A stretch of DNA of 46,783 nucleotides from Bacteroidota bacterium (GTDB lineage: Bacteria > Bacteroidota > Bacteroidia > B-17B0 > Aurantibacillaceae), in assembly GCA_021323535.1 (NCBI GenBank), contig JAJONO010000034.1:1-46783 (forward strand), read 5' to 3'. Position numbers and translations under genes: made by a program. The notes beneath the pieces are model-generated. The model was not told where the DNA came from. It saw nothing but the letters and a program-made list of their open reading frames with translations, and ran no database searches. This document shows positions 1 to 46,783 of the stretch, in pieces (within the stretch, counting starts at the first letter, position 1; each line of letters opens with the position of its first letter).

Positions 1-1076
1 ATAGACATCGAAAAATCATTGCAGTCTTTTGATCCCGGGAAATCTCCAGGTTTAATGTTGTACTTATCGGCATAATAGGCCAGCATATGAGGCGCATGTG
101 TACCGGGCCTTGTAGAAATTCCCATCTGCTGGAGTTTTTCCATCATGTCGTTACGCGACATAGGTGCAAGTGTTTCGTCAATATAGATCACATACGATTG
201 CCACCCGTGCTTATAATCTTTTCCAACTTCAGGAATGCGGAGCCATGGAATTGATTTTAATTCTTCATTATAATAGTGAGCCCATTTTTCGCGCTCATCA
301 ATAAACAGATCGAGTTTTTTTAACTGTACAATTCCAACTGCTGCCTGAAGATCCGTCATACGATAATTATATCCAAGCATATTAAAATCAGGAAGAATAT
401 ATGGTTTCGGACCATGATGACGTTGTTCTTCGGATATAGAGGCTCCATGATTTCTAAGGCTTGAAATGATCTCCGCGAGTTTATCATCGTTGGTGGTAAT
501 CATTCCTCCTTCGCCAGTAGTAACCGATTTACGTGGATGAAAGGAGAAGCATCCAAGTGTTCCCAGACTTCCTGCCGGTTTGCCTTTATAACCTGCGCCC
601 GCCGCGCAAGCGCCATCCTCAACTAAAGGAATGTTGCCCGCAACCGCTTTCACAGCGTCCATATCGGCACACAAGCCAAACAGGTGAACCGGAATAATGG
701 CTTTTGTTCTTGGCGTGATCTTCTTTTTAAGATCATTCACATCGATATTAAACGTTGTACGCTCCACATCCACAAAAACAACTTTAGCGCCACAATAAAT
801 AACCACATTGGCAGTTGATATCCATGTGAAGGCAGGTACAATTACCTCGTCGCCTTCTTTTATACCAAGAGCAACCAATGCAAGGTGCAAAGCGGTTGTA
901 GCGCTTGTAACAGCCATAGCATATTTTACGCCGTGGCGTTTTGCAAAAATCTCTTCGAACTCTCTTACTTTAGGGCCGGCAGTGAGCCATCCCGACATAA
1001 TTGGTTCTTTTGTAGCCATCCATTCTTCTTCACCTGTATGCGGTAAAGAGATCGGAATATTCCTTGTTTTTTCCAT
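1..1076 (-). CDS. DegT/DnrJ/EryC1-type PLP sugar aminotransferase (C-terminus cut by window edge)
   Basis: This is a PLP-dependent aminotransferase of the DegT/DnrJ/EryC1/StrS family, which typically transfers an amino group to a nucleotide-linked keto sugar. About 358 residues are visible. The N-terminus is complete from the ATG at 1074-1076 and the C-terminus runs off the left edge. The PLP site is clear: a segment reading CFSFHPRKSVTTGEGG places the Schiff-base lysine at about residue 183, and VEDGACAAG near 152-160 fits the cofactor-binding aspartate region. The start matches the family pattern (IPISLPHTGEEE). It overlaps the end of the upstream SGNH gene by 47 nt, which suggests coupled translation at the distal end of the polysaccharide operon. 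The exact sugar substrate cannot be read from sequence. Confidence 0.9.
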   Translation of the reverse strand, partial: MEKTRNIPISLPHTGEEEWMATKEPIMSGWLTAGPKVREFEEIFAKRHGVKYAMAVTSATTALHLALVALGIKEGDEVIVPAFTWISTANVVIYCGAKVVFVDVERTTFNIDVNDLKKKITPRTKAIIPVHLFGLCADMDAVKAVAGNIPLVEDGACAAGAGYKGKPAGSLGTLGCFSFHPRKSVTTGEGGMITTNDDKLAEIISSLRNHGASISEEQRHHGPKPYILPDFNMLGYNYRMTDLQAAVGIVQLKKLDLFIDEREKWAHYYNEELKSIPWLRIPEVGKDYKHGWQSYVIYIDETLAPMSRNDMMEKLQQMGISTRPGTHAPHMLAYYADKYNIKPGDFPGSKDCNDFSMS

Positions 1077-2034
1077 AGTTAATTAAATTTATTGAATCAC
1101 ATAATGCTTTTGTGAAACCGGTAGCGCCTTCTTTATTGAGATGGGTGTAATCTCTGAACATATTCGTGTCGAGTGAAATGTCACTCTTCTGAAAATCAAA
1201 ATAGGGAACACCGTATCGGTCGGCTATGTTCTGAATAGTGTCGCGTGCAGTAGCGTTAAGAGGCAGTTCTTTCATAAAGGGTTGGTACGCGGGCGCACAA
1301 AAAAGAACTACAGCGATGCCTCTGCTTTTAGCCAGTTCAATAATGTTGCATAGACTTAATACAGAATTCCTGCTTATTTCAGACTTCTGTAAACGGGTAG
1401 AGTCCCAACGCGCAAAAATAACTCCTTCTTTCCTGCCGCTAAGCAGTGCCGCTCCTTTCGAGCGATTAAAGTTATCCGGATTGTCATGATTGATTCCCAG
1501 AAGCATTTTGTCGGGAGAAAAAATATTATTGAATTCGGCATATTTAAAAAACGGAATATATTTCCTGAAGTAAAATTTTAAAGGATTGGAGTTGGCTTTG
1601 TAAATGGAATCCACTTTATTGTCTCCGATTAAATACAGATATTTTTCTTCACTGAACGGATGGCTGTACGCTTTATCACCTGGAATAACTCCCCATAAAT
1701 CGGCTTGTAAGCAGAGCGCGCGAATCTGATTCTTTTTCAAAAACTCATGTAACACCAGATAGTTTTCAGCGTAAGCAGCGCCGCCAATACCAAGGTTAAT
1801 TGTATTTGCGTGTAATAAACTATCGCATAAAACCGGATCAACAATATTGAAAACCCTGCTTGAACCTAAAAAAGCTACGTCATACTTCTGGCCGGAAACA
1901 TTCATTAGCCAGTTAGCTTTTTCTTTCGTAAATGTTCTGTTTGTTTTTTCGTAACGCCATTGTACGAGAGTCAGTATCAGAATCAGGGAGCCAACACCAA
2001 GAATAGTCGTTACTATTTTATTTTCCTTCCTCAA
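1030..2034 (-). CDS. SGNH/GDSL-like membrane-anchored protein, partner of the upstream MBOAT
   Basis: A 334-residue protein with one N-terminal membrane segment (about residues 8-25), then a globular domain placed outside the inner membrane. It has SGNH-fold marks: a GSSR block at 57-60 supplying the nucleophile serine, a glycine block NLGIGGA, and a D-x-x-H block near the end (Asp295, His298 in DYTHLNKEG). The 5' end overlaps the MBOAT stop by 4 nt (2031-2034). MBOAT/SGNH pairs move acyl groups across the membrane onto secreted glycans, as in alginate acetylation, so this is probably the periplasmic acyltransferase or esterase half of polysaccharide O-acylation. That role is inferred; the acyl group is unknown. 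Confidence 0.75.
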   Translation of the reverse strand: MRKENKIVTTILGVGSLILILTLVQWRYEKTNRTFTKEKANWLMNVSGQKYDVAFLGSSRVFNIVDPVLCDSLLHANTINLGIGGAAYAENYLVLHEFLKKNQIRALCLQADLWGVIPGDKAYSHPFSEEKYLYLIGDNKVDSIYKANSNPLKFYFRKYIPFFKYAEFNNIFSPDKMLLGINHDNPDNFNRSKGAALLSGRKEGVIFARWDSTRLQKSEISRNSVLSLCNIIELAKSRGIAVVLFCAPAYQPFMKELPLNATARDTIQNIADRYGVPYFDFQKSDISLDTNMFRDYTHLNKEGATGFTKALCDSINLINYGKNKEYSDLFTAYR

Positions 2035-3527
2035 AACTGAAAATAGATAAATTCATTGTCATTGTGATAAATACCCAGAAAAAGAATTAGTAAAACACCT
2101 GTCACGTAAATTGACCATCGGATAATTGGCGGCTTAGATCTTATAAAGAAAGAAAAACTCTCTGCTTCCTGTTTCCTGTGAATCATAAACATAATAAACA
2201 GTGAAAGAAGGATCACAAGTACTTCGAACCACATAACGGACAGGGTTCGTCCGAATAAAATGTCTTCCAGCCAAAGAAAATGTTCGTTGGAAATAAAATT
2301 ATAAATGAATAAAGGTACAGCCACGATAAATTTTTTCACGAGCAGAGAAGCATCAGAAAGAGTTTCAGAACGGAAAAAGATCCATGCAAATGCTGCCAGC
2401 AGAAACACGCAGGATGATTGAAGGATGTGATTTAGCTTTTTTCGCTTTTCAAGCCCGATAGCGTTCCGCATTTTGTACCTGATTTGTTCTGTAAACATTG
2501 CAAACACAAGATAAAAAGCATGAAGTGCGCCCCAGGCTATAAATGTCCAGTTTGCCCCGTGCCAGAGGCCACTTATAATAAAAGTAATTGCAAGGTTTCT
2601 TACGGTCTTCAGTTTGCCGTTACGGTTCCCTCCCAGGGGTATGTACAGATAATCTTTGAACCAGGTTGATAACGAGATGTGCCAGCGGCGCCAGAACTCA
2701 GAGATAGTAGTAGAGAAATAGGGCCGCCTGAAATTGGTCATAAGATCAATACCCATTACTCTTGAACAACCAATAGCTATATCTGAGTACCCTGAAAAGT
2801 CACAGAAGATCTGGATGCTGAAAAAAATGGTCGCAAGAAACACAGAGGTTGGCGCAGCGCCCGTAGGGTCGTCGAACACTGGGTTCACAAAAGTGGCCAG
2901 CCGGTCTGCGATAACGACTTTTTTAAAGAGGCCAAACAACATTTGTTTAAGTCCGTCGGCTACACGTTGAAAATCGAAGTCGTGTTTTTTATGAAACTGC
3001 CAGAGAAGATTCTGTGGTCTTTCGATTGGTCCGGCAACCAATTGAGGATAGTACATCACATAGAGTGAATAAATACCAAAATGCTTTTCCGCCTTTTGGT
3101 TACCCCTGTAAACTTCAATGGTGTAACTCATTGCCTGAAAAGTGTGAAACGATAGGCCAATAGGTAAAACCATCTCCAGTGCCGGTATACCATAGTTCCA
3201 ACCGATGGCTTCACTGATGGATTTAAAATTTGTATTGAAAAAATTGTAGTACTTGAAGATTGCAAGCACGCCAATATTTGCTACAAGGCTCAGAATAAGC
3301 CAACGCTTTTTCTTTTTTTTGTTATTCTCCTGTTCAATCAGGATCCCTGCAAAATAATCAACCAGGATAGTAAAGGCGAGTATAAGAATATACTCGGGAA
3401 TAAAAAACATGTAAAACACACAGCTCGCTGTAAGAAGCATGAACCAGCGTAAACGGTGCGGCAAAACGAAATAGAGAAGCGTTACAACAGGAAAAAAAAT
3501 AAGAAAGTTGAAGGAATTAAAAAGCAT
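2031..3527 (-). CDS. MBOAT family membrane-bound O-acyltransferase (AlgI-like), first copy
   Basis: A 498-residue polytopic membrane protein of the MBOAT family. Diagnostic stretches are SEFWRRWHISLSTWFKDYLY followed by IPLGGNR, and ISGLWHGANW, whose histidine (about residue 323) is the conserved catalytic residue. An open frame extends to 3551, but the family normally starts MLFNSFxFLIFF, so I place the start at 3527, which still overlaps the epimerase by 11 nt. It sits between a sugar epimerase and an SGNH protein, so it probably passes acyl groups through the membrane to decorate the glycan made by this locus. A second, clearly diverged MBOAT lies at 36792-38219. Confidence 0.92.
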   Translation of the reverse strand: MLFNSFNFLIFFPVVTLLYFVLPHRLRWFMLLTASCVFYMFFIPEYILILAFTILVDYFAGILIEQENNKKKKKRWLILSLVANIGVLAIFKYYNFFNTNFKSISEAIGWNYGIPALEMVLPIGLSFHTFQAMSYTIEVYRGNQKAEKHFGIYSLYVMYYPQLVAGPIERPQNLLWQFHKKHDFDFQRVADGLKQMLFGLFKKVVIADRLATFVNPVFDDPTGAAPTSVFLATIFFSIQIFCDFSGYSDIAIGCSRVMGIDLMTNFRRPYFSTTISEFWRRWHISLSTWFKDYLYIPLGGNRNGKLKTVRNLAITFIISGLWHGANWTFIAWGALHAFYLVFAMFTEQIRYKMRNAIGLEKRKKLNHILQSSCVFLLAAFAWIFFRSETLSDASLLVKKFIVAVPLFIYNFISNEHFLWLEDILFGRTLSVMWFEVLVILLSLFIMFMIHRKQEAESFSFFIRSKPPIIRWSIYVTGVLLILFLGIYHNDNEFIYFQF

Positions 3528-4494
3528 TTTTGTTTTTATTCCGCCAGTCAATGAGTTGGTTTAATCCCTCTTCGAGCGAATATTTGTATCGGAAACCAAG
3601 TTCTTTTTCCGCTTTTACTGCAGAGCCAATACGATTCTGCACAAGTGCTCTTGCGTCGTCTGCGCTGTAAGGTTTGTATGTTACTTTGAGATCTGATTTT
3701 TTCAGTTTCAGAATGAGGTCGCACAACGATTTAATAGAAGTCTGAACCTCGGTACCAACATTATAAAAACCGAAATCCGTATCGGATTTAAGGGCCTGTA
3801 CATTGCAACGCGCCACATCTTCCACGTAAATAAAATCGTAAGCCTGGCTACCGTCGCCATTGATTACAGGCGCTTCGTTGGCGTCTATTTTATTGAGCAT
3901 AATCGGAACCACCCCGGTATAGGCTGCCGTCTGGTCCTGATGAGGGCCATAAACGTTCATGTATCTCAAACCGATTACTTTTAGCCCATATCTGTCATTG
4001 AATGCCGTAGCCATTGCTTCCCCGGCAATCTTTGTTGCGCCATAGAAATTTTTGTTGTTAAAGGGATGTGACTCCGTCATTGGTAATTCAACCGCATCTC
4101 CGTAAACGGAAGCTGAAGAGGACCACACCAGTTTTTTAATCTTGTTGTTAACGCAGGCTTCGAGTACATTAAACGTGCCGGCAATATTTACATCGAAAGC
4201 TGTGCGTGGAAAATCCTTGCAATGGAGTAGCCACATAGCTGCAAGGCAGATCACATAATCCATTCCTTCCATAGCCTTGTTCAGAATATCTGTTTCGCGG
4301 ATGTCTCCTCCAATGGGGAATATACTGCATCGCTTATCGCGAAGCGACTCACTTAAATATTCTTTTTTACCACGCGCAAAATTGTCATAGACAACCACCT
4401 GCGCCACTTGTTCTTTCAACAGTTCCGCTACCACGAAGCTTCCAATGAAACCGGCTCCTCCGATAACGAGAATTTTAGAATTTTTGATCTCCAT
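3517..4494 (-). CDS. NAD-dependent sugar-nucleotide epimerase/dehydratase
   Basis: A 325-residue extended short-chain dehydrogenase of the UDP-glucose 4-epimerase type. The NAD-binding glycine motif GGAGFIG lies at about 12-18, SSSASVYGD at 125-133, and the catalytic YxxxK is Tyr151/Lys155 (YGATKIAGE). MNVYGP and DFIYVEDVA are also typical. It probably changes the stereochemistry of a UDP-sugar that feeds the polysaccharide exported by the neighbouring ABC transporter. Its ATG shares one base with the stop of the ABC ATPase gene (TAATG), which indicates translational coupling. The exact substrate (glucose, GlcNAc or uronate form) is not decidable here, so I give no symbol. Confidence 0.88.
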   Translation of the reverse strand: MEIKNSKILVIGGAGFIGSFVVAELLKEQVAQVVVYDNFARGKKEYLSESLRDKRCSIFPIGGDIRETDILNKAMEGMDYVICLAAMWLLHCKDFPRTAFDVNIAGTFNVLEACVNNKIKKLVWSSSASVYGDAVELPMTESHPFNNKNFYGATKIAGEAMATAFNDRYGLKVIGLRYMNVYGPHQDQTAAYTGVVPIMLNKIDANEAPVINGDGSQAYDFIYVEDVARCNVQALKSDTDFGFYNVGTEVQTSIKSLCDLILKLKKSDLKVTYKPYSADDARALVQNRIGSAVKAEKELGFRYKYSLEEGLNQLIDWRNKNKNAF

Positions 4495-5780
4495 TATATT
4501 TGTTCAAATTTTGTTTTTGTGTTCACCAGTCCCAGATTTTTTTCCCAGGGGTACATGTCTTTTTGTTCGCTGAATTTCTCAATCTTAATTCTTCCGAAAT
4601 GCTGCAGGTAATCGTAGGGATATCCACCCTTATCAAGTATGGCGATTCCGACCTGGTAATTACCGGGCAGTACATTTTGATCGATGCTGATCCGGAATTT
4701 GTTACTTCCTTTTCTGATATTTACTTTTAGTTTATTATACGGATCATTGCTGGCAGAGTAGGTCAGTTGTCCGATCTCCTCCTGCATTAAAGAGAACATA
4801 ATAATTACATCCTGCAACTCCGCCTGTGATTCTATCTCAATTTCAGCAATGGCCTTTTCCAGGTACATAAAAGATTCCCTGCGCTCACCGTTTGCGCCAA
4901 GCATTTCCAGGAAATTGATGCGAAGAACATCCTTATGATAACTGTGGCGCGGAGTATTTTCAGGAATTTTACCAAAACTCCGGTTTTCCGCCCCGCCCAT
5001 GAGGTAGTGACTGATTATTTCGCCGGGTAAGCCTGCGCGTTCAACCCTTCCTTTATCCAACAGAATGATGCGTGAACAAAGATTATTCATTACGCCCATA
5101 TTGTGGCTCACAAAAAGAACAGTTCTTCCTTCGCTGCTCACATCCTTCATTTTTCCGAGACACTTTTTCTGAAATTCCGCATCACCAACCGCAAGCACTT
5201 CATCTACAATTAATATTTCGGGCTCAAGATGTGCGGCTACAGCAAAGCCAAGCCGTACCATCATACCAGAAGAATACCGTTTTACAGGTGTGTCTATGTA
5301 CCTTGCAACACCACTGAAATCAACTATTTCGTCAAGCTTCCTTTTTATTTCAGTTTTGGTCATTCCAAGGATTGCACCGTTGAGGAATACATTCTCTCTT
5401 CCTGTGAGATCGGGATGAAAGCCTGTTCCAACTTCAAGCAAAGAAGCTATACGCCCCTTTATTTTAATGACCCCTGTAGTTGGAGCTGTTACCTGTGAAA
5501 GAATTTTGAGGAGGGTTGATTTTCCGGCACCGTTTTTCCCGATTATTCCAAGAACCTCTCCGCGTTGTACATTAAAACTGATGTCGCTTAGCGACCAGAC
5601 ATATTCTCCGCTTGCAGTTTTTGAGCGGTCATTCACATCACCTACTTTAAGATAAGGATCGGGTTTACCACGCATCCTGTGCCACCACCTGTTCAGGTCA
5701 TGAGAAACAGTTCCAGTACCTAACTGTCCAAGTCTGTACTGTTTTGAAATATTTTCGGCACTAAGAACTATGTCACTCAT
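4494..5780 (-). CDS. wzt: Polysaccharide ABC exporter ATPase, Wzt-like with C-terminal glycan-binding-type domain
   Basis: A 428-residue ATPase of the ABC-2 O-antigen/teichoic acid exporter class. Walker A GKNGAGKST is at 81-89, the signature YSSGM at 169-173, and Walker B ILIVDE at about 189-194, with the Wzt/TagH-type run VDEVLAVGDAEFQKK after it. An N-terminal extension of about 60 residues precedes the ATPase core. Residues 270-428 form an extra beta-rich C-terminal part, as in Wzt proteins that recognise the terminal modification of their glycan. It pairs with the permease encoded immediately before it, with a one-base start/stop overlap. It should power export of an undecaprenyl-linked polysaccharide. 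Confidence 0.93.
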   Translation of the reverse strand: MSDIVLSAENISKQYRLGQLGTGTVSHDLNRWWHRMRGKPDPYLKVGDVNDRSKTASGEYVWSLSDISFNVQRGEVLGIIGKNGAGKSTLLKILSQVTAPTTGVIKIKGRIASLLEVGTGFHPDLTGRENVFLNGAILGMTKTEIKRKLDEIVDFSGVARYIDTPVKRYSSGMMVRLGFAVAAHLEPEILIVDEVLAVGDAEFQKKCLGKMKDVSSEGRTVLFVSHNMGVMNNLCSRIILLDKGRVERAGLPGEIISHYLMGGAENRSFGKIPENTPRHSYHKDVLRINFLEMLGANGERRESFMYLEKAIAEIEIESQAELQDVIIMFSLMQEEIGQLTYSASNDPYNKLKVNIRKGSNKFRISIDQNVLPGNYQVGIAILDKGGYPYDYLQHFGRIKIEKFSEQKDMYPWEKNLGLVNTKTKFEQI

Positions 5781-6658
5781 TACACGGTATCGGTAAAAGA
5801 TTTTTCAACTCTGTTAAACAGGAACAATCCAATAAAAAGAAGAATAATTGTACAAAAAATGCTGTAACTCAGATTGACCCAGCTAAACACTCCGGATCCA
5901 AGAAAGGCGCACTTAAATGTCTCAATCACCCCGGTTAGTGGGTTTAAAAGCAGGATCATTTTGTATTTCTCGGGAACCACAGAAAGAGGGTAAACGATTG
6001 GTGAAGCATACATAAGAAGTTGCACGCCAAAAGAGACAAGAAACTTAAGGTCGCGGTATTTTGTGGTGAGGGAAGTTATAATAATACCAAAGGCAAGCCC
6101 CATAAATCCCATTATTAAAATAAGAAGAGGCAGCAATGGCATTAATTCAAAACGGGGATATATTTTATCTGAAGTCGTTAGAAAATAAATCCATACTACA
6201 AGGAATAACAGGAACTGAACTGATAATTTAATAAGGTTTGAGAAAATAACAGAAAGGGGAACGATGATACGGGGAAAATAAACCTTTCCGAAAACGCTTG
6301 CATTAGTGGTGAAGGTATCTGAAATTTTGGTAAGGGAATCGGAGAAATAGGTCCATAAAGTAATTCCTGAAAGATAGAACAGGATCCCGGGTATCCCGTC
6401 TGTTGAAATACCAGCAAGACCCCCAAAGATAACGGTGAAAGTAAGTGCAGTTATAACGGGTTGTACAAAGAACCATACCGGCCCTAGAATCGTTTGTTTA
6501 TAGACAGCCACGAAATCCCTTCTGACAAAAAGCCATAGAAGATCTTTGTACCTGAGAACATTCCTGAGCCGAAGGTCATACCATTTCCCTTTGGGCTGAA
6601 TGACAAGGTCCCATTTTTGCTGGGTTTGTTCGTTATGTGAGAGTTCTGCCTTATCCAT
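5780..6658 (-). CDS. wzm: Polysaccharide ABC exporter permease, Wzm-like
   Basis: A 292-residue ABC-2 type permease with an N-terminal soluble stretch (WDLVIQPKGKWYDLRLRN), then a linker (YKDLLWLFVRRDFVAVYKQT) and six predicted membrane spans. The motif TILGPVWFFVQP and the late SPIVYPLSVVPEKYK loop are typical of the O-antigen exporter family. Its first bases overlap the UpxY-like gene by 8 nt and its stop shares a base with the Wzt start, so the three are co-translated. Together with Wzt it forms the inner-membrane channel for the locus' polysaccharide. I see nothing odd in it. Confidence 0.92.
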   Translation of the reverse strand: MDKAELSHNEQTQQKWDLVIQPKGKWYDLRLRNVLRYKDLLWLFVRRDFVAVYKQTILGPVWFFVQPVITALTFTVIFGGLAGISTDGIPGILFYLSGITLWTYFSDSLTKISDTFTTNASVFGKVYFPRIIVPLSVIFSNLIKLSVQFLLFLVVWIYFLTTSDKIYPRFELMPLLPLLILIMGFMGLAFGIIITSLTTKYRDLKFLVSFGVQLLMYASPIVYPLSVVPEKYKMILLLNPLTGVIETFKCAFLGSGVFSWVNLSYSIFCTIILLFIGLFLFNRVEKSFTDTV

Positions 6659-7169
6659 TTACTAAAATTGCTACAGGCACGCGAACACGAATACACTGGC
6701 CAATACTTTCCAGTAAAACTTCAATCTGTTTGCCATCCTGGGCATCTATAACATAACCCTCAATGCCTTTCAAGGCACCGGAGTTGATTTTTACCTTGTC
6801 TCCCCCTTTATAATCACGGTTAATGGGACCAGCTTCCAGCTGATAGCCAAGCTCTACAAGTTGTTTTAAGCGGTCGATCTCCAATTGTTTAATAGTAGCA
6901 ATTCTGCCGTCGCTGCGAACATAAGAAACCACTCCTTTTGTTTGCAGAACATCTTCTTTTTCTTTTTCGTTTATATGAACAAACACGTAACCGTTAAGCA
7001 ATGGAAGTTCCACCATCTTTTTGCGGTCGCTCCATTGGCGCATACTCTTTGCAAGCGGAACATAAGAGTTAATATGCTTCAGCCGTAATGCCTCCGCAAC
7101 TTTTTTTTCTGCGCGTGAATTTACATAAACAGCCCGCCAGTATTTTTCAGATATGTTTGGTTCTTTCAA
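6651..7169 (-). CDS. UpxY/LoaP-like NusG-family transcription antiterminator
   Basis: A 172-residue NusG paralogue. Residues about 9-105 form an NGN domain (WRAVYVNSRAEKKVAEAL, then LPLLNGYVFVHI), and 120-150 a KOW domain (GDKVKINSGALKGIEGYV). In Bacteroides such UpxY proteins bind RNA polymerase at the leader of their own capsule operon and prevent early termination, and this gene heads the overlapping exporter/glycan cluster in the same way. The start is a TTG at 7167-7169. I accept it because a strong Shine-Dalgarno run, GAGGAGG (7177-7183), lies seven bases upstream and no ATG fits. The roughly 100 bp leader before it holds a weak hairpin (AGGGAT/ATCCCT). Confidence 0.88.
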   Translation of the reverse strand: MKEPNISEKYWRAVYVNSRAEKKVAEALRLKHINSYVPLAKSMRQWSDRKKMVELPLLNGYVFVHINEKEKEDVLQTKGVVSYVRSDGRIATIKQLEIDRLKQLVELGYQLEAGPINRDYKGGDKVKINSGALKGIEGYVIDAQDGKQIEVLLESIGQCIRVRVPVAILVNG

Positions 7170-7176
7170 AGCTTCG

Positions 7177-7183
7177 CCTCCTC
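7177..7183 (-). promoter_or_regulatory. Strong Shine-Dalgarno deciding a TTG start
   Basis: On the minus strand GAGGAGG lies seven bases before the TTG of the UpxY-like gene. Good Shine-Dalgarno sequences are uncommon in this window, so this one both fixes the non-ATG start and suggests that the antiterminator is translated efficiently. Confidence 0.6.
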
Positions 7184-7272
7184 AGTCCCATCCTGAGTTA
7201 TGATTATCAGAGTTTAAAACCAGTGTTCAGGGATGAATATTTATTTATCCCTTAAACTTCAATTCAAATAAA

Positions 7273-7803
7273 TTATTTACTCCAAATTAAAAGCGGGTGC
7301 AAACCCGGTTCTTTAATTTTATCAAGCTCAAATTCAGAAGGCAAATAGCAGATGAATTTAATTTTTTTATTTAATTTTTTTTCTGCCTTGCCGATCAATT
7401 CTATTAAATAAGCCTTGTTAATATCCCCCACCAGTACAAGGTCTATGACTTCACCCTCAATCCCTTTGGCAAGGCTGCCCACCAGGTATACTTTCTCAAG
7501 CTTGCCAATACGCTGTAAAATGTAATCTACAATGTGGTCAATGCCTGTAAGCTTTAATACAATGCGATTAATATCCTTGAATAAAGGATGAGAGGTGTTG
7601 GCTTTAAAAACCTTTTTATTTCCTTCGGTAGATGAAACTAAAAAGCCGGCCCGTTCAAATTTGTTAAGTTCCAGACGTACAGAATTTGTGGACTCATTAA
7701 ACTCCTCTTCCAGTCCGCGCAGATAAGAAGTTGTACTACTGTTTAAGAAGAACTTATAAAGCAGCTTGATTCTAGTTTTGGAGGATATGAGGGTTTCCAG
7801 CAT
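7273..7803 (-). CDS. Winged-helix regulator with degenerate nucleotidyltransferase-fold domain
   Basis: A 176-residue protein in two parts. Residues 1-75 form an ArsR/MarR-like winged helix (SSTTSYLRGLEEEFNESTNS, then KFERAGFLVSS). Residues about 85-176 look like a minimal nucleotidyltransferase fold: LVGSLAKG is the GS motif, but the usual DxD is reduced to a single aspartate (EVIDLVLVGD), so enzymatic activity is doubtful. It lies between the tyrosine kinase gene and the UpxY-like antiterminator, so it probably controls the polysaccharide locus. A perfect 8 bp inverted repeat overlapping a -10-like box sits just before its ATG, which suggests self-regulation. The signal it senses is unknown. 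Confidence 0.75.
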   Translation of the reverse strand: MLETLISSKTRIKLLYKFFLNSSTTSYLRGLEEEFNESTNSVRLELNKFERAGFLVSSTEGNKKVFKANTSHPLFKDINRIVLKLTGIDHIVDYILQRIGKLEKVYLVGSLAKGIEGEVIDLVLVGDINKAYLIELIGKAEKKLNKKIKFICYLPSEFELDKIKEPGLHPLLIWSK

Positions 7804-7807
7804 TATT

Positions 7808-7830
7808 ATTGAGTAGCAAAGTTACTCAAT
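7808..7830 (-). promoter_or_regulatory. Operator-like inverted repeat overlapping the promoter of the winged-helix gene
   Basis: ATTGAGTA (7808-7815) and TACTCAAT (7823-7830) are perfect inverted 8-mers separated by 7 bp. Inside, on the minus strand, TAACTTTG (7817-7824) is a perfect match to the Bacteroidota -7 box TAnnTTTG. I see no good -33 TTTG. Transcription would begin only a few bases before the ATG at 7803, so a protein bound to the repeat would block the polymerase directly. Confidence 0.6.
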
Positions 7831-7845
7831 TTTGTTTAAAGTTGG

Positions 7846-10215
7846 TTATTTTTTTCGTCCGTAACCTTTGCCATAGCCATATCCATAGCCATATCCGTAA
7901 CTATACCCATAGCCCTGATAATAATAACGTTTTCCGATGTGTTTTACCCCATTTAACAGTAAATGGATGTTTTGAAGGTTATTGTTTTCAATCAGTTCCT
8001 CAATAAAAGTAATTACTTTTTTAGAGCTTGATTTGGTATTCAGTACAAATATTGAGGCATCCACATGGTGGATCAGATATACGGAATCTGACAGCAGGCC
8101 TGCCGGTGGAGTATCAATAATAACGTAGTCAAAATTCTGTTTAGCGTAATTAATCAGGTCTTTCATCCGTTCAGATAATACAAATTCGGAAGGATTGGGA
8201 GGAATAGGTCCCGCAAACATTGCAAAAAGGTTAGGAACCGAAGTTTCACTTATTATTTCATTAATAGAATTCTGGCCGGTAATAAAAGTAGTGATTCCTT
8301 TTTCCTGTGCAGCCAGGCCAAAACGCCGGAATATTCTTGGTTTGTGAAGATCCAGTTCGAGTAAAACAGTTCGTTTGCCGCTTCTGGCCAGGATAGTAGC
8401 TAAATTCACGCTTGTAAAAGTTTTCCCCTCTCCCGGAAGAAAAGAGGTAACCAGGAAAGTTTTAGCGTCAATTCCGATATTGGCGTATTGCAGATTGGTT
8501 CTGAAGTTTCGGAATGATTCTGCTATGAGTGAGTTGGGTAATTGATCTACAACAATACCTTCACTCTCAGAATTTTTAAGAAGCGGTAATACTCCAATCA
8601 ACGGAAGGTTGGTTAATTCTTTCAGGTGTTCAACAGTTTTAATTTTTGAATAAAAAAGCGAACGGATCACGATGATGATGATGATGAGAAGTACAGCCGC
8701 GCTGATAAACTGTTTTAATATTTTGCCTTTGTCTGGCGAGTCAATTCCAATATAACGCGGTGGTTCAACCAGTTTAACATCCGGTACAATACTTGCACGG
8801 GCAATTTTAGTACTGGCCCTTTTTTCGAGCAAAAAGTTATATAATTGTTCGTTCACATTCGCTTTTCTTTGAATGGTGAGAATATCACGTTGCTTACCCG
8901 GAATAAGTTTTGCCGCATTTATATAGGTAAGAATTTCCTTGTTGAGATTTTCAATCTGTTGAGCGCTTGCTTTCCTGGTATTATTGATATATACTAAAAG
9001 ATCCTGTTTAGTCTTTTTTACACTTGCTTTTAAGTCATTAATCAAAGGATTATTCTCTTTAGCAACATTATAAAGCTGGTTTAACTCAATTTGTTTAGTA
9101 TACAGATCTGTTACAGCCTGCAACATAAAGCCCTGTTTTTCTGTTACGAATACATTTGGCGGAAGAAACTGAGGGTCTTTATCTTCGATGATATACTTTT
9201 CAAGGTCATTCAAAGCTTCTAGCTGAAGATTTATGTTTGACTTTTGATTATCATATGTTCCTATTTTGCTAAGGAAATCGGAACGTTCCCAATCCAGGTC
9301 GATGATTGAACGATTGGTTTTATAGTTTTGCATTGTGTCTTCAATGCTCTTTAGAGAGTAAGTGATCTGGTCAAGTTGAAGATCAATGTATGAGATAGTA
9401 CGTTCGTTAAGTTCAAACTTGGTTTTAAGTTTGCTCATAGCGTATACACTGTTAAGGGTATCCAGGATAAGAACCGCTCTTTCGGGTAGTATGTCTTTCA
9501 GGTCTATCTTTAAAATATTAGTGTACTCGGGGTTTTCAATCTCAAGGTTACCCCGGATATTATTGATTAAATAATCGTGAGTGTGAACACTAAACTGATA
9601 AAAAAGGGTTTTAAAATCTCTGACTTTTGCCTGGGTAAAAATATCTGTTCTGTTTATCGTAAGGAGTAAATCCGTATCAATAAGTTCTTTATTAAAATTG
9701 CCTTTTTTACTAATTTTATTGCCATTCTGTTCAAAAATTATTTCATATGAATCATAATCAATAATTCTGAAATCAAATATCTGTTCGTAATAGATCGGGT
9801 TAATTTTGTTAATGGTAATTTTGAAAGGCATCCCTGTAAATTGCTCAGTGGTTCTGACTTTACCTACAATGAAATAAGAGACCTGTAGTTTGTCAAGTAG
9901 TTTTTCTACGACCTTTCTGGATAAGTCATACGACTGTATGATCCGTTTTTCATTAAGGTTATCTACATAGGTGCCGTAATTGTAAAAATTAGCGTCGGTA
10001 ACTACATTTCCCTGGTAATAGATATCCTGACTTTTTAATAAGAATTCTGTAGAAGCTTTATATACGGTTATAAGCCTGTAAACATAAAATGAACCCATGG
10101 CGTAAAAAATAGGAATAACAACCAGGGGCACCCACCAATTAGATTTTAAGATCCTAAGGAATAAGTGGAGATCTTTTTGTGATAAGATGGATTGCTTTTT
10201 CTTGTTTTCAGCCAC
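7846..10215 (-). CDS. Wzc-like polysaccharide copolymerase / bacterial tyrosine autokinase
   Basis: A 789-residue inner-membrane protein. It has an N-terminal Wzz-type chain-length domain with a first membrane span (about 32-50), a long periplasmic coiled-coil region, a second span near 510-530 (ISAAVLLIIIIIVI), and a C-terminal BY-kinase. Kinase motifs are Walker A PGEGKT (594-599), Walker A' LLELDLHKPR (618-627) and Walker B YVIIDTPP (697-704). The tail from about 764 holds eleven tyrosines, mostly as GY repeats; such clusters are the autophosphorylation sites that tune polymer length. It is the first gene of the minus-strand locus. A Wzc-type kinase beside an ABC exporter is a mixed arrangement, since Wzc classically serves Wzx/Wzy systems. 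Confidence 0.93.
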   Translation of the reverse strand: MAENKKKQSILSQKDLHLFLRILKSNWWVPLVVIPIFYAMGSFYVYRLITVYKASTEFLLKSQDIYYQGNVVTDANFYNYGTYVDNLNEKRIIQSYDLSRKVVEKLLDKLQVSYFIVGKVRTTEQFTGMPFKITINKINPIYYEQIFDFRIIDYDSYEIIFEQNGNKISKKGNFNKELIDTDLLLTINRTDIFTQAKVRDFKTLFYQFSVHTHDYLINNIRGNLEIENPEYTNILKIDLKDILPERAVLILDTLNSVYAMSKLKTKFELNERTISYIDLQLDQITYSLKSIEDTMQNYKTNRSIIDLDWERSDFLSKIGTYDNQKSNINLQLEALNDLEKYIIEDKDPQFLPPNVFVTEKQGFMLQAVTDLYTKQIELNQLYNVAKENNPLINDLKASVKKTKQDLLVYINNTRKASAQQIENLNKEILTYINAAKLIPGKQRDILTIQRKANVNEQLYNFLLEKRASTKIARASIVPDVKLVEPPRYIGIDSPDKGKILKQFISAAVLLIIIIIVIRSLFYSKIKTVEHLKELTNLPLIGVLPLLKNSESEGIVVDQLPNSLIAESFRNFRTNLQYANIGIDAKTFLVTSFLPGEGKTFTSVNLATILARSGKRTVLLELDLHKPRIFRRFGLAAQEKGITTFITGQNSINEIISETSVPNLFAMFAGPIPPNPSEFVLSERMKDLINYAKQNFDYVIIDTPPAGLLSDSVYLIHHVDASIFVLNTKSSSKKVITFIEELIENNNLQNIHLLLNGVKHIGKRYYYQGYGYSYGYGYGYGYGKGYGRKK
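7855..7925 (-). repeat. Short tandem repeat encoding the Gly-Tyr tail of the autokinase
   Basis: A run of near-identical 6 bp units (on the plus strand mostly ccatat or ccatag) encodes alternating Tyr-Gly at the end of the tyrosine kinase. The units are in frame, so slippage by whole units would change the number of phosphorylatable tyrosines without breaking the gene. Confidence 0.7.
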
Positions 10216-10234
10216 AGGACTGGGTTTGAGTTAA

Positions 10235-10242
10235 CAAATATA
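10235..10242 (-). promoter_or_regulatory. Candidate -7 box of the polysaccharide locus promoter
   Basis: The minus strand reads TATATTTG, a full match to TAnnTTTG, about 20 bp before the autokinase ATG. A weaker TTTA lies 17 bp further upstream in place of the -33 TTTG. It lies in a 232 bp divergent region shared with the PID-CTERM/exosortase genes, which otherwise shows no clear feature. Confidence 0.5.
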
Positions 10243-10406
10243 GAAGTTTAAAGCGTATCTAAACCTATTTTTGAATTGAACCCGTAATATTTACGAGACT
10301 TGTTTTGTGAATATTTTATTTTTTTAAGGAAAACATCCCAGCAGCTTTTTATATCGTATATTATACAGGCAAATCTTCCCTTTTCAGGGTCAGGCAGCGT
10401 TTAAAT

Positions 10407-10437
10407 TTTGCTGATATCTTTTAAATTCATATATTTA
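10407..10437 (+). promoter_or_regulatory. Candidate promoter of the PID-CTERM/XrtF unit
   Basis: TTTG (10407-10410) is followed after exactly 19 bp by TATATTTA (10430-10437), one base from the Bacteroidota -33/-7 consensus. The ATG follows ten bases later, so the transcript would have almost no leader. The spacing is good but the -7 box is imperfect. Confidence 0.4.
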
Positions 10438-10447
10438 CCCTCTGTAA

Positions 10448-10672
10448 ATGAAAACATCTAAGGCCACATTATTATCGGTTCTGTTTATTTGTCTTAACCA
10501 GATACTATTAGCGGCACCCCCACCTCCACCAAGCGGAACATCAAGTCCCCCTTGCTGGCCACCTCCATGTATTCCAATAGATGGCGGAGTTACCTTTTTA
10601 ATAGCCGCGGGCGCTGCTTACGGAGTTAAAAAGATCTACGATTCCCGTAAAAAAACGTCAAAAATTTCTTAA
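10448..10672 (+). CDS. Small PID-CTERM protein, likely exosortase XrtF substrate
   Basis: A 74-residue exported protein. Residues 1-23 look like a signal peptide. Residues 24-42 are proline-rich with two cysteines (CWPPPC). From residue 43 comes the sorting tail: PIDGG, a hydrophobic span (VTFLIAAGAAYGV) and a basic end (KKIYDSRKK). The tripartite tail of motif, membrane span and positive charges is the standard exosortase sorting architecture, and the PID form is known from Bacteroidota. The mature part is only about 20 residues. The gene lies 13 bp before XrtF on the same strand, so enzyme and substrate are probably made together. The role of the processed peptide is unknown; attachment to a surface glycan or lipid is possible. 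Confidence 0.8.
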   Translation: MKTSKATLLSVLFICLNQILLAAPPPPPSGTSSPPCWPPPCIPIDGGVTFLIAAGAAYGVKKIYDSRKKTSKIS

Positions 10673-10685
10673 CCTTCCTGTTTTA

Positions 10686-11228
10686 ATGAAGGCTCGGATT
10701 AAACAAAATGCCTTTGTAAAATTTATCTGCTCGGCAGGTTTACTCTATCTTGTACTTTATCTTATTTATCAATTCGTTGTAAGAAAATACACACATTATG
10801 ATCAGAAATTTATCGGATCTATTATTTCTGTTTCCGAAGTTATTCTTAACCTTCTGGGCTATGAAACATTTAAAGCGCTGCAGGACATTGACCTCCAGGT
10901 CATAGGAATAGACGGAGGCACCGGCGTTTGGATAGGCCCTAACTGCAATGCTATTACCCTCTTCAGCCTGTTTGCCGTTTTTGTAATTACTTATCCGGGG
11001 CACCAGAAAGCCAAATTATGGTACGTTCCCCTTGGAATTGTAGCGATTCATTTTTTGAACATACTCAGGGTAGTTGCTCTGGTTATCATTAATCATAGCG
11101 CCTACGAATACCTCGACTTTAACCACACCTACACATTTACTTTTATTGTATACACATTCATTTTTCTTTTATGGATCATATGGGTAAATAAATTTTCAAA
11201 TAAAAACAGCGTGGTCAATGAAAATTAA
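10686..11228 (+). CDS. xrtF: Exosortase family protein XrtF
   Basis: A 180-residue multi-span membrane protein with the exosortase catalytic triad in order: Cys87 (GPNCNAITLF), Arg128 (HFLNILRVVAL) and His147 (FNHTYTF). Exosortases cleave C-terminal sorting tails in the inner membrane, probably as transpeptidases. Length and layout match the short Bacteroidota XrtF form. The upstream gene encodes a fitting PID-CTERM tail, and the downstream gene, overlapping by 11 nt, encodes an XrtF-associated type of membrane protein. A polysaccharide locus diverges from the same intergenic region, in line with the exosortase/exopolysaccharide link seen in other phyla. Confidence 0.88.
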   Translation: MKARIKQNAFVKFICSAGLLYLVLYLIYQFVVRKYTHYDQKFIGSIISVSEVILNLLGYETFKALQDIDLQVIGIDGGTGVWIGPNCNAITLFSLFAVFVITYPGHQKAKLWYVPLGIVAIHFLNILRVVALVIINHSAYEYLDFNHTYTFTFIVYTFIFLLWIIWVNKFSNKNSVVNEN

Positions 11229-11715
11229 GTATGTTGTTTTTTTTCTGATCCTCTTCGCAACCGCAGGTTATAGCCGCGAACGTTTTTTCGAACACCTTAA
11301 TCTTATCATGGCAGGCGTTTATCATGGTACCGATTTTTACATCGAAGCAGCAATAAAAAGACCAGCCATAATGGATGTGTTTTCAACCTGGCAATATCCT
11401 ACATTGTATTATTCCAAGTATTTTTTTACAGTTATATGGATGTCGGTGTTTTATGCAATAAGTTATTTTGCATTGAAAAAAATGACAAGTACGCCGGTTT
11501 TAATCCGATTTCTAACAGGGACTTATATCGTTATGCTTGTGCTTGCTGCTCTGTCAATGGTATACGGCTACTTTGTAAATGGCAATCTCGATAAGGATGA
11601 ATATACCCTCAGCAGGTGGTTAATGGGTATTGCACAAAGTCCGATTATTTGTTTAATTTTAACCGCTTCAGAACAACTTTATAAAAAATCATTCAATCAT
11701 GATACCAAAGGATAA
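11218..11715 (+). CDS. XrtF system-associated membrane protein
   Basis: A 165-residue membrane protein with about four spans: residues 1-18 or so, [41 protein letters not shown], and a last one near [14 protein letters not shown]. It overlaps the end of xrtF by 11 nt and the start of glyA by 17 nt. Its size, topology and place directly after XrtF fit the exosortase F system-associated family of Bacteroidota. The function is unknown; it may be an accessory to processing or substrate handling. The assignment rests mainly on context and topology. Confidence 0.75.
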
Positions 11716-12976
11716 CGCCATTTTTAAACTGATCAAAGAAGAACAACACCGTCAGACGGAAGGTATAGAACTTATTGCGAGTGAGAATTATGTTAGCGAC
11801 CAGGTAATGAAAGCCATGGGAAGCGTTCTTACCAATAAATATGCCGAAGGACTTCCGTTTAAACGTTATTACGGCGGATGTGAAGTGGTTGACAAAGTGG
11901 AACAGCTTGCCATTGACCGCGCCAAACAATTATATGGCGCCGAATGGGTAAACGTACAACCTCACTCCGGAGCGCAAGCCAATGCAGCAGTGATGTTAGC
12001 ATGTTTGAAGCCCGGTGATACCATTCTTGGACTGGATCTTTCTCATGGGGGCCATTTAACCCATGGTTCTCCTGTAAACTATTCTGGCAGATTATACCAC
12101 GCTACTTTCTATGGGGTGGAAAGAGAAACAGGTATTATCAATTACGATAAACTGGAGGCAACTGCTAAAACCGAAAAACCAAAAATGATCGTATGCGGCG
12201 CCAGTGCGTATTCGCGTGATTGGGATTATGAACGCTTACGTATCATTGCTGATTCTGTAGGAGCGATTTTACTCGCCGATATTTCTCATCCGAGCGGACT
12301 CATCGCTAAAGGCATTCTTAACGATCCAATTCCTCATTGTCATATCGTTACTACAACAACCCATAAAACACTTCGTGGTCCACGTGGGGGAATGATCATG
12401 ATGGGTAAAGATTTTGAAAATCCGTTTGGAGAAAGAACACCAAAGGGTGAACTAAAAATGATGAGTAATCTCCTGGATATGGCTGTTTTTCCAGGTACAC
12501 AAGGCGGACCGTTAGAGCACGTTATTGCAGCTAAAGCCGTAGCTTATGGAGAAGCATTAACCGATGATTATTTAAAATATTGCATTCAACTGGTGAAAAA
12601 CTCACAGGCCATGGCTAAAGGATTCATGGATCTTGGATACAACATCGTATCAGGCGGAACAGATAATCACATGTTTCTCATTGATCTTAGAAATAAAAAT
12701 CTTACCGGTAAAGAGGCACTCGCCGCACTTGAACAGGTAAATATTACCGTAAATAAAAACATGGTTCCTTTCGATGATAAATCCGCCTTTGTAACATCAG
12801 GTATCCGTATAGGATCCCCGGCAATTACAACGCGTGGATTAAAAGAAAAAGATTGCCTTAAAGTTGTTGAGTTACTCGACAGCGTGCTCATGAAAAAAGA
12901 CGATCCTAAGGAACTTGCCAAAATCAAGAAAAAGGTAAACACCATGATGGTGAAGTTCCCTTTGTTCAAAGCATAA
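11699..12976 (+). CDS. glyA: Serine hydroxymethyltransferase
   Basis: A 425-residue cytosolic PLP enzyme that converts serine and tetrahydrofolate into glycine and methylene-tetrahydrofolate. Family marks are [12 protein letters not shown] at 22-33, [13 protein letters not shown], the [11 protein letters not shown] loop, and [14 protein letters not shown], where Lys223 binds PLP. The start at 11699 gives the standard N-terminus and overlaps the preceding membrane gene by 17 nt, so this housekeeping gene is transcriptionally tied to the exosortase unit. The length is normal and I see no defects. Confidence 0.98.
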
Positions 12977-13009
12977 TTTTAGCGTCTACGGAATTAAAAT
13001 GTGTTACAA

Positions 13010-13086
13010 GATTTATTCAACCCCTTCAGGGTTGTTACGCAAAAAATAAATTTTTTGCTATTCATATTCGACTCCTCTGGAGTCGC
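13010..13086 (+). repeat. REP-like element, left arm of large inverted repeat
   Basis: This 77 bp arm holds two small palindromes: CAACCCCTTCAGGGTTG at 13018-13034 and CGACTCCTCTGGAGTCG at 13069-13085. The same two palindromes occur in inverted order and orientation at 13241-13315. Paired palindromic units of this kind are typical of REP/BIME elements. Confidence 0.75.
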
Positions 13087-13240
13087 AAGCCGCAATATTA
13101 CTAGTATTTTTTATAGGTAAATAGTATTCACTTGACTATTTTAGGTTTAAAAATATTGATTAATGTCCGGAAATAAATTTTCTGGCAATTTATATTGTAT
13201 TACCTTACCCATATTAAGTCAGATACACTAGACTATCATC

Positions 13241-13315
13241 GCGACTCCAGAGGAGTCAAATGTGAATAGACTTGTAATTCCAAAATAATTACAACCCTGA
13301 AGGGGTTGAATAATC
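13241..13315 (-). repeat. REP-like element, right arm of large inverted repeat
   Basis: This is the reverse complement of the arm at 13010-13086, with near-identity in both palindromes and the outer ATTCAACCCC edge, and divergence in the AT-rich middle. The 154 bp between the arms holds no open frame, so this is a bipartite REP-like unit and not an insertion sequence carrying its transposase. Confidence 0.75.
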
Positions 13316-13483
13316 CAAAAAAACACCGGAATCATTAAGACCCGGTGCCGGTTTGTGTTTTTGTCAGGGGAACTTAATGTGTTCAAACTGAAAAACAAAT
13401 TCACTTCAACAAAACTCTACCTGTTTCTCTGCGCCTCTGCATTGAAACTTTAGCGTAAACGTCGGGTGAAGAAAACTTCGTGA

Positions 13484-14335
13484 TTATATCTCGAATTCCT
13501 TTCTTGTTAACTCTTTCTCGGCAGTTTTCAAACCAATGCTGTATTTGCCTTTCGCCAATCCTTTTACAGGAATATTCAGCTCATAATCTTTATTGGAGCA
13601 GGCTTTGAGCCATTGATCGCGAATGAGACAAACGGGATGGCCTTTACTGTCGTAAATAAAAAGTGTAACGTAAGCGTCCTTATCATTGTTGTAATTTAAT
13701 TTTCCTTTCAGTAATTGTGGAAAATTCTGCATGGCTCCCGAGCTATAAACAAAAGTTCTCGAAATAACAGTGTACCACGGAATGGGTTCGCCCTTAATGG
13801 TTGATACCAGCGATCGCAATGCAAAGCCAAGAGAATCATTTTTTCCTGCAATGTGGGCCGTGGGCCTGTTATCGCTGATCGACCAGATGGCCTGTTGTTC
13901 CACATGTGGATCGAACGAGTTTTTATTCAGGAACTGCGCAAGCTTTACAAGATTGCTATCGGCCAGAGTGTTGATATCGTATTTTGCGTTTTGCGACGGA
14001 CTGTGATTATTGGCCTGGCAGCAATAACCTTTTACCTTGAACCATTTATCTTCAAGCTTGCCAAGAAAAATCATTTCTTCATGAATTACCAGGATGTCCT
14101 GATTTTTTTCATCGAGCGAATTTAATCTTCTTCCTGCCTCCACTAAAATAACAAGCGAATCGGTGCCAAGATTTTTTAAATGCATGTTCATACAATAACC
14201 CTGATGGCTGCCAAGGCTGTTGGCGGTAGCCTTTACAAGACGAAGATCAATGGCTTTTTGAAGATCAAGTGTGTGGTGTTTTGCGTTCAATTGAATTGAA
14301 AACAGAACCAGTGCAATTAGCAATATACGATTCAT
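13484..14335 (-). CDS. Secreted protein of unknown function
   Basis: A 283-residue protein with a signal peptide at 1-18 (MNRILLIALVLFSIQLNA). The N-terminal half holds a cysteine cluster (GYCMNMHL, then GYCCQANNHSP) and the run EQQAIWSISDNRPTA, a pattern that recalls thioester-type surface domains; that is only a resemblance. The C-terminal 80 residues look like a small beta-sandwich (KGKYSIGLKTAEKEL). I cannot assign a function. It is transcribed away from the nucleoside transporter gene and stands alone. Confidence 0.75.
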   Translation of the reverse strand: MNRILLIALVLFSIQLNAKHHTLDLQKAIDLRLVKATANSLGSHQGYCMNMHLKNLGTDSLVILVEAGRRLNSLDEKNQDILVIHEEMIFLGKLEDKWFKVKGYCCQANNHSPSQNAKYDINTLADSNLVKLAQFLNKNSFDPHVEQQAIWSISDNRPTAHIAGKNDSLGFALRSLVSTIKGEPIPWYTVISRTFVYSSGAMQNFPQLLKGKLNYNNDKDAYVTLFIYDSKGHPVCLIRDQWLKACSNKDYELNIPVKGLAKGKYSIGLKTAEKELTRKEFEI

Positions 14336-14434
14336 AATTTCCTCCTTTTTTATTCATAACTCATAAAAAAGAGAGTGGTTACACTATTTTTTTCAGAAGC
14401 TGCAATGAAAGTAGTTTTTAAGGTTTTTTGTAAG

Positions 14435-14442
14435 TATTTTTG
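14435..14442 (+). promoter_or_regulatory. Candidate -7 box of the nucleoside transporter gene
   Basis: TATTTTTG matches TAnnTTTG and lies 32 bp before the ATG at 14475. No convincing -33 TTTG is found 19 bp upstream, so this is a weak promoter call. Confidence 0.35.
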
Positions 14443-14474
14443 AAACACACATCAATTTCTCTAAACTGATTTAA

Positions 14475-15740
14475 ATGGAAAGATTCACTGGACTGATTGG
14501 TATTGCACTCATTTTCGGAGTGGCTTTCCTGATGTCGAATAACCGCAAGGCCATTAACCTGCGTCTTGTTTTAAGCGGCGTAGCCTTACAGGTGGTTATT
14601 GCGCTTCTTGTTTTAAAAGTTCCTTTTATTACCGCGTTTTTTGCTTTTCTGGGAAGAGGAATGGCGAAGATAGAACAGTTTGCTACCCAGGGCGCCTCTT
14701 TTGTTTACGGAGGCATTATGGTGGATACGCACGACGGTTCGGCTGCTCCGTTTGGAATGAAACATACTTTCGTTTTTGCTTTCAGTGTTACAGCTACTAT
14801 TATTCTGGTATGCGTGCTCGTTGCTATTTTTTATCATTTAGGAATTATGCAACGCATTGTTTCTGTGATTGCCCGCGCCATGAATTTTGTGATGCGTGTA
14901 AGTGGTGCAGAAGCCTTGAGTAACATAGCGAGCGCTTTTGTGGGACAGGTAGAGGCGCAGGTAATGATCCGTCCGTATTTACCAAGCATGACAAAATCAG
15001 AACTGCTTTCATCCATGGCCGGAAGTATGGCTTGTATTGCAGGAGGAATTCTTATTGTATACGTTAACATGGGCGCCAGGGCAGAGTATCTTTTAACGGC
15101 GAGTCTTATGGCTGCGCCTGCAGCTTTGGTAATCTCTAAAATTATTTACCCTGAAACGGAAGAACCCGTAACCAAAGGAAGAGTAAAACTTGAAGTGAAG
15201 AAAGAGCATACCAATCTTATTGATTCTATTTCTCATGGCGCCGCCGACGGAATGAAAATTGCGATTAATGTTGTGGCCATGCTCATTGGTTTTATAGGTC
15301 TGATCGCTCTTCTGAATTATTGCCTTGGTTTTATAAGCTGGACAGAAACGATCAACGGACAACTCACGCAGGTACATTTATCACTCGATTATATTTTCGG
15401 AAAATTATTTTATCCTTTTGCCTGGGCCATGGGTGTTCCTTCACAAGATGTACAGCAGGTTGCTACTTTAATGGGACAAAAAATCACTATCAATGAATTT
15501 GTGGCTTTTGATACTATGACACATAAACTCGCGCAGCCTTTAAGCGATAAAGGATTGATCATTGCAAGTTTCGCTATTTGTGGTTTTGCAAACTTTAGTT
15601 CGGTAGGAATGCAGATCGGTGGAATAGGAGCATTGGCTCCTGAAAGAAGAGCCGATCTTGCAAAGCTTGGAATAAGAGCGTTGATAAGCGGAACACTGGC
15701 CAGTTATTTATCGGCGACGATTGCGGGGATGTTGGTGTAA
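14475..15740 (+). CDS. Concentrative nucleoside transporter, NupC/CNT family
   Basis: A 421-residue inner-membrane protein with about ten hydrophobic spans. Family marks are the early GLIGIALIFGVAFLMSNNRK, GAEALSNIASAFVGQVEAQ (the CNT nucleoside-binding hairpin region), MTKSELLSSMAGSMACIAGG, and the late FAICGFANFSSVGMQIGGIG. It imports nucleosides using a sodium or proton gradient. It stands alone, facing away from a secreted unknown protein. The specificity (purine or pyrimidine) cannot be read here. Confidence 0.94.
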   Translation: MERFTGLIGIALIFGVAFLMSNNRKAINLRLVLSGVALQVVIALLVLKVPFITAFFAFLGRGMAKIEQFATQGASFVYGGIMVDTHDGSAAPFGMKHTFVFAFSVTATIILVCVLVAIFYHLGIMQRIVSVIARAMNFVMRVSGAEALSNIASAFVGQVEAQVMIRPYLPSMTKSELLSSMAGSMACIAGGILIVYVNMGARAEYLLTASLMAAPAALVISKIIYPETEEPVTKGRVKLEVKKEHTNLIDSISHGAADGMKIAINVVAMLIGFIGLIALLNYCLGFISWTETINGQLTQVHLSLDYIFGKLFYPFAWAMGVPSQDVQQVATLMGQKITINEFVAFDTMTHKLAQPLSDKGLIIASFAICGFANFSSVGMQIGGIGALAPERRADLAKLGIRALISGTLASYLSATIAGMLV

Positions 15741-15834
15741 AAAGTTCAAAGTGGATTAAAATTGTTTAATTTGTTTAAAGCTTAATCACAAAAACCCTTT
15801 AAACCAATTTAATCTTTTTAAACAATATTAAACC

Positions 15835-16758
15835 TTAGTGTAATTTCAGGAATTGTAAATTACGTTTCAACCCTTTATACTTCGTTCTCTTCACCGCCGA
15901 ATTTTTAAAAATAATATTGAAGGTCTCTTCTGTAATTTCATCCCATTCTCCTTCCGAAAAATTCAGGAGCCGTTCGTTACTGAATAGAGGTTGATTATGC
16001 GCTTTGCTGAAACTGTTCCATGGACAAACATCCTGGCACACATCACAACCAAAGGCCCAGCCATCCATCTTGCCGGCAAACTCCGATGGAATCTCTTCTT
16101 TTAATTCAATGGTAAGATAACTGATGCATTTACTTCCGTCTACAATATAAGGTTCTGCAATGGCGTTGGTCGGACAAGCATCAATACATTTTGTACAGGT
16201 ACCACAATAATCTTTAATGGCGCCATCATATTCCAATTCAAGATCAACAATGAGTTCTGCAATAAAAAAGAAAGAACCGTTTTGTTTATTGATGAGGTTT
16301 GAGTTTTTCCCGATCCATCCTAAACCGCTTTTCGCTGCCCAGGCTTTGTCAAGTACAGGGGCACTGTCAACAAAGGCTCGTCCCGAAATATTACCGATCT
16401 TTTCCTTTAGAGAAAAAAGAAATTCGTGTAGTTTTTCTTTAATTACTTCGTGATAATCTTTTCCGTAAGCATATTTCGAGATTTTTGGAACCCCCGTGGT
16501 CTGATTTTTTTCAGGATAATAATTATACAATAAAGAGATAACAGATTTGGAACCGTCAACAAGTAAACGTGGATCGAGCCGCTTGTCGAAATAATTATTC
16601 ATGTAGCTCATTTGCCCATGTTTATTTTCTTTGAGCCATTTTTCAAGCCGGGGAGCTTCCTCTTCCAGGAATGCGGCTTTGCTGATACCACAAAAATCGA
16701 AACCGAGTCGTAAAGCCTCTTCCTTAACCAGCGCGGTATGTTTGCCTTTCAATTCCAC
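15835..16758 (-). CDS. queG: Epoxyqueuosine reductase
   Basis: A 307-residue cobalamin-dependent iron-sulfur enzyme that reduces epoxyqueuosine to queuosine in tRNA, the last step of that pathway. Two ferredoxin-type cysteine groups are visible: [12 protein letters not shown], and a second set in [11 protein letters not shown]. The N-terminus ([20 protein letters not shown]) and the [12 protein letters not shown] stretch are typical. The start is a GTG at 16756-16758; the next ATG would remove about 50 conserved residues. A TAGCTTTG box (16764-16771, minus) lies only five bases upstream, so the mRNA may be nearly leaderless. Confidence 0.95.
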
Positions 16759-16763
16759 TAATA

Positions 16764-16771
16764 CAAAGCTA
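16764..16771 (-). promoter_or_regulatory. Candidate -7 box of queG
   Basis: The minus strand reads TAGCTTTG, a full TAnnTTTG match, directly before the GTG start of queG. The -33 region offers only a partial TTTC match. Confidence 0.35.
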
Positions 16772-16831
16772 GATTATTATCACGTGCGAAAATCACATTG
16801 AAAGATTTTTTAGTATTTTTACGCACTATTT

Positions 16832-17749
16832 ATGAAAAAGTCCCTCCCCCTCCTGATCTGTCTACAGATCTTGTGCACTATTTGCAACGGTCAAATACAA
16901 AAACTCAAATACAAAGAACGGCATTTAAAACGGTTTACGGCGGAAGCCAAAACTGATATGCTTACTGTTGTTATTGAAAATGAAAAAAATCCTGAAGACG
17001 CCGCACTGGTGAATGCTGTAAAAAAGTATTGGAAGCAGGGAAAATACCAGTTCATCTCGCAACTGGAATTCACTAATCGCTTAAGAGATAAATTGATAAA
17101 GAAGGAAGATTTGTATCTCTATACTTTACGCGGACAATATAAAAACAAAAGCTACCGGATGAGCCCATATATGCTCGTAAATAACGCCGGGAAACGCAAA
17201 AAGGAATTTGGTTTTTCGTTCGCTATTGCTAATGGTGGATACGATCTTAAAGGAAGAGTGCTGGATGGTTATTACGACCTTATGGTTAAATATTTTGATC
17301 ACGAGATCGCATTGACAAAGGATCCGGAATCCCGTAAAAACCTCAAGAAGAAAAAAGATAAAGGTATCACGTTTTTTACCGATGATCCTGAAAAGCTGAA
17401 AGAAAAGAACATTCTTTTTGTGAAAGAAGTCATCAATACCGGGAAAACCAACAGTGTAAAAGAAAAGACCGAAAACTATCAGAAGAAGGAAGAGGAGATC
17501 ATCAAACGTTACCATCTTGATCCGAAAAAAGTTTACACTGTTTTCCCTGAAGATATTAATATGTCGGTTGCAAAAATGGATCAGAATGTTCTTGTATTCG
17601 ATGGAAGCGATCTCATAAACCCTGCAGATGGCTCAATTGTGGCAACCTCGTACAGGCCGCCCCGCAAAGGTCTATTGATTGCTTATTATATCGCAAATGC
17701 GGTTATTGTTGGAGGATTATTCACAGCTGGTATTTTACTTGATTTTTAA
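16832..17749 (+). CDS. Exported protein of unknown function, partner of the M48 peptidase gene
   Basis: A 305-residue protein with a signal peptide at about 1-20 (MKKSLPLLICLQILCTICNG). It is lysine-rich and mostly polar, with a single C-terminal hydrophobic span (GLLIAYYIANAVIVGGLFTAGILL) that could anchor it. I recognise no family. The next gene starts one base after its stop, so it is almost surely co-translated with the M48 peptidase and may be its cofactor or substrate adaptor; that is inference from context only. Confidence 0.75.
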   Translation: MKKSLPLLICLQILCTICNGQIQKLKYKERHLKRFTAEAKTDMLTVVIENEKNPEDAALVNAVKKYWKQGKYQFISQLEFTNRLRDKLIKKEDLYLYTLRGQYKNKSYRMSPYMLVNNAGKRKKEFGFSFAIANGGYDLKGRVLDGYYDLMVKYFDHEIALTKDPESRKNLKKKKDKGITFFTDDPEKLKEKNILFVKEVINTGKTNSVKEKTENYQKKEEEIIKRYHLDPKKVYTVFPEDINMSVAKMDQNVLVFDGSDLINPADGSIVATSYRPPRKGLLIAYYIANAVIVGGLFTAGILLDF

Positions 17750-17750
17750 C

Positions 17751-19844
17751 ATGAAACATTTTCTTATTATTTTCCTGTTAATCAGCAAGGCTGTTATTTC
17801 ACAGGTGTATAAACCAATTGAATTTCCTGCAAAGGCAGATAAAAAATATGTGATCGATCCGATTAAAGATGAAGAAAAGTACCGTAAAAAAGTACAGAAG
17901 AAAATTCCTTCAAGGTATCTGAAATCTTATACGCATGCAGTGACATATGGAAAATCGCACATGTTCAGAAATGGCGAGGTTTATATGAGTTGGGACGGAA
18001 TGGAAACTTACGTCAATAAAATACTTGATAGCATTCTTCCAGCGAATCTTGCCAGTAGAAAAATTCATGTCTATATTGGGAGAAGCAGCGAGATCAACGC
18101 CTATTGCATGTACGATGGCACAATGATCATAAATGCAGGGATGATCGCCGAAGTTAAAAACGAAGCCGCCCTGGTTGCAATTATGGGACACGAGCTCGCC
18201 CACTATTCTAAAAATCATATCCTGAATGAATATGTGAAGTCAGTAAAGAAAAAGAAAAAAGTGAAAGCCAGTAATGAGTTGAAGCTTGCCATAGAAAAAC
18301 GCGGATACGAACAAAAACTGGAACTGGAAGCTGATGCCATTGGATATGATATTGCCAAAGGAGCGAATTATGATTTAAATGAAGCCTTCAGCAACTTTGA
18401 GATATTTATCCGCGAAAAAGAATATTATAACAAACGTCAGAAGAGTGAGCTTGCAAATACCGATTCTATCCAGGTAAAAGTGGGTAAAAGCAGAATGACA
18501 GCTAACACATTGGAAAAATTGTTAAGCACGCACCCGGATGAAAAAGAAAGAAAAGACAAGCTTACGGAATACATTAAATCAAACCCTCAGACAAAAAAGA
18601 AGATTTATAAAATAGATGAGGATCTGTTCAAAGCTCTTCAAAAGCAGGCGCGTCTCGAAACCATTAATAAACTATTCGAGAACCATAATTACAAAGAATG
18701 TCTGGAGCGCGCGTTCGTTTATCATTTATTCGATCCGGCGAACACCACTTACATGTATTACATTGCAGAGTGTATCCGGAGAGAATGCCTTTTCGATTAT
18801 ACGATTAAGAAAAAAGGTTTTCTTACGTATAATATGGAGACGGCTGGTATCAATAAAGAACTTGGAATTTTGCAGGACCTTCATTACATGGTAGTGGATG
18901 AAAACCGTTACAAAGCAATAAAGGCGACCGAGCTGCTCGATAAAGCTGCTTATGAATTTAAAACCTACAGCGAAGCGTATTACTATTTTGCCGGTCTTCT
19001 TGAGAAAAGTAATTTCACAGAAGTATATTTGATGAACGCTCTTTTCGAAAACAATAAAGAGAAAATTAAAACCAATATAGATAAATACCTCGCAAGTCCC
19101 TCAGCGGAAAGAAAAGAATACGCTAAACACTATCGCGACGGCACCCTGACGAAAGTGATTGAGACAAATGACGGCGAGTTGGTTTTGGTTCCACGTGTTG
19201 ATTATTACAGTCATACAACCTCAAAGAGTCCGGGACAAGGTTTACTTTATGACTACAAATATTCGGAGATATACGGAAGCATTCTGGCTGATAAGATCTG
19301 CGATAAAATTTCTGGTGACGGAAAGATCAGAACAGTGTCGATTCCGCGCGAGACGGTGAGCAACTTTAACTCCAAGATCAGGTACGAGAATATCATGGCT
19401 ACGTCGATGCTTGCAAGTCGCGACGAAAATGAAGGTATTAATGTAGTTCATTATTATAAAGAGCTCGAGAATGAAGAATATGTAGGTAATCTGGATCTGT
19501 TCCGTTTAAGTCCGGATGTCTGGCAGTTCTTTCATGGCAATAAAATAAGAACCATCAGTTTCACAACTTTTTCTGCTCATGAGTTCAGGGCAGGGAAAAG
19601 AATGCGTTTATGGTTGCTTATTTTAGCTGTGCCAACAGCCGGCGCAACCCTTGCTTATGTTCCATTTGTGCCGGTGAGGTATGAGGAACTGGATATGTAC
19701 ACATATAATCCGAAAATGGGAGCTGTGCTTAAGAATGAGGAGTACAAAAGACGCCGTACAACTACGCGGAAATCTCATAAGTTATTCAAAAGAAGTAAAA
19801 AACATCTGGATAAGTATATCGACAACTACGACAGGAAAAAATAA
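17751..19844 (+). CDS. Secreted M48 family zinc metallopeptidase with long C-terminal extension
   Basis: A 697-residue protein. An open frame extends upstream to 17679, but the ATG at 17751 gives a clear signal peptide (MKHFLIIFLLISKAVIS) and sits one base after the previous stop. The peptidase core lies at about 85-290: HELAH at 147-151 supplies two zinc histidines and the catalytic Glu148, and ELEAD (191-195) the third ligand. About 400 further residues follow without a family I recognise; they include one hydrophobic span (MRLWLLILAVPTAGATLAYVPF) and end in a very basic tail. Secreted M48 enzymes of this sort often act in envelope protein quality control. Confidence 0.85.
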   Translation: MKHFLIIFLLISKAVISQVYKPIEFPAKADKKYVIDPIKDEEKYRKKVQKKIPSRYLKSYTHAVTYGKSHMFRNGEVYMSWDGMETYVNKILDSILPANLASRKIHVYIGRSSEINAYCMYDGTMIINAGMIAEVKNEAALVAIMGHELAHYSKNHILNEYVKSVKKKKKVKASNELKLAIEKRGYEQKLELEADAIGYDIAKGANYDLNEAFSNFEIFIREKEYYNKRQKSELANTDSIQVKVGKSRMTANTLEKLLSTHPDEKERKDKLTEYIKSNPQTKKKIYKIDEDLFKALQKQARLETINKLFENHNYKECLERAFVYHLFDPANTTYMYYIAECIRRECLFDYTIKKKGFLTYNMETAGINKELGILQDLHYMVVDENRYKAIKATELLDKAAYEFKTYSEAYYYFAGLLEKSNFTEVYLMNALFENNKEKIKTNIDKYLASPSAERKEYAKHYRDGTLTKVIETNDGELVLVPRVDYYSHTTSKSPGQGLLYDYKYSEIYGSILADKICDKISGDGKIRTVSIPRETVSNFNSKIRYENIMATSMLASRDENEGINVVHYYKELENEEYVGNLDLFRLSPDVWQFFHGNKIRTISFTTFSAHEFRAGKRMRLWLLILAVPTAGATLAYVPFVPVRYEELDMYTYNPKMGAVLKNEEYKRRRTTTRKSHKLFKRSKKHLDKYIDNYDRKK

Positions 19845-20177
19845 CCAGTGCTCGATGAACACTGCCACAAATTCTGGTTTTAGACTAAATTCGTGATCTT
19901 TTTTGCAACTTAAACCCTTTTCCCGGGGTATAAGGATTGTTGCCGGCTTCCCTCTAAATCGGATTAAGTCCCATTTTAGCATTTTTAACAATAAATTAAT
20001 CGACTAAATCATATTTTTTACCGATTAATTAAGTATATTTGCACCGGAATTTAAAAATCCACTGTAAAAAACTGAAATTCAGTGTTTTAACCCCAAAATG
20101 CTGGATAACAATAAATTAACGAAATAATAAAACGTGGAGCAGAAAACGTCTGCCTCGCACTAAAAACAAAACAAAAC
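19845..20177. other. 333 bp intergenic region before the PHA synthase genes
   Basis: No gene is visible. The left part has an imperfect inverted repeat (CACAAATT/AATTCGTG near 19870-19900) followed by a short T-run, possibly a weak terminator for the M48 gene. The right part carries the promoter box at 20034 and a leader of about 130 bp that is rich in A. Confidence 0.5.
20034..20041 (+). promoter_or_regulatory. Candidate -7 box of the phaE/phaC unit
   Basis: TATATTTG is a full match to TAnnTTTG, in an AT-rich stretch. It would give a leader of roughly 130 nt for phaE. The -33 position has a T-run (20014-20017) but no clean TTTG. Confidence 0.5.
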
Positions 20178-21524
20178 ATGAAAACAGCAAATCCTTTTAT
20201 TGACAGCATTGTAGAGACGCAAGCCAATTTTTTAAACAATTGGATGGATTCTGCAAAAAAAATGCAATCGGCATTCAGCAATGGAAATATTGCGCATGAG
20301 GGGCAAACCATTTATAAAGAGTGGTTAGATAAACAAATGAATATCTTAAACAGCATGAAGGATAATTCAGCGAATCTGTTCAGTAACAACGAAAACAACC
20401 CGCAGGAATTCTTCAAGAATTGGTTCAACCAACAATCAGGTTACGCTAAACAAATGACTGATTTTAACCAGAGCATTTACAATAGCTACGCAAGTTTCGG
20501 TAAACCAACACAAGATTACATGTCTAACTTTGGTCAGATGAACACTGCTTATACAAACATCTACAATGCATGGATGAACACATTGAACTCTTCTTACGAT
20601 ACCATGTCAAAAAACATGAATGGTACTTTTAATAAAGACGTGTTTACAAACTTTATGCAAGGTAACCAGACTTACGCTAAAATGCAGGAGTTCTTTGCTC
20701 CAATGGCTGATGCTATGCAAAAAGGTAAGTTTAACATGGATGCCTTTAAAAACTATTTCAATGCTGAAAGCTACAGCAATCTTACCAAACAAATGTTCGG
20801 TAATTTCTATAACGGAGCTTCTGTAAAAGAAGTTTACGATAACGGAATGAAACAAATGCAGAATTTCTTTACTAACCAGAATGGTTTAAGCAAAGAATAT
20901 TTCGCGCAGGTTCAGAACATGGCTAAGGAATTTCCTAACATGTTTAACGGAAATGCAACAACTTTGAAAGATTTCTACGGGCAAATGAATAATGTGTTCG
21001 GAAAAACATTTGAACCATTATTAAAACTTGCCACTCCTGGTAAAGAAAAAGATAATGTTGAAGCTACAATCGCTTTAATGGATAAAATGGCTGAATACAG
21101 CATTAAACAGGCTGAATTACAGTTGCACCTACAGAATACAACCCAGAAAAGCATTGAGAAGGTTGCAAAACAATATTCTGAAAAATATGCTAACGGTCAG
21201 GCTTTAACTCAGACTCCAAACGTACAGGAAATGTACAATGAGTGGGTAAAAACTAACGAACAGTTATTCGCTGAACTTTTTGCAAGCGACGAATTCAGCA
21301 AAGTAAAAGGCGAGGCTCTTAACTTAAGCATGGATGTTAAAAAACATTTCGAGAAACAATTCGAACAGGTGTTTGAAAATTACCCTGTAGTTTTTAAGAC
21401 CGAAGTTGAAGAGTTACAAAAAACTGTTTACGAATTAAAGAAACAAGTAAAGGAACTTCAAACGAAATTATCGATCACTACTTCTGATGATGACGATAAA
21501 AACGCGAAGAACCGCAAAAAATAA
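20178..21524 (+). CDS. phaE: PHA synthase class III subunit PhaE-like
   Basis: A 448-residue soluble protein rich in Asn, Gln, Met, Phe and Lys. It has the WxxxxxKMQ and YKEWLDKQMN start, the FFxPMxDAMQKGKFNMDAFKN middle, and a C-terminal heptad coiled coil (EELQKTVYELKKQVKELQTK) of the PhaE family. PhaE is the non-catalytic partner of PhaC in class III polyhydroxyalkanoate synthases. At 448 residues it is longer than the roughly 350-residue PhaE of purple sulfur bacteria; the middle holds repeated F-x-N/Q-x-Y segments. The catalytic gene follows after a terminator-containing gap. Identification rests on its composition and the phaC neighbour. Confidence 0.8.
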   Translation: MKTANPFIDSIVETQANFLNNWMDSAKKMQSAFSNGNIAHEGQTIYKEWLDKQMNILNSMKDNSANLFSNNENNPQEFFKNWFNQQSGYAKQMTDFNQSIYNSYASFGKPTQDYMSNFGQMNTAYTNIYNAWMNTLNSSYDTMSKNMNGTFNKDVFTNFMQGNQTYAKMQEFFAPMADAMQKGKFNMDAFKNYFNAESYSNLTKQMFGNFYNGASVKEVYDNGMKQMQNFFTNQNGLSKEYFAQVQNMAKEFPNMFNGNATTLKDFYGQMNNVFGKTFEPLLKLATPGKEKDNVEATIALMDKMAEYSIKQAELQLHLQNTTQKSIEKVAKQYSEKYANGQALTQTPNVQEMYNEWVKTNEQLFAELFASDEFSKVKGEALNLSMDVKKHFEKQFEQVFENYPVVFKTEVEELQKTVYELKKQVKELQTKLSITTSDDDDKNAKNRKK

Positions 21525-21587
21525 TTGAAGATCTCTTTAAATCGCCCCAATCGAGATTTAAGGAGATTCTTATAGCTAAGAACCCTG

Positions 21588-21628
21588 AAGGCCGTCCGTT
21601 TTATGTGTTTGTAGGACGGCCTTTTTAT
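21588..21628 (+). terminator. Rho-independent terminator between phaE and phaC
   Basis: AAGGCCGTCC (21588-21597) pairs perfectly with GGACGGCCTT (21614-21623) and is followed by T's. This is a strong GC hairpin. It implies that phaC is at least partly expressed from its own promoter, or that only part of the transcripts read through. Confidence 0.85.
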
Positions 21629-21744
21629 TTCCCCCAATTAGTCATACGCTTACGAAATGAGCGCAAATGACAGGTTTGAAGCGACAAAAAATTAGTAATT
21701 AAAAAACAGAATATTTATTTTTAATACACTAAACTACCCCGATC

Positions 21745-22794
21745 ATGGAAACCAACATGCTACGAGAAATGACTGAAATGGGTCAGAAGATCCTTAAAAG
21801 TTACGACACTCTTAAAGAAATTAAGGATGTTGAAATTGCTACCACTCCTAAAACCGAAGTTTATAAGGAAGATAAATTAACCCTATACCGTTACGATCGC
21901 GACACCGAAGCAACTTACAAAACTCCTGTTCTCATCGTTTACGCATTGGTGAACACTTACAAAATGCTCGACCTTCAGCCGGATAGAAGTTATATTAAGA
22001 ATCTTCTTAATGCCGGAATGGATGTTTACCTGATCGATTGGGGTTATCCTTCTAAAGGCGATCGTTACCTGAGCATTGACGATTACGTAAATGGTTACAT
22101 CAATAATTGTGTGGATCATATTCGCAAAAAACACCGTATCGAAAAAGTAAATATTCTCAGTATCTGCCAGGGCGGAACGCTTAGTGTTATTTACTCTTCA
22201 TTATATCCGAATAAAGTAAAGAATTTAGTAACACACGTTACACCAATCGATTTTACAACGAACGATGGTTTACTTTTCCGCTGGAGCAAAGACATGGATT
22301 TTGATAAACTGGTAGACGCGAATCACGGCTTAATTCCGGGCGAATTTTTAAACCAGGGATTTGATATGCTAAAACCAATGATGAAGGTGCAGAAACAGCA
22401 GGCCCTTGCTAATTCATTGGAAGATAAAGACAAACTCATGAACTTCCTGCGCATGGAAAAATGGATCGGTGAAAGTCCCGCTCAGGCCGGAGAATGTTTC
22501 CGTCAGTTTATGAAAGAACTTTACCAGCAGAATAAATTAGCGAAAGGCGAACTCGAGGTGGGAGGCAAAAAAGTAAATCTTAAAAATCTTACTTCACCGC
22601 TCTTAAATATTTATGCAACGGAAGATCATCTTGTTCCGCCTGCAGCAACAATTCCGCTGAATGATTTAGTTGGAAGTACGGATAAAGAACTCTACAGCTT
22701 TAAAGGCGGACATATCGGCGTTTTCGTTGGTGGAAAATCACAGAAAGAATTAGCACCTGCGGTAACGGAGTGGTTAAAGAAAAGAGATAAATAG
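21745..22794 (+). CDS. phaC: Class III-type polyhydroxyalkanoate synthase catalytic subunit PhaC
   Basis: A 349-residue alpha/beta-hydrolase-fold polymerase that builds polyhydroxyalkanoate from hydroxyacyl-CoA. The lipase-like box is SICQGG with the nucleophile Cys141 in place of serine; Asp294 (ATEDHLVPP) and His323 (GGHIGVFVGG) complete the triad. DWGYPSKGDRYLSIDDYV is the highly conserved PhaC stretch. The short length and the PhaE partner point to class III. PHA granules serve as carbon stores. PHA synthases are uncommon in Bacteroidota. The accessory island begins about 30 bp after the stop codon. Confidence 0.95.
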   Translation: METNMLREMTEMGQKILKSYDTLKEIKDVEIATTPKTEVYKEDKLTLYRYDRDTEATYKTPVLIVYALVNTYKMLDLQPDRSYIKNLLNAGMDVYLIDWGYPSKGDRYLSIDDYVNGYINNCVDHIRKKHRIEKVNILSICQGGTLSVIYSSLYPNKVKNLVTHVTPIDFTTNDGLLFRWSKDMDFDKLVDANHGLIPGEFLNQGFDMLKPMMKVQKQQALANSLEDKDKLMNFLRMEKWIGESPAQAGECFRQFMKELYQQNKLAKGELEVGGKKVNLKNLTSPLLNIYATEDHLVPPAATIPLNDLVGSTDKELYSFKGGHIGVFVGGKSQKELAPAVTEWLKKRDK

Positions 22795-22820
22795 AACTCA
22801 AAATTCGATAAAATAAAAAA

Positions 22821-22900
22821 GCCTTGAAATTTTTGGGAATTAAGTACCAGCTTCACCAAGCTTTAAACATTAAGAAGGGCTCAAATTGAGCCCCTTTTTT
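22821..22900 (+). repeat. Left boundary repeat of the island, with terminator
   Basis: The core GGGAATTAAGTACCAGC (22835-22851) is identical to the minus-strand core at 34008-34024. Flanking parts also match with few changes (CACCAAG, then TTAA and a G-rich hairpin). The inner end is a terminator hairpin, GGGCTC (22877-22882) with GAGCCC (22888-22893), followed by TTTTTT. This copy lies just after phaC and would end its transcript. Confidence 0.8.
22875..22900 (+). terminator. Rho-independent terminator after phaC
   Basis: GGGCTC-AAATT-GAGCCC followed by C and six T's, reading from phaC into the island. It forms the inner end of the left boundary repeat. Confidence 0.85.
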
Positions 22901-23019
22901 ATTAAAATAAATTGAGTTAAGACGAAAATAAAGTGATATACATAAATTTTAGGTAAATAAGCTCCTTAGCAGGAGTGTTTTATACACCTACGGCAAATGG
23001 CCTTGCTTCGAATGGAAGC

Positions 23020-23109
23020 TTAGTTAGCGTTGGCCTTTGGCTTCTTAGTCGCTTCTGCGATTACGACAACCGCAGCGAGAGCGAGAGCTATAGTTAGTGC
23101 TGTTTTCAT
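23020..23109 (-). CDS. 29-residue hydrophobic peptide
   Basis: A small frame with an ATG at 23107-23109 and a TAA at 23020-23022. It encodes a hydrophobic segment MKTALTIALALAAVVVIA followed by a short basic tail (TKKPKANAN). It runs opposite to the neighbouring membrane protein gene. A hairpin CTCCT-TAGC-AGGAG lies just beyond its stop at about 22962-22975. The codons fit a designed hydrophobic-then-basic peptide and not a random frame. It could be a membrane-active toxin-like peptide, a small regulator or an orphan signal sequence. No family is recognised. Confidence 0.4.
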   Translation of the reverse strand: MKTALTIALALAAVVVIAEATKKPKANAN

Positions 23110-23230
23110 TAATACCAATTTACAAAATTCCTTTCAACCTGACAAGAAAGTAATTAACTGCAACTGCACAGTTGTTAACATGTCAGAGTCAAGGCTAAAG
23201 AATATCATATTTTTGAAGGAAGTTATAAAA

Positions 23231-24025
23231 ATGCAACAAGATTCACAGACACCAATAGAAGAATTCATAGAATTTAACTTTGAGACGATGCTCAAGGCCA
23301 TTCCTTTGATTGTTGGCTTTTTTATCATATGTGGCTCCTTGTATCTCGAAACATATTACAGTTGCTTCCAAATTAATATTTTTAATTACCTCGATACCTC
23401 TGAGATTCTGACTGCATTCCTTTACTTGACCCAGGAACTGATTTTTGTTTTTGCTATAGCCGCTGGATATACATTAGTCATCAAAGCGATAAACTGGTTG
23501 GATAAGAAATTTAAAAAGTCAAAGCCAGAAGTTCAAAAACCAAGCGGCTTTGTAAGCAATATTGATACAATTTCATTTGGTATGATTTTGGTTGCCTTAC
23601 TTATTTGTCTATTTTACATTTATAAATCATTTACAATTCAAATTGATTCAAAATATATAATAAAGAACAGGGACTGGATGCGATATGTACTGTGGTTTTT
23701 CACAATCATAGGGACTCTTATTTTAACACGACAAGTTGAAAAAGACAGGAAAAAAGGCGTAAGAAGCATAATCTATTTTTCTCTCTTGTTTTTTGTGTCG
23801 TTTTCAGTGAGTAGTGCTGTAAGTAAAATTGAATCAACAGTCAATAATGTTGACTTAAGCGCAATGGTCATAAGAGATAAAGACACATTACGAACCACAA
23901 ACAATTATGTATACGTGGGAAGAACAAATAATTATGTTTTCTTTTTCGAAACGGATAAGAAGATTGCCGATGTAATTCCGCAAGGCGTAATAAAACAGAT
24001 TACATTTAGATATACGAGGCCGTAA
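23231..24025 (+). CDS. Multi-span membrane protein of unknown function
   Basis: A 264-residue protein with about five hydrophobic spans (AIPLIVGFFIICGSLYLE; AFLYLTQELIFVFAIAAGY; ISFGMILVALLICLFYIY; YVLWFFTIIGTLIL; IIYFSLLFFVSFSVSSA) and a C-terminal polar domain of about 60 residues. The frame is open to 23030, but that part antisense-overlaps the small peptide gene. I choose the ATG at 23231 because a purine-rich site (GAAGGAAG) and a TATTTTTG box (23208-23215) precede it. No family is recognised. It converges with the KAP gene at a shared terminator. Confidence 0.7.
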   Translation: MQQDSQTPIEEFIEFNFETMLKAIPLIVGFFIICGSLYLETYYSCFQINIFNYLDTSEILTAFLYLTQELIFVFAIAAGYTLVIKAINWLDKKFKKSKPEVQKPSGFVSNIDTISFGMILVALLICLFYIYKSFTIQIDSKYIIKNRDWMRYVLWFFTIIGTLILTRQVEKDRKKGVRSIIYFSLLFFVSFSVSSAVSKIESTVNNVDLSAMVIRDKDTLRTTNNYVYVGRTNNYVFFFETDKKIADVIPQGVIKQITFRYTRP

Positions 24026-24076
24026 ACCAGAACAAAATCAATATCTGCAATTAAGGTCTGAAATCGTAAGAAACAG

Positions 24077-24104
24077 AAAAAGGAGCTCATTTGAACTCCT
24101 TTTT
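24077..24104. terminator. Bidirectional terminator between membrane protein and KAP genes
   Basis: AAAAAGGAG and CTCCTTTTT form a perfect 9 bp stem that ends in T's on both strands. It serves both convergent genes, and the stop codon of the KAP gene lies inside its loop. Confidence 0.75.
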
Positions 24105-26249
24105 TGTTAGCTCAGCTTCCTTTTTTTTATACCAATGCATAAACTGACGAGCGATATTTAAATCTGACTGTTTTGCGTGTCTATCTGTCCAAATTAGCTC
24201 TCCGTTTAACTCCTCAACAGTATAGATTTTTTGAAGATACTCAACAAAATCTGAGGGTGATAATACTTCAGATAGTGACTCATAATTTTCATTCGAGAAA
24301 TCTCCCTTAAAAGGTTCGGGATGGCTAGTACTTCTCCAAGTAGGTGTAAAACAATTCAGCAGATTTAGGCTTAAGCCTGGATTCTTCCCTAACAAGCCTG
24401 AAAGATAATCCTTCAAAGTCTCATTATTGGTTTTGCTCCAATGCCTTAACAAATATTCGGTTTGTAATGGAAGTTTAATAAACAAGGGAGTATCACCCGC
24501 TTCCTTTTTTGCTCTTTCAAGCATTACATCCGACAAATCTGACTCTTTACTTTCTTCAAATAGTGATTCTTTGTTTCCCTTTCTTAAAAACCATGAATAA
24601 AGCTCGTCTGCAAACGAAAAATCGGAAGTATCTTTTAGAAGGTTTTTTGCCAATTCAAATCCCTGTTGTTTATCAGAATTTGCTTTGATTAGCGTTTTAA
24701 TAAATATAGCAGCCTGGGCCTCTGGAGCTTCGAACCCAAAGAAATTAGCTTTCTTAGAATTTTTAAAAATTTCATGAATTGAACATAACGCCTTTGCCAA
24801 TTTTATTGAGGAACTCCAATTAAAATCCTCCTCAATGATTCTCATTTTAAAAAGGAAATTTTCACTGGAGCTTTTGGCTACCAACTCTTTTATCTCTTGT
24901 GCGATTTCAGGTATTTCTTTAGTGCTTATATTGGACACGAGATTTTTAAACGCTACATCCGATACTTCGCCCTTAATAACTGAGTAGGAGAAATACCTAT
25001 TAAAATAATGGGCAGAAGCGATTCTTTTTCCTTTAATCCACTCTTTATATGAATTGTCCGAGTATGAAACGTTTCGAAAGGCCATCTCCATTAAAGGAAA
25101 AAGCTCCATAAGTAGTTCTTTTATTGCTTCTTGTTGTCTTCTGGTAAAACCTTGATTTAAAGCAGCAAAATAATTTTTGAAATCGCTTTTTTTCTCTTCA
25201 TCACTATTTTCGGAGTATTTTTTATTATAGCTATTAATAAAATATTCTGGGTTTTCCTTTATGAACGAATAATGTAATGGATAAAATGTTTTTACTGCCT
25301 CTATTAACATTAAGTCTACAAGATTCACTTCCCCATTGAGAAGAGGGATTGAAAAAGACAAGCTGTTTGCATAACGTACTGCTAATCTTGGCGTATTCAA
25401 TTTTAGTAAAACGTTCTCTGTAAATTGAATTACGAATCTGTTTATTTCACTCTGCTCCAATTCAATTTTATTTGAATCAAATATATTATCAAGAAGCTGA
25501 GTACAGAAACTCTTTAAGTCATTAGGTTGTGCGGTTGGAATTTTTAAAGGCACCTGCACGATTTTCTCCAAAAAGTTTCGTCCTGCATCCCTACTTCCTT
25601 CACCAAACCGTTCACCAATGGCACTCGCAACCATCTCCTCATCAAACGAGAGTATATACGTTGTATGTTTAAAATCAGCGGTGAGTTTTACAAGGCGGAA
25701 AACCGAATAGATTTCTGATTTATCAAGTCTGTCAATATCATCAATAAAAATTACAATCTTTTTCTTACTGTCAAGAATAATCTTTTCAATTCTTTCCTTT
25801 AAAGTTTCAATGTTGACATTGGCAAGACCTTCTCCAATACTCTCTGCTAAGTCTGCTGAATTACCAATAAACGGTATATCAACATTAAGAAACTTGCCAT
25901 ATTTCTTTACGTATTTCCCAACCTTCTCACTGGAGGTTTGTAAATTTGCATCCAAGGTTTCAGCAAATTGATTAAAAAACTGAGTTAATAAGGCATTTTC
26001 GTCACCGTATCTCCAAGGATTGAATTTAATTACTACAATATCGTTTGATGTCTTTAATTCATTTTCAATGAAATTAATTACAGAAGTTTTTCCCTCCCCC
26101 CAAGCTCCATAAACGCCTACTACAAGACAATTCTCTGCCTTCCGATTTTTAACAGTTTCGGCTATTCTCCTAGAAAACTCATATCGTTGAAACTTGTCGT
26201 CCGTGGCTGCTGAAATTGGTGTGTCAGCAGAATAATTTTCGCTATTCAT
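24087..26249 (-). CDS. KAP family P-loop NTPase
   Basis: A 720-residue STAND-like ATPase of the KAP family. Walker A is GVYGAWGEGKTS at 45-56, the KAP mark KFNPWRYGDE is at about 75-84, and Walker B IVIFIDDIDRLD is at 165-176, followed by SFDEEMVASAIGERFG. Many KAP proteins have membrane spans inserted before Walker B; here that region is soluble. The C-terminal half (about 330-720) is helical and could be a sensor or platform. It lies 60 bp after the TIR gene on the same strand, so the two form one unit. KAP ATPases occur in anti-phage systems such as Qat. Confidence 0.88.
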   Translation of the reverse strand: MNSENYSADTPISAATDDKFQRYEFSRRIAETVKNRKAENCLVVGVYGAWGEGKTSVINFIENELKTSNDIVVIKFNPWRYGDENALLTQFFNQFAETLDANLQTSSEKVGKYVKKYGKFLNVDIPFIGNSADLAESIGEGLANVNIETLKERIEKIILDSKKKIVIFIDDIDRLDKSEIYSVFRLVKLTADFKHTTYILSFDEEMVASAIGERFGEGSRDAGRNFLEKIVQVPLKIPTAQPNDLKSFCTQLLDNIFDSNKIELEQSEINRFVIQFTENVLLKLNTPRLAVRYANSLSFSIPLLNGEVNLVDLMLIEAVKTFYPLHYSFIKENPEYFINSYNKKYSENSDEEKKSDFKNYFAALNQGFTRRQQEAIKELLMELFPLMEMAFRNVSYSDNSYKEWIKGKRIASAHYFNRYFSYSVIKGEVSDVAFKNLVSNISTKEIPEIAQEIKELVAKSSSENFLFKMRIIEEDFNWSSSIKLAKALCSIHEIFKNSKKANFFGFEAPEAQAAIFIKTLIKANSDKQQGFELAKNLLKDTSDFSFADELYSWFLRKGNKESLFEESKESDLSDVMLERAKKEAGDTPLFIKLPLQTEYLLRHWSKTNNETLKDYLSGLLGKNPGLSLNLLNCFTPTWRSTSHPEPFKGDFSNENYESLSEVLSPSDFVEYLQKIYTVEELNGELIWTDRHAKQSDLNIARQFMHWYKKKEAELTKKEFK

Positions 26250-26308
26250 ACTATATAAAATCTACTTTGTAACATATTAAAAAGATGAAGAAAAATAAAG
26301 TCTTTTAT

Positions 26309-27484
26309 TTAGCAAGGCTTAATATTTGTATTCAACATGACAACTTCCGTCTGATGCCATTGAGTATGTCCAATCATAAAATCACCAGTAACGGCCACTC
26401 TCTTACCTACAAGCTTTTTCAGTTCCTCTTTCGAAACTCCTTCTGGGTCGAAAACATGCATTCTTGTGACACCAAAACATGCTGTGTTTTCAGGTTCGCT
26501 AAAACGACTGTCAAAGCTTGGTAATATGTCTATCGGAGGGTCCAGTTCTAAGAAAAGATACTCATGAAAAGAGGCACTATCCTCAAATTTTTCCATTAAG
26601 GGATGGCCAAAAAGCGAAAGGTTAAGCTCGCCGTAAATGGTATTTTTAACACCGTAGAAAAAGTAAGCTTCATTTACAGCTTCCTTTCTATCCCCATACT
26701 TAGCTATGAAGTCAAGAAAGGATTTGATTTGCACTGAATAATTTGTGACATTGACTTTTTCATGGAATAAGGAGTCTTTGTGGTCATCATATAATTTGAA
26801 CAAATCACTTTCCTTATTCAGTTTTAGCTGTTGTGTATTTGCATGAATAAAGCCAACATCATAATCAAATGGGTCCGCCACAACTGGGATAACAATTGTA
26901 TCCATAACCCAGGCAGCTCCCATTTCATTTAAACAAATATCGCTCGCTTTATAGTTTTTCGTAATTATTTGAATAACTGCCTTTGCATTGGACAATTCCT
27001 CAATAACTTTCTTTTTAAAATCATCTCCCGACCTGATACCTTGACCTTCGATAGAAGTACAAAATATCTTTTCTCGTTTTATACCCAAGCCAAGTATTAG
27101 AATATGTTCAACAAATTTCCTGACAAGGTCATGGTCTTTGCTGGAATGGCTAATAAAAATACTACACTCTTTGTTTTTTGAAACAGTCTTGATATTCTTT
27201 GTTGGCAAGTCCTTATTTTTAATTTTACTTAACAAGGATTGAGATATTGGATACTGAACACTGAAGTATGTACTCAACACATAGCCGTTTCCACCTCGTG
27301 GAAAGTTTACAAAGTCTTTGTAATGATTATTACTCTCGTCAAAGAATTCACAAAATAAGTCTTCAGCTTTAATTCTCCATGAATTATACCTATCTATAAT
27401 TGCGTATTCGTTTTTGCCGTTACAATCTTTAAAAATCGAACTCCCAAGTTTCTCTATTTCTTCAATTCTTTCAGTGAGTGACAT
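26309..27484 (-). CDS. TIR domain protein with C-terminal DUF4431-like domain
   Basis: A 391-residue protein in three parts. Residues 1-100 are a helical region without a known domain. Residues about 107-205 form a TIR domain (CSIFISHSSKDHDLVRKFV, then SDICLNEMGAAWVM) with the expected catalytic Glu187, so NAD cleavage is plausible. Residues about 275-388 resemble DUF4431: YGELNLSLFGHPL, LELDPPIDI, and LVGKRVAVTGDFMIGHTQWH with QTEVVM, close to the HTGHHHT motif of that family. TIR enzymes in bacteria act as abortive-infection effectors. It is the first gene before the KAP ATPase and has its own promoter box (TATCTTTG). The DUF4431 call is from memory of the pattern. Confidence 0.85.
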   Translation of the reverse strand: MSLTERIEEIEKLGSSIFKDCNGKNEYAIIDRYNSWRIKAEDLFCEFFDESNNHYKDFVNFPRGGNGYVLSTYFSVQYPISQSLLSKIKNKDLPTKNIKTVSKNKECSIFISHSSKDHDLVRKFVEHILILGLGIKREKIFCTSIEGQGIRSGDDFKKKVIEELSNAKAVIQIITKNYKASDICLNEMGAAWVMDTIVIPVVADPFDYDVGFIHANTQQLKLNKESDLFKLYDDHKDSLFHEKVNVTNYSVQIKSFLDFIAKYGDRKEAVNEAYFFYGVKNTIYGELNLSLFGHPLMEKFEDSASFHEYLFLELDPPIDILPSFDSRFSEPENTACFGVTRMHVFDPEGVSKEELKKLVGKRVAVTGDFMIGHTQWHQTEVVMLNTNIKPC

Positions 27485-27513
27485 ATTCCTAGTTTAATCA
27501 ATGATAATATACT

Positions 27514-27521
27514 CAAAGATA
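27514..27521 (-). promoter_or_regulatory. Promoter box of the TIR/KAP unit
   Basis: The minus strand reads TATCTTTG, a full TAnnTTTG match, with TTTT exactly 19 bp upstream (27541-27544) in place of TTTG. It lies about 30 bp before the TIR ATG. No other promoter is obvious before the KAP gene. Confidence 0.55.
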
Positions 27522-27556
27522 AAAAAACTACCTATTTATGAAAAGAGTAATATTTT

Positions 27557-27793
27557 GTGAAGAAGAAATTTAAAATAAAAAGGGTTATTGTTAAGCCGAA
27601 TCTAATACAAGAATATTTTAAATATGGTCACATGCTTCTTGCCTTCGGGGATGTTATTGTAAAAGATGGCATTCATTATGCTGAAAATTGTGCCTATGTC
27701 GAAGGTGGTGAGGAAAAGTTTGTTACAATACCATTAGAATTATTGTGGCGTGTAGCAGATGAAGAAGATTTATTAGAACATATCAATTCCTAA
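27557..27793 (+). CDS. Small protein of unknown function
   Basis: A 78-residue protein starting at a GTG (27557). It is mixed beta and helical in appearance, with a basic start (MKKKFKIKRVIVKP) and an acidic end (VADEEDLLEHINS). It diverges from the TIR gene and its last 21 bp overlap the end of the convergent small gene at 27773. No family is recognised; regulator or cargo roles are possible. Confidence 0.5.
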   Translation: MKKKFKIKRVIVKPNLIQEYFKYGHMLLAFGDVIVKDGIHYAENCAYVEGGEEKFVTIPLELLWRVADEEDLLEHINS

Positions 27794-28021
27794 AGCACCA
27801 CTTAAAGGAGATTTATTTGTTAGATGGTCGTACTTATAAACTTTTCTGATTGGCTCACCATTTTTATCAACTTGCTCAAGTCCTTTATCCGTTAAAAGTT
27901 TACATTGCCCATATTTAACTTTATCCTTAGTAAATATTTTTTCTAGCAACATAGGAACTGGTGGTTTTTCAGTAACATGAAAAACTACTTCTTTTACTTT
28001 TGGTTTCGAACTTTTGGCCAT
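27773..28021 (-). CDS. Small basic protein coupled to the XRE regulator
   Basis: An 82-residue lysine-rich protein from the ATG at 28021, one base after the stop of the XRE gene, so the two are co-translated. A longer frame reaches 28069, but it lies inside the XRE gene. The pairing of a small unknown gene with an XRE regulator recalls a toxin-antitoxin or phage-type control pair, but the sequence (KEVVFHVTEKPPVPMLLEK) matches no toxin I recognise. Confidence 0.6.
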   Translation of the reverse strand: MAKSSKPKVKEVVFHVTEKPPVPMLLEKIFTKDKVKYGQCKLLTDKGLEQVDKNGEPIRKVYKYDHLTNKSPLSGALGIDMF

Positions 28022-28022
28022 A

Positions 28023-28286
28023 CTACTGTTTTTTCTTTTTCTTGCCTGGTTTCGGAACTGTAACACCATCGAAGAATTGCTCTAAGGTTATATCAAGCAA
28101 TTTACAAATCTTAATTAAGGTCTTCAGGCTAAAATTCTCACCAGATTCCAATCTCCAATATGCGGACCTAGACATACCCAGTTCAAAGGCTATGTGTTCA
28201 TAATTGCTAAACCCCTTCTCTTTACGGAGCTCCTTTAAACGCTCTGAAACCGAGGCTAGTTCTGGGATTTTCTCTGGCTTTTTCAT
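28023..28286 (-). CDS. XRE family helix-turn-helix regulator
   Basis: An 87-residue DNA-binding protein with a Cro/C1-type helix-turn-helix at about 15-70 (RLKELRKEKGFSNYEHIAFE, then LGMSRSAYWRLESGE and LLDITLEQFFDG) and a polylysine end. It is transcribed away from the secreted protein gene at 28386. The 99 bp between them hold a 22 bp palindrome that is the likely binding site. Confidence 0.9.
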   Translation of the reverse strand: MKKPEKIPELASVSERLKELRKEKGFSNYEHIAFELGMSRSAYWRLESGENFSLKTLIKICKLLDITLEQFFDGVTVPKPGKKKKKQ

Positions 28287-28325
28287 GTATCAAATCTCCC
28301 TAAACCCTCCTATTTTTGGTACTCC

Positions 28326-28347
28326 TATATATAGTGTACTATATATA
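28326..28347. promoter_or_regulatory. Operator-like palindrome between XRE regulator and secreted protein genes
   Basis: TATATATAGT and ACTATATATA are perfect inverted 10-mers separated by GT. The palindrome lies in the divergent promoter region, 39 bp from each gene. It fits a dimeric XRE repressor controlling both directions. A second AT-rich stretch follows (TATTTTTAG, 28351-28359), possibly a -7 box of the plus gene. Confidence 0.65.
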
Positions 28348-28385
28348 AGAATATTTTTAGTATATTAGTCTTTAAATAGAAAATC

Positions 28386-29129
28386 ATGAAAAAGATTGTA
28401 TTAATAACATTGTGTCTAATTGCTTTTTTCTCTAACGTAATTGCTCAAAAAAGAGAAGTGGTTAAATTGATATACAATAAATCATACGTCACGGATTCAG
28501 AGGACCCAGCGTATGTAATTGAGTTCAGTGAGATTGGCACGAATAAAAAATTTGAGTTCGTTACTTCCGTTCCGCCGAATATCACTAGCTTATCTGCTTT
28601 GTTTTGGAATAGTCAAGGTGTTGCTGGAGACAATACCATGAAGGATAAGATTGGTAAGAAATTTTTAATCGTATATTTTCTTCAGCAAAACAAAACCGAG
28701 GTTGGGCTGGTGGAAGAAAAAAACATGCAGACCTGTGAGGAAATTCCCGATGATAATTATCCAAAAGCAAGTTGTAAAGTTTACGATGAATATGGAGTTC
28801 TAAAGGCGATTTGTGAGAATGGCAAAATCCACCTGATAAAAAAGGGTAAGAAAAAAGAAGAAGGAACAGCAATTCAAAACAAGAACGAGATATGTCAAGG
28901 TTCCAAATGTCTGCGTACTGTAATTGACGGTAAAGGGATGGTGAAAATTTATAAGCTCCCTAACACGACGGACGGACGAACAGTCGGTAAGATTATTGGT
29001 AATAAATTATATGCTTGCAATAAGGATGATGGCTCTGATGTCGTACCTGGTAAAAGTACTCTAATTGAATTTAAAGGTGATAAGATTCAAGCTGCTGTTG
29101 TTGCAATTAGTGAACAATTCTTTCGCTAA
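28386..29129 (+). CDS. Exported protein of unknown function
   Basis: A 247-residue protein with a signal peptide at 1-20 (MKKIVLITLCLIAFFSNVIA). The mature part has scattered cysteines (CEEIPDD, CKVYDE, CENGK, then CQGSKC) and two beta-rich halves; the end (VDGKGMVKIYKLPNTTDG-like run) looks like a small repeated SH3-type fold. Function is unknown. It is divergent from the XRE gene across the palindromic operator and is therefore a probable target of that regulator. Confidence 0.7.
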   Translation: MKKIVLITLCLIAFFSNVIAQKREVVKLIYNKSYVTDSEDPAYVIEFSEIGTNKKFEFVTSVPPNITSLSALFWNSQGVAGDNTMKDKIGKKFLIVYFLQQNKTEVGLVEEKNMQTCEEIPDDNYPKASCKVYDEYGVLKAICENGKIHLIKKGKKKEEGTAIQNKNEICQGSKCLRTVIDGKGMVKIYKLPNTTDGRTVGKIIGNKLYACNKDDGSDVVPGKSTLIEFKGDKIQAAVVAISEQFFR

Positions 29130-29417
29130 ATCTTTCATTTAATAGAGTTTAATAAAAAAATATTCGCCTTATTATCAATGAGTTAAGAGGCATACTTTAA
29201 AGTTTTAAAAACTAATTTCATTTTTTCACGTACAGGTAAATGTAAACGCAGTTTCACACCTGCATTTTATTCCCACACAAACCAACTCTTTTCCTGGCAC
29301 TGGAAATAGGGACAAACTGAACTTTTATTGTAATTAACGCTTATCAGAAATGATAAGCTATTGTTTAATCAGCGGTAGTCTGATACAATTCAGTCTGTCG
29401 CACAAAACTAAAGTGCC
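29130..29417. other. 288 bp leader region before the DUF2130 gene
   Basis: No gene is visible. A perfect 8 bp hairpin with a GAAA loop, GCTTATCA/TGATAAGC, lies at 29339-29358, followed by a weaker one, ATCAG/CTGAT (29368-29384). A third imperfect stem sits at about 29290-29306. These lie in what should be the leader of the next gene. Confidence 0.55.
29339..29358 (+). other. Perfect hairpin with GAAA tetraloop in the DUF2130 leader
   Basis: GCTTATCA-GAAA-TGATAAGC is a perfect 8 bp stem closed by a GNRA tetraloop. It lacks a following T-run, so it is unlikely to be a terminator and may stabilise or regulate the mRNA. It could also be a protein-binding palindrome. Confidence 0.55.
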
Positions 29418-30662
29418 ATGAAAACAAATGTTATGAAGTGTCCCAATTGCAAAAGTGACCTTAGCGTCGATGAGCTTTTGGTAAATCAATTCGAGCAATC
29501 CATCCGCAAAGAACTGGAGGGAGAACTCTTTAAACGAGAGATTGTGCTCAAAAAAGAACAAGCAGAATACAACATCCTGCGTAAAGAACTCACCCAACAA
29601 AAAGAAAACATTGAAGAAATCGTAGGCTCACGAGTCAAGTCGCTTCTTCTTTCGAAAGAAGAAGCCCTAAAAGAATCCATTCGGAAAGAAGTGAATGAAG
29701 AAAAGATTAATCAGCTTCAGGAACTCGAAAACGAACTCGTGAAAAAATCAGCGCAACTCCGTGAGTTAAACGGCACCAAAGCACAATTAGAACGCTTAAG
29801 ACGTGAGATGGAGGAAGCAGAGACTCGGATTATCTTGGAAAAGGAAAAAGAACTCACGGAGCGCCTGGAACAGGCACGTTCCTCAATCAAAGAACAGGTT
29901 CAGCAAGAAAGTTTTTTAAAGTTAAAGGAGCGAGAAAAGGTAATAGAAGACCTTAAAACAAAACTTGATGAAGCAAAACGAAAAGCTGAACAAGGTTCGA
30001 TGCAGCTTCAGGGAGAAATCCAGGAATTGGAAATCATTGAAATGCTTCGGGAATTTCATCCATGCGATGAAATAACACAGTCGAAAAAAGGAAGCAATGC
30101 TGCCGACATCCTACAAATTGTGAAAACCCAAAATGGCGCTGAGTGCGGCAAAATTTACTACGAATCGAAACGTACCAAATCCTGGTCACAAGGTTGGGTG
30201 CAGAAATTCAAACAGGATAATATAAACACCAAAGCCGATATCCTGGTGCTTGTCACAAACGCTTTGCCCAAGGAAATCCAGCGTTATGGAATTGTAGACG
30301 GTGTGTGGGTATGCAGCTTCGCTGATGTCAAGGAACTTTCTCTCGTATTACGCTACGGACTTTTAAAACTTCAGTCAGTTGCGATTACACAGCAGGGCAA
30401 AGAATCGAAGATGGAATTGCTGTATAAATATCTTACGTCAGAGGATTTTAAGAATGTTTTCGAATCAATTCTCCAGGGATTTAAAACAATCCAAGATTCA
30501 CATGCAAGTGAAAAACTCAAGATGCAACGCCTTTGGAAGGAGCGTGAAAAAGTTCTTGAACAAGTCTTAAAAAATTCTGTTGAGTTCTACGGCTCAATAA
30601 AAGGAATTGCAGGAGCAGCAATTCCAGAAATCGAACTGCTTAGTCTTCGCAAAGCAGGATAA
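29418..30662 (+). CDS. DUF2130 protein: coiled coil with PD-(D/E)xK nuclease-like domain
   Basis: A 414-residue protein. It begins with a CxxC half zinc ribbon (MKCPNCKSDL, Cys8 and Cys11), continues with a long charged coiled coil (about 30-210), and ends with a DUF2130 domain. That domain shows a nuclease-like pattern: Asp230 (NAADILQIVK) and Glu249-x-Lys251 (YYESKRTKSWSQGW). DUF2130 is placed in the restriction endonuclease-like fold, but its activity is not known. It opens the second half of the island on the plus strand and has a structured leader. Confidence 0.88.
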   Translation: MKTNVMKCPNCKSDLSVDELLVNQFEQSIRKELEGELFKREIVLKKEQAEYNILRKELTQQKENIEEIVGSRVKSLLLSKEEALKESIRKEVNEEKINQLQELENELVKKSAQLRELNGTKAQLERLRREMEEAETRIILEKEKELTERLEQARSSIKEQVQQESFLKLKEREKVIEDLKTKLDEAKRKAEQGSMQLQGEIQELEIIEMLREFHPCDEITQSKKGSNAADILQIVKTQNGAECGKIYYESKRTKSWSQGWVQKFKQDNINTKADILVLVTNALPKEIQRYGIVDGVWVCSFADVKELSLVLRYGLLKLQSVAITQQGKESKMELLYKYLTSEDFKNVFESILQGFKTIQDSHASEKLKMQRLWKEREKVLEQVLKNSVEFYGSIKGIAGAAIPEIELLSLRKAG

Positions 30663-30799
30663 TTCAAACCATTTAATGTATCCAACACAAGGAACCTCAC
30701 GGTTCGTGGGATATTCTTGTCTTGTAAGTTGGAGTGCCATTGGTTATGGCGCTGACGGGCGTTTATTTCCAATTCAATTTACAAACTGGTTTATTTTAA

Positions 30800-30839
30800 G
30801 AAGTGAAAAGGAACAAATGTGTGGATTCCTTTTCACTTC
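30800..30839. other. 14 bp perfect hairpin between DUF2130 gene and next small gene
   Basis: GAAGTGAAAAGGAA and TTCCTTTTCACTTC form a perfect 14 bp stem with a 12 bp loop. There is no T-run on the plus strand after it. It may be a processing or stabilising structure, or the remains of a small transposable end. A 61-residue frame across it (from 30676) lacks support. Confidence 0.6.
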
Positions 30840-30863
30840 CTTGTTGCGGTTAAATCAATAATT

Positions 30864-31067
30864 ATGAAAAAGAAACTCAAAAGAAAAACATTCGATGAAG
30901 TAATCGAGAGTGCCTTTCAAGATTATCTGAATGGTGGCTACGCAGATTCGTTGGAATTTTCAGGCTTTCGTCCAGGTGATGCGCCCAATAGGAACCCAAA
31001 ACAAATTCCACTTGGCCTCTGGCTTAACCTAATATACAGACATATCAATAAACTAAATTATAACTAA
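30864..31067 (+). CDS. Small protein of unknown function
   Basis: A 67-residue protein with a basic start (MKKKLKRKTFDEVIESAFQ) and an amphipathic middle (DYLNGGYADSLEFSGF). I take the ATG at 30864; the longer frame from 30819 lies over the hairpin. The next gene starts one base after its stop, so the two are coupled. No family is recognised. Confidence 0.6.
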   Translation: MKKKLKRKTFDEVIESAFQDYLNGGYADSLEFSGFRPGDAPNRNPKQIPLGLWLNLIYRHINKLNYN

Positions 31068-31068
31068 C

Positions 31069-31500
31069 ATGAAAACAAATAAGATATACAATGAACGGTT
31101 GCTCAGGTTTGCCGACCATATAAAGAAAATAAAGAATCACCCAGAACATGGAATACTTCGAACGGTTTATGTTCATGCCATCGAAGGGAAATTTCGGATT
31201 CACGTGGAAGTAAAGACGCAGTATTGGTTCTTTGACGAACTCGTAGCTTGTTTCCCAAAATTATGGTCATTTAGCGAAATAACTGGAGACCCAATATTTT
31301 ATCGCCTAGGTAAGGAAACGAATACATCAGATGGAGTCTGTAGTTTTTTCGGATTAAAAGGTTATGAAGCTTTCTTGCATCTGTGGGATATTGAAGGATA
31401 TCAGAAGACCGAAAAATGGGGCGGCCAAATCCTCACCGAGGATTCGGAAGGCGAGCAACTAGCCAATCAAATCGAAGAGTTTGTTAAAAATAATCATTAA
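31069..31500 (+). CDS. Unknown protein co-translated with the preceding small gene
   Basis: A 143-residue soluble protein starting MKTNKIYNERLLRFADHIKK. It shows alternating strand and helix segments and an aromatic-rich centre (KTQYWFFDELVACFPKLWSF). No domain is recognised and no catalytic motif stands out. It follows the 67-residue gene after a single base and ends about 100 bp before the transposase. Confidence 0.65.
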   Translation: MKTNKIYNERLLRFADHIKKIKNHPEHGILRTVYVHAIEGKFRIHVEVKTQYWFFDELVACFPKLWSFSEITGDPIFYRLGKETNTSDGVCSFFGLKGYEAFLHLWDIEGYQKTEKWGGQILTEDSEGEQLANQIEEFVKNNH

Positions 31501-31606
31501 TCTATTGAAAATCAGAGTTAGCATATTCAAGTTTTCTTTTTTCGGTTTTTGCTTGCCCTATTTCTGTGCAACCACAATCGAAATCAATCAAAAATCATTA
31601 TTAGTC

Positions 31607-32710
31607 GTGATAGTTAAGGAAAAATATTCCCTTAGCTCGCATAATGCGAGATTTGACACTGAACAAAAGTGTCACGACTATCTCATTCAGGTTCGCTGGA
31701 ACGGAAGACCTCAATGCCCAGATTGTGGGAATGACCATATGAACTATTTTCTTACTACAAGAAATATCTATAAATGCTCAGAGTGCTATAAACAATTCAG
31801 TGTCACGCAAGGAACCATATTTCACATGAGCAAGATTTCCCTAATGAAGTGGTTTCTTGCAATTTATTTATTTACAACTGCGAAAAGAGGAATTTCATCA
31901 ATACAATTTGCAAAACTTTTAGGAGTTCAACAACGAACTGCATGGTATATATTACAAAGATTACGAGAAGCATTGAAGGAGGAGAATGAAGTAATTCTAA
32001 GTGGTATTGTTGAAGTGGACGAGACTTTCGTAGCTCCAAAGCTCCACAGGGATAACAGATTGCAGGCGGCTAAATGGAAACATGATAAGGAACAGATTCG
32101 ATTGCATGGATATAGTGCAGCTCAAAGAGAACGTATGGGAATAAAGAAAGTGCGTGGCAGAAAAAAAGGAGAAACCAACGAGATGATTCAACAGCGAAAA
32201 TTAGAAAGTGGAAAATACAAAAAGACCATTCATACTCCTTTTGAAAAAGGTACAGTTGTATTTGGCATGATTGAACGAGGCGGCATATTAGTGATGAAAA
32301 AAATTGGGACAAATATTAAAAAAGTAACTACCGCTAGTGTGCTCCCTCTTTTAATAAAACACATTTCCAAAAATTCTGTTGTGATAACGGATGAACATCG
32401 AGCATATCAACCCGTTTCGAAATTCTTCACACACTATTCAATAAATCATAGGTCAGAATATGTGAATGGTGATATTCATACTAATACAATTGAGAATGCC
32501 CAAAAGCACCTGAAGAAAATGATTGATTCCACTTATTTTCATATATCATACCATCACGCTGACGGCTATATCAATGAATACACTTATAGATGGAATCGAA
32601 GGGAAAGAAGTGAAAGGGCGATATTTGAAGATTTCTTTCCTGTGACTGTAGGAAGAAAACTAATATATAAAGATTTAAAAAAGAGAAAGGATATGGACCT
32701 GGCTGCATAA
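31607..32710 (+). CDS. IS1595 family transposase (ISXO2-like)
   Basis: A 367-residue DDE transposase from a GTG at 31607 (the frame is open to 31481, but those residues look non-coding and overlap the previous gene). It has an N-terminal zinc ribbon (CPDCGN, then CSECYKQF) and the catalytic DDE core: VEVDETF, ITDEHRAY, and THTIENAQ-type HTNTIENAQKHLKK. The gene is full length and apparently intact. I found no clear terminal inverted repeats or target duplication around it, so the IS boundaries are not set; it may be an immobile or domesticated copy. Confidence 0.88.
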   Translation: MIVKEKYSLSSHNARFDTEQKCHDYLIQVRWNGRPQCPDCGNDHMNYFLTTRNIYKCSECYKQFSVTQGTIFHMSKISLMKWFLAIYLFTTAKRGISSIQFAKLLGVQQRTAWYILQRLREALKEENEVILSGIVEVDETFVAPKLHRDNRLQAAKWKHDKEQIRLHGYSAAQRERMGIKKVRGRKKGETNEMIQQRKLESGKYKKTIHTPFEKGTVVFGMIERGGILVMKKIGTNIKKVTTASVLPLLIKHISKNSVVITDEHRAYQPVSKFFTHYSINHRSEYVNGDIHTNTIENAQKHLKKMIDSTYFHISYHHADGYINEYTYRWNRRERSERAIFEDFFPVTVGRKLIYKDLKKRKDMDLAA

Positions 32711-32757
32711 AGACCACATTATTGTATCCAATTTTTTTCAATATATTTACTTATAGA

Positions 32758-33021
32758 ATGACAGAAGTAGATTTTTTCCCATACCATAATCGCCACATAA
32801 TGTTCAAGCTTAGAAATGGGCAAGAACTGTCAGGCGTTCTCGTTGACCCCATGAATTCTCATGAAACAGGTAAATCAAGAACTATTTACACGTTTATTCC
32901 TACACGTAATATGGTAGCTTGGAAAAAAGCCGAGATGGATAATAATACTAAACTTATGAGAAGTCTTGAGGGGGAAATTAATATAGAAGATATTGTTTGG
33001 GCAGAACGCCTTAATTATTAA
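32758..33021 (+). CDS. Small protein paired with the nuclease-like gene
   Basis: An 87-residue protein with the start MTEVDFFPYHNRHIMFKLRN and a beta-rich first half (ELSGVLVDPMNS). The second half is charged and helical. The longer frame from 32722 lies in the AT-rich gap after the transposase, so I use the ATG at 32758, which has a TATATTTA box in front. It ends two bases before the nuclease-like gene, so the two are probably co-translated. Confidence 0.6.
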   Translation: MTEVDFFPYHNRHIMFKLRNGQELSGVLVDPMNSHETGKSRTIYTFIPTRNMVAWKKAEMDNNTKLMRSLEGEINIEDIVWAERLNY

Positions 33022-33023
33022 AA

Positions 33024-33869
33024 ATGGTAAGAGAGTTAGAGATTCAGTTTCAGGAAAGAGCAATCAATGTTCTTTTAAGAGAAATGCACGGTATTTTCGA
33101 TTTGCTGATTGACCCTGATGCGTATCCTTTTGCCAACCCAGACTTTACTATTGCGGAAGTTATTTCAGAAAAAAAGAGAGAGTTTAATTCAAATGCGGTA
33201 AAAGTATATAACATGACTCTTGTTTATTTAGAAATGAAAAATGTTCCACTATATATACATAGATTCAAAGAGAAAATTTCACCGTACTATGAGGATATGA
33301 ACGCATTACCCACTCTTAATGGAACTGACATATATGGAGTAGAAAAGTGCATAATTGTTGAAGAATATCGCAAGATTTTATACCCATTCAGGGCATTTGG
33401 CGGAGGTGAAGAGAAATATTTAGCCCGTTTGGACATCCTAGAAAACATTCTCGAAAATACAGGGTTTATTCTTCGAGACAGGAATATTATCCCTGATAGA
33501 GAAGCCGTCGTTTATAATGCTGTTAAAATTGTTTGCGAGGCAACTTTCCCTGGTGAGGCCCAATTCGACGGAGGTCACCATCCATTTTACCAACAAGCCA
33601 AATGTTACAAGCCAGATATCCTCATTCCTTATTTAAATTGTGCCGTTGAATACAAATTTGCAAAAACGGAAACAGACTTAATTAGGACCATTGATGAAAT
33701 CCTTAGTGATGTGCCAGGTTATAGTAATCATAGTGTTTATAAGTTATTCTATGCTGTTTTCTACGTAAAAACAGGTATTATACAAAAGAAAAAGTTTTCC
33801 GAGGTATGGCGAAGCAAAGGGTTTCCAGAAAACTGGAAAGAAATCATTGTAGAAGGTGATGTTCAGTGA
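33024..33869 (+). CDS. PD-(D/E)xK superfamily nuclease-like protein
   Basis: A 281-residue protein with a long helical N-terminal part and a C-terminal nuclease-type core: KPDILIPYLNCAVEYKFAK, where Asp198 and Glu209-x-Lys211 form the PD-(D/E)xK signature, followed by helices rich in aromatic residues (YKLFYAVFYV). The layout is like DpnII/MboI-type restriction proteins, but no methyltransferase lies nearby. A DNA-cutting role in defence is inferred from the motif and the setting. Confidence 0.75.
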   Translation: MVRELEIQFQERAINVLLREMHGIFDLLIDPDAYPFANPDFTIAEVISEKKREFNSNAVKVYNMTLVYLEMKNVPLYIHRFKEKISPYYEDMNALPTLNGTDIYGVEKCIIVEEYRKILYPFRAFGGGEEKYLARLDILENILENTGFILRDRNIIPDREAVVYNAVKIVCEATFPGEAQFDGGHHPFYQQAKCYKPDILIPYLNCAVEYKFAKTETDLIRTIDEILSDVPGYSNHSVYKLFYAVFYVKTGIIQKKKFSEVWRSKGFPENWKEIIVEGDVQ

Positions 33870-33961
33870 TATCTCAACAATTGTCCCCTTGATTTTTAGA
33901 AATTGCTTTTTATTGATAAACACTTTAGTTTAGATATTCAATCAATTATATTTAGTGTAGC

Positions 33962-33987
33962 AAAAAAGGGACCTAATGGTCCCTTTT
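33962..33987 (-). terminator. Terminator hairpin at the inner end of the right repeat
   Basis: On the minus strand AAAGGGACC-ATTA-GGTCCCTTT is followed by T's, so it stops transcription that enters the island from the right. On the plus strand the same palindrome has a shorter T-run and could end the nuclease-like gene transcript. Confidence 0.7.
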
Positions 33988-34040
33988 AATTGTTAAGCCT
34001 TGGTGTGGCTGGTACTTAATTCCCAAATTTTTCAGGGTTT
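33962..34040 (-). repeat. Right boundary repeat of the island, with terminator
   Basis: Read on the minus strand, it matches the copy at 22821-22900 from a CCTTGAAA-like start through the identical 17 bp core (34008-34024) and CACCAAG, to a terminator with a different stem (AAAGGGACC/GGTCCCTTT, 33965-33986) and a T-run. The stems differ but both pair perfectly, a sign that the hairpin is kept under selection. Confidence 0.8.
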
Positions 34041-34042
34041 TT

Positions 34043-34165
34043 TTATTCAATCAATACTTCAGAAGGAAGATTAAAATCATCGTGTTGCGCTTTAATTATA
34101 CGAATTGATAATCCCCGTTTATGATTGAGGGATTCTGAAACATTTCCTTTTACAGTGCGATTAAC
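34043..34165 (-). pseudogene. C-terminal remnant of a former gene
   Basis: About 40 codons are open to a TAA at 34043-34045, but without a start codon and with a TGA directly upstream. The remnant ends in KRGLSIRIIKAQHDDFNLP-type residues, which recall the end of FISUMP-type secreted proteins (GLSVRC). It abuts the right boundary repeat and may be a gene cut by island insertion. The evidence is weak. Confidence 0.25.
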
Positions 34166-34180
34166 TCATAAATTCTAACG

Positions 34181-34201
34181 AGGCAGCTTTTTAAGCTGCC
34201 T
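34181..34201. other. Isolated 9 bp hairpin
   Basis: AGGCAGCTT and AAGCTGCCT form a perfect stem around TTT. It lies between the gene remnant and the ilvE terminator, and is terminator-like without a long T-run. Confidence 0.5.
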
Positions 34202-34262
34202 TAGTATGTACTGGTAGTGCCAAATATACTTCTTGTTTGAATTTATTTTGAATTGAATTAAC

Positions 34263-34293
34263 AAAAAAAGCTGAGATCTACCTCAGCTTTTTT
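34263..34293. terminator. Terminator of ilvE (bidirectional)
   Basis: AAAAAAGCTGAG and CTCAGCTTTTTT form a 12 bp stem with T's on either strand, about 45 bp beyond the ilvE stop. Confidence 0.85.
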
Positions 34294-34336
34294 ATTATGT
34301 ATTCTTAAACTAATTTAATCTACTTTAAACTATTTT

Positions 34337-35404
34337 CTACACCACCTTCATCATCCAGTTGAATTTATCTTCTACATTTCCTTTACGGATATTGCGAAGC
34401 ATTTCATCTACTTTGGTTGAGAATTTGCGTTGTTCAACAGGAGGCAAATCATAATCTTTTCCTTCGAAACCTATGCCAACTATATGCGCTATAGTAGCTG
34501 CTGTTCCGCAACCGAAAGCTTCTTTTAATGTTCCGTTCCCATGCGCAGTTAATACTTCACGTATGCTTATTTTTCTTTCTTCAACTTTTAATCCCCAATC
34601 GCGTGCCAGTGTAAGAACCGAATCACGTGTAATGCCAGAAAGAATAGTATCGCCCAGTTCAGGAGTAAGAAGAGTATCGCCGATCACAAACATGAGGTTC
34701 ATTGTTCCGCTTTCTTCAACGTACTGGTGAGTAACGCTGTCAGTCCAGATCACCTGCTGGTATCCTTTTGCCTGTGCCAATTTTGTTGGAAATAAGCTAC
34801 GGCCATAGTTTCCGGCTGCTTTTACAAATCCAACTCCACCATGAACGGCGCGGAAATAATTTGTTTCTACTAAAACCCTGATTGGTTCGCCATAATATTT
34901 TCCGGCAGGACAAGTAATAATAACGAATTTATAAGTTTCACTTGCTTTAACACCAATCGCTTCATCGGTGGCAATAATAAACGGACGAATATATAAACTT
35001 CCTGTTTCGCTGGTTGGAACCCAGGCTGAGTCTAATTTTAAAAGCTCAAGCAAGCCGCCCATGAAAATCTCTTCAGGAACCTCAGGCATTGCCATGCGAA
35101 GAGCGCTTCTGTTTAAACGGTTGAAATTCTCAATAGGACGAAACAGAGACACATCTCCCTGTGCATTCTTATAAGCTTTCATGCCCTCAAAAATAGCTTG
35201 TCCATAGTGAAGCGCACTCATTGCATAACTCATTGGAAGATCGCCGTAAGGGGTAATATATGCTTTCTGCCATTTGCCGTCAGCGTACTCAGCAACGAAC
35301 ATATGGTCGCTGAAACATTTTCCAAAAGGAACGTTATTTACGTCATATTCGCTAACGCGGCTCTTGGCAATTTTGTCGATTTGAATATCTATTGTACCGG
35401 TCAT
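34337..35404 (-). CDS. ilvE: Branched-chain amino acid aminotransferase
   Basis: A 355-residue class IV PLP enzyme that makes or breaks down leucine, isoleucine and valine by transamination with glutamate. Marks of the eukaryote-like BCAT type are SALHYGQAIFEGMKAY, LYIRPFIIATDE, the PLP lysine Lys195 in GFVKAAGNYGRS, and FGCGTAATIAHI near the end. It stands alone with its own terminator. Length and motifs are complete. Confidence 0.97.
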   Translation of the reverse strand: MTGTIDIQIDKIAKSRVSEYDVNNVPFGKCFSDHMFVAEYADGKWQKAYITPYGDLPMSYAMSALHYGQAIFEGMKAYKNAQGDVSLFRPIENFNRLNRSALRMAMPEVPEEIFMGGLLELLKLDSAWVPTSETGSLYIRPFIIATDEAIGVKASETYKFVIITCPAGKYYGEPIRVLVETNYFRAVHGGVGFVKAAGNYGRSLFPTKLAQAKGYQQVIWTDSVTHQYVEESGTMNLMFVIGDTLLTPELGDTILSGITRDSVLTLARDWGLKVEERKISIREVLTAHGNGTLKEAFGCGTAATIAHIVGIGFEGKDYDLPPVEQRKFSTKVDEMLRNIRKGNVEDKFNWMMKVV

Positions 35405-35502
35405 TGTGTTTTGTTGTTATCTCCAAATAACTACATTTTTTTTGAATTAGCAAATTATTTAAGCAAAAAATGAGCTTATTTGGACGAGAAAAAGGAACGT
35501 TT

Positions 35503-36792
35503 TTACTTTATTCTACCCGTCTCCTGTAAAGTATACACTGCTTCGAGTGTTACTGATGAATCAACAGTAATACCGCGGCCTCCGGCTCTACTGCATACTC
35601 CTGCGAACCACTCAGAATTAGAGCGTATTTTCATTTCCATGAGTTTGATCTGAATGCCTCTGTTGAAGGCAGCGTCTTCTCCGAATTTAAGAAGGTTGTA
35701 ATAATATTCAATTCCGCCGAAACCTGCTTTATACAGATTCATTTCAGTTGTGATAAATAATACAAAATCACTCTTATTAAATTCTTGTTTTAAATCAAGG
35801 TTTAAGAATAAACTCTGATCATCGTACGGATAAACATTCTTGAAATAATAAAGAAAGCTTGATTTATCAAACATGTTATGAAATCCATTATAAATTAAAT
35901 TAAAATAAAAACTGTCTCCGATAATCAGCGCGGTGGCAGTATTATTTTTATTTACTATTGAAGTTTTGTAATAGATCATTGGCGGAGTAGGAAGTTTTTG
36001 TGTATAAAGACTCATAGAATTAGCGATGTCAGAGTCGACTAAGGAAATACTGTCGCCAACTATTGTTTCTTCGATCTTAAAGCCTGGCAGCGAAAGATGT
36101 TGAATATGCTCTATATGTCTTAGCATAGTGTCTGCCGCATATAAACAAGAGGCTTGGCTCCAGTGTAATCCATATTTTGGAAATAAGAATTGGTACGGGA
36201 CCTTTTTCTTCATATTAAGAAAAACTTCATTAAAATCAATGTACTTTACACCATATTGTTTCAGGTATTTTACTGTGATGTCATAAATAGTTTTTTTGTA
36301 CGGTATATCGGCATACTCATCCGGAATATTTTCACTTAATACTCTCACTTTATTGGGAGCGATTATGAAGTAAGCAAACTTGTTAAGTTTTATCAGAGTG
36401 TCCTGAACAAATTTCAACTTCTCAATCCTTTCTTTTATCTTTTCTTCAGTTGTCCTGAACCAGTCTTTCGCTAAATAAGTCGTGATGTAAGCATCTGCAT
36501 AGAGCATACTATTTTTTCCGAATACCGTTTCGTAGCTTTTGGTTTTCTCAAACACCCTGTATTTAAACTCATTGTTTGCCCTAAGAAAAGAATTTCTGAA
36601 TCCGAAATTATCTGCGTTCCAGGCGTCCTGCTGCGCCTGGTATGTTCCATTTAACCATCCATCCAAAGAAAAACTTACTTTAGGAGAAGCAGGCATCTGT
36701 AGTTTGGAATCTTCTTCATATATAGCAAAATACATTTGCAGCATTGGTACAATCAGAATCACCAGTACAAATATCATTACTGTTTTTTTCAT
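35503..36792 (-). CDS. AlgX/AlgJ-type SGNH domain protein, partner of the second MBOAT
   Basis: A 429-residue protein with one N-terminal membrane anchor (about 3-22). It has a WNADNFGFRNSFLRANNEFK start typical of AlgJ-like acetyltransferases, GLHWSQ at about 210, and IIGDSFYFNLI, where the SGNH serine sits. The start shares one base with the MBOAT stop (36792), so the two are coupled. It is expected to acetylate or deacylate a glycan in the periplasm with acyl groups from the MBOAT. Confidence 0.78.
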   Translation of the reverse strand: MKKTVMIFVLVILIVPMLQMYFAIYEEDSKLQMPASPKVSFSLDGWLNGTYQAQQDAWNADNFGFRNSFLRANNEFKYRVFEKTKSYETVFGKNSMLYADAYITTYLAKDWFRTTEEKIKERIEKLKFVQDTLIKLNKFAYFIIAPNKVRVLSENIPDEYADIPYKKTIYDITVKYLKQYGVKYIDFNEVFLNMKKKVPYQFLFPKYGLHWSQASCLYAADTMLRHIEHIQHLSLPGFKIEETIVGDSISLVDSDIANSMSLYTQKLPTPPMIYYKTSIVNKNNTATALIIGDSFYFNLIYNGFHNMFDKSSFLYYFKNVYPYDDQSLFLNLDLKQEFNKSDFVLFITTEMNLYKAGFGGIEYYYNLLKFGEDAAFNRGIQIKLMEMKIRSNSEWFAGVCSRAGGRGITVDSSVTLEAVYTLQETGRIK

Positions 36793-38219
36793 TAGAATCT
36801 GAAATAAATAAAAGGGTTAAACGATGCTGTTGTAAGATAACTGCAGGCCAGTAAATAAAGAAAAAGCGAAACGAATAATAAACTAACCGCTGTTACAGTA
36901 TTGTAGGTTTTGAAATAAACACTATCATGAATTTTTTTCATAAAGGGTAAAAGGCAACAGAAGGAGAAGAATAATGCGAGGATAAAACAAAAATATTGTT
37001 CTTTGTCCATGGAAATTAATTTTCTATCACCCGAAAAATCAAACATTTTTTTAATGTACGCTAAAGCTGTTTCAAATTTTTCGGTTCTGAAGAAGATCCA
37101 TAAAAAATTGACAATGATAAAACTATAGAGAGATGAAATCAAACCCGGAAGTTTTTCGAGATATTTTAGCAGGAAAATTCTTTCTATTACGATGAAGAAA
37201 CCGTGAAGCGCGCCCCAGATAATAAAGTTCCAGCTTGCTCCATGCCATAAACCTGATGCCAGGAATATGATCCAGAGGTTTAAATAAGTTCTTTTTTTGT
37301 TGGCAGAACGGTTTCCTCCTAGGGGAATGTAGAGATAATTTTTCATCCACTTGCCCAATGTGATATGCCACTTCCGCCAGAATTGTGTGATACTGTTGGA
37401 TGTATACGGATTATCAAAATTCTCAGGTAAAATGAAGCCCATCATTTTTGCCAGCCCGATTGCCATATCAGAATATCCGCTGAAATCGAAATAGATCTGG
37501 AAAGTATAAGCCAGGGAAGCGATCCACACCCCGGCGCCCGAAATTTCATTTAAAGGAATGCCGTAGTTTTTATCAGCCACCTCGCCAAGCACATTTGCTA
37601 TAAAAATTTTCTTCGACAGCCCGATCACAAATCTTACAAATCCGGTAATGCGGTTGTCAAGTCTATCTGTAGCTTTGCGGTCCTCAATCTGATCAGCGAT
37701 TTCATGAAAGCGAACAATTGGTCCTGCAATTAGTTTCGGAAACAAAATGATATAAAGCTGGTATTGCCAGAAATTATTAAGAGGCTTATGCACTTTTCTG
37801 TAAACGTCCATTACATAAGTTATACTTTCAAAAGTGTAAAAGGAAATTCCGATGGGTAATATTATTTTGACTATTCCAATTTCCTCAACATTGATTGCGT
37901 GCAGAATTCCATTAATATTTTCTATAAAAAAGTTAGAATATTTGAAATAGAACAGCAAGCCAAGATTTAAAATCAAGGAGGTTATCAATAAAAATTTCCG
38001 TTTCTTTTCTGATTCGCTGAGGTAAAGCAATCGAATTAAATAAAAATCAAGGAAGGTGGTTCCCAATATCACAAAAATGAACTTAGGCGCGCCCCAACTA
38101 TAAAAGAAAATACTCGCAATTAAAATGAAAGGATTTTTGTATTTAGGGTCCAATACAAAATAAACTGTAAAGAACAGTGGAAGAAAGAACAGGAGGAATG
38201 TAATACTGCTGAATACCAT
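36792..38219 (-). CDS. MBOAT family membrane-bound O-acyltransferase, second copy
   Basis: A 475-residue polytopic protein with the MBOAT marks SITQFWRKWHITLGKWMKNY, then LYIPLGGNRS and ASGLWHGASW (catalytic histidine). It differs enough from the copy at 2031-3527 to be an old paralogue. It starts 10 bp after lpxH and overlaps the SGNH gene, so it belongs to the secA-to-SGNH run. The target could be the lipid A/LPS or another envelope glycan, given the lpxH neighbour. Confidence 0.92.
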   Translation of the reverse strand: MVFSSITFLLFFLPLFFTVYFVLDPKYKNPFILIASIFFYSWGAPKFIFVILGTTFLDFYLIRLLYLSESEKKRKFLLITSLILNLGLLFYFKYSNFFIENINGILHAINVEEIGIVKIILPIGISFYTFESITYVMDVYRKVHKPLNNFWQYQLYIILFPKLIAGPIVRFHEIADQIEDRKATDRLDNRITGFVRFVIGLSKKIFIANVLGEVADKNYGIPLNEISGAGVWIASLAYTFQIYFDFSGYSDMAIGLAKMMGFILPENFDNPYTSNSITQFWRKWHITLGKWMKNYLYIPLGGNRSANKKRTYLNLWIIFLASGLWHGASWNFIIWGALHGFFIVIERIFLLKYLEKLPGLISSLYSFIIVNFLWIFFRTEKFETALAYIKKMFDFSGDRKLISMDKEQYFCFILALFFSFCCLLPFMKKIHDSVYFKTYNTVTAVSLLFVSLFLYLLACSYLTTASFNPFIYFRF

Positions 38220-38229
38220 TTCTGAAAGG

Positions 38230-38979
38230 CTATGGATCGAATTTTTCTAATTTCAGATCAGTTCCGTCAAATACAGCGTACGTTCTGTAATTGATCCATT
38301 CGCCAAGATTGATATATCTTGCTTTTCCGTCAACATTCATATCCAATGGTAAGTGGCGGTGACCAAAAATAAAATAATCCATCTTTTCTGTTTTCACGTA
38401 TTCTTTTGCGAAAAGATAAAGCCACTCGTTTTCTTCTCCCAGAAACTTTTCATCACTGTCGGCAGTAATAATTCTGCTGCGTTTACTGCTTTTACGTGCA
38501 AGCCAGAAGGCGAGATTAGGATGAAGACGCGAATACAACCATTGACATACTTTACTTTTGAAGATAAGTTTCAGGAATTTGTACCAGTTGTCACCAGGGC
38601 CAAGTCCGTCGCCATGGCCAATGTAAAAACGTTTTCCGTTAAACTCGCGGATGATGGGATCATGATAAACGGAGACATTTAGTTCTTCTATGAAATAATC
38701 TTTCATCCACAAATCGTGGTTACCTGTAAAGAAGTGAACTTTAATTCCTGAATCAGTAAGTTCAGCTATCTTTCCCAGCAAACGGGTATATCCTTTCGGA
38801 ATAGTGTAAACGTATTCATACCAGAAATCGAATATATCGCCAACAAGAAAAATTTCTTCAGCGTCGCTTTTGATCATGTCGAGCCACTGACACACTTTTT
38901 TCTCACGGGCAAGGCTCGATTCAAGAGTAGGAACTCCTAAATGAAAATCGGAAGCGAAATATATTTTTTTACCGGCCAA
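38230..38979 (-). CDS. lpxH: UDP-2,3-diacylglucosamine diphosphatase LpxH-like
   Basis: A 249-residue calcineurin-like phosphoesterase of lipid A synthesis, which splits UDP-2,3-diacylglucosamine to lipid X and UMP. Metal-binding motifs are Asp11-x-His13 (SDFHLG), GDIFDFW (Asp48), GNHD (86-89), GHGDG and the final GHRHLP. It begins directly at the stop of the M1 peptidase gene (no gap) and is followed by an MBOAT. LpxH and the related LpxG/I types differ by fine motifs, so the exact subfamily is moderately sure. Confidence 0.88.
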   Translation of the reverse strand: MAGKKIYFASDFHLGVPTLESSLAREKKVCQWLDMIKSDAEEIFLVGDIFDFWYEYVYTIPKGYTRLLGKIAELTDSGIKVHFFTGNHDLWMKDYFIEELNVSVYHDPIIREFNGKRFYIGHGDGLGPGDNWYKFLKLIFKSKVCQWLYSRLHPNLAFWLARKSSKRSRIITADSDEKFLGEENEWLYLFAKEYVKTEKMDYFIFGHRHLPLDMNVDGKARYINLGEWINYRTYAVFDGTDLKLEKFDP

Positions 38980-41900
38980 TTAAAATAAATTATTTTTCAG
39001 ATAATCCTTAGGTGCGAATTTATGCAAATTCAATGTAAAACGTATCCTCTGCCAGAAATCAACCTGGTTGAGGTCAAGCGTGTTCTGTATGTCGCTGCTG
39101 TAAGCCAAAGGAACATATACTTCGATGATATCTTTCCATAAAGTAATATTCAAACCTGCGCACCATAGATATTTATCATTAAGCATCGCTCTTCCGTCTG
39201 TAGTTCCTATATCGGCAAAAACTTTTACGGGGAGTATAAATAATTTTGGTGATTTAATGTTTACAGCCGCAATCCATTCTGTAGTTTGACCAAGAGGGGT
39301 CCAAACTTTCATGGCACCATCAACATCATTAAACTGACTGAATCCAAAACCATTAAATTCATTTCTCGCCACAAAATTAGCATTGAACAAATAGTCATTA
39401 TAACCATTGTGCCCACTCAGACGGAATGCGTAAGGACCTCTGTCACCTTGGTCGCCGCCTACAAAACCTCCTGCAAATAATCGCACACTCATGTAATGTT
39501 TTTTACCAACGGTAATCTGCTGGTTGAACGTTGCTGATAGTTTTGCCATGTTCATGTTGTTCTGCAGATCAACGTAAAATGAAAACGGATGAGTAACGCG
39601 GTTATGGTATAATTTATATTCTACCTGGTTAATGAAGGAATAGGTTTGCTTTTTGCGTGGGCCGGCAATAGCGAAACTTTGCAAAGGAGAATTGTCGAGA
39701 CTATCTATAAAAAGATTGTTCCCTGTAAAAGTGATATATTGATTAACCGGGCTTGTCTCGTGTTTCTTTTTAATTTCCATTTGTAGGAACGGCGCCACTT
39801 TTATATAATTGTAATAAAGATCATTGAAACGCGTACCAAGATTTTCATTCATGATACTCGTATTAAAATAATCATAAGCGAATGATTTTACTTTGGTCCC
39901 AAAAGTAATTTTCTTAAAAGCATCGTTAGGGTAAAAATGATAATTGAACTCACCAAAGCCTGTCAAGTTCATGGTGTTGAACGCAAACATAGGAATGATC
40001 TGGTATTCGAATTTTTTCTCGTAGATGCTGATATTATGTAACGCCAGGCCAACCAAGGCGCCGTTATAAAAATTAGCGCCTCCAACGGGTGTGTAAAATA
40101 TCTGGGTTTTTGAAGGGTTTTCAAGCTGAGTTAAGAATCTGAACTCAACAGGTTTTGCTTTCTTAAAAATCCCCGTTGTTCTAATCCTGTTATTCCTACG
40201 GTTAATGTCAGGCATCCTGTCGAGCCCGTCAATTTTAAAATAATCCACTTCCGCAGCAGGAAAGCCAACAGTTTTTGTTCCTGTAAATCCATTGAACCAT
40301 ACCGTGCCGTGAGGTTTGTTGTTTTTGAATCCATATACATTGATGGGGGTAGGCGTTCCGGTAAGATTTTTTATTTTTAGTACGTAGCTGCCATCCGAAT
40401 TTCTTTTTACGCGTTTTATTTTATAATCAATTTTGTCATTGGTGGTAATGAGATGGTCAGTGAACCACTTCAGATCCATTCCACTGAAATAACTGAGTGT
40501 TTTCGACAGGTCCTCCGGTGAAGGATGCTTGAATTTAAATTGCTCGTAATAAAACTGCATGGCTTTATCAAGGTTTTCTTCGCCCATGTAATCCATGAGG
40601 TAATCAAATACAATAGCAGTTTTAGCGTAAACAATAAATCCGTAATTAAGCTGAGTAAATTCCTGCGCCGGAAGATTGATAGGCTGGTCGGAGTTAGATC
40701 TTGCCGAATAAAAATACCCTGTTTCTTTTTCGCGCCAGTAGGCCACCTTGTTCGCACCAAGAAATTTAAAAGTAGAATCGCGCCCGAGATATTCAACCAA
40801 TTTACTGGCGGGATATTTTGCACGGATGTAACGAAGTTCATAAAAGGAATTCAGGCCTTCATCCATGGCTGGATAATCCCTTTCATTACTTCCCAATATT
40901 CCGTAAAACCAGTTGTGACCAACTTCGTGAGCGATGGTAACATCCAGTTCAAAAGCATTATCCATATCGCCAATAACGGTAATGTTCGGATATTCCATTC
41001 CTCCTCCGGCCATGATGGTTCCGTCAACCGCGGTAACATTGTTATAAGGGTAATCGCCATTGAGGTACGAATAAAAAATGGTGGATTCGTTCACATAACT
41101 GATAGCGTCTTTCCAGAGCGAAAAATTCTTGTTGGTGAAAAATACCCAGGTATCCACCGTTCTTTTTGTATTAGGAAGAACGATCTGATCATGTATCACA
41201 TTAAAACGTTTATCGGCGAACCATGCGAAATCATGCACGCGGAATTGCTTGAAACGAACAGTCTTCATTTCCTTTGACGATTCAGGAAACTTCATTTCCT
41301 TTTCACGAAAATCTCCTTTATCCAGGCGTTCGAGTGTTTGTCCCACTTTTTCATTGAGGAAATTTTCTTCTTCGTCAGCGTCGATACGATCACCGGTAGC
41401 AGATAAAAGATAATTTTTCGGAAGTGTGATGCTCACATCAAAACTTCCAAACTCACTGTAAAATTCTCCCTGATCGAGGTAAGGCATAGGATGCCAGCCT
41501 GAGTTATCGAACACAGCCGGTTTAGGATACCATTGCGTGATGAAATATGCCTGCCCGGTATGACCAAGTCGTGAAAACTTCGCATCCGGAATTTTGACAA
41601 AGAAAGGTGTTGTTATCTTAATAGTATCAAGTGAACGCATGGGCTCGTTCAGAATTAATTTGCAGATGTCGGGATGGTGTTCGTCGTACTCAAGCTTTAC
41701 AGATTTTCCGTTTACTTTAAAATCGAGACTGTCGATATATCCGCGTTCTTCGGGTTTCGAAAAATAAAAACTGGTATTTTTTTGCAGGAGTAATTGTTTT
41801 GCTAAAGCCGTATGATTATTCTTGTAAGCATTGGGCCACAGATGAAAATAAATAAAGCTTAATCCTTTATCTGAATTGTTGATGTACTGGATTTCTTCCG

Positions 41901-42063
41901 TTGCACGTAAAGTATGAACCTTATCATCAAGTGTTACGTTGATCTTATAATTTACCTCCTGTTGAAAATAAGTTTGCTGCGCCAGAAGGTTCTGGCACAA
42001 AATACAAATCGCCACAAACCATTTGCAGCGATCTGGATTTAACTTATACTTTTTTCTCATCAA
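38980..42063 (-). CDS. Secreted M1 family metallopeptidase with barrel-like C-terminal region
   Basis: A 1027-residue exported protein with an N-terminal signal (hydrophobic WFVAICILCQNLLAQ, about 15-29). The peptidase half shows GGGMEYP at 353-359 and HEVGHNW, where His379, Glu380 and His383 lie, with Glu402 (DEGLNS) as the third zinc ligand. The last 400 residues, from about 640, are strands of alternating polar and apolar residues with many aromatics and end in Phe (NNLF), which resembles an outer-membrane barrel. It lies 13 bp after the thioredoxin-like gene and abuts lpxH. Confidence 0.9.
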   Translation of the reverse strand: MMRKKYKLNPDRCKWFVAICILCQNLLAQQTYFQQEVNYKINVTLDDKVHTLRATEEIQYINNSDKGLSFIYFHLWPNAYKNNHTALAKQLLLQKNTSFYFSKPEERGYIDSLDFKVNGKSVKLEYDEHHPDICKLILNEPMRSLDTIKITTPFFVKIPDAKFSRLGHTGQAYFITQWYPKPAVFDNSGWHPMPYLDQGEFYSEFGSFDVSITLPKNYLLSATGDRIDADEEENFLNEKVGQTLERLDKGDFREKEMKFPESSKEMKTVRFKQFRVHDFAWFADKRFNVIHDQIVLPNTKRTVDTWVFFTNKNFSLWKDAISYVNESTIFYSYLNGDYPYNNVTAVDGTIMAGGGMEYPNITVIGDMDNAFELDVTIAHEVGHNWFYGILGSNERDYPAMDEGLNSFYELRYIRAKYPASKLVEYLGRDSTFKFLGANKVAYWREKETGYFYSARSNSDQPINLPAQEFTQLNYGFIVYAKTAIVFDYLMDYMGEENLDKAMQFYYEQFKFKHPSPEDLSKTLSYFSGMDLKWFTDHLITTNDKIDYKIKRVKRNSDGSYVLKIKNLTGTPTPINVYGFKNNKPHGTVWFNGFTGTKTVGFPAAEVDYFKIDGLDRMPDINRRNNRIRTTGIFKKAKPVEFRFLTQLENPSKTQIFYTPVGGANFYNGALVGLALHNISIYEKKFEYQIIPMFAFNTMNLTGFGEFNYHFYPNDAFKKITFGTKVKSFAYDYFNTSIMNENLGTRFNDLYYNYIKVAPFLQMEIKKKHETSPVNQYITFTGNNLFIDSLDNSPLQSFAIAGPRKKQTYSFINQVEYKLYHNRVTHPFSFYVDLQNNMNMAKLSATFNQQITVGKKHYMSVRLFAGGFVGGDQGDRGPYAFRLSGHNGYNDYLFNANFVARNEFNGFGFSQFNDVDGAMKVWTPLGQTTEWIAAVNIKSPKLFILPVKVFADIGTTDGRAMLNDKYLWCAGLNITLWKDIIEVYVPLAYSSDIQNTLDLNQVDFWQRIRFTLNLHKFAPKDYLKNNLF

Positions 42064-42076
42064 CGAGGTAAACTTG

Positions 42077-43249
42077 TTAATGAGCGTGATCGTGTTCTCC
42101 TTCGTGAACCGGCTTACCTGCTAAAGCATTTTCTACTGCTTTTTCAAGTTCGGCGCCACGTAAAGCTTTCGCTAAGATCTTTCCTTCTTTATCAAGAAGA
42201 ACTGTGTAAGGAATTCCGCTCACACCGTATAATTTCACCGCGTCAGAATCCCAGAATTTAAGATCACTGACCTGTGGCCACGTAATACCATCTTTTGCAA
42301 TGGCCTGTACCCACGCGTCTTTTTCTTTATCGAGAGAAACTCCATAAATCTCAAAACCTTTGTCTTTGAATTTGGCGTAGGTTTTTACAACGTTTGGCAT
42401 TTCCTTGCGACATGGGCCGCACCAACTTGCCCAGAAATCTATCAATACAACTTTACCTCTTAACGAAGAAAGGGCAATGTTTTTTCCTTCGGGCGAAGGC
42501 AGATCAATTTCAGGGGCTTCCATGCCGCTGGTTGTTGCAAGTATTTTGTTTACTACTTCATGAAAGGTTCTTACAGTTCTGTCGTGAGGAAATCTTTTCG
42601 ATAAACCAATATCAAGGGCTTTGTAAAGCGCCCCGTACTTTTCAGGATCCATGCCCTGAATGGCCATGATCGAAGCATACTTATCAGTGTTTGCCTGAAT
42701 TTTTGCGGCAAGCTGACTGTAAAGTCCGTTCATGATAGCTTCATAAGGTGCCTGGAAAATTTTGCTGAGAGAATCCATTCTGAGCGAATCCATTTTAACG
42801 GTTTGCATGGCGCCCTGAAAAGCCTGGTTCAATGAATCAAGCGAAATTTTATTTTTCTTGGTAATCTCCTGGTATTCTACAAATAAAGCTGTTTCAGGTG
42901 AACCAACTGCTTTGTAGGTATTGCCCAGGTCTTTCATGTCGCCGGTAATGGTTACTTTATCGGTGCTATCGAGAACAAGCATGGCAAAATTCTGAGGGCT
43001 GGTTTTAATTCTGTAGAAACCGATGAAAGGTTTGTAATCTTTGAATTCGAAATTTCCGTTTTCATCTACAATAACACTGTCAACCAATACCGGAGCTGGA
43101 TTAGTGAGTTTTTCAAGAAAGAGCATTTCGCCTTTTGAATTGGAAAGTGTTCCTTTTAATTCGAAACCGCTTGTTTTTTCAGGCTCGCTGCATGAACTGA
43201 ATGTTACTACTGCTGCTATTGCGACTAACGCGTTAATGAGTTTTTGCAT
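42077..43249 (-). CDS. TlpA-like thioredoxin-fold lipoprotein with DUF4369-type N-terminus
   Basis: A 390-residue lipoprotein: signal peptide with lipobox cysteine at residue 20 (VTFSSC). Residues 28-115 are a DUF4369-like beta domain, then a helical linker, and a thioredoxin fold from about 240 with WCGPC, Cys277 and Cys280. It ends in a short His-rich tail (EGEHDHAH). It is probably an envelope disulfide reductase or isomerase. It sits three bases after gatB and before the M1 peptidase, so it is co-transcribed with them. Confidence 0.92.
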   Translation of the reverse strand: MQKLINALVAIAAVVTFSSCSEPEKTSGFELKGTLSNSKGEMLFLEKLTNPAPVLVDSVIVDENGNFEFKDYKPFIGFYRIKTSPQNFAMLVLDSTDKVTITGDMKDLGNTYKAVGSPETALFVEYQEITKKNKISLDSLNQAFQGAMQTVKMDSLRMDSLSKIFQAPYEAIMNGLYSQLAAKIQANTDKYASIMAIQGMDPEKYGALYKALDIGLSKRFPHDRTVRTFHEVVNKILATTSGMEAPEIDLPSPEGKNIALSSLRGKVVLIDFWASWCGPCRKEMPNVVKTYAKFKDKGFEIYGVSLDKEKDAWVQAIAKDGITWPQVSDLKFWDSDAVKLYGVSGIPYTVLLDKEGKILAKALRGAELEKAVENALAGKPVHEGEHDHAH

Positions 43250-43252
43250 GTG

Positions 43253-44704
43253 TTATTTTTCTAATGTTTCTTTTACGAGTTGATTTAATAATTTCGGATC
43301 AGCTTTTCCTTTAGTTGCTTTCATTACTTCGCCAACGAACATGCCAAGAAGACCAACTTTTCCGCTTTTGTATTCTGCAACCTTTGCAGGGTTTTTTGAG
43401 AGCGCATCATTGATGAGATTCTGTAATTCGTCGCTGTTGCTGTTTTGAATAAGATCGAGCTCTTTCGCCAGATTTTCAACGCCTTTATCAGGGTTATTCG
43501 CCAGCTCAGGAAATAAACGTTGCGAAGCTGCTGCGTTACTTAGCGCGCCACTGTCAATTAGTTTAATGATGTCGGCAATTTTTTCCGGCTTTAATGTGAA
43601 TTCTGAAATAGTGAGCGCTCTTTCATTAAGGAAAGCTTTAACAGGACCCATTACCCAGTTAGCGGCGCTTTTATAATTGGAAGTATGTTTAATAAGCTCG
43701 TTATAAAAAGCGGCAACCTCTTTCAATTCTATAAGTTGCGTTGCATCGTAATCACTGAGCTTATAATCTTTGGTGTAAATCGTAAATAACTGGTCGGGAA
43801 GAACTGGAAGATTGGCTTTTACAGAATTGATGTATTCCTGTGTAACATAAACCGGTTGAAGATCCGGCTCAGGGAAATAACGGTAATCGTTCGCGTTTTC
43901 TTTGCTCCGTAATGAAAAAGTTAATCCGTTAACAGCATCAAAACTTCTTGTTTCTACCGCGATAGGTTTTCCTTCTTCAACTAAATCTATCTGGCGTTTA
44001 ATTTCAAAATCAATGGCGCGCTGAACATTACGGAAAGAGTTCATGTTTTTTACTTCCACTTTTTTTCCGAATTCTTTCGCACCTTTTAAACGAACCGAAA
44101 TATTAGCATCGCAACGTAAAGAACCTTCTTCCATATTACCATCACAGATATCAAGGTAACGTACAAGCTTTCTTACTTCGGTAAGATAAGCATAAGCTTC
44201 TTCGCCGCTGCGCAGATCGGGTTCAGTTACAATTTCAAGAAGAGGTGTTCCGGCACGATTCAAATCTACCAGTGTTTCAAAAGGATCGATATCGTGAAGA
44301 CTTTTTCCAGCATCTTCTTCCATGTGAATGCGCGTAAGATTCACTTTCTTTTCAATTCCGTCTTTTAATTTAGCAATGATAAACCCACCGGTACAAATAG
44401 GAGTTTTATCCTGAGTGATCTGGTAGCCCTTGGGTAAATCGGCGTAGAAATAATTTTTACGCGCGAATTGGTTCTCTTCACGGATATCTGCATTTACAGC
44501 GATTCCGAGTTTTACCGCGAATTCAATAGCGCGTTTGTTTACTACGGGTAAAGTTCCGGGGTGACCCAATGTTACCACACTCACATTGGTATTTGGTAAT
44601 GCGCCGTATTCAGAAATATCGCTGCTATACATTTTTGTTTTTGTAAGCAACTGAATGTGGCACTCTAAACCAATAACAGTTTCGTATTTATCGTATACGC
44701 TCAT
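43253..44704 (-). CDS. gatB: Aspartyl/glutamyl-tRNA amidotransferase subunit B
   Basis: A 483-residue GatB, part of the complex that amidates mischarged Glu-tRNAGln and Asp-tRNAAsn. The start VIGLECHIQLLTKTKMYSSD, the block GTPLLEIVTEPDLRSGEEA, the zinc-region-like MEEGSLRCDANISVR and the C-terminal YqeY-type end are all present. It starts 20 bp after secA and ends just before the lipoprotein gene. The other subunits are outside the window. Confidence 0.98.
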   Translation of the reverse strand: MSVYDKYETVIGLECHIQLLTKTKMYSSDISEYGALPNTNVSVVTLGHPGTLPVVNKRAIEFAVKLGIAVNADIREENQFARKNYFYADLPKGYQITQDKTPICTGGFIIAKLKDGIEKKVNLTRIHMEEDAGKSLHDIDPFETLVDLNRAGTPLLEIVTEPDLRSGEEAYAYLTEVRKLVRYLDICDGNMEEGSLRCDANISVRLKGAKEFGKKVEVKNMNSFRNVQRAIDFEIKRQIDLVEEGKPIAVETRSFDAVNGLTFSLRSKENANDYRYFPEPDLQPVYVTQEYINSVKANLPVLPDQLFTIYTKDYKLSDYDATQLIELKEVAAFYNELIKHTSNYKSAANWVMGPVKAFLNERALTISEFTLKPEKIADIIKLIDSGALSNAAASQRLFPELANNPDKGVENLAKELDLIQNSNSDELQNLINDALSKNPAKVAEYKSGKVGLLGMFVGEVMKATKGKADPKLLNQLVKETLEK

Positions 44705-44724
44705 TTAAGTTTCTTAAATATCAA

Positions 44725-46783
44725 TTAAGCATTTTGTCCGTGGCAGGCCTTGTATTTTTTACCACTGCCGCAAGGACAAGGATCGTTTCTTCCGATCTTT
44801 TGTTCAACGCGGATAGGCTGGATCTTTGGTTTTTGCTGAACCTGTTCTTCGCTCTTGTTTTCAGTTAAACTATCGGTTCTGCTCTCCACTAATTTCTCTT
44901 TTTTCTGAACCGGCTGCTCCTGCGTAAATCTTGCCTGTTGTGGTTGGTTTTCATTCTGAGGTAAGCCGCCTTTCATTAAGAAAGAAATGATCTCTTTATT
45001 TGTTTTAATGATCATATCCTTGAATAAATTGAACGATTCAAGTTTGTAGATCACCAACGGATCTTTTTGTTCGAGAGCTGCGTTTTGTACAGCTTGCTTT
45101 AAATCATCGAGTTCACGTAAATGTTCTTTCCATGAATCGTCGATCATGTGAAGCACCACCGCTTTTTCAAATCCAAGGAAAAGTTCACGACCTTTTGTTT
45201 CGTAAGCTTTTTTCAGATTTTCAATCACACGTAAAACACGGATACCATCGGTGAAGAGTGTTTCAATATTCTGGTAAGCGTTGTTCGGATTGGTATAAAC
45301 GTCTTTTACAACCGGGAAAACCATATCACTTACCGTGTGAGCTTTTTCAGTGTAATGTTTCTGGACGGCTGTAAATAATTGCTGAATAAGATCGTCTTCT
45401 TTAGAAGATTTGAATTGTGCGTCAGAGATCGGGCTTTCAACTCCGAATATTTTTATACACTCCAGGTTAAATCCTTCGTAATCTCCGGAGTCTTTATATT
45501 CTTCCACCATGCTTGTAGAAACTTCGTACATCATGTTGGCAATATCAATACTTAATTTATCTCCGTAAAGAGCGTTTCTTCTTCTGCGGTAGATCACATC
45601 ACGCTGAGCGTTCATTACGTCATCGTATTCGATCAAACGCTTACGGGTTCCGAAATGGTTTTCTTCAACTTTTTTCTGCGCGCGCTCAATCGATTTGGTG
45701 ATCATGCTGTGTTGTATCACTTCACCTTCTTTTAATCCCATGCGATCCATTAACGAAGCAATACGCTCGCTTCCGAATAAACGCATAAGATTATCTTCCA
45801 ATGAAACGAAGAACTGGGAACTTCCGGGATCTCCCTGACGTCCTGCACGACCACGTAACTGCCTGTCGACACGACGACTCTCGTGGCGTTCTGTACCGAT
45901 GATGGCTAAACCACCTGCTTCTTTAACGCCAGCGCCAAGTTTAATATCGGTACCACGACCAGCCATGTTGGTAGCAATGGTCACAGTTCCGGCCTGACCT
46001 GCTTCAGCAACAATGTCGGCCTCTTTCGCGTGTAATTTCGCGTTGAGTACATTGTGTTTAATGCCACGAAGCTTAAGCATACGGCTGAGTAATTCAGAAA
46101 TATCAACTGTGGTTGTACCAATAAGAACAGGTCTTCCTGCAGCAACGAGTTTTACAACTTCATCAATTACTGCGTTATATTTTTCTCGTTTTGTTTTGTA
46201 AACTAAATCCTGCTCGTCTTTACGCGTAATAGAACGGTTGGTTGGAATTTCAACCACATCTAATTTGTAAATATCCCAGAACTCCTGCGCTTCCGTAGTT
46301 GCGGTACCGGTCATACCGGCGAGTTTGTTGTACATACGGAAATAATTCTGCAAAGTGATGGTAGCATAGGTTTGTGTTGCTGCTTCGATCTTCACATTTT
46401 CCTTTGCTTCAATGGCCTGGTGTAATCCGTCGCTGTAACGACGTCCTTCCATGATACGGCCTGTTTGCTCGTCAACGATCTTCACTTGCCCTTCATCAAT
46501 TACATATTCCTGGTCGCGATCAAAAACCGTGTAAGCTTTTAAGAGTTGGTTCACGGTGTGAATGCGTTCGCTCTTGATGCTGAATTCCTGCATTACTTTT
46601 TCTTTTGCAGCAGTTTTCGCTTTCGGGTCAACAATGTTCTTTTCAATTTCGGCCACTTCTTCTCCAACGTTTGGAATCACGAAAAATTTAGGATCGTCGG
46701 AGTTTCCGGTTAAGAAATCAATTCCTTTTTCAGTTAATTCAACATGATTGTTTTTTTCGTCAATGGTGAAATACAATTCAACA
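44725..46783 (-). CDS. secA: Preprotein translocase ATPase SecA (N-terminus cut by window edge)
   Basis: About 686 C-terminal residues of SecA, the motor that pushes proteins through SecYEG. The frame is open through the right edge, so the true start is outside. The visible part holds the second half of the motor ([46 protein letters not shown]), the helical scaffold and the zinc-binding tail [17 protein letters not shown], with a glutamine-rich linker before it. Four cysteine/histidine ligands of the SEC-C motif are intact. Confidence 0.98.

Follow-up and report, generated by a model that had tools for sequence, protein, structure and literature searches.

We propose that a perfect inverted repeat situated just ahead of a regulator gene is an autoregulatory operator, which would shut both that gene and the glycan operon behind it, and that the antiterminator UpxY would be loaded at a conserved element further downstream. 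A probability of about 70% was assigned to this reading, which is based on the comparison of sequences described below. The DNA analyzed here, called the window, is the whole stretch of 46,783 nucleotides of contig JAJONO010000034.1 from a Bacteroidota bacterium (assembly GCA_021323535.1). The features of the locus are listed in Table 1.

Table 1. Features of the regulator locus and their positions in the window.
Feature	Positions	Strand	Remarks
Upstream gene: Wzz/Wzc-type polysaccharide co-polymerase with C-terminal tyrosine-kinase-like ATPase	7846-10215	-	
Gap of 42 bp, from the stop codon of the upstream gene to the regulator ATG	7804-7845	-	Contains the operator; -33 box weak
Operator-like perfect inverted repeat, ATTGAGTA-N7-TACTCAAT	7808-7830		Conserved core GAGTA-N7-TACTC at 7811-7827
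Predicted -7 promoter box, TAACTTTG (TAnnTTTG), within the operator	7817-7824	-	Consensus from general background
Regulator, 176 aa	7273-7803	-	Winged helix (residues 1-87) and degenerate minimal-nucleotidyltransferase fold (about 79-176)
ops-like element, 24 nt, TGGGACTGAGGAGGCGAAGCTTTG	7167-7190	-	Candidate UpxY loading site
Hairpin CTCAG-N7-CTGAG	7181-7197	-	3' arm within the ops-like element; candidate RNA pause hairpin
UpxY-family antiterminator (NusG paralogue)	6651-7169	-	NF033644, 138.7 bits vs cut-off 100
Downstream glycan genes	1030-6658	-	ABC-2 permease; ABC ATPase with Wzt C-terminal domain; NAD-dependent epimerase; MBOAT acyltransferase; GDSL-like protein

The gap between the regulator and UpxY genes of the window is about 100 bp. 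The kinase-like protein encoded upstream has a Gly/Tyr-rich C-terminal tail, coded by repeats like GGCTATGGCAAAGG (window 7850-7900, minus strand), and comparable Gly/Tyr-rich tails stop just ahead of the operator in several relatives. An Rfam match to STnc50 at window positions 7240-7321 on the plus strand, antisense to the end of the regulator gene, stayed below threshold (29.2 bits versus 55) and is probably due to chance.

On the plus strand, positions 7808-7830 read ATTGAGTAGCAAAGTTACTCAAT, which is a perfect 8-7-8 inverted repeat. The same repeat reads ATTGAGTAACTTTGCTACTCAAT on the gene strand (minus) and contains TAACTTTG at 7824-7817. Its 8-bp arm ends 4 nt ahead of the regulator ATG, and the inner TACTC ends 7 nt ahead. 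The earlier note had described here a perfect 8-bp inverted repeat with a TAnnTTTG match a few bases before the start codon, and this description was confirmed. With up to 3 mismatches allowed, the repeat pattern occurs once in the window (0.45 expected). The source genome holds one copy with zero mismatches, the only site with fewer than 2, and the next-best site has 2 mismatches and is placed inside a long open frame. The genome showed no excess of sites with up to 3 mismatches (20 versus 39 for the pattern read backwards). Based on this count and on the position of the best non-self site, further regulon sites with up to 3 mismatches were rejected for this genome.

Homologues of the regulator were present in 66 of the 87 genomes of its family and in 77 of 395 genomes drawn from the class, and named assemblies contributed 13 loci. 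An order-wide search yielded no genomes beyond the 87 of the family. The near set consisted of 80 loci, of which 73 were left after those with identical upstream DNA and protein were dropped, and the 75 matches of the class-wide set collapsed to 63 loci. Merging of the loci with identical first 100 residues resulted in 133 loci; the upstream DNA was long enough in 132 of them and the flank in 131. L084 and L189, which have just a piece of the regulator gene, were retained in the counts. At L189 (G299:C39:1980-2520), the match to the regulator runs over two frames; the gene is apparently broken there, with an intact operator.

A lone perfect 8-bp repeat is modest evidence, and the operator is raised above chance by its conservation, on which the earlier note had let its proposal stand or fall. 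The strict core GAGTA-N7-TACTC was found at 111 of 132 loci in the 300 nt that precede the regulator gene, while 0.005 were expected from first-order Markov shuffles. TGCTC replaces TACTC at 9 of the 21 loci without the strict site, and neither form was detected in the 300 nt searched upstream at 12 of the 132 loci. In the near set, the operator with T[AG]CTC is present at 68 of 73 loci, and at 59 of these 68 the distance from the end of its inner arm (TACTC) to the start codon is 3-6 nt. In the case of the distant loci, the operator is present at 45 of 62; it lies up to 12 nt from the start in 19 of the 45 and more than 12 nt away in 26. It is kept ahead of homologues that are about 50-60% identical or less, and the rest of the upstream stretches is dissimilar between loci. 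These comparisons support the view that the repeat is an operator-like site.

The exact promoter-bearing site GAGTANNTTTNNTACTC occurs 64 times in the 87 family genomes, and 58 of these sites are located at the regulator gene. It is present in 57 of the 66 genomes with the regulator gene versus 2 of the 21 without it (p = 1.6e-10; this p-value, like the one given below, overstates independence because the genomes are related). The 6 exact sites elsewhere in the family genomes are no excess over the reversed-pattern control (18), and second regulon sites with an exact match were therefore rejected for the family. Five loci (L052, L055, L061, L073, and L074) have upxY and an epimerase gene upstream of the regulator, and even there the operator directly precedes the regulator. 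Such a pattern is as for a dedicated autoregulatory operator. Since the site is nearly exclusive to the regulator gene, self-control, in which the regulator would bind its own promoter, is the simplest reading. It could be argued that the site is instead the operator of another widely shared regulator and that the adjacent gene is a passenger; the regulator-site contact is deduced from sequence, 6 exact sites are away from the gene, and 2 genomes without the gene carry the site. However, the site tracks the gene through the rearrangements at the five loci, it is distributed among genomes together with the gene, and its copies elsewhere do not rise above the control. We consider a foreign regulator improbable.

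The spacer of the operator is constrained as well. When the 17-nt core is read in gene orientation and its columns are numbered from 0, all 68 near loci have T at columns 8 and 9, and 63 have T at column 7. The central triplet is TTT in 61 of 66 near loci and AAA in 0, and it is TTT in 32 and AAA in 3 of the 45 distant loci. A protein site that is symmetric does not require its spacer to prefer one strand, and the kept TT is as expected with a -7 box inside. In Bacteroidota, the -7 box is TAnnTTT(G), and the promoter consensus is TTTG / TAnnTTTG, with the -33 box at a spacing of about 19-21 nt; in the window, TAACTTTG agrees with the -7 part. At 44 of 68 near loci, a TTG is found 17-22 nt upstream of the -7 box, whereas three equally wide control windows gave 2, 3, and 8. 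The window itself has no TTG at this distance from the -7 box. The transcript start is predicted to lie a few nucleotides before the regulator ATG. The claim that the operator overlaps the -7 box holds for the window and the near relatives, where TAnnTTT is kept in gene orientation, and becomes looser in distant lineages. The distant-locus counts for the operator (45/62), for the central TTT (32/45), and for a position close to the start (19/45) indicate that the promoter overlap is not universal.

These distant loci bear on the possibility that the regulator binds but activates, or reads the transcript, instead of blocking its own promoter, since a site farther than 12 nt from the start (26/45) would suit it. 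In the near relatives, however, the palindrome includes the -7 box itself, and an operator positioned over the -7 box normally excludes the sigma factor. We give activation or transcript reading a low probability.

The repeat might also work as RNA, in the form of a terminator or leader hairpin, and not as protein-binding DNA. The scan calls it terminator-like on the plus strand (10 pairs, 3 of them G-C), but the neighbouring operon genes are all encoded on the other strand, and on the gene strand no T-run follows the repeat. The ten core bases are nearly invariant and show no covariation, and the outer position beside the core changes alone (T to C in 15 of 68 loci, its partner A to G in 6 of 68). 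In addition, no Rfam family was found above threshold in the region 6500-10500. On these grounds, the terminator or RNA reading was rejected as highly improbable.

The regulator (ORF 7803-7273) was modelled with the use of 37 sequences, and the predicted model had a mean pLDDT of 85.2 and a pTM of 0.75. In the model comparison, residues 1-87 matched the winged helix of ArsR-type repressors (best Z of 11.2, 6o8k), and residues 79-176 matched the MNT antitoxin 8xeo_B (Z of 9.6, 93 residues aligned, rmsd 3.6). The best Foldseek match for the nucleotidyltransferase-like domain had an E-value of 5e-4. With the regulator as a query, Pfam gave only matches below the cut-off, NCBIfam gave no family, and a sequence search of solved structures gave nothing useful (6 matches, E 0.16-0.31). 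Both folds that had been named for the regulator were recovered in the model, and the transferase part of this description needs a qualification. The motif GS...DhD, which we take to be the signature of an active nucleotidyltransferase, is not kept in the 37-row alignment: of its positions, only G109 is invariant, the following residue varies, and several members have S, A, E, or Q in place of the lone Asp of IDL. The domain looks inactive, and we regard it as probably a sensor or dimer module. As for conserved metal or thiol sensor residues, no cysteine was found in the invariant or nearly invariant columns of the 37 sequences. The residues S38, N40, R43, E45, L46, and N47 are invariant in the alignment and are located at or adjoining helix 39-51 of the model, which is likely the recognition helix; its invariant residues would fit the invariant half-site.

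A upxY match is located downstream of the regulator at 57 of 73 near loci and upstream of the operator at 7, and no match was found within the analyzed flank at 9. The operator was earlier supposed to act through the UpxY gene that follows it. This is consistent with the window and with the 57 loci, but it finds no support as a general rule, since at the 7 loci with upxY upstream the operator would not control it. The same 7 loci speak against a strict form of the two-step switch proposed for the glycan genes, while the two-gate anatomy is supported by the sequence of the window. In the lineages with upxY upstream, the 24-nt ops-like element stays downstream of the operator, so the second step, if any, would be better placed at the element than at the upxY gene. 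At the five rearranged loci named above, the regulator is followed by the element and, in many cases, by ABC transporter genes.

The element was first seen as a recurrent stretch between the operator and the gene in distant loci; in the window, it is placed between the regulator and UpxY. Its motif is TGKGACTGAGGWGGCGAAGCYNTR (24 nt), and its core was anchored on GGCGAAGC. The core is present in sense orientation at 99 of 131 loci, in 82 cases after the regulator gene and in 17 between the operator region and the gene, and it is absent from 32. The information is low outside positions -12 to +11, save for a mild A preference after the element. The exact pattern RACTNANNNGGCGAAGCNNTR gave 78 sites in 56 of the 87 family genomes, and the reversed pattern gave 0. 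Within 1 kb of the regulator lie 54 of the 78 sites, and 24 lie outside regulator loci. Inspection of 18 of these outside places placed 14 outside listed open frames, 3 of which directly precede a upxY match, and 4 inside an open frame. The latter were set aside as coincidences, and 3 of them look chaperonin-coding by sequence reading. Six further outside places with the same kind of 21-mer were assumed to be coding.

In the class sample (395 genomes), a slightly looser pattern, ACTNANNNGGCGAAGCNNTR, was used. It was found in 65 genomes, and the reversed pattern was found in 11. UpxY scored over the cut-off in 60 of the 65 genomes with the element versus 71 of the 330 others (p = 4.6e-28, overstated since the genomes are related). 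There are 19 genomes with the element and UpxY and with no regulator match; in 12 of them the two are on the same strand with 58-168 nt between, and in 7 they are on different contigs. The presence of the element and UpxY in regulator-less genomes indicates that the element goes with UpxY and not with the regulator. The element resembles an ops-type loading site, and we regard it as a candidate loading site of UpxY. It might alternatively be a translation or pause signal unrelated to UpxY, since in the window it shares bases with the listed UpxY start, some copies are ahead of genes other than upxY, and 71 of the 131 genomes with UpxY over the cut-off are without the exact pattern. Such a signal would leave unexplained the UpxY found in 60 of 65 element genomes and the 12 of 19 regulator-less genomes with the element near a same-strand upxY match; it is possible but unlikely.

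Several single loci were recorded along with the element. In the window, the element's last bases make up the listed TTG start of UpxY (7167-7169, minus strand), and at L016 and L027 the element ends in CCATG and may double as the start region. At L241 and L243 (genomes G073 and G086), a second UpxY-like gene, 39% identical, has its own copy of the element directly before it, and no regulator match or operator was found in the stretch searched. At L233, L234, and L235, the element is found before an apparent tyrosine recombinase (two loci) and a nucleotidyltransferase/HEPN-like pair (one locus), according to sequence reading.

A six-base arm that precedes the element and pairs with ACTGAG or its variants was found at 38 of 99 loci, versus 1.9 expected and a maximum of 6 in 200 shuffles. 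Both sides of the arm are changed in a few loci (CTTAGT/ACTGAG, GTCAGT/ACTGAC, and TTCAGT/ACTGAA). The hairpin in the window consists of five Watson-Crick pairs (CTCAG/CTGAG), and the window is not among the 38. A DNA folding tool used at 37 °C predicted no hairpin in two 12-mer element cores, unlike in the E. coli ops 12-mer, and this result lends nothing to the comparison with ops, although its energy rules may miss mini-hairpins. GCGAAGC is an unusually stable DNA mini-hairpin of the kind that simple energy rules may miss.

The steps that we infer, namely binding, dimer formation, repression rather than activation, the signal, and UpxY loading at the element, would be connected as follows. 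The regulator, probably as a dimer, would occupy the two GAGTA half-sites and mask the -7 box. With the box covered, RNA polymerase would be kept off the regulator promoter, which constitutes gate one. A signal, perhaps sensed by the degenerate nucleotidyltransferase domain, would release the regulator. Transcription would then cross the regulator gene, and the polymerase would pause at the 24-nt element, which constitutes gate two. UpxY would load there on the paused polymerase, and the long glycan operon would be read to its end.

According to the available parts of the sources, UpxY antitermination in Bacteroides leaders is established (PMC7819879, PMC12632263, PMC13114119), and in the 5' leaders that precede upxY, UpxY stops premature termination (PMC7819879). 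As of 2020, RfaH of E. coli was described as the sole paralogue with a detailed known recruitment mode (available part of PMC7593976), and in 2025 the mechanism of other NusG paralogues was still called unclear (available part of PMC12691694). Our literature search, judged by titles and the beginnings of abstracts and with most subscription papers outside its coverage, found no recognisable description of the regulator, the operator, or the element. The analysis provides testable sequences for the questions of how non-gut Bacteroidota switch on long surface-glycan operons and where UpxY loads. The 2024 work by Saba on UpxY recognition in Bacteroides may answer the loading question in part. In that work, UpxY is said to read, at a pause, both the non-template DNA and the upstream duplex, with the assistance of RNA hairpins; if so, the element would be that kind of site in other lineages. 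The principle of loading is probably known already from it, which would leave as the new part the sequence of the element in these lineages, together with the regulator and the operator. If the operator and the loading element are truly constant, such operons could be found and tuned from sequence. We give even odds to a broader proposal, in which non-gut glycan operons across the class would share a two-gate module. It would consist of a dedicated winged-helix/pseudo-nucleotidyltransferase autorepressor, whose operator is almost invariant and covers the -7 box, and of a near-universal UpxY loading element of 24 nt with its own pause hairpin, readable in trans wherever upxY sits. Such a module would replace the locus-specific UpxY signals and invertible promoters of gut Bacteroides.

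The locus is similar to the UpxY/UpxZ capsule loci of Bacteroides (Chatzidaki-Livanis 2009, 2010; Saba 2024) in that a UpxY-family NusG paralogue heads a long glycan operon and leader signals are found before or at upxY. It differs from the gut loci, which use invertible promoters and UpxZ (available part of PMC12632263), whereas the operon described here is headed by a winged-helix regulator that has an operator of its own, and many genera share one near-constant element. In E. coli, ops is a pause element of 12 nt with TG at positions 11-12, and its non-template strand forms a small hairpin (available part of PMC5995543). RfaH, like UpxY, is a NusG paralogue, and both sites may share a 12-nt register which starts with GG and is consensus-pause-like (same source). 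In the element, position 11 is T in 97 of 99 loci, position 12 is G in 58 and A in 41 of the 99, and GG is fixed by the anchoring on GGCGAAGC. Contacts in ops involve G5 and T6 (same source), whereas the core GGCGAAGC has A and A at these places (loop GAA), and here a conserved TGKGACTGA block is found upstream of the 12-mer.

With ArsR/HlyU/SqrR-type repressors, the regulator shares the winged-helix fold (Z of about 11) and a palindromic operator over the promoter, but it is without an invariant cysteine or metal site and has a C-terminal nucleotidyltransferase-like domain. The fold of this domain is that of the MNT antitoxins of HEPN-MNT systems (Z 9.6; Foldseek E 5e-4), unlike which the regulator has lost the signature, is fused to a winged helix, and is encoded within a glycan operon. 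The joining of an enzyme-like domain to a winged helix is also known from RbkR of Thermoplasma, which combines a winged helix with riboflavin kinase (Foldseek match to the DNA-bound structure 5trd, E 1e-3). In the case of RbkR, the enzyme fold is a different one and the protein is an enzyme, while the regulator described here appears inactive.
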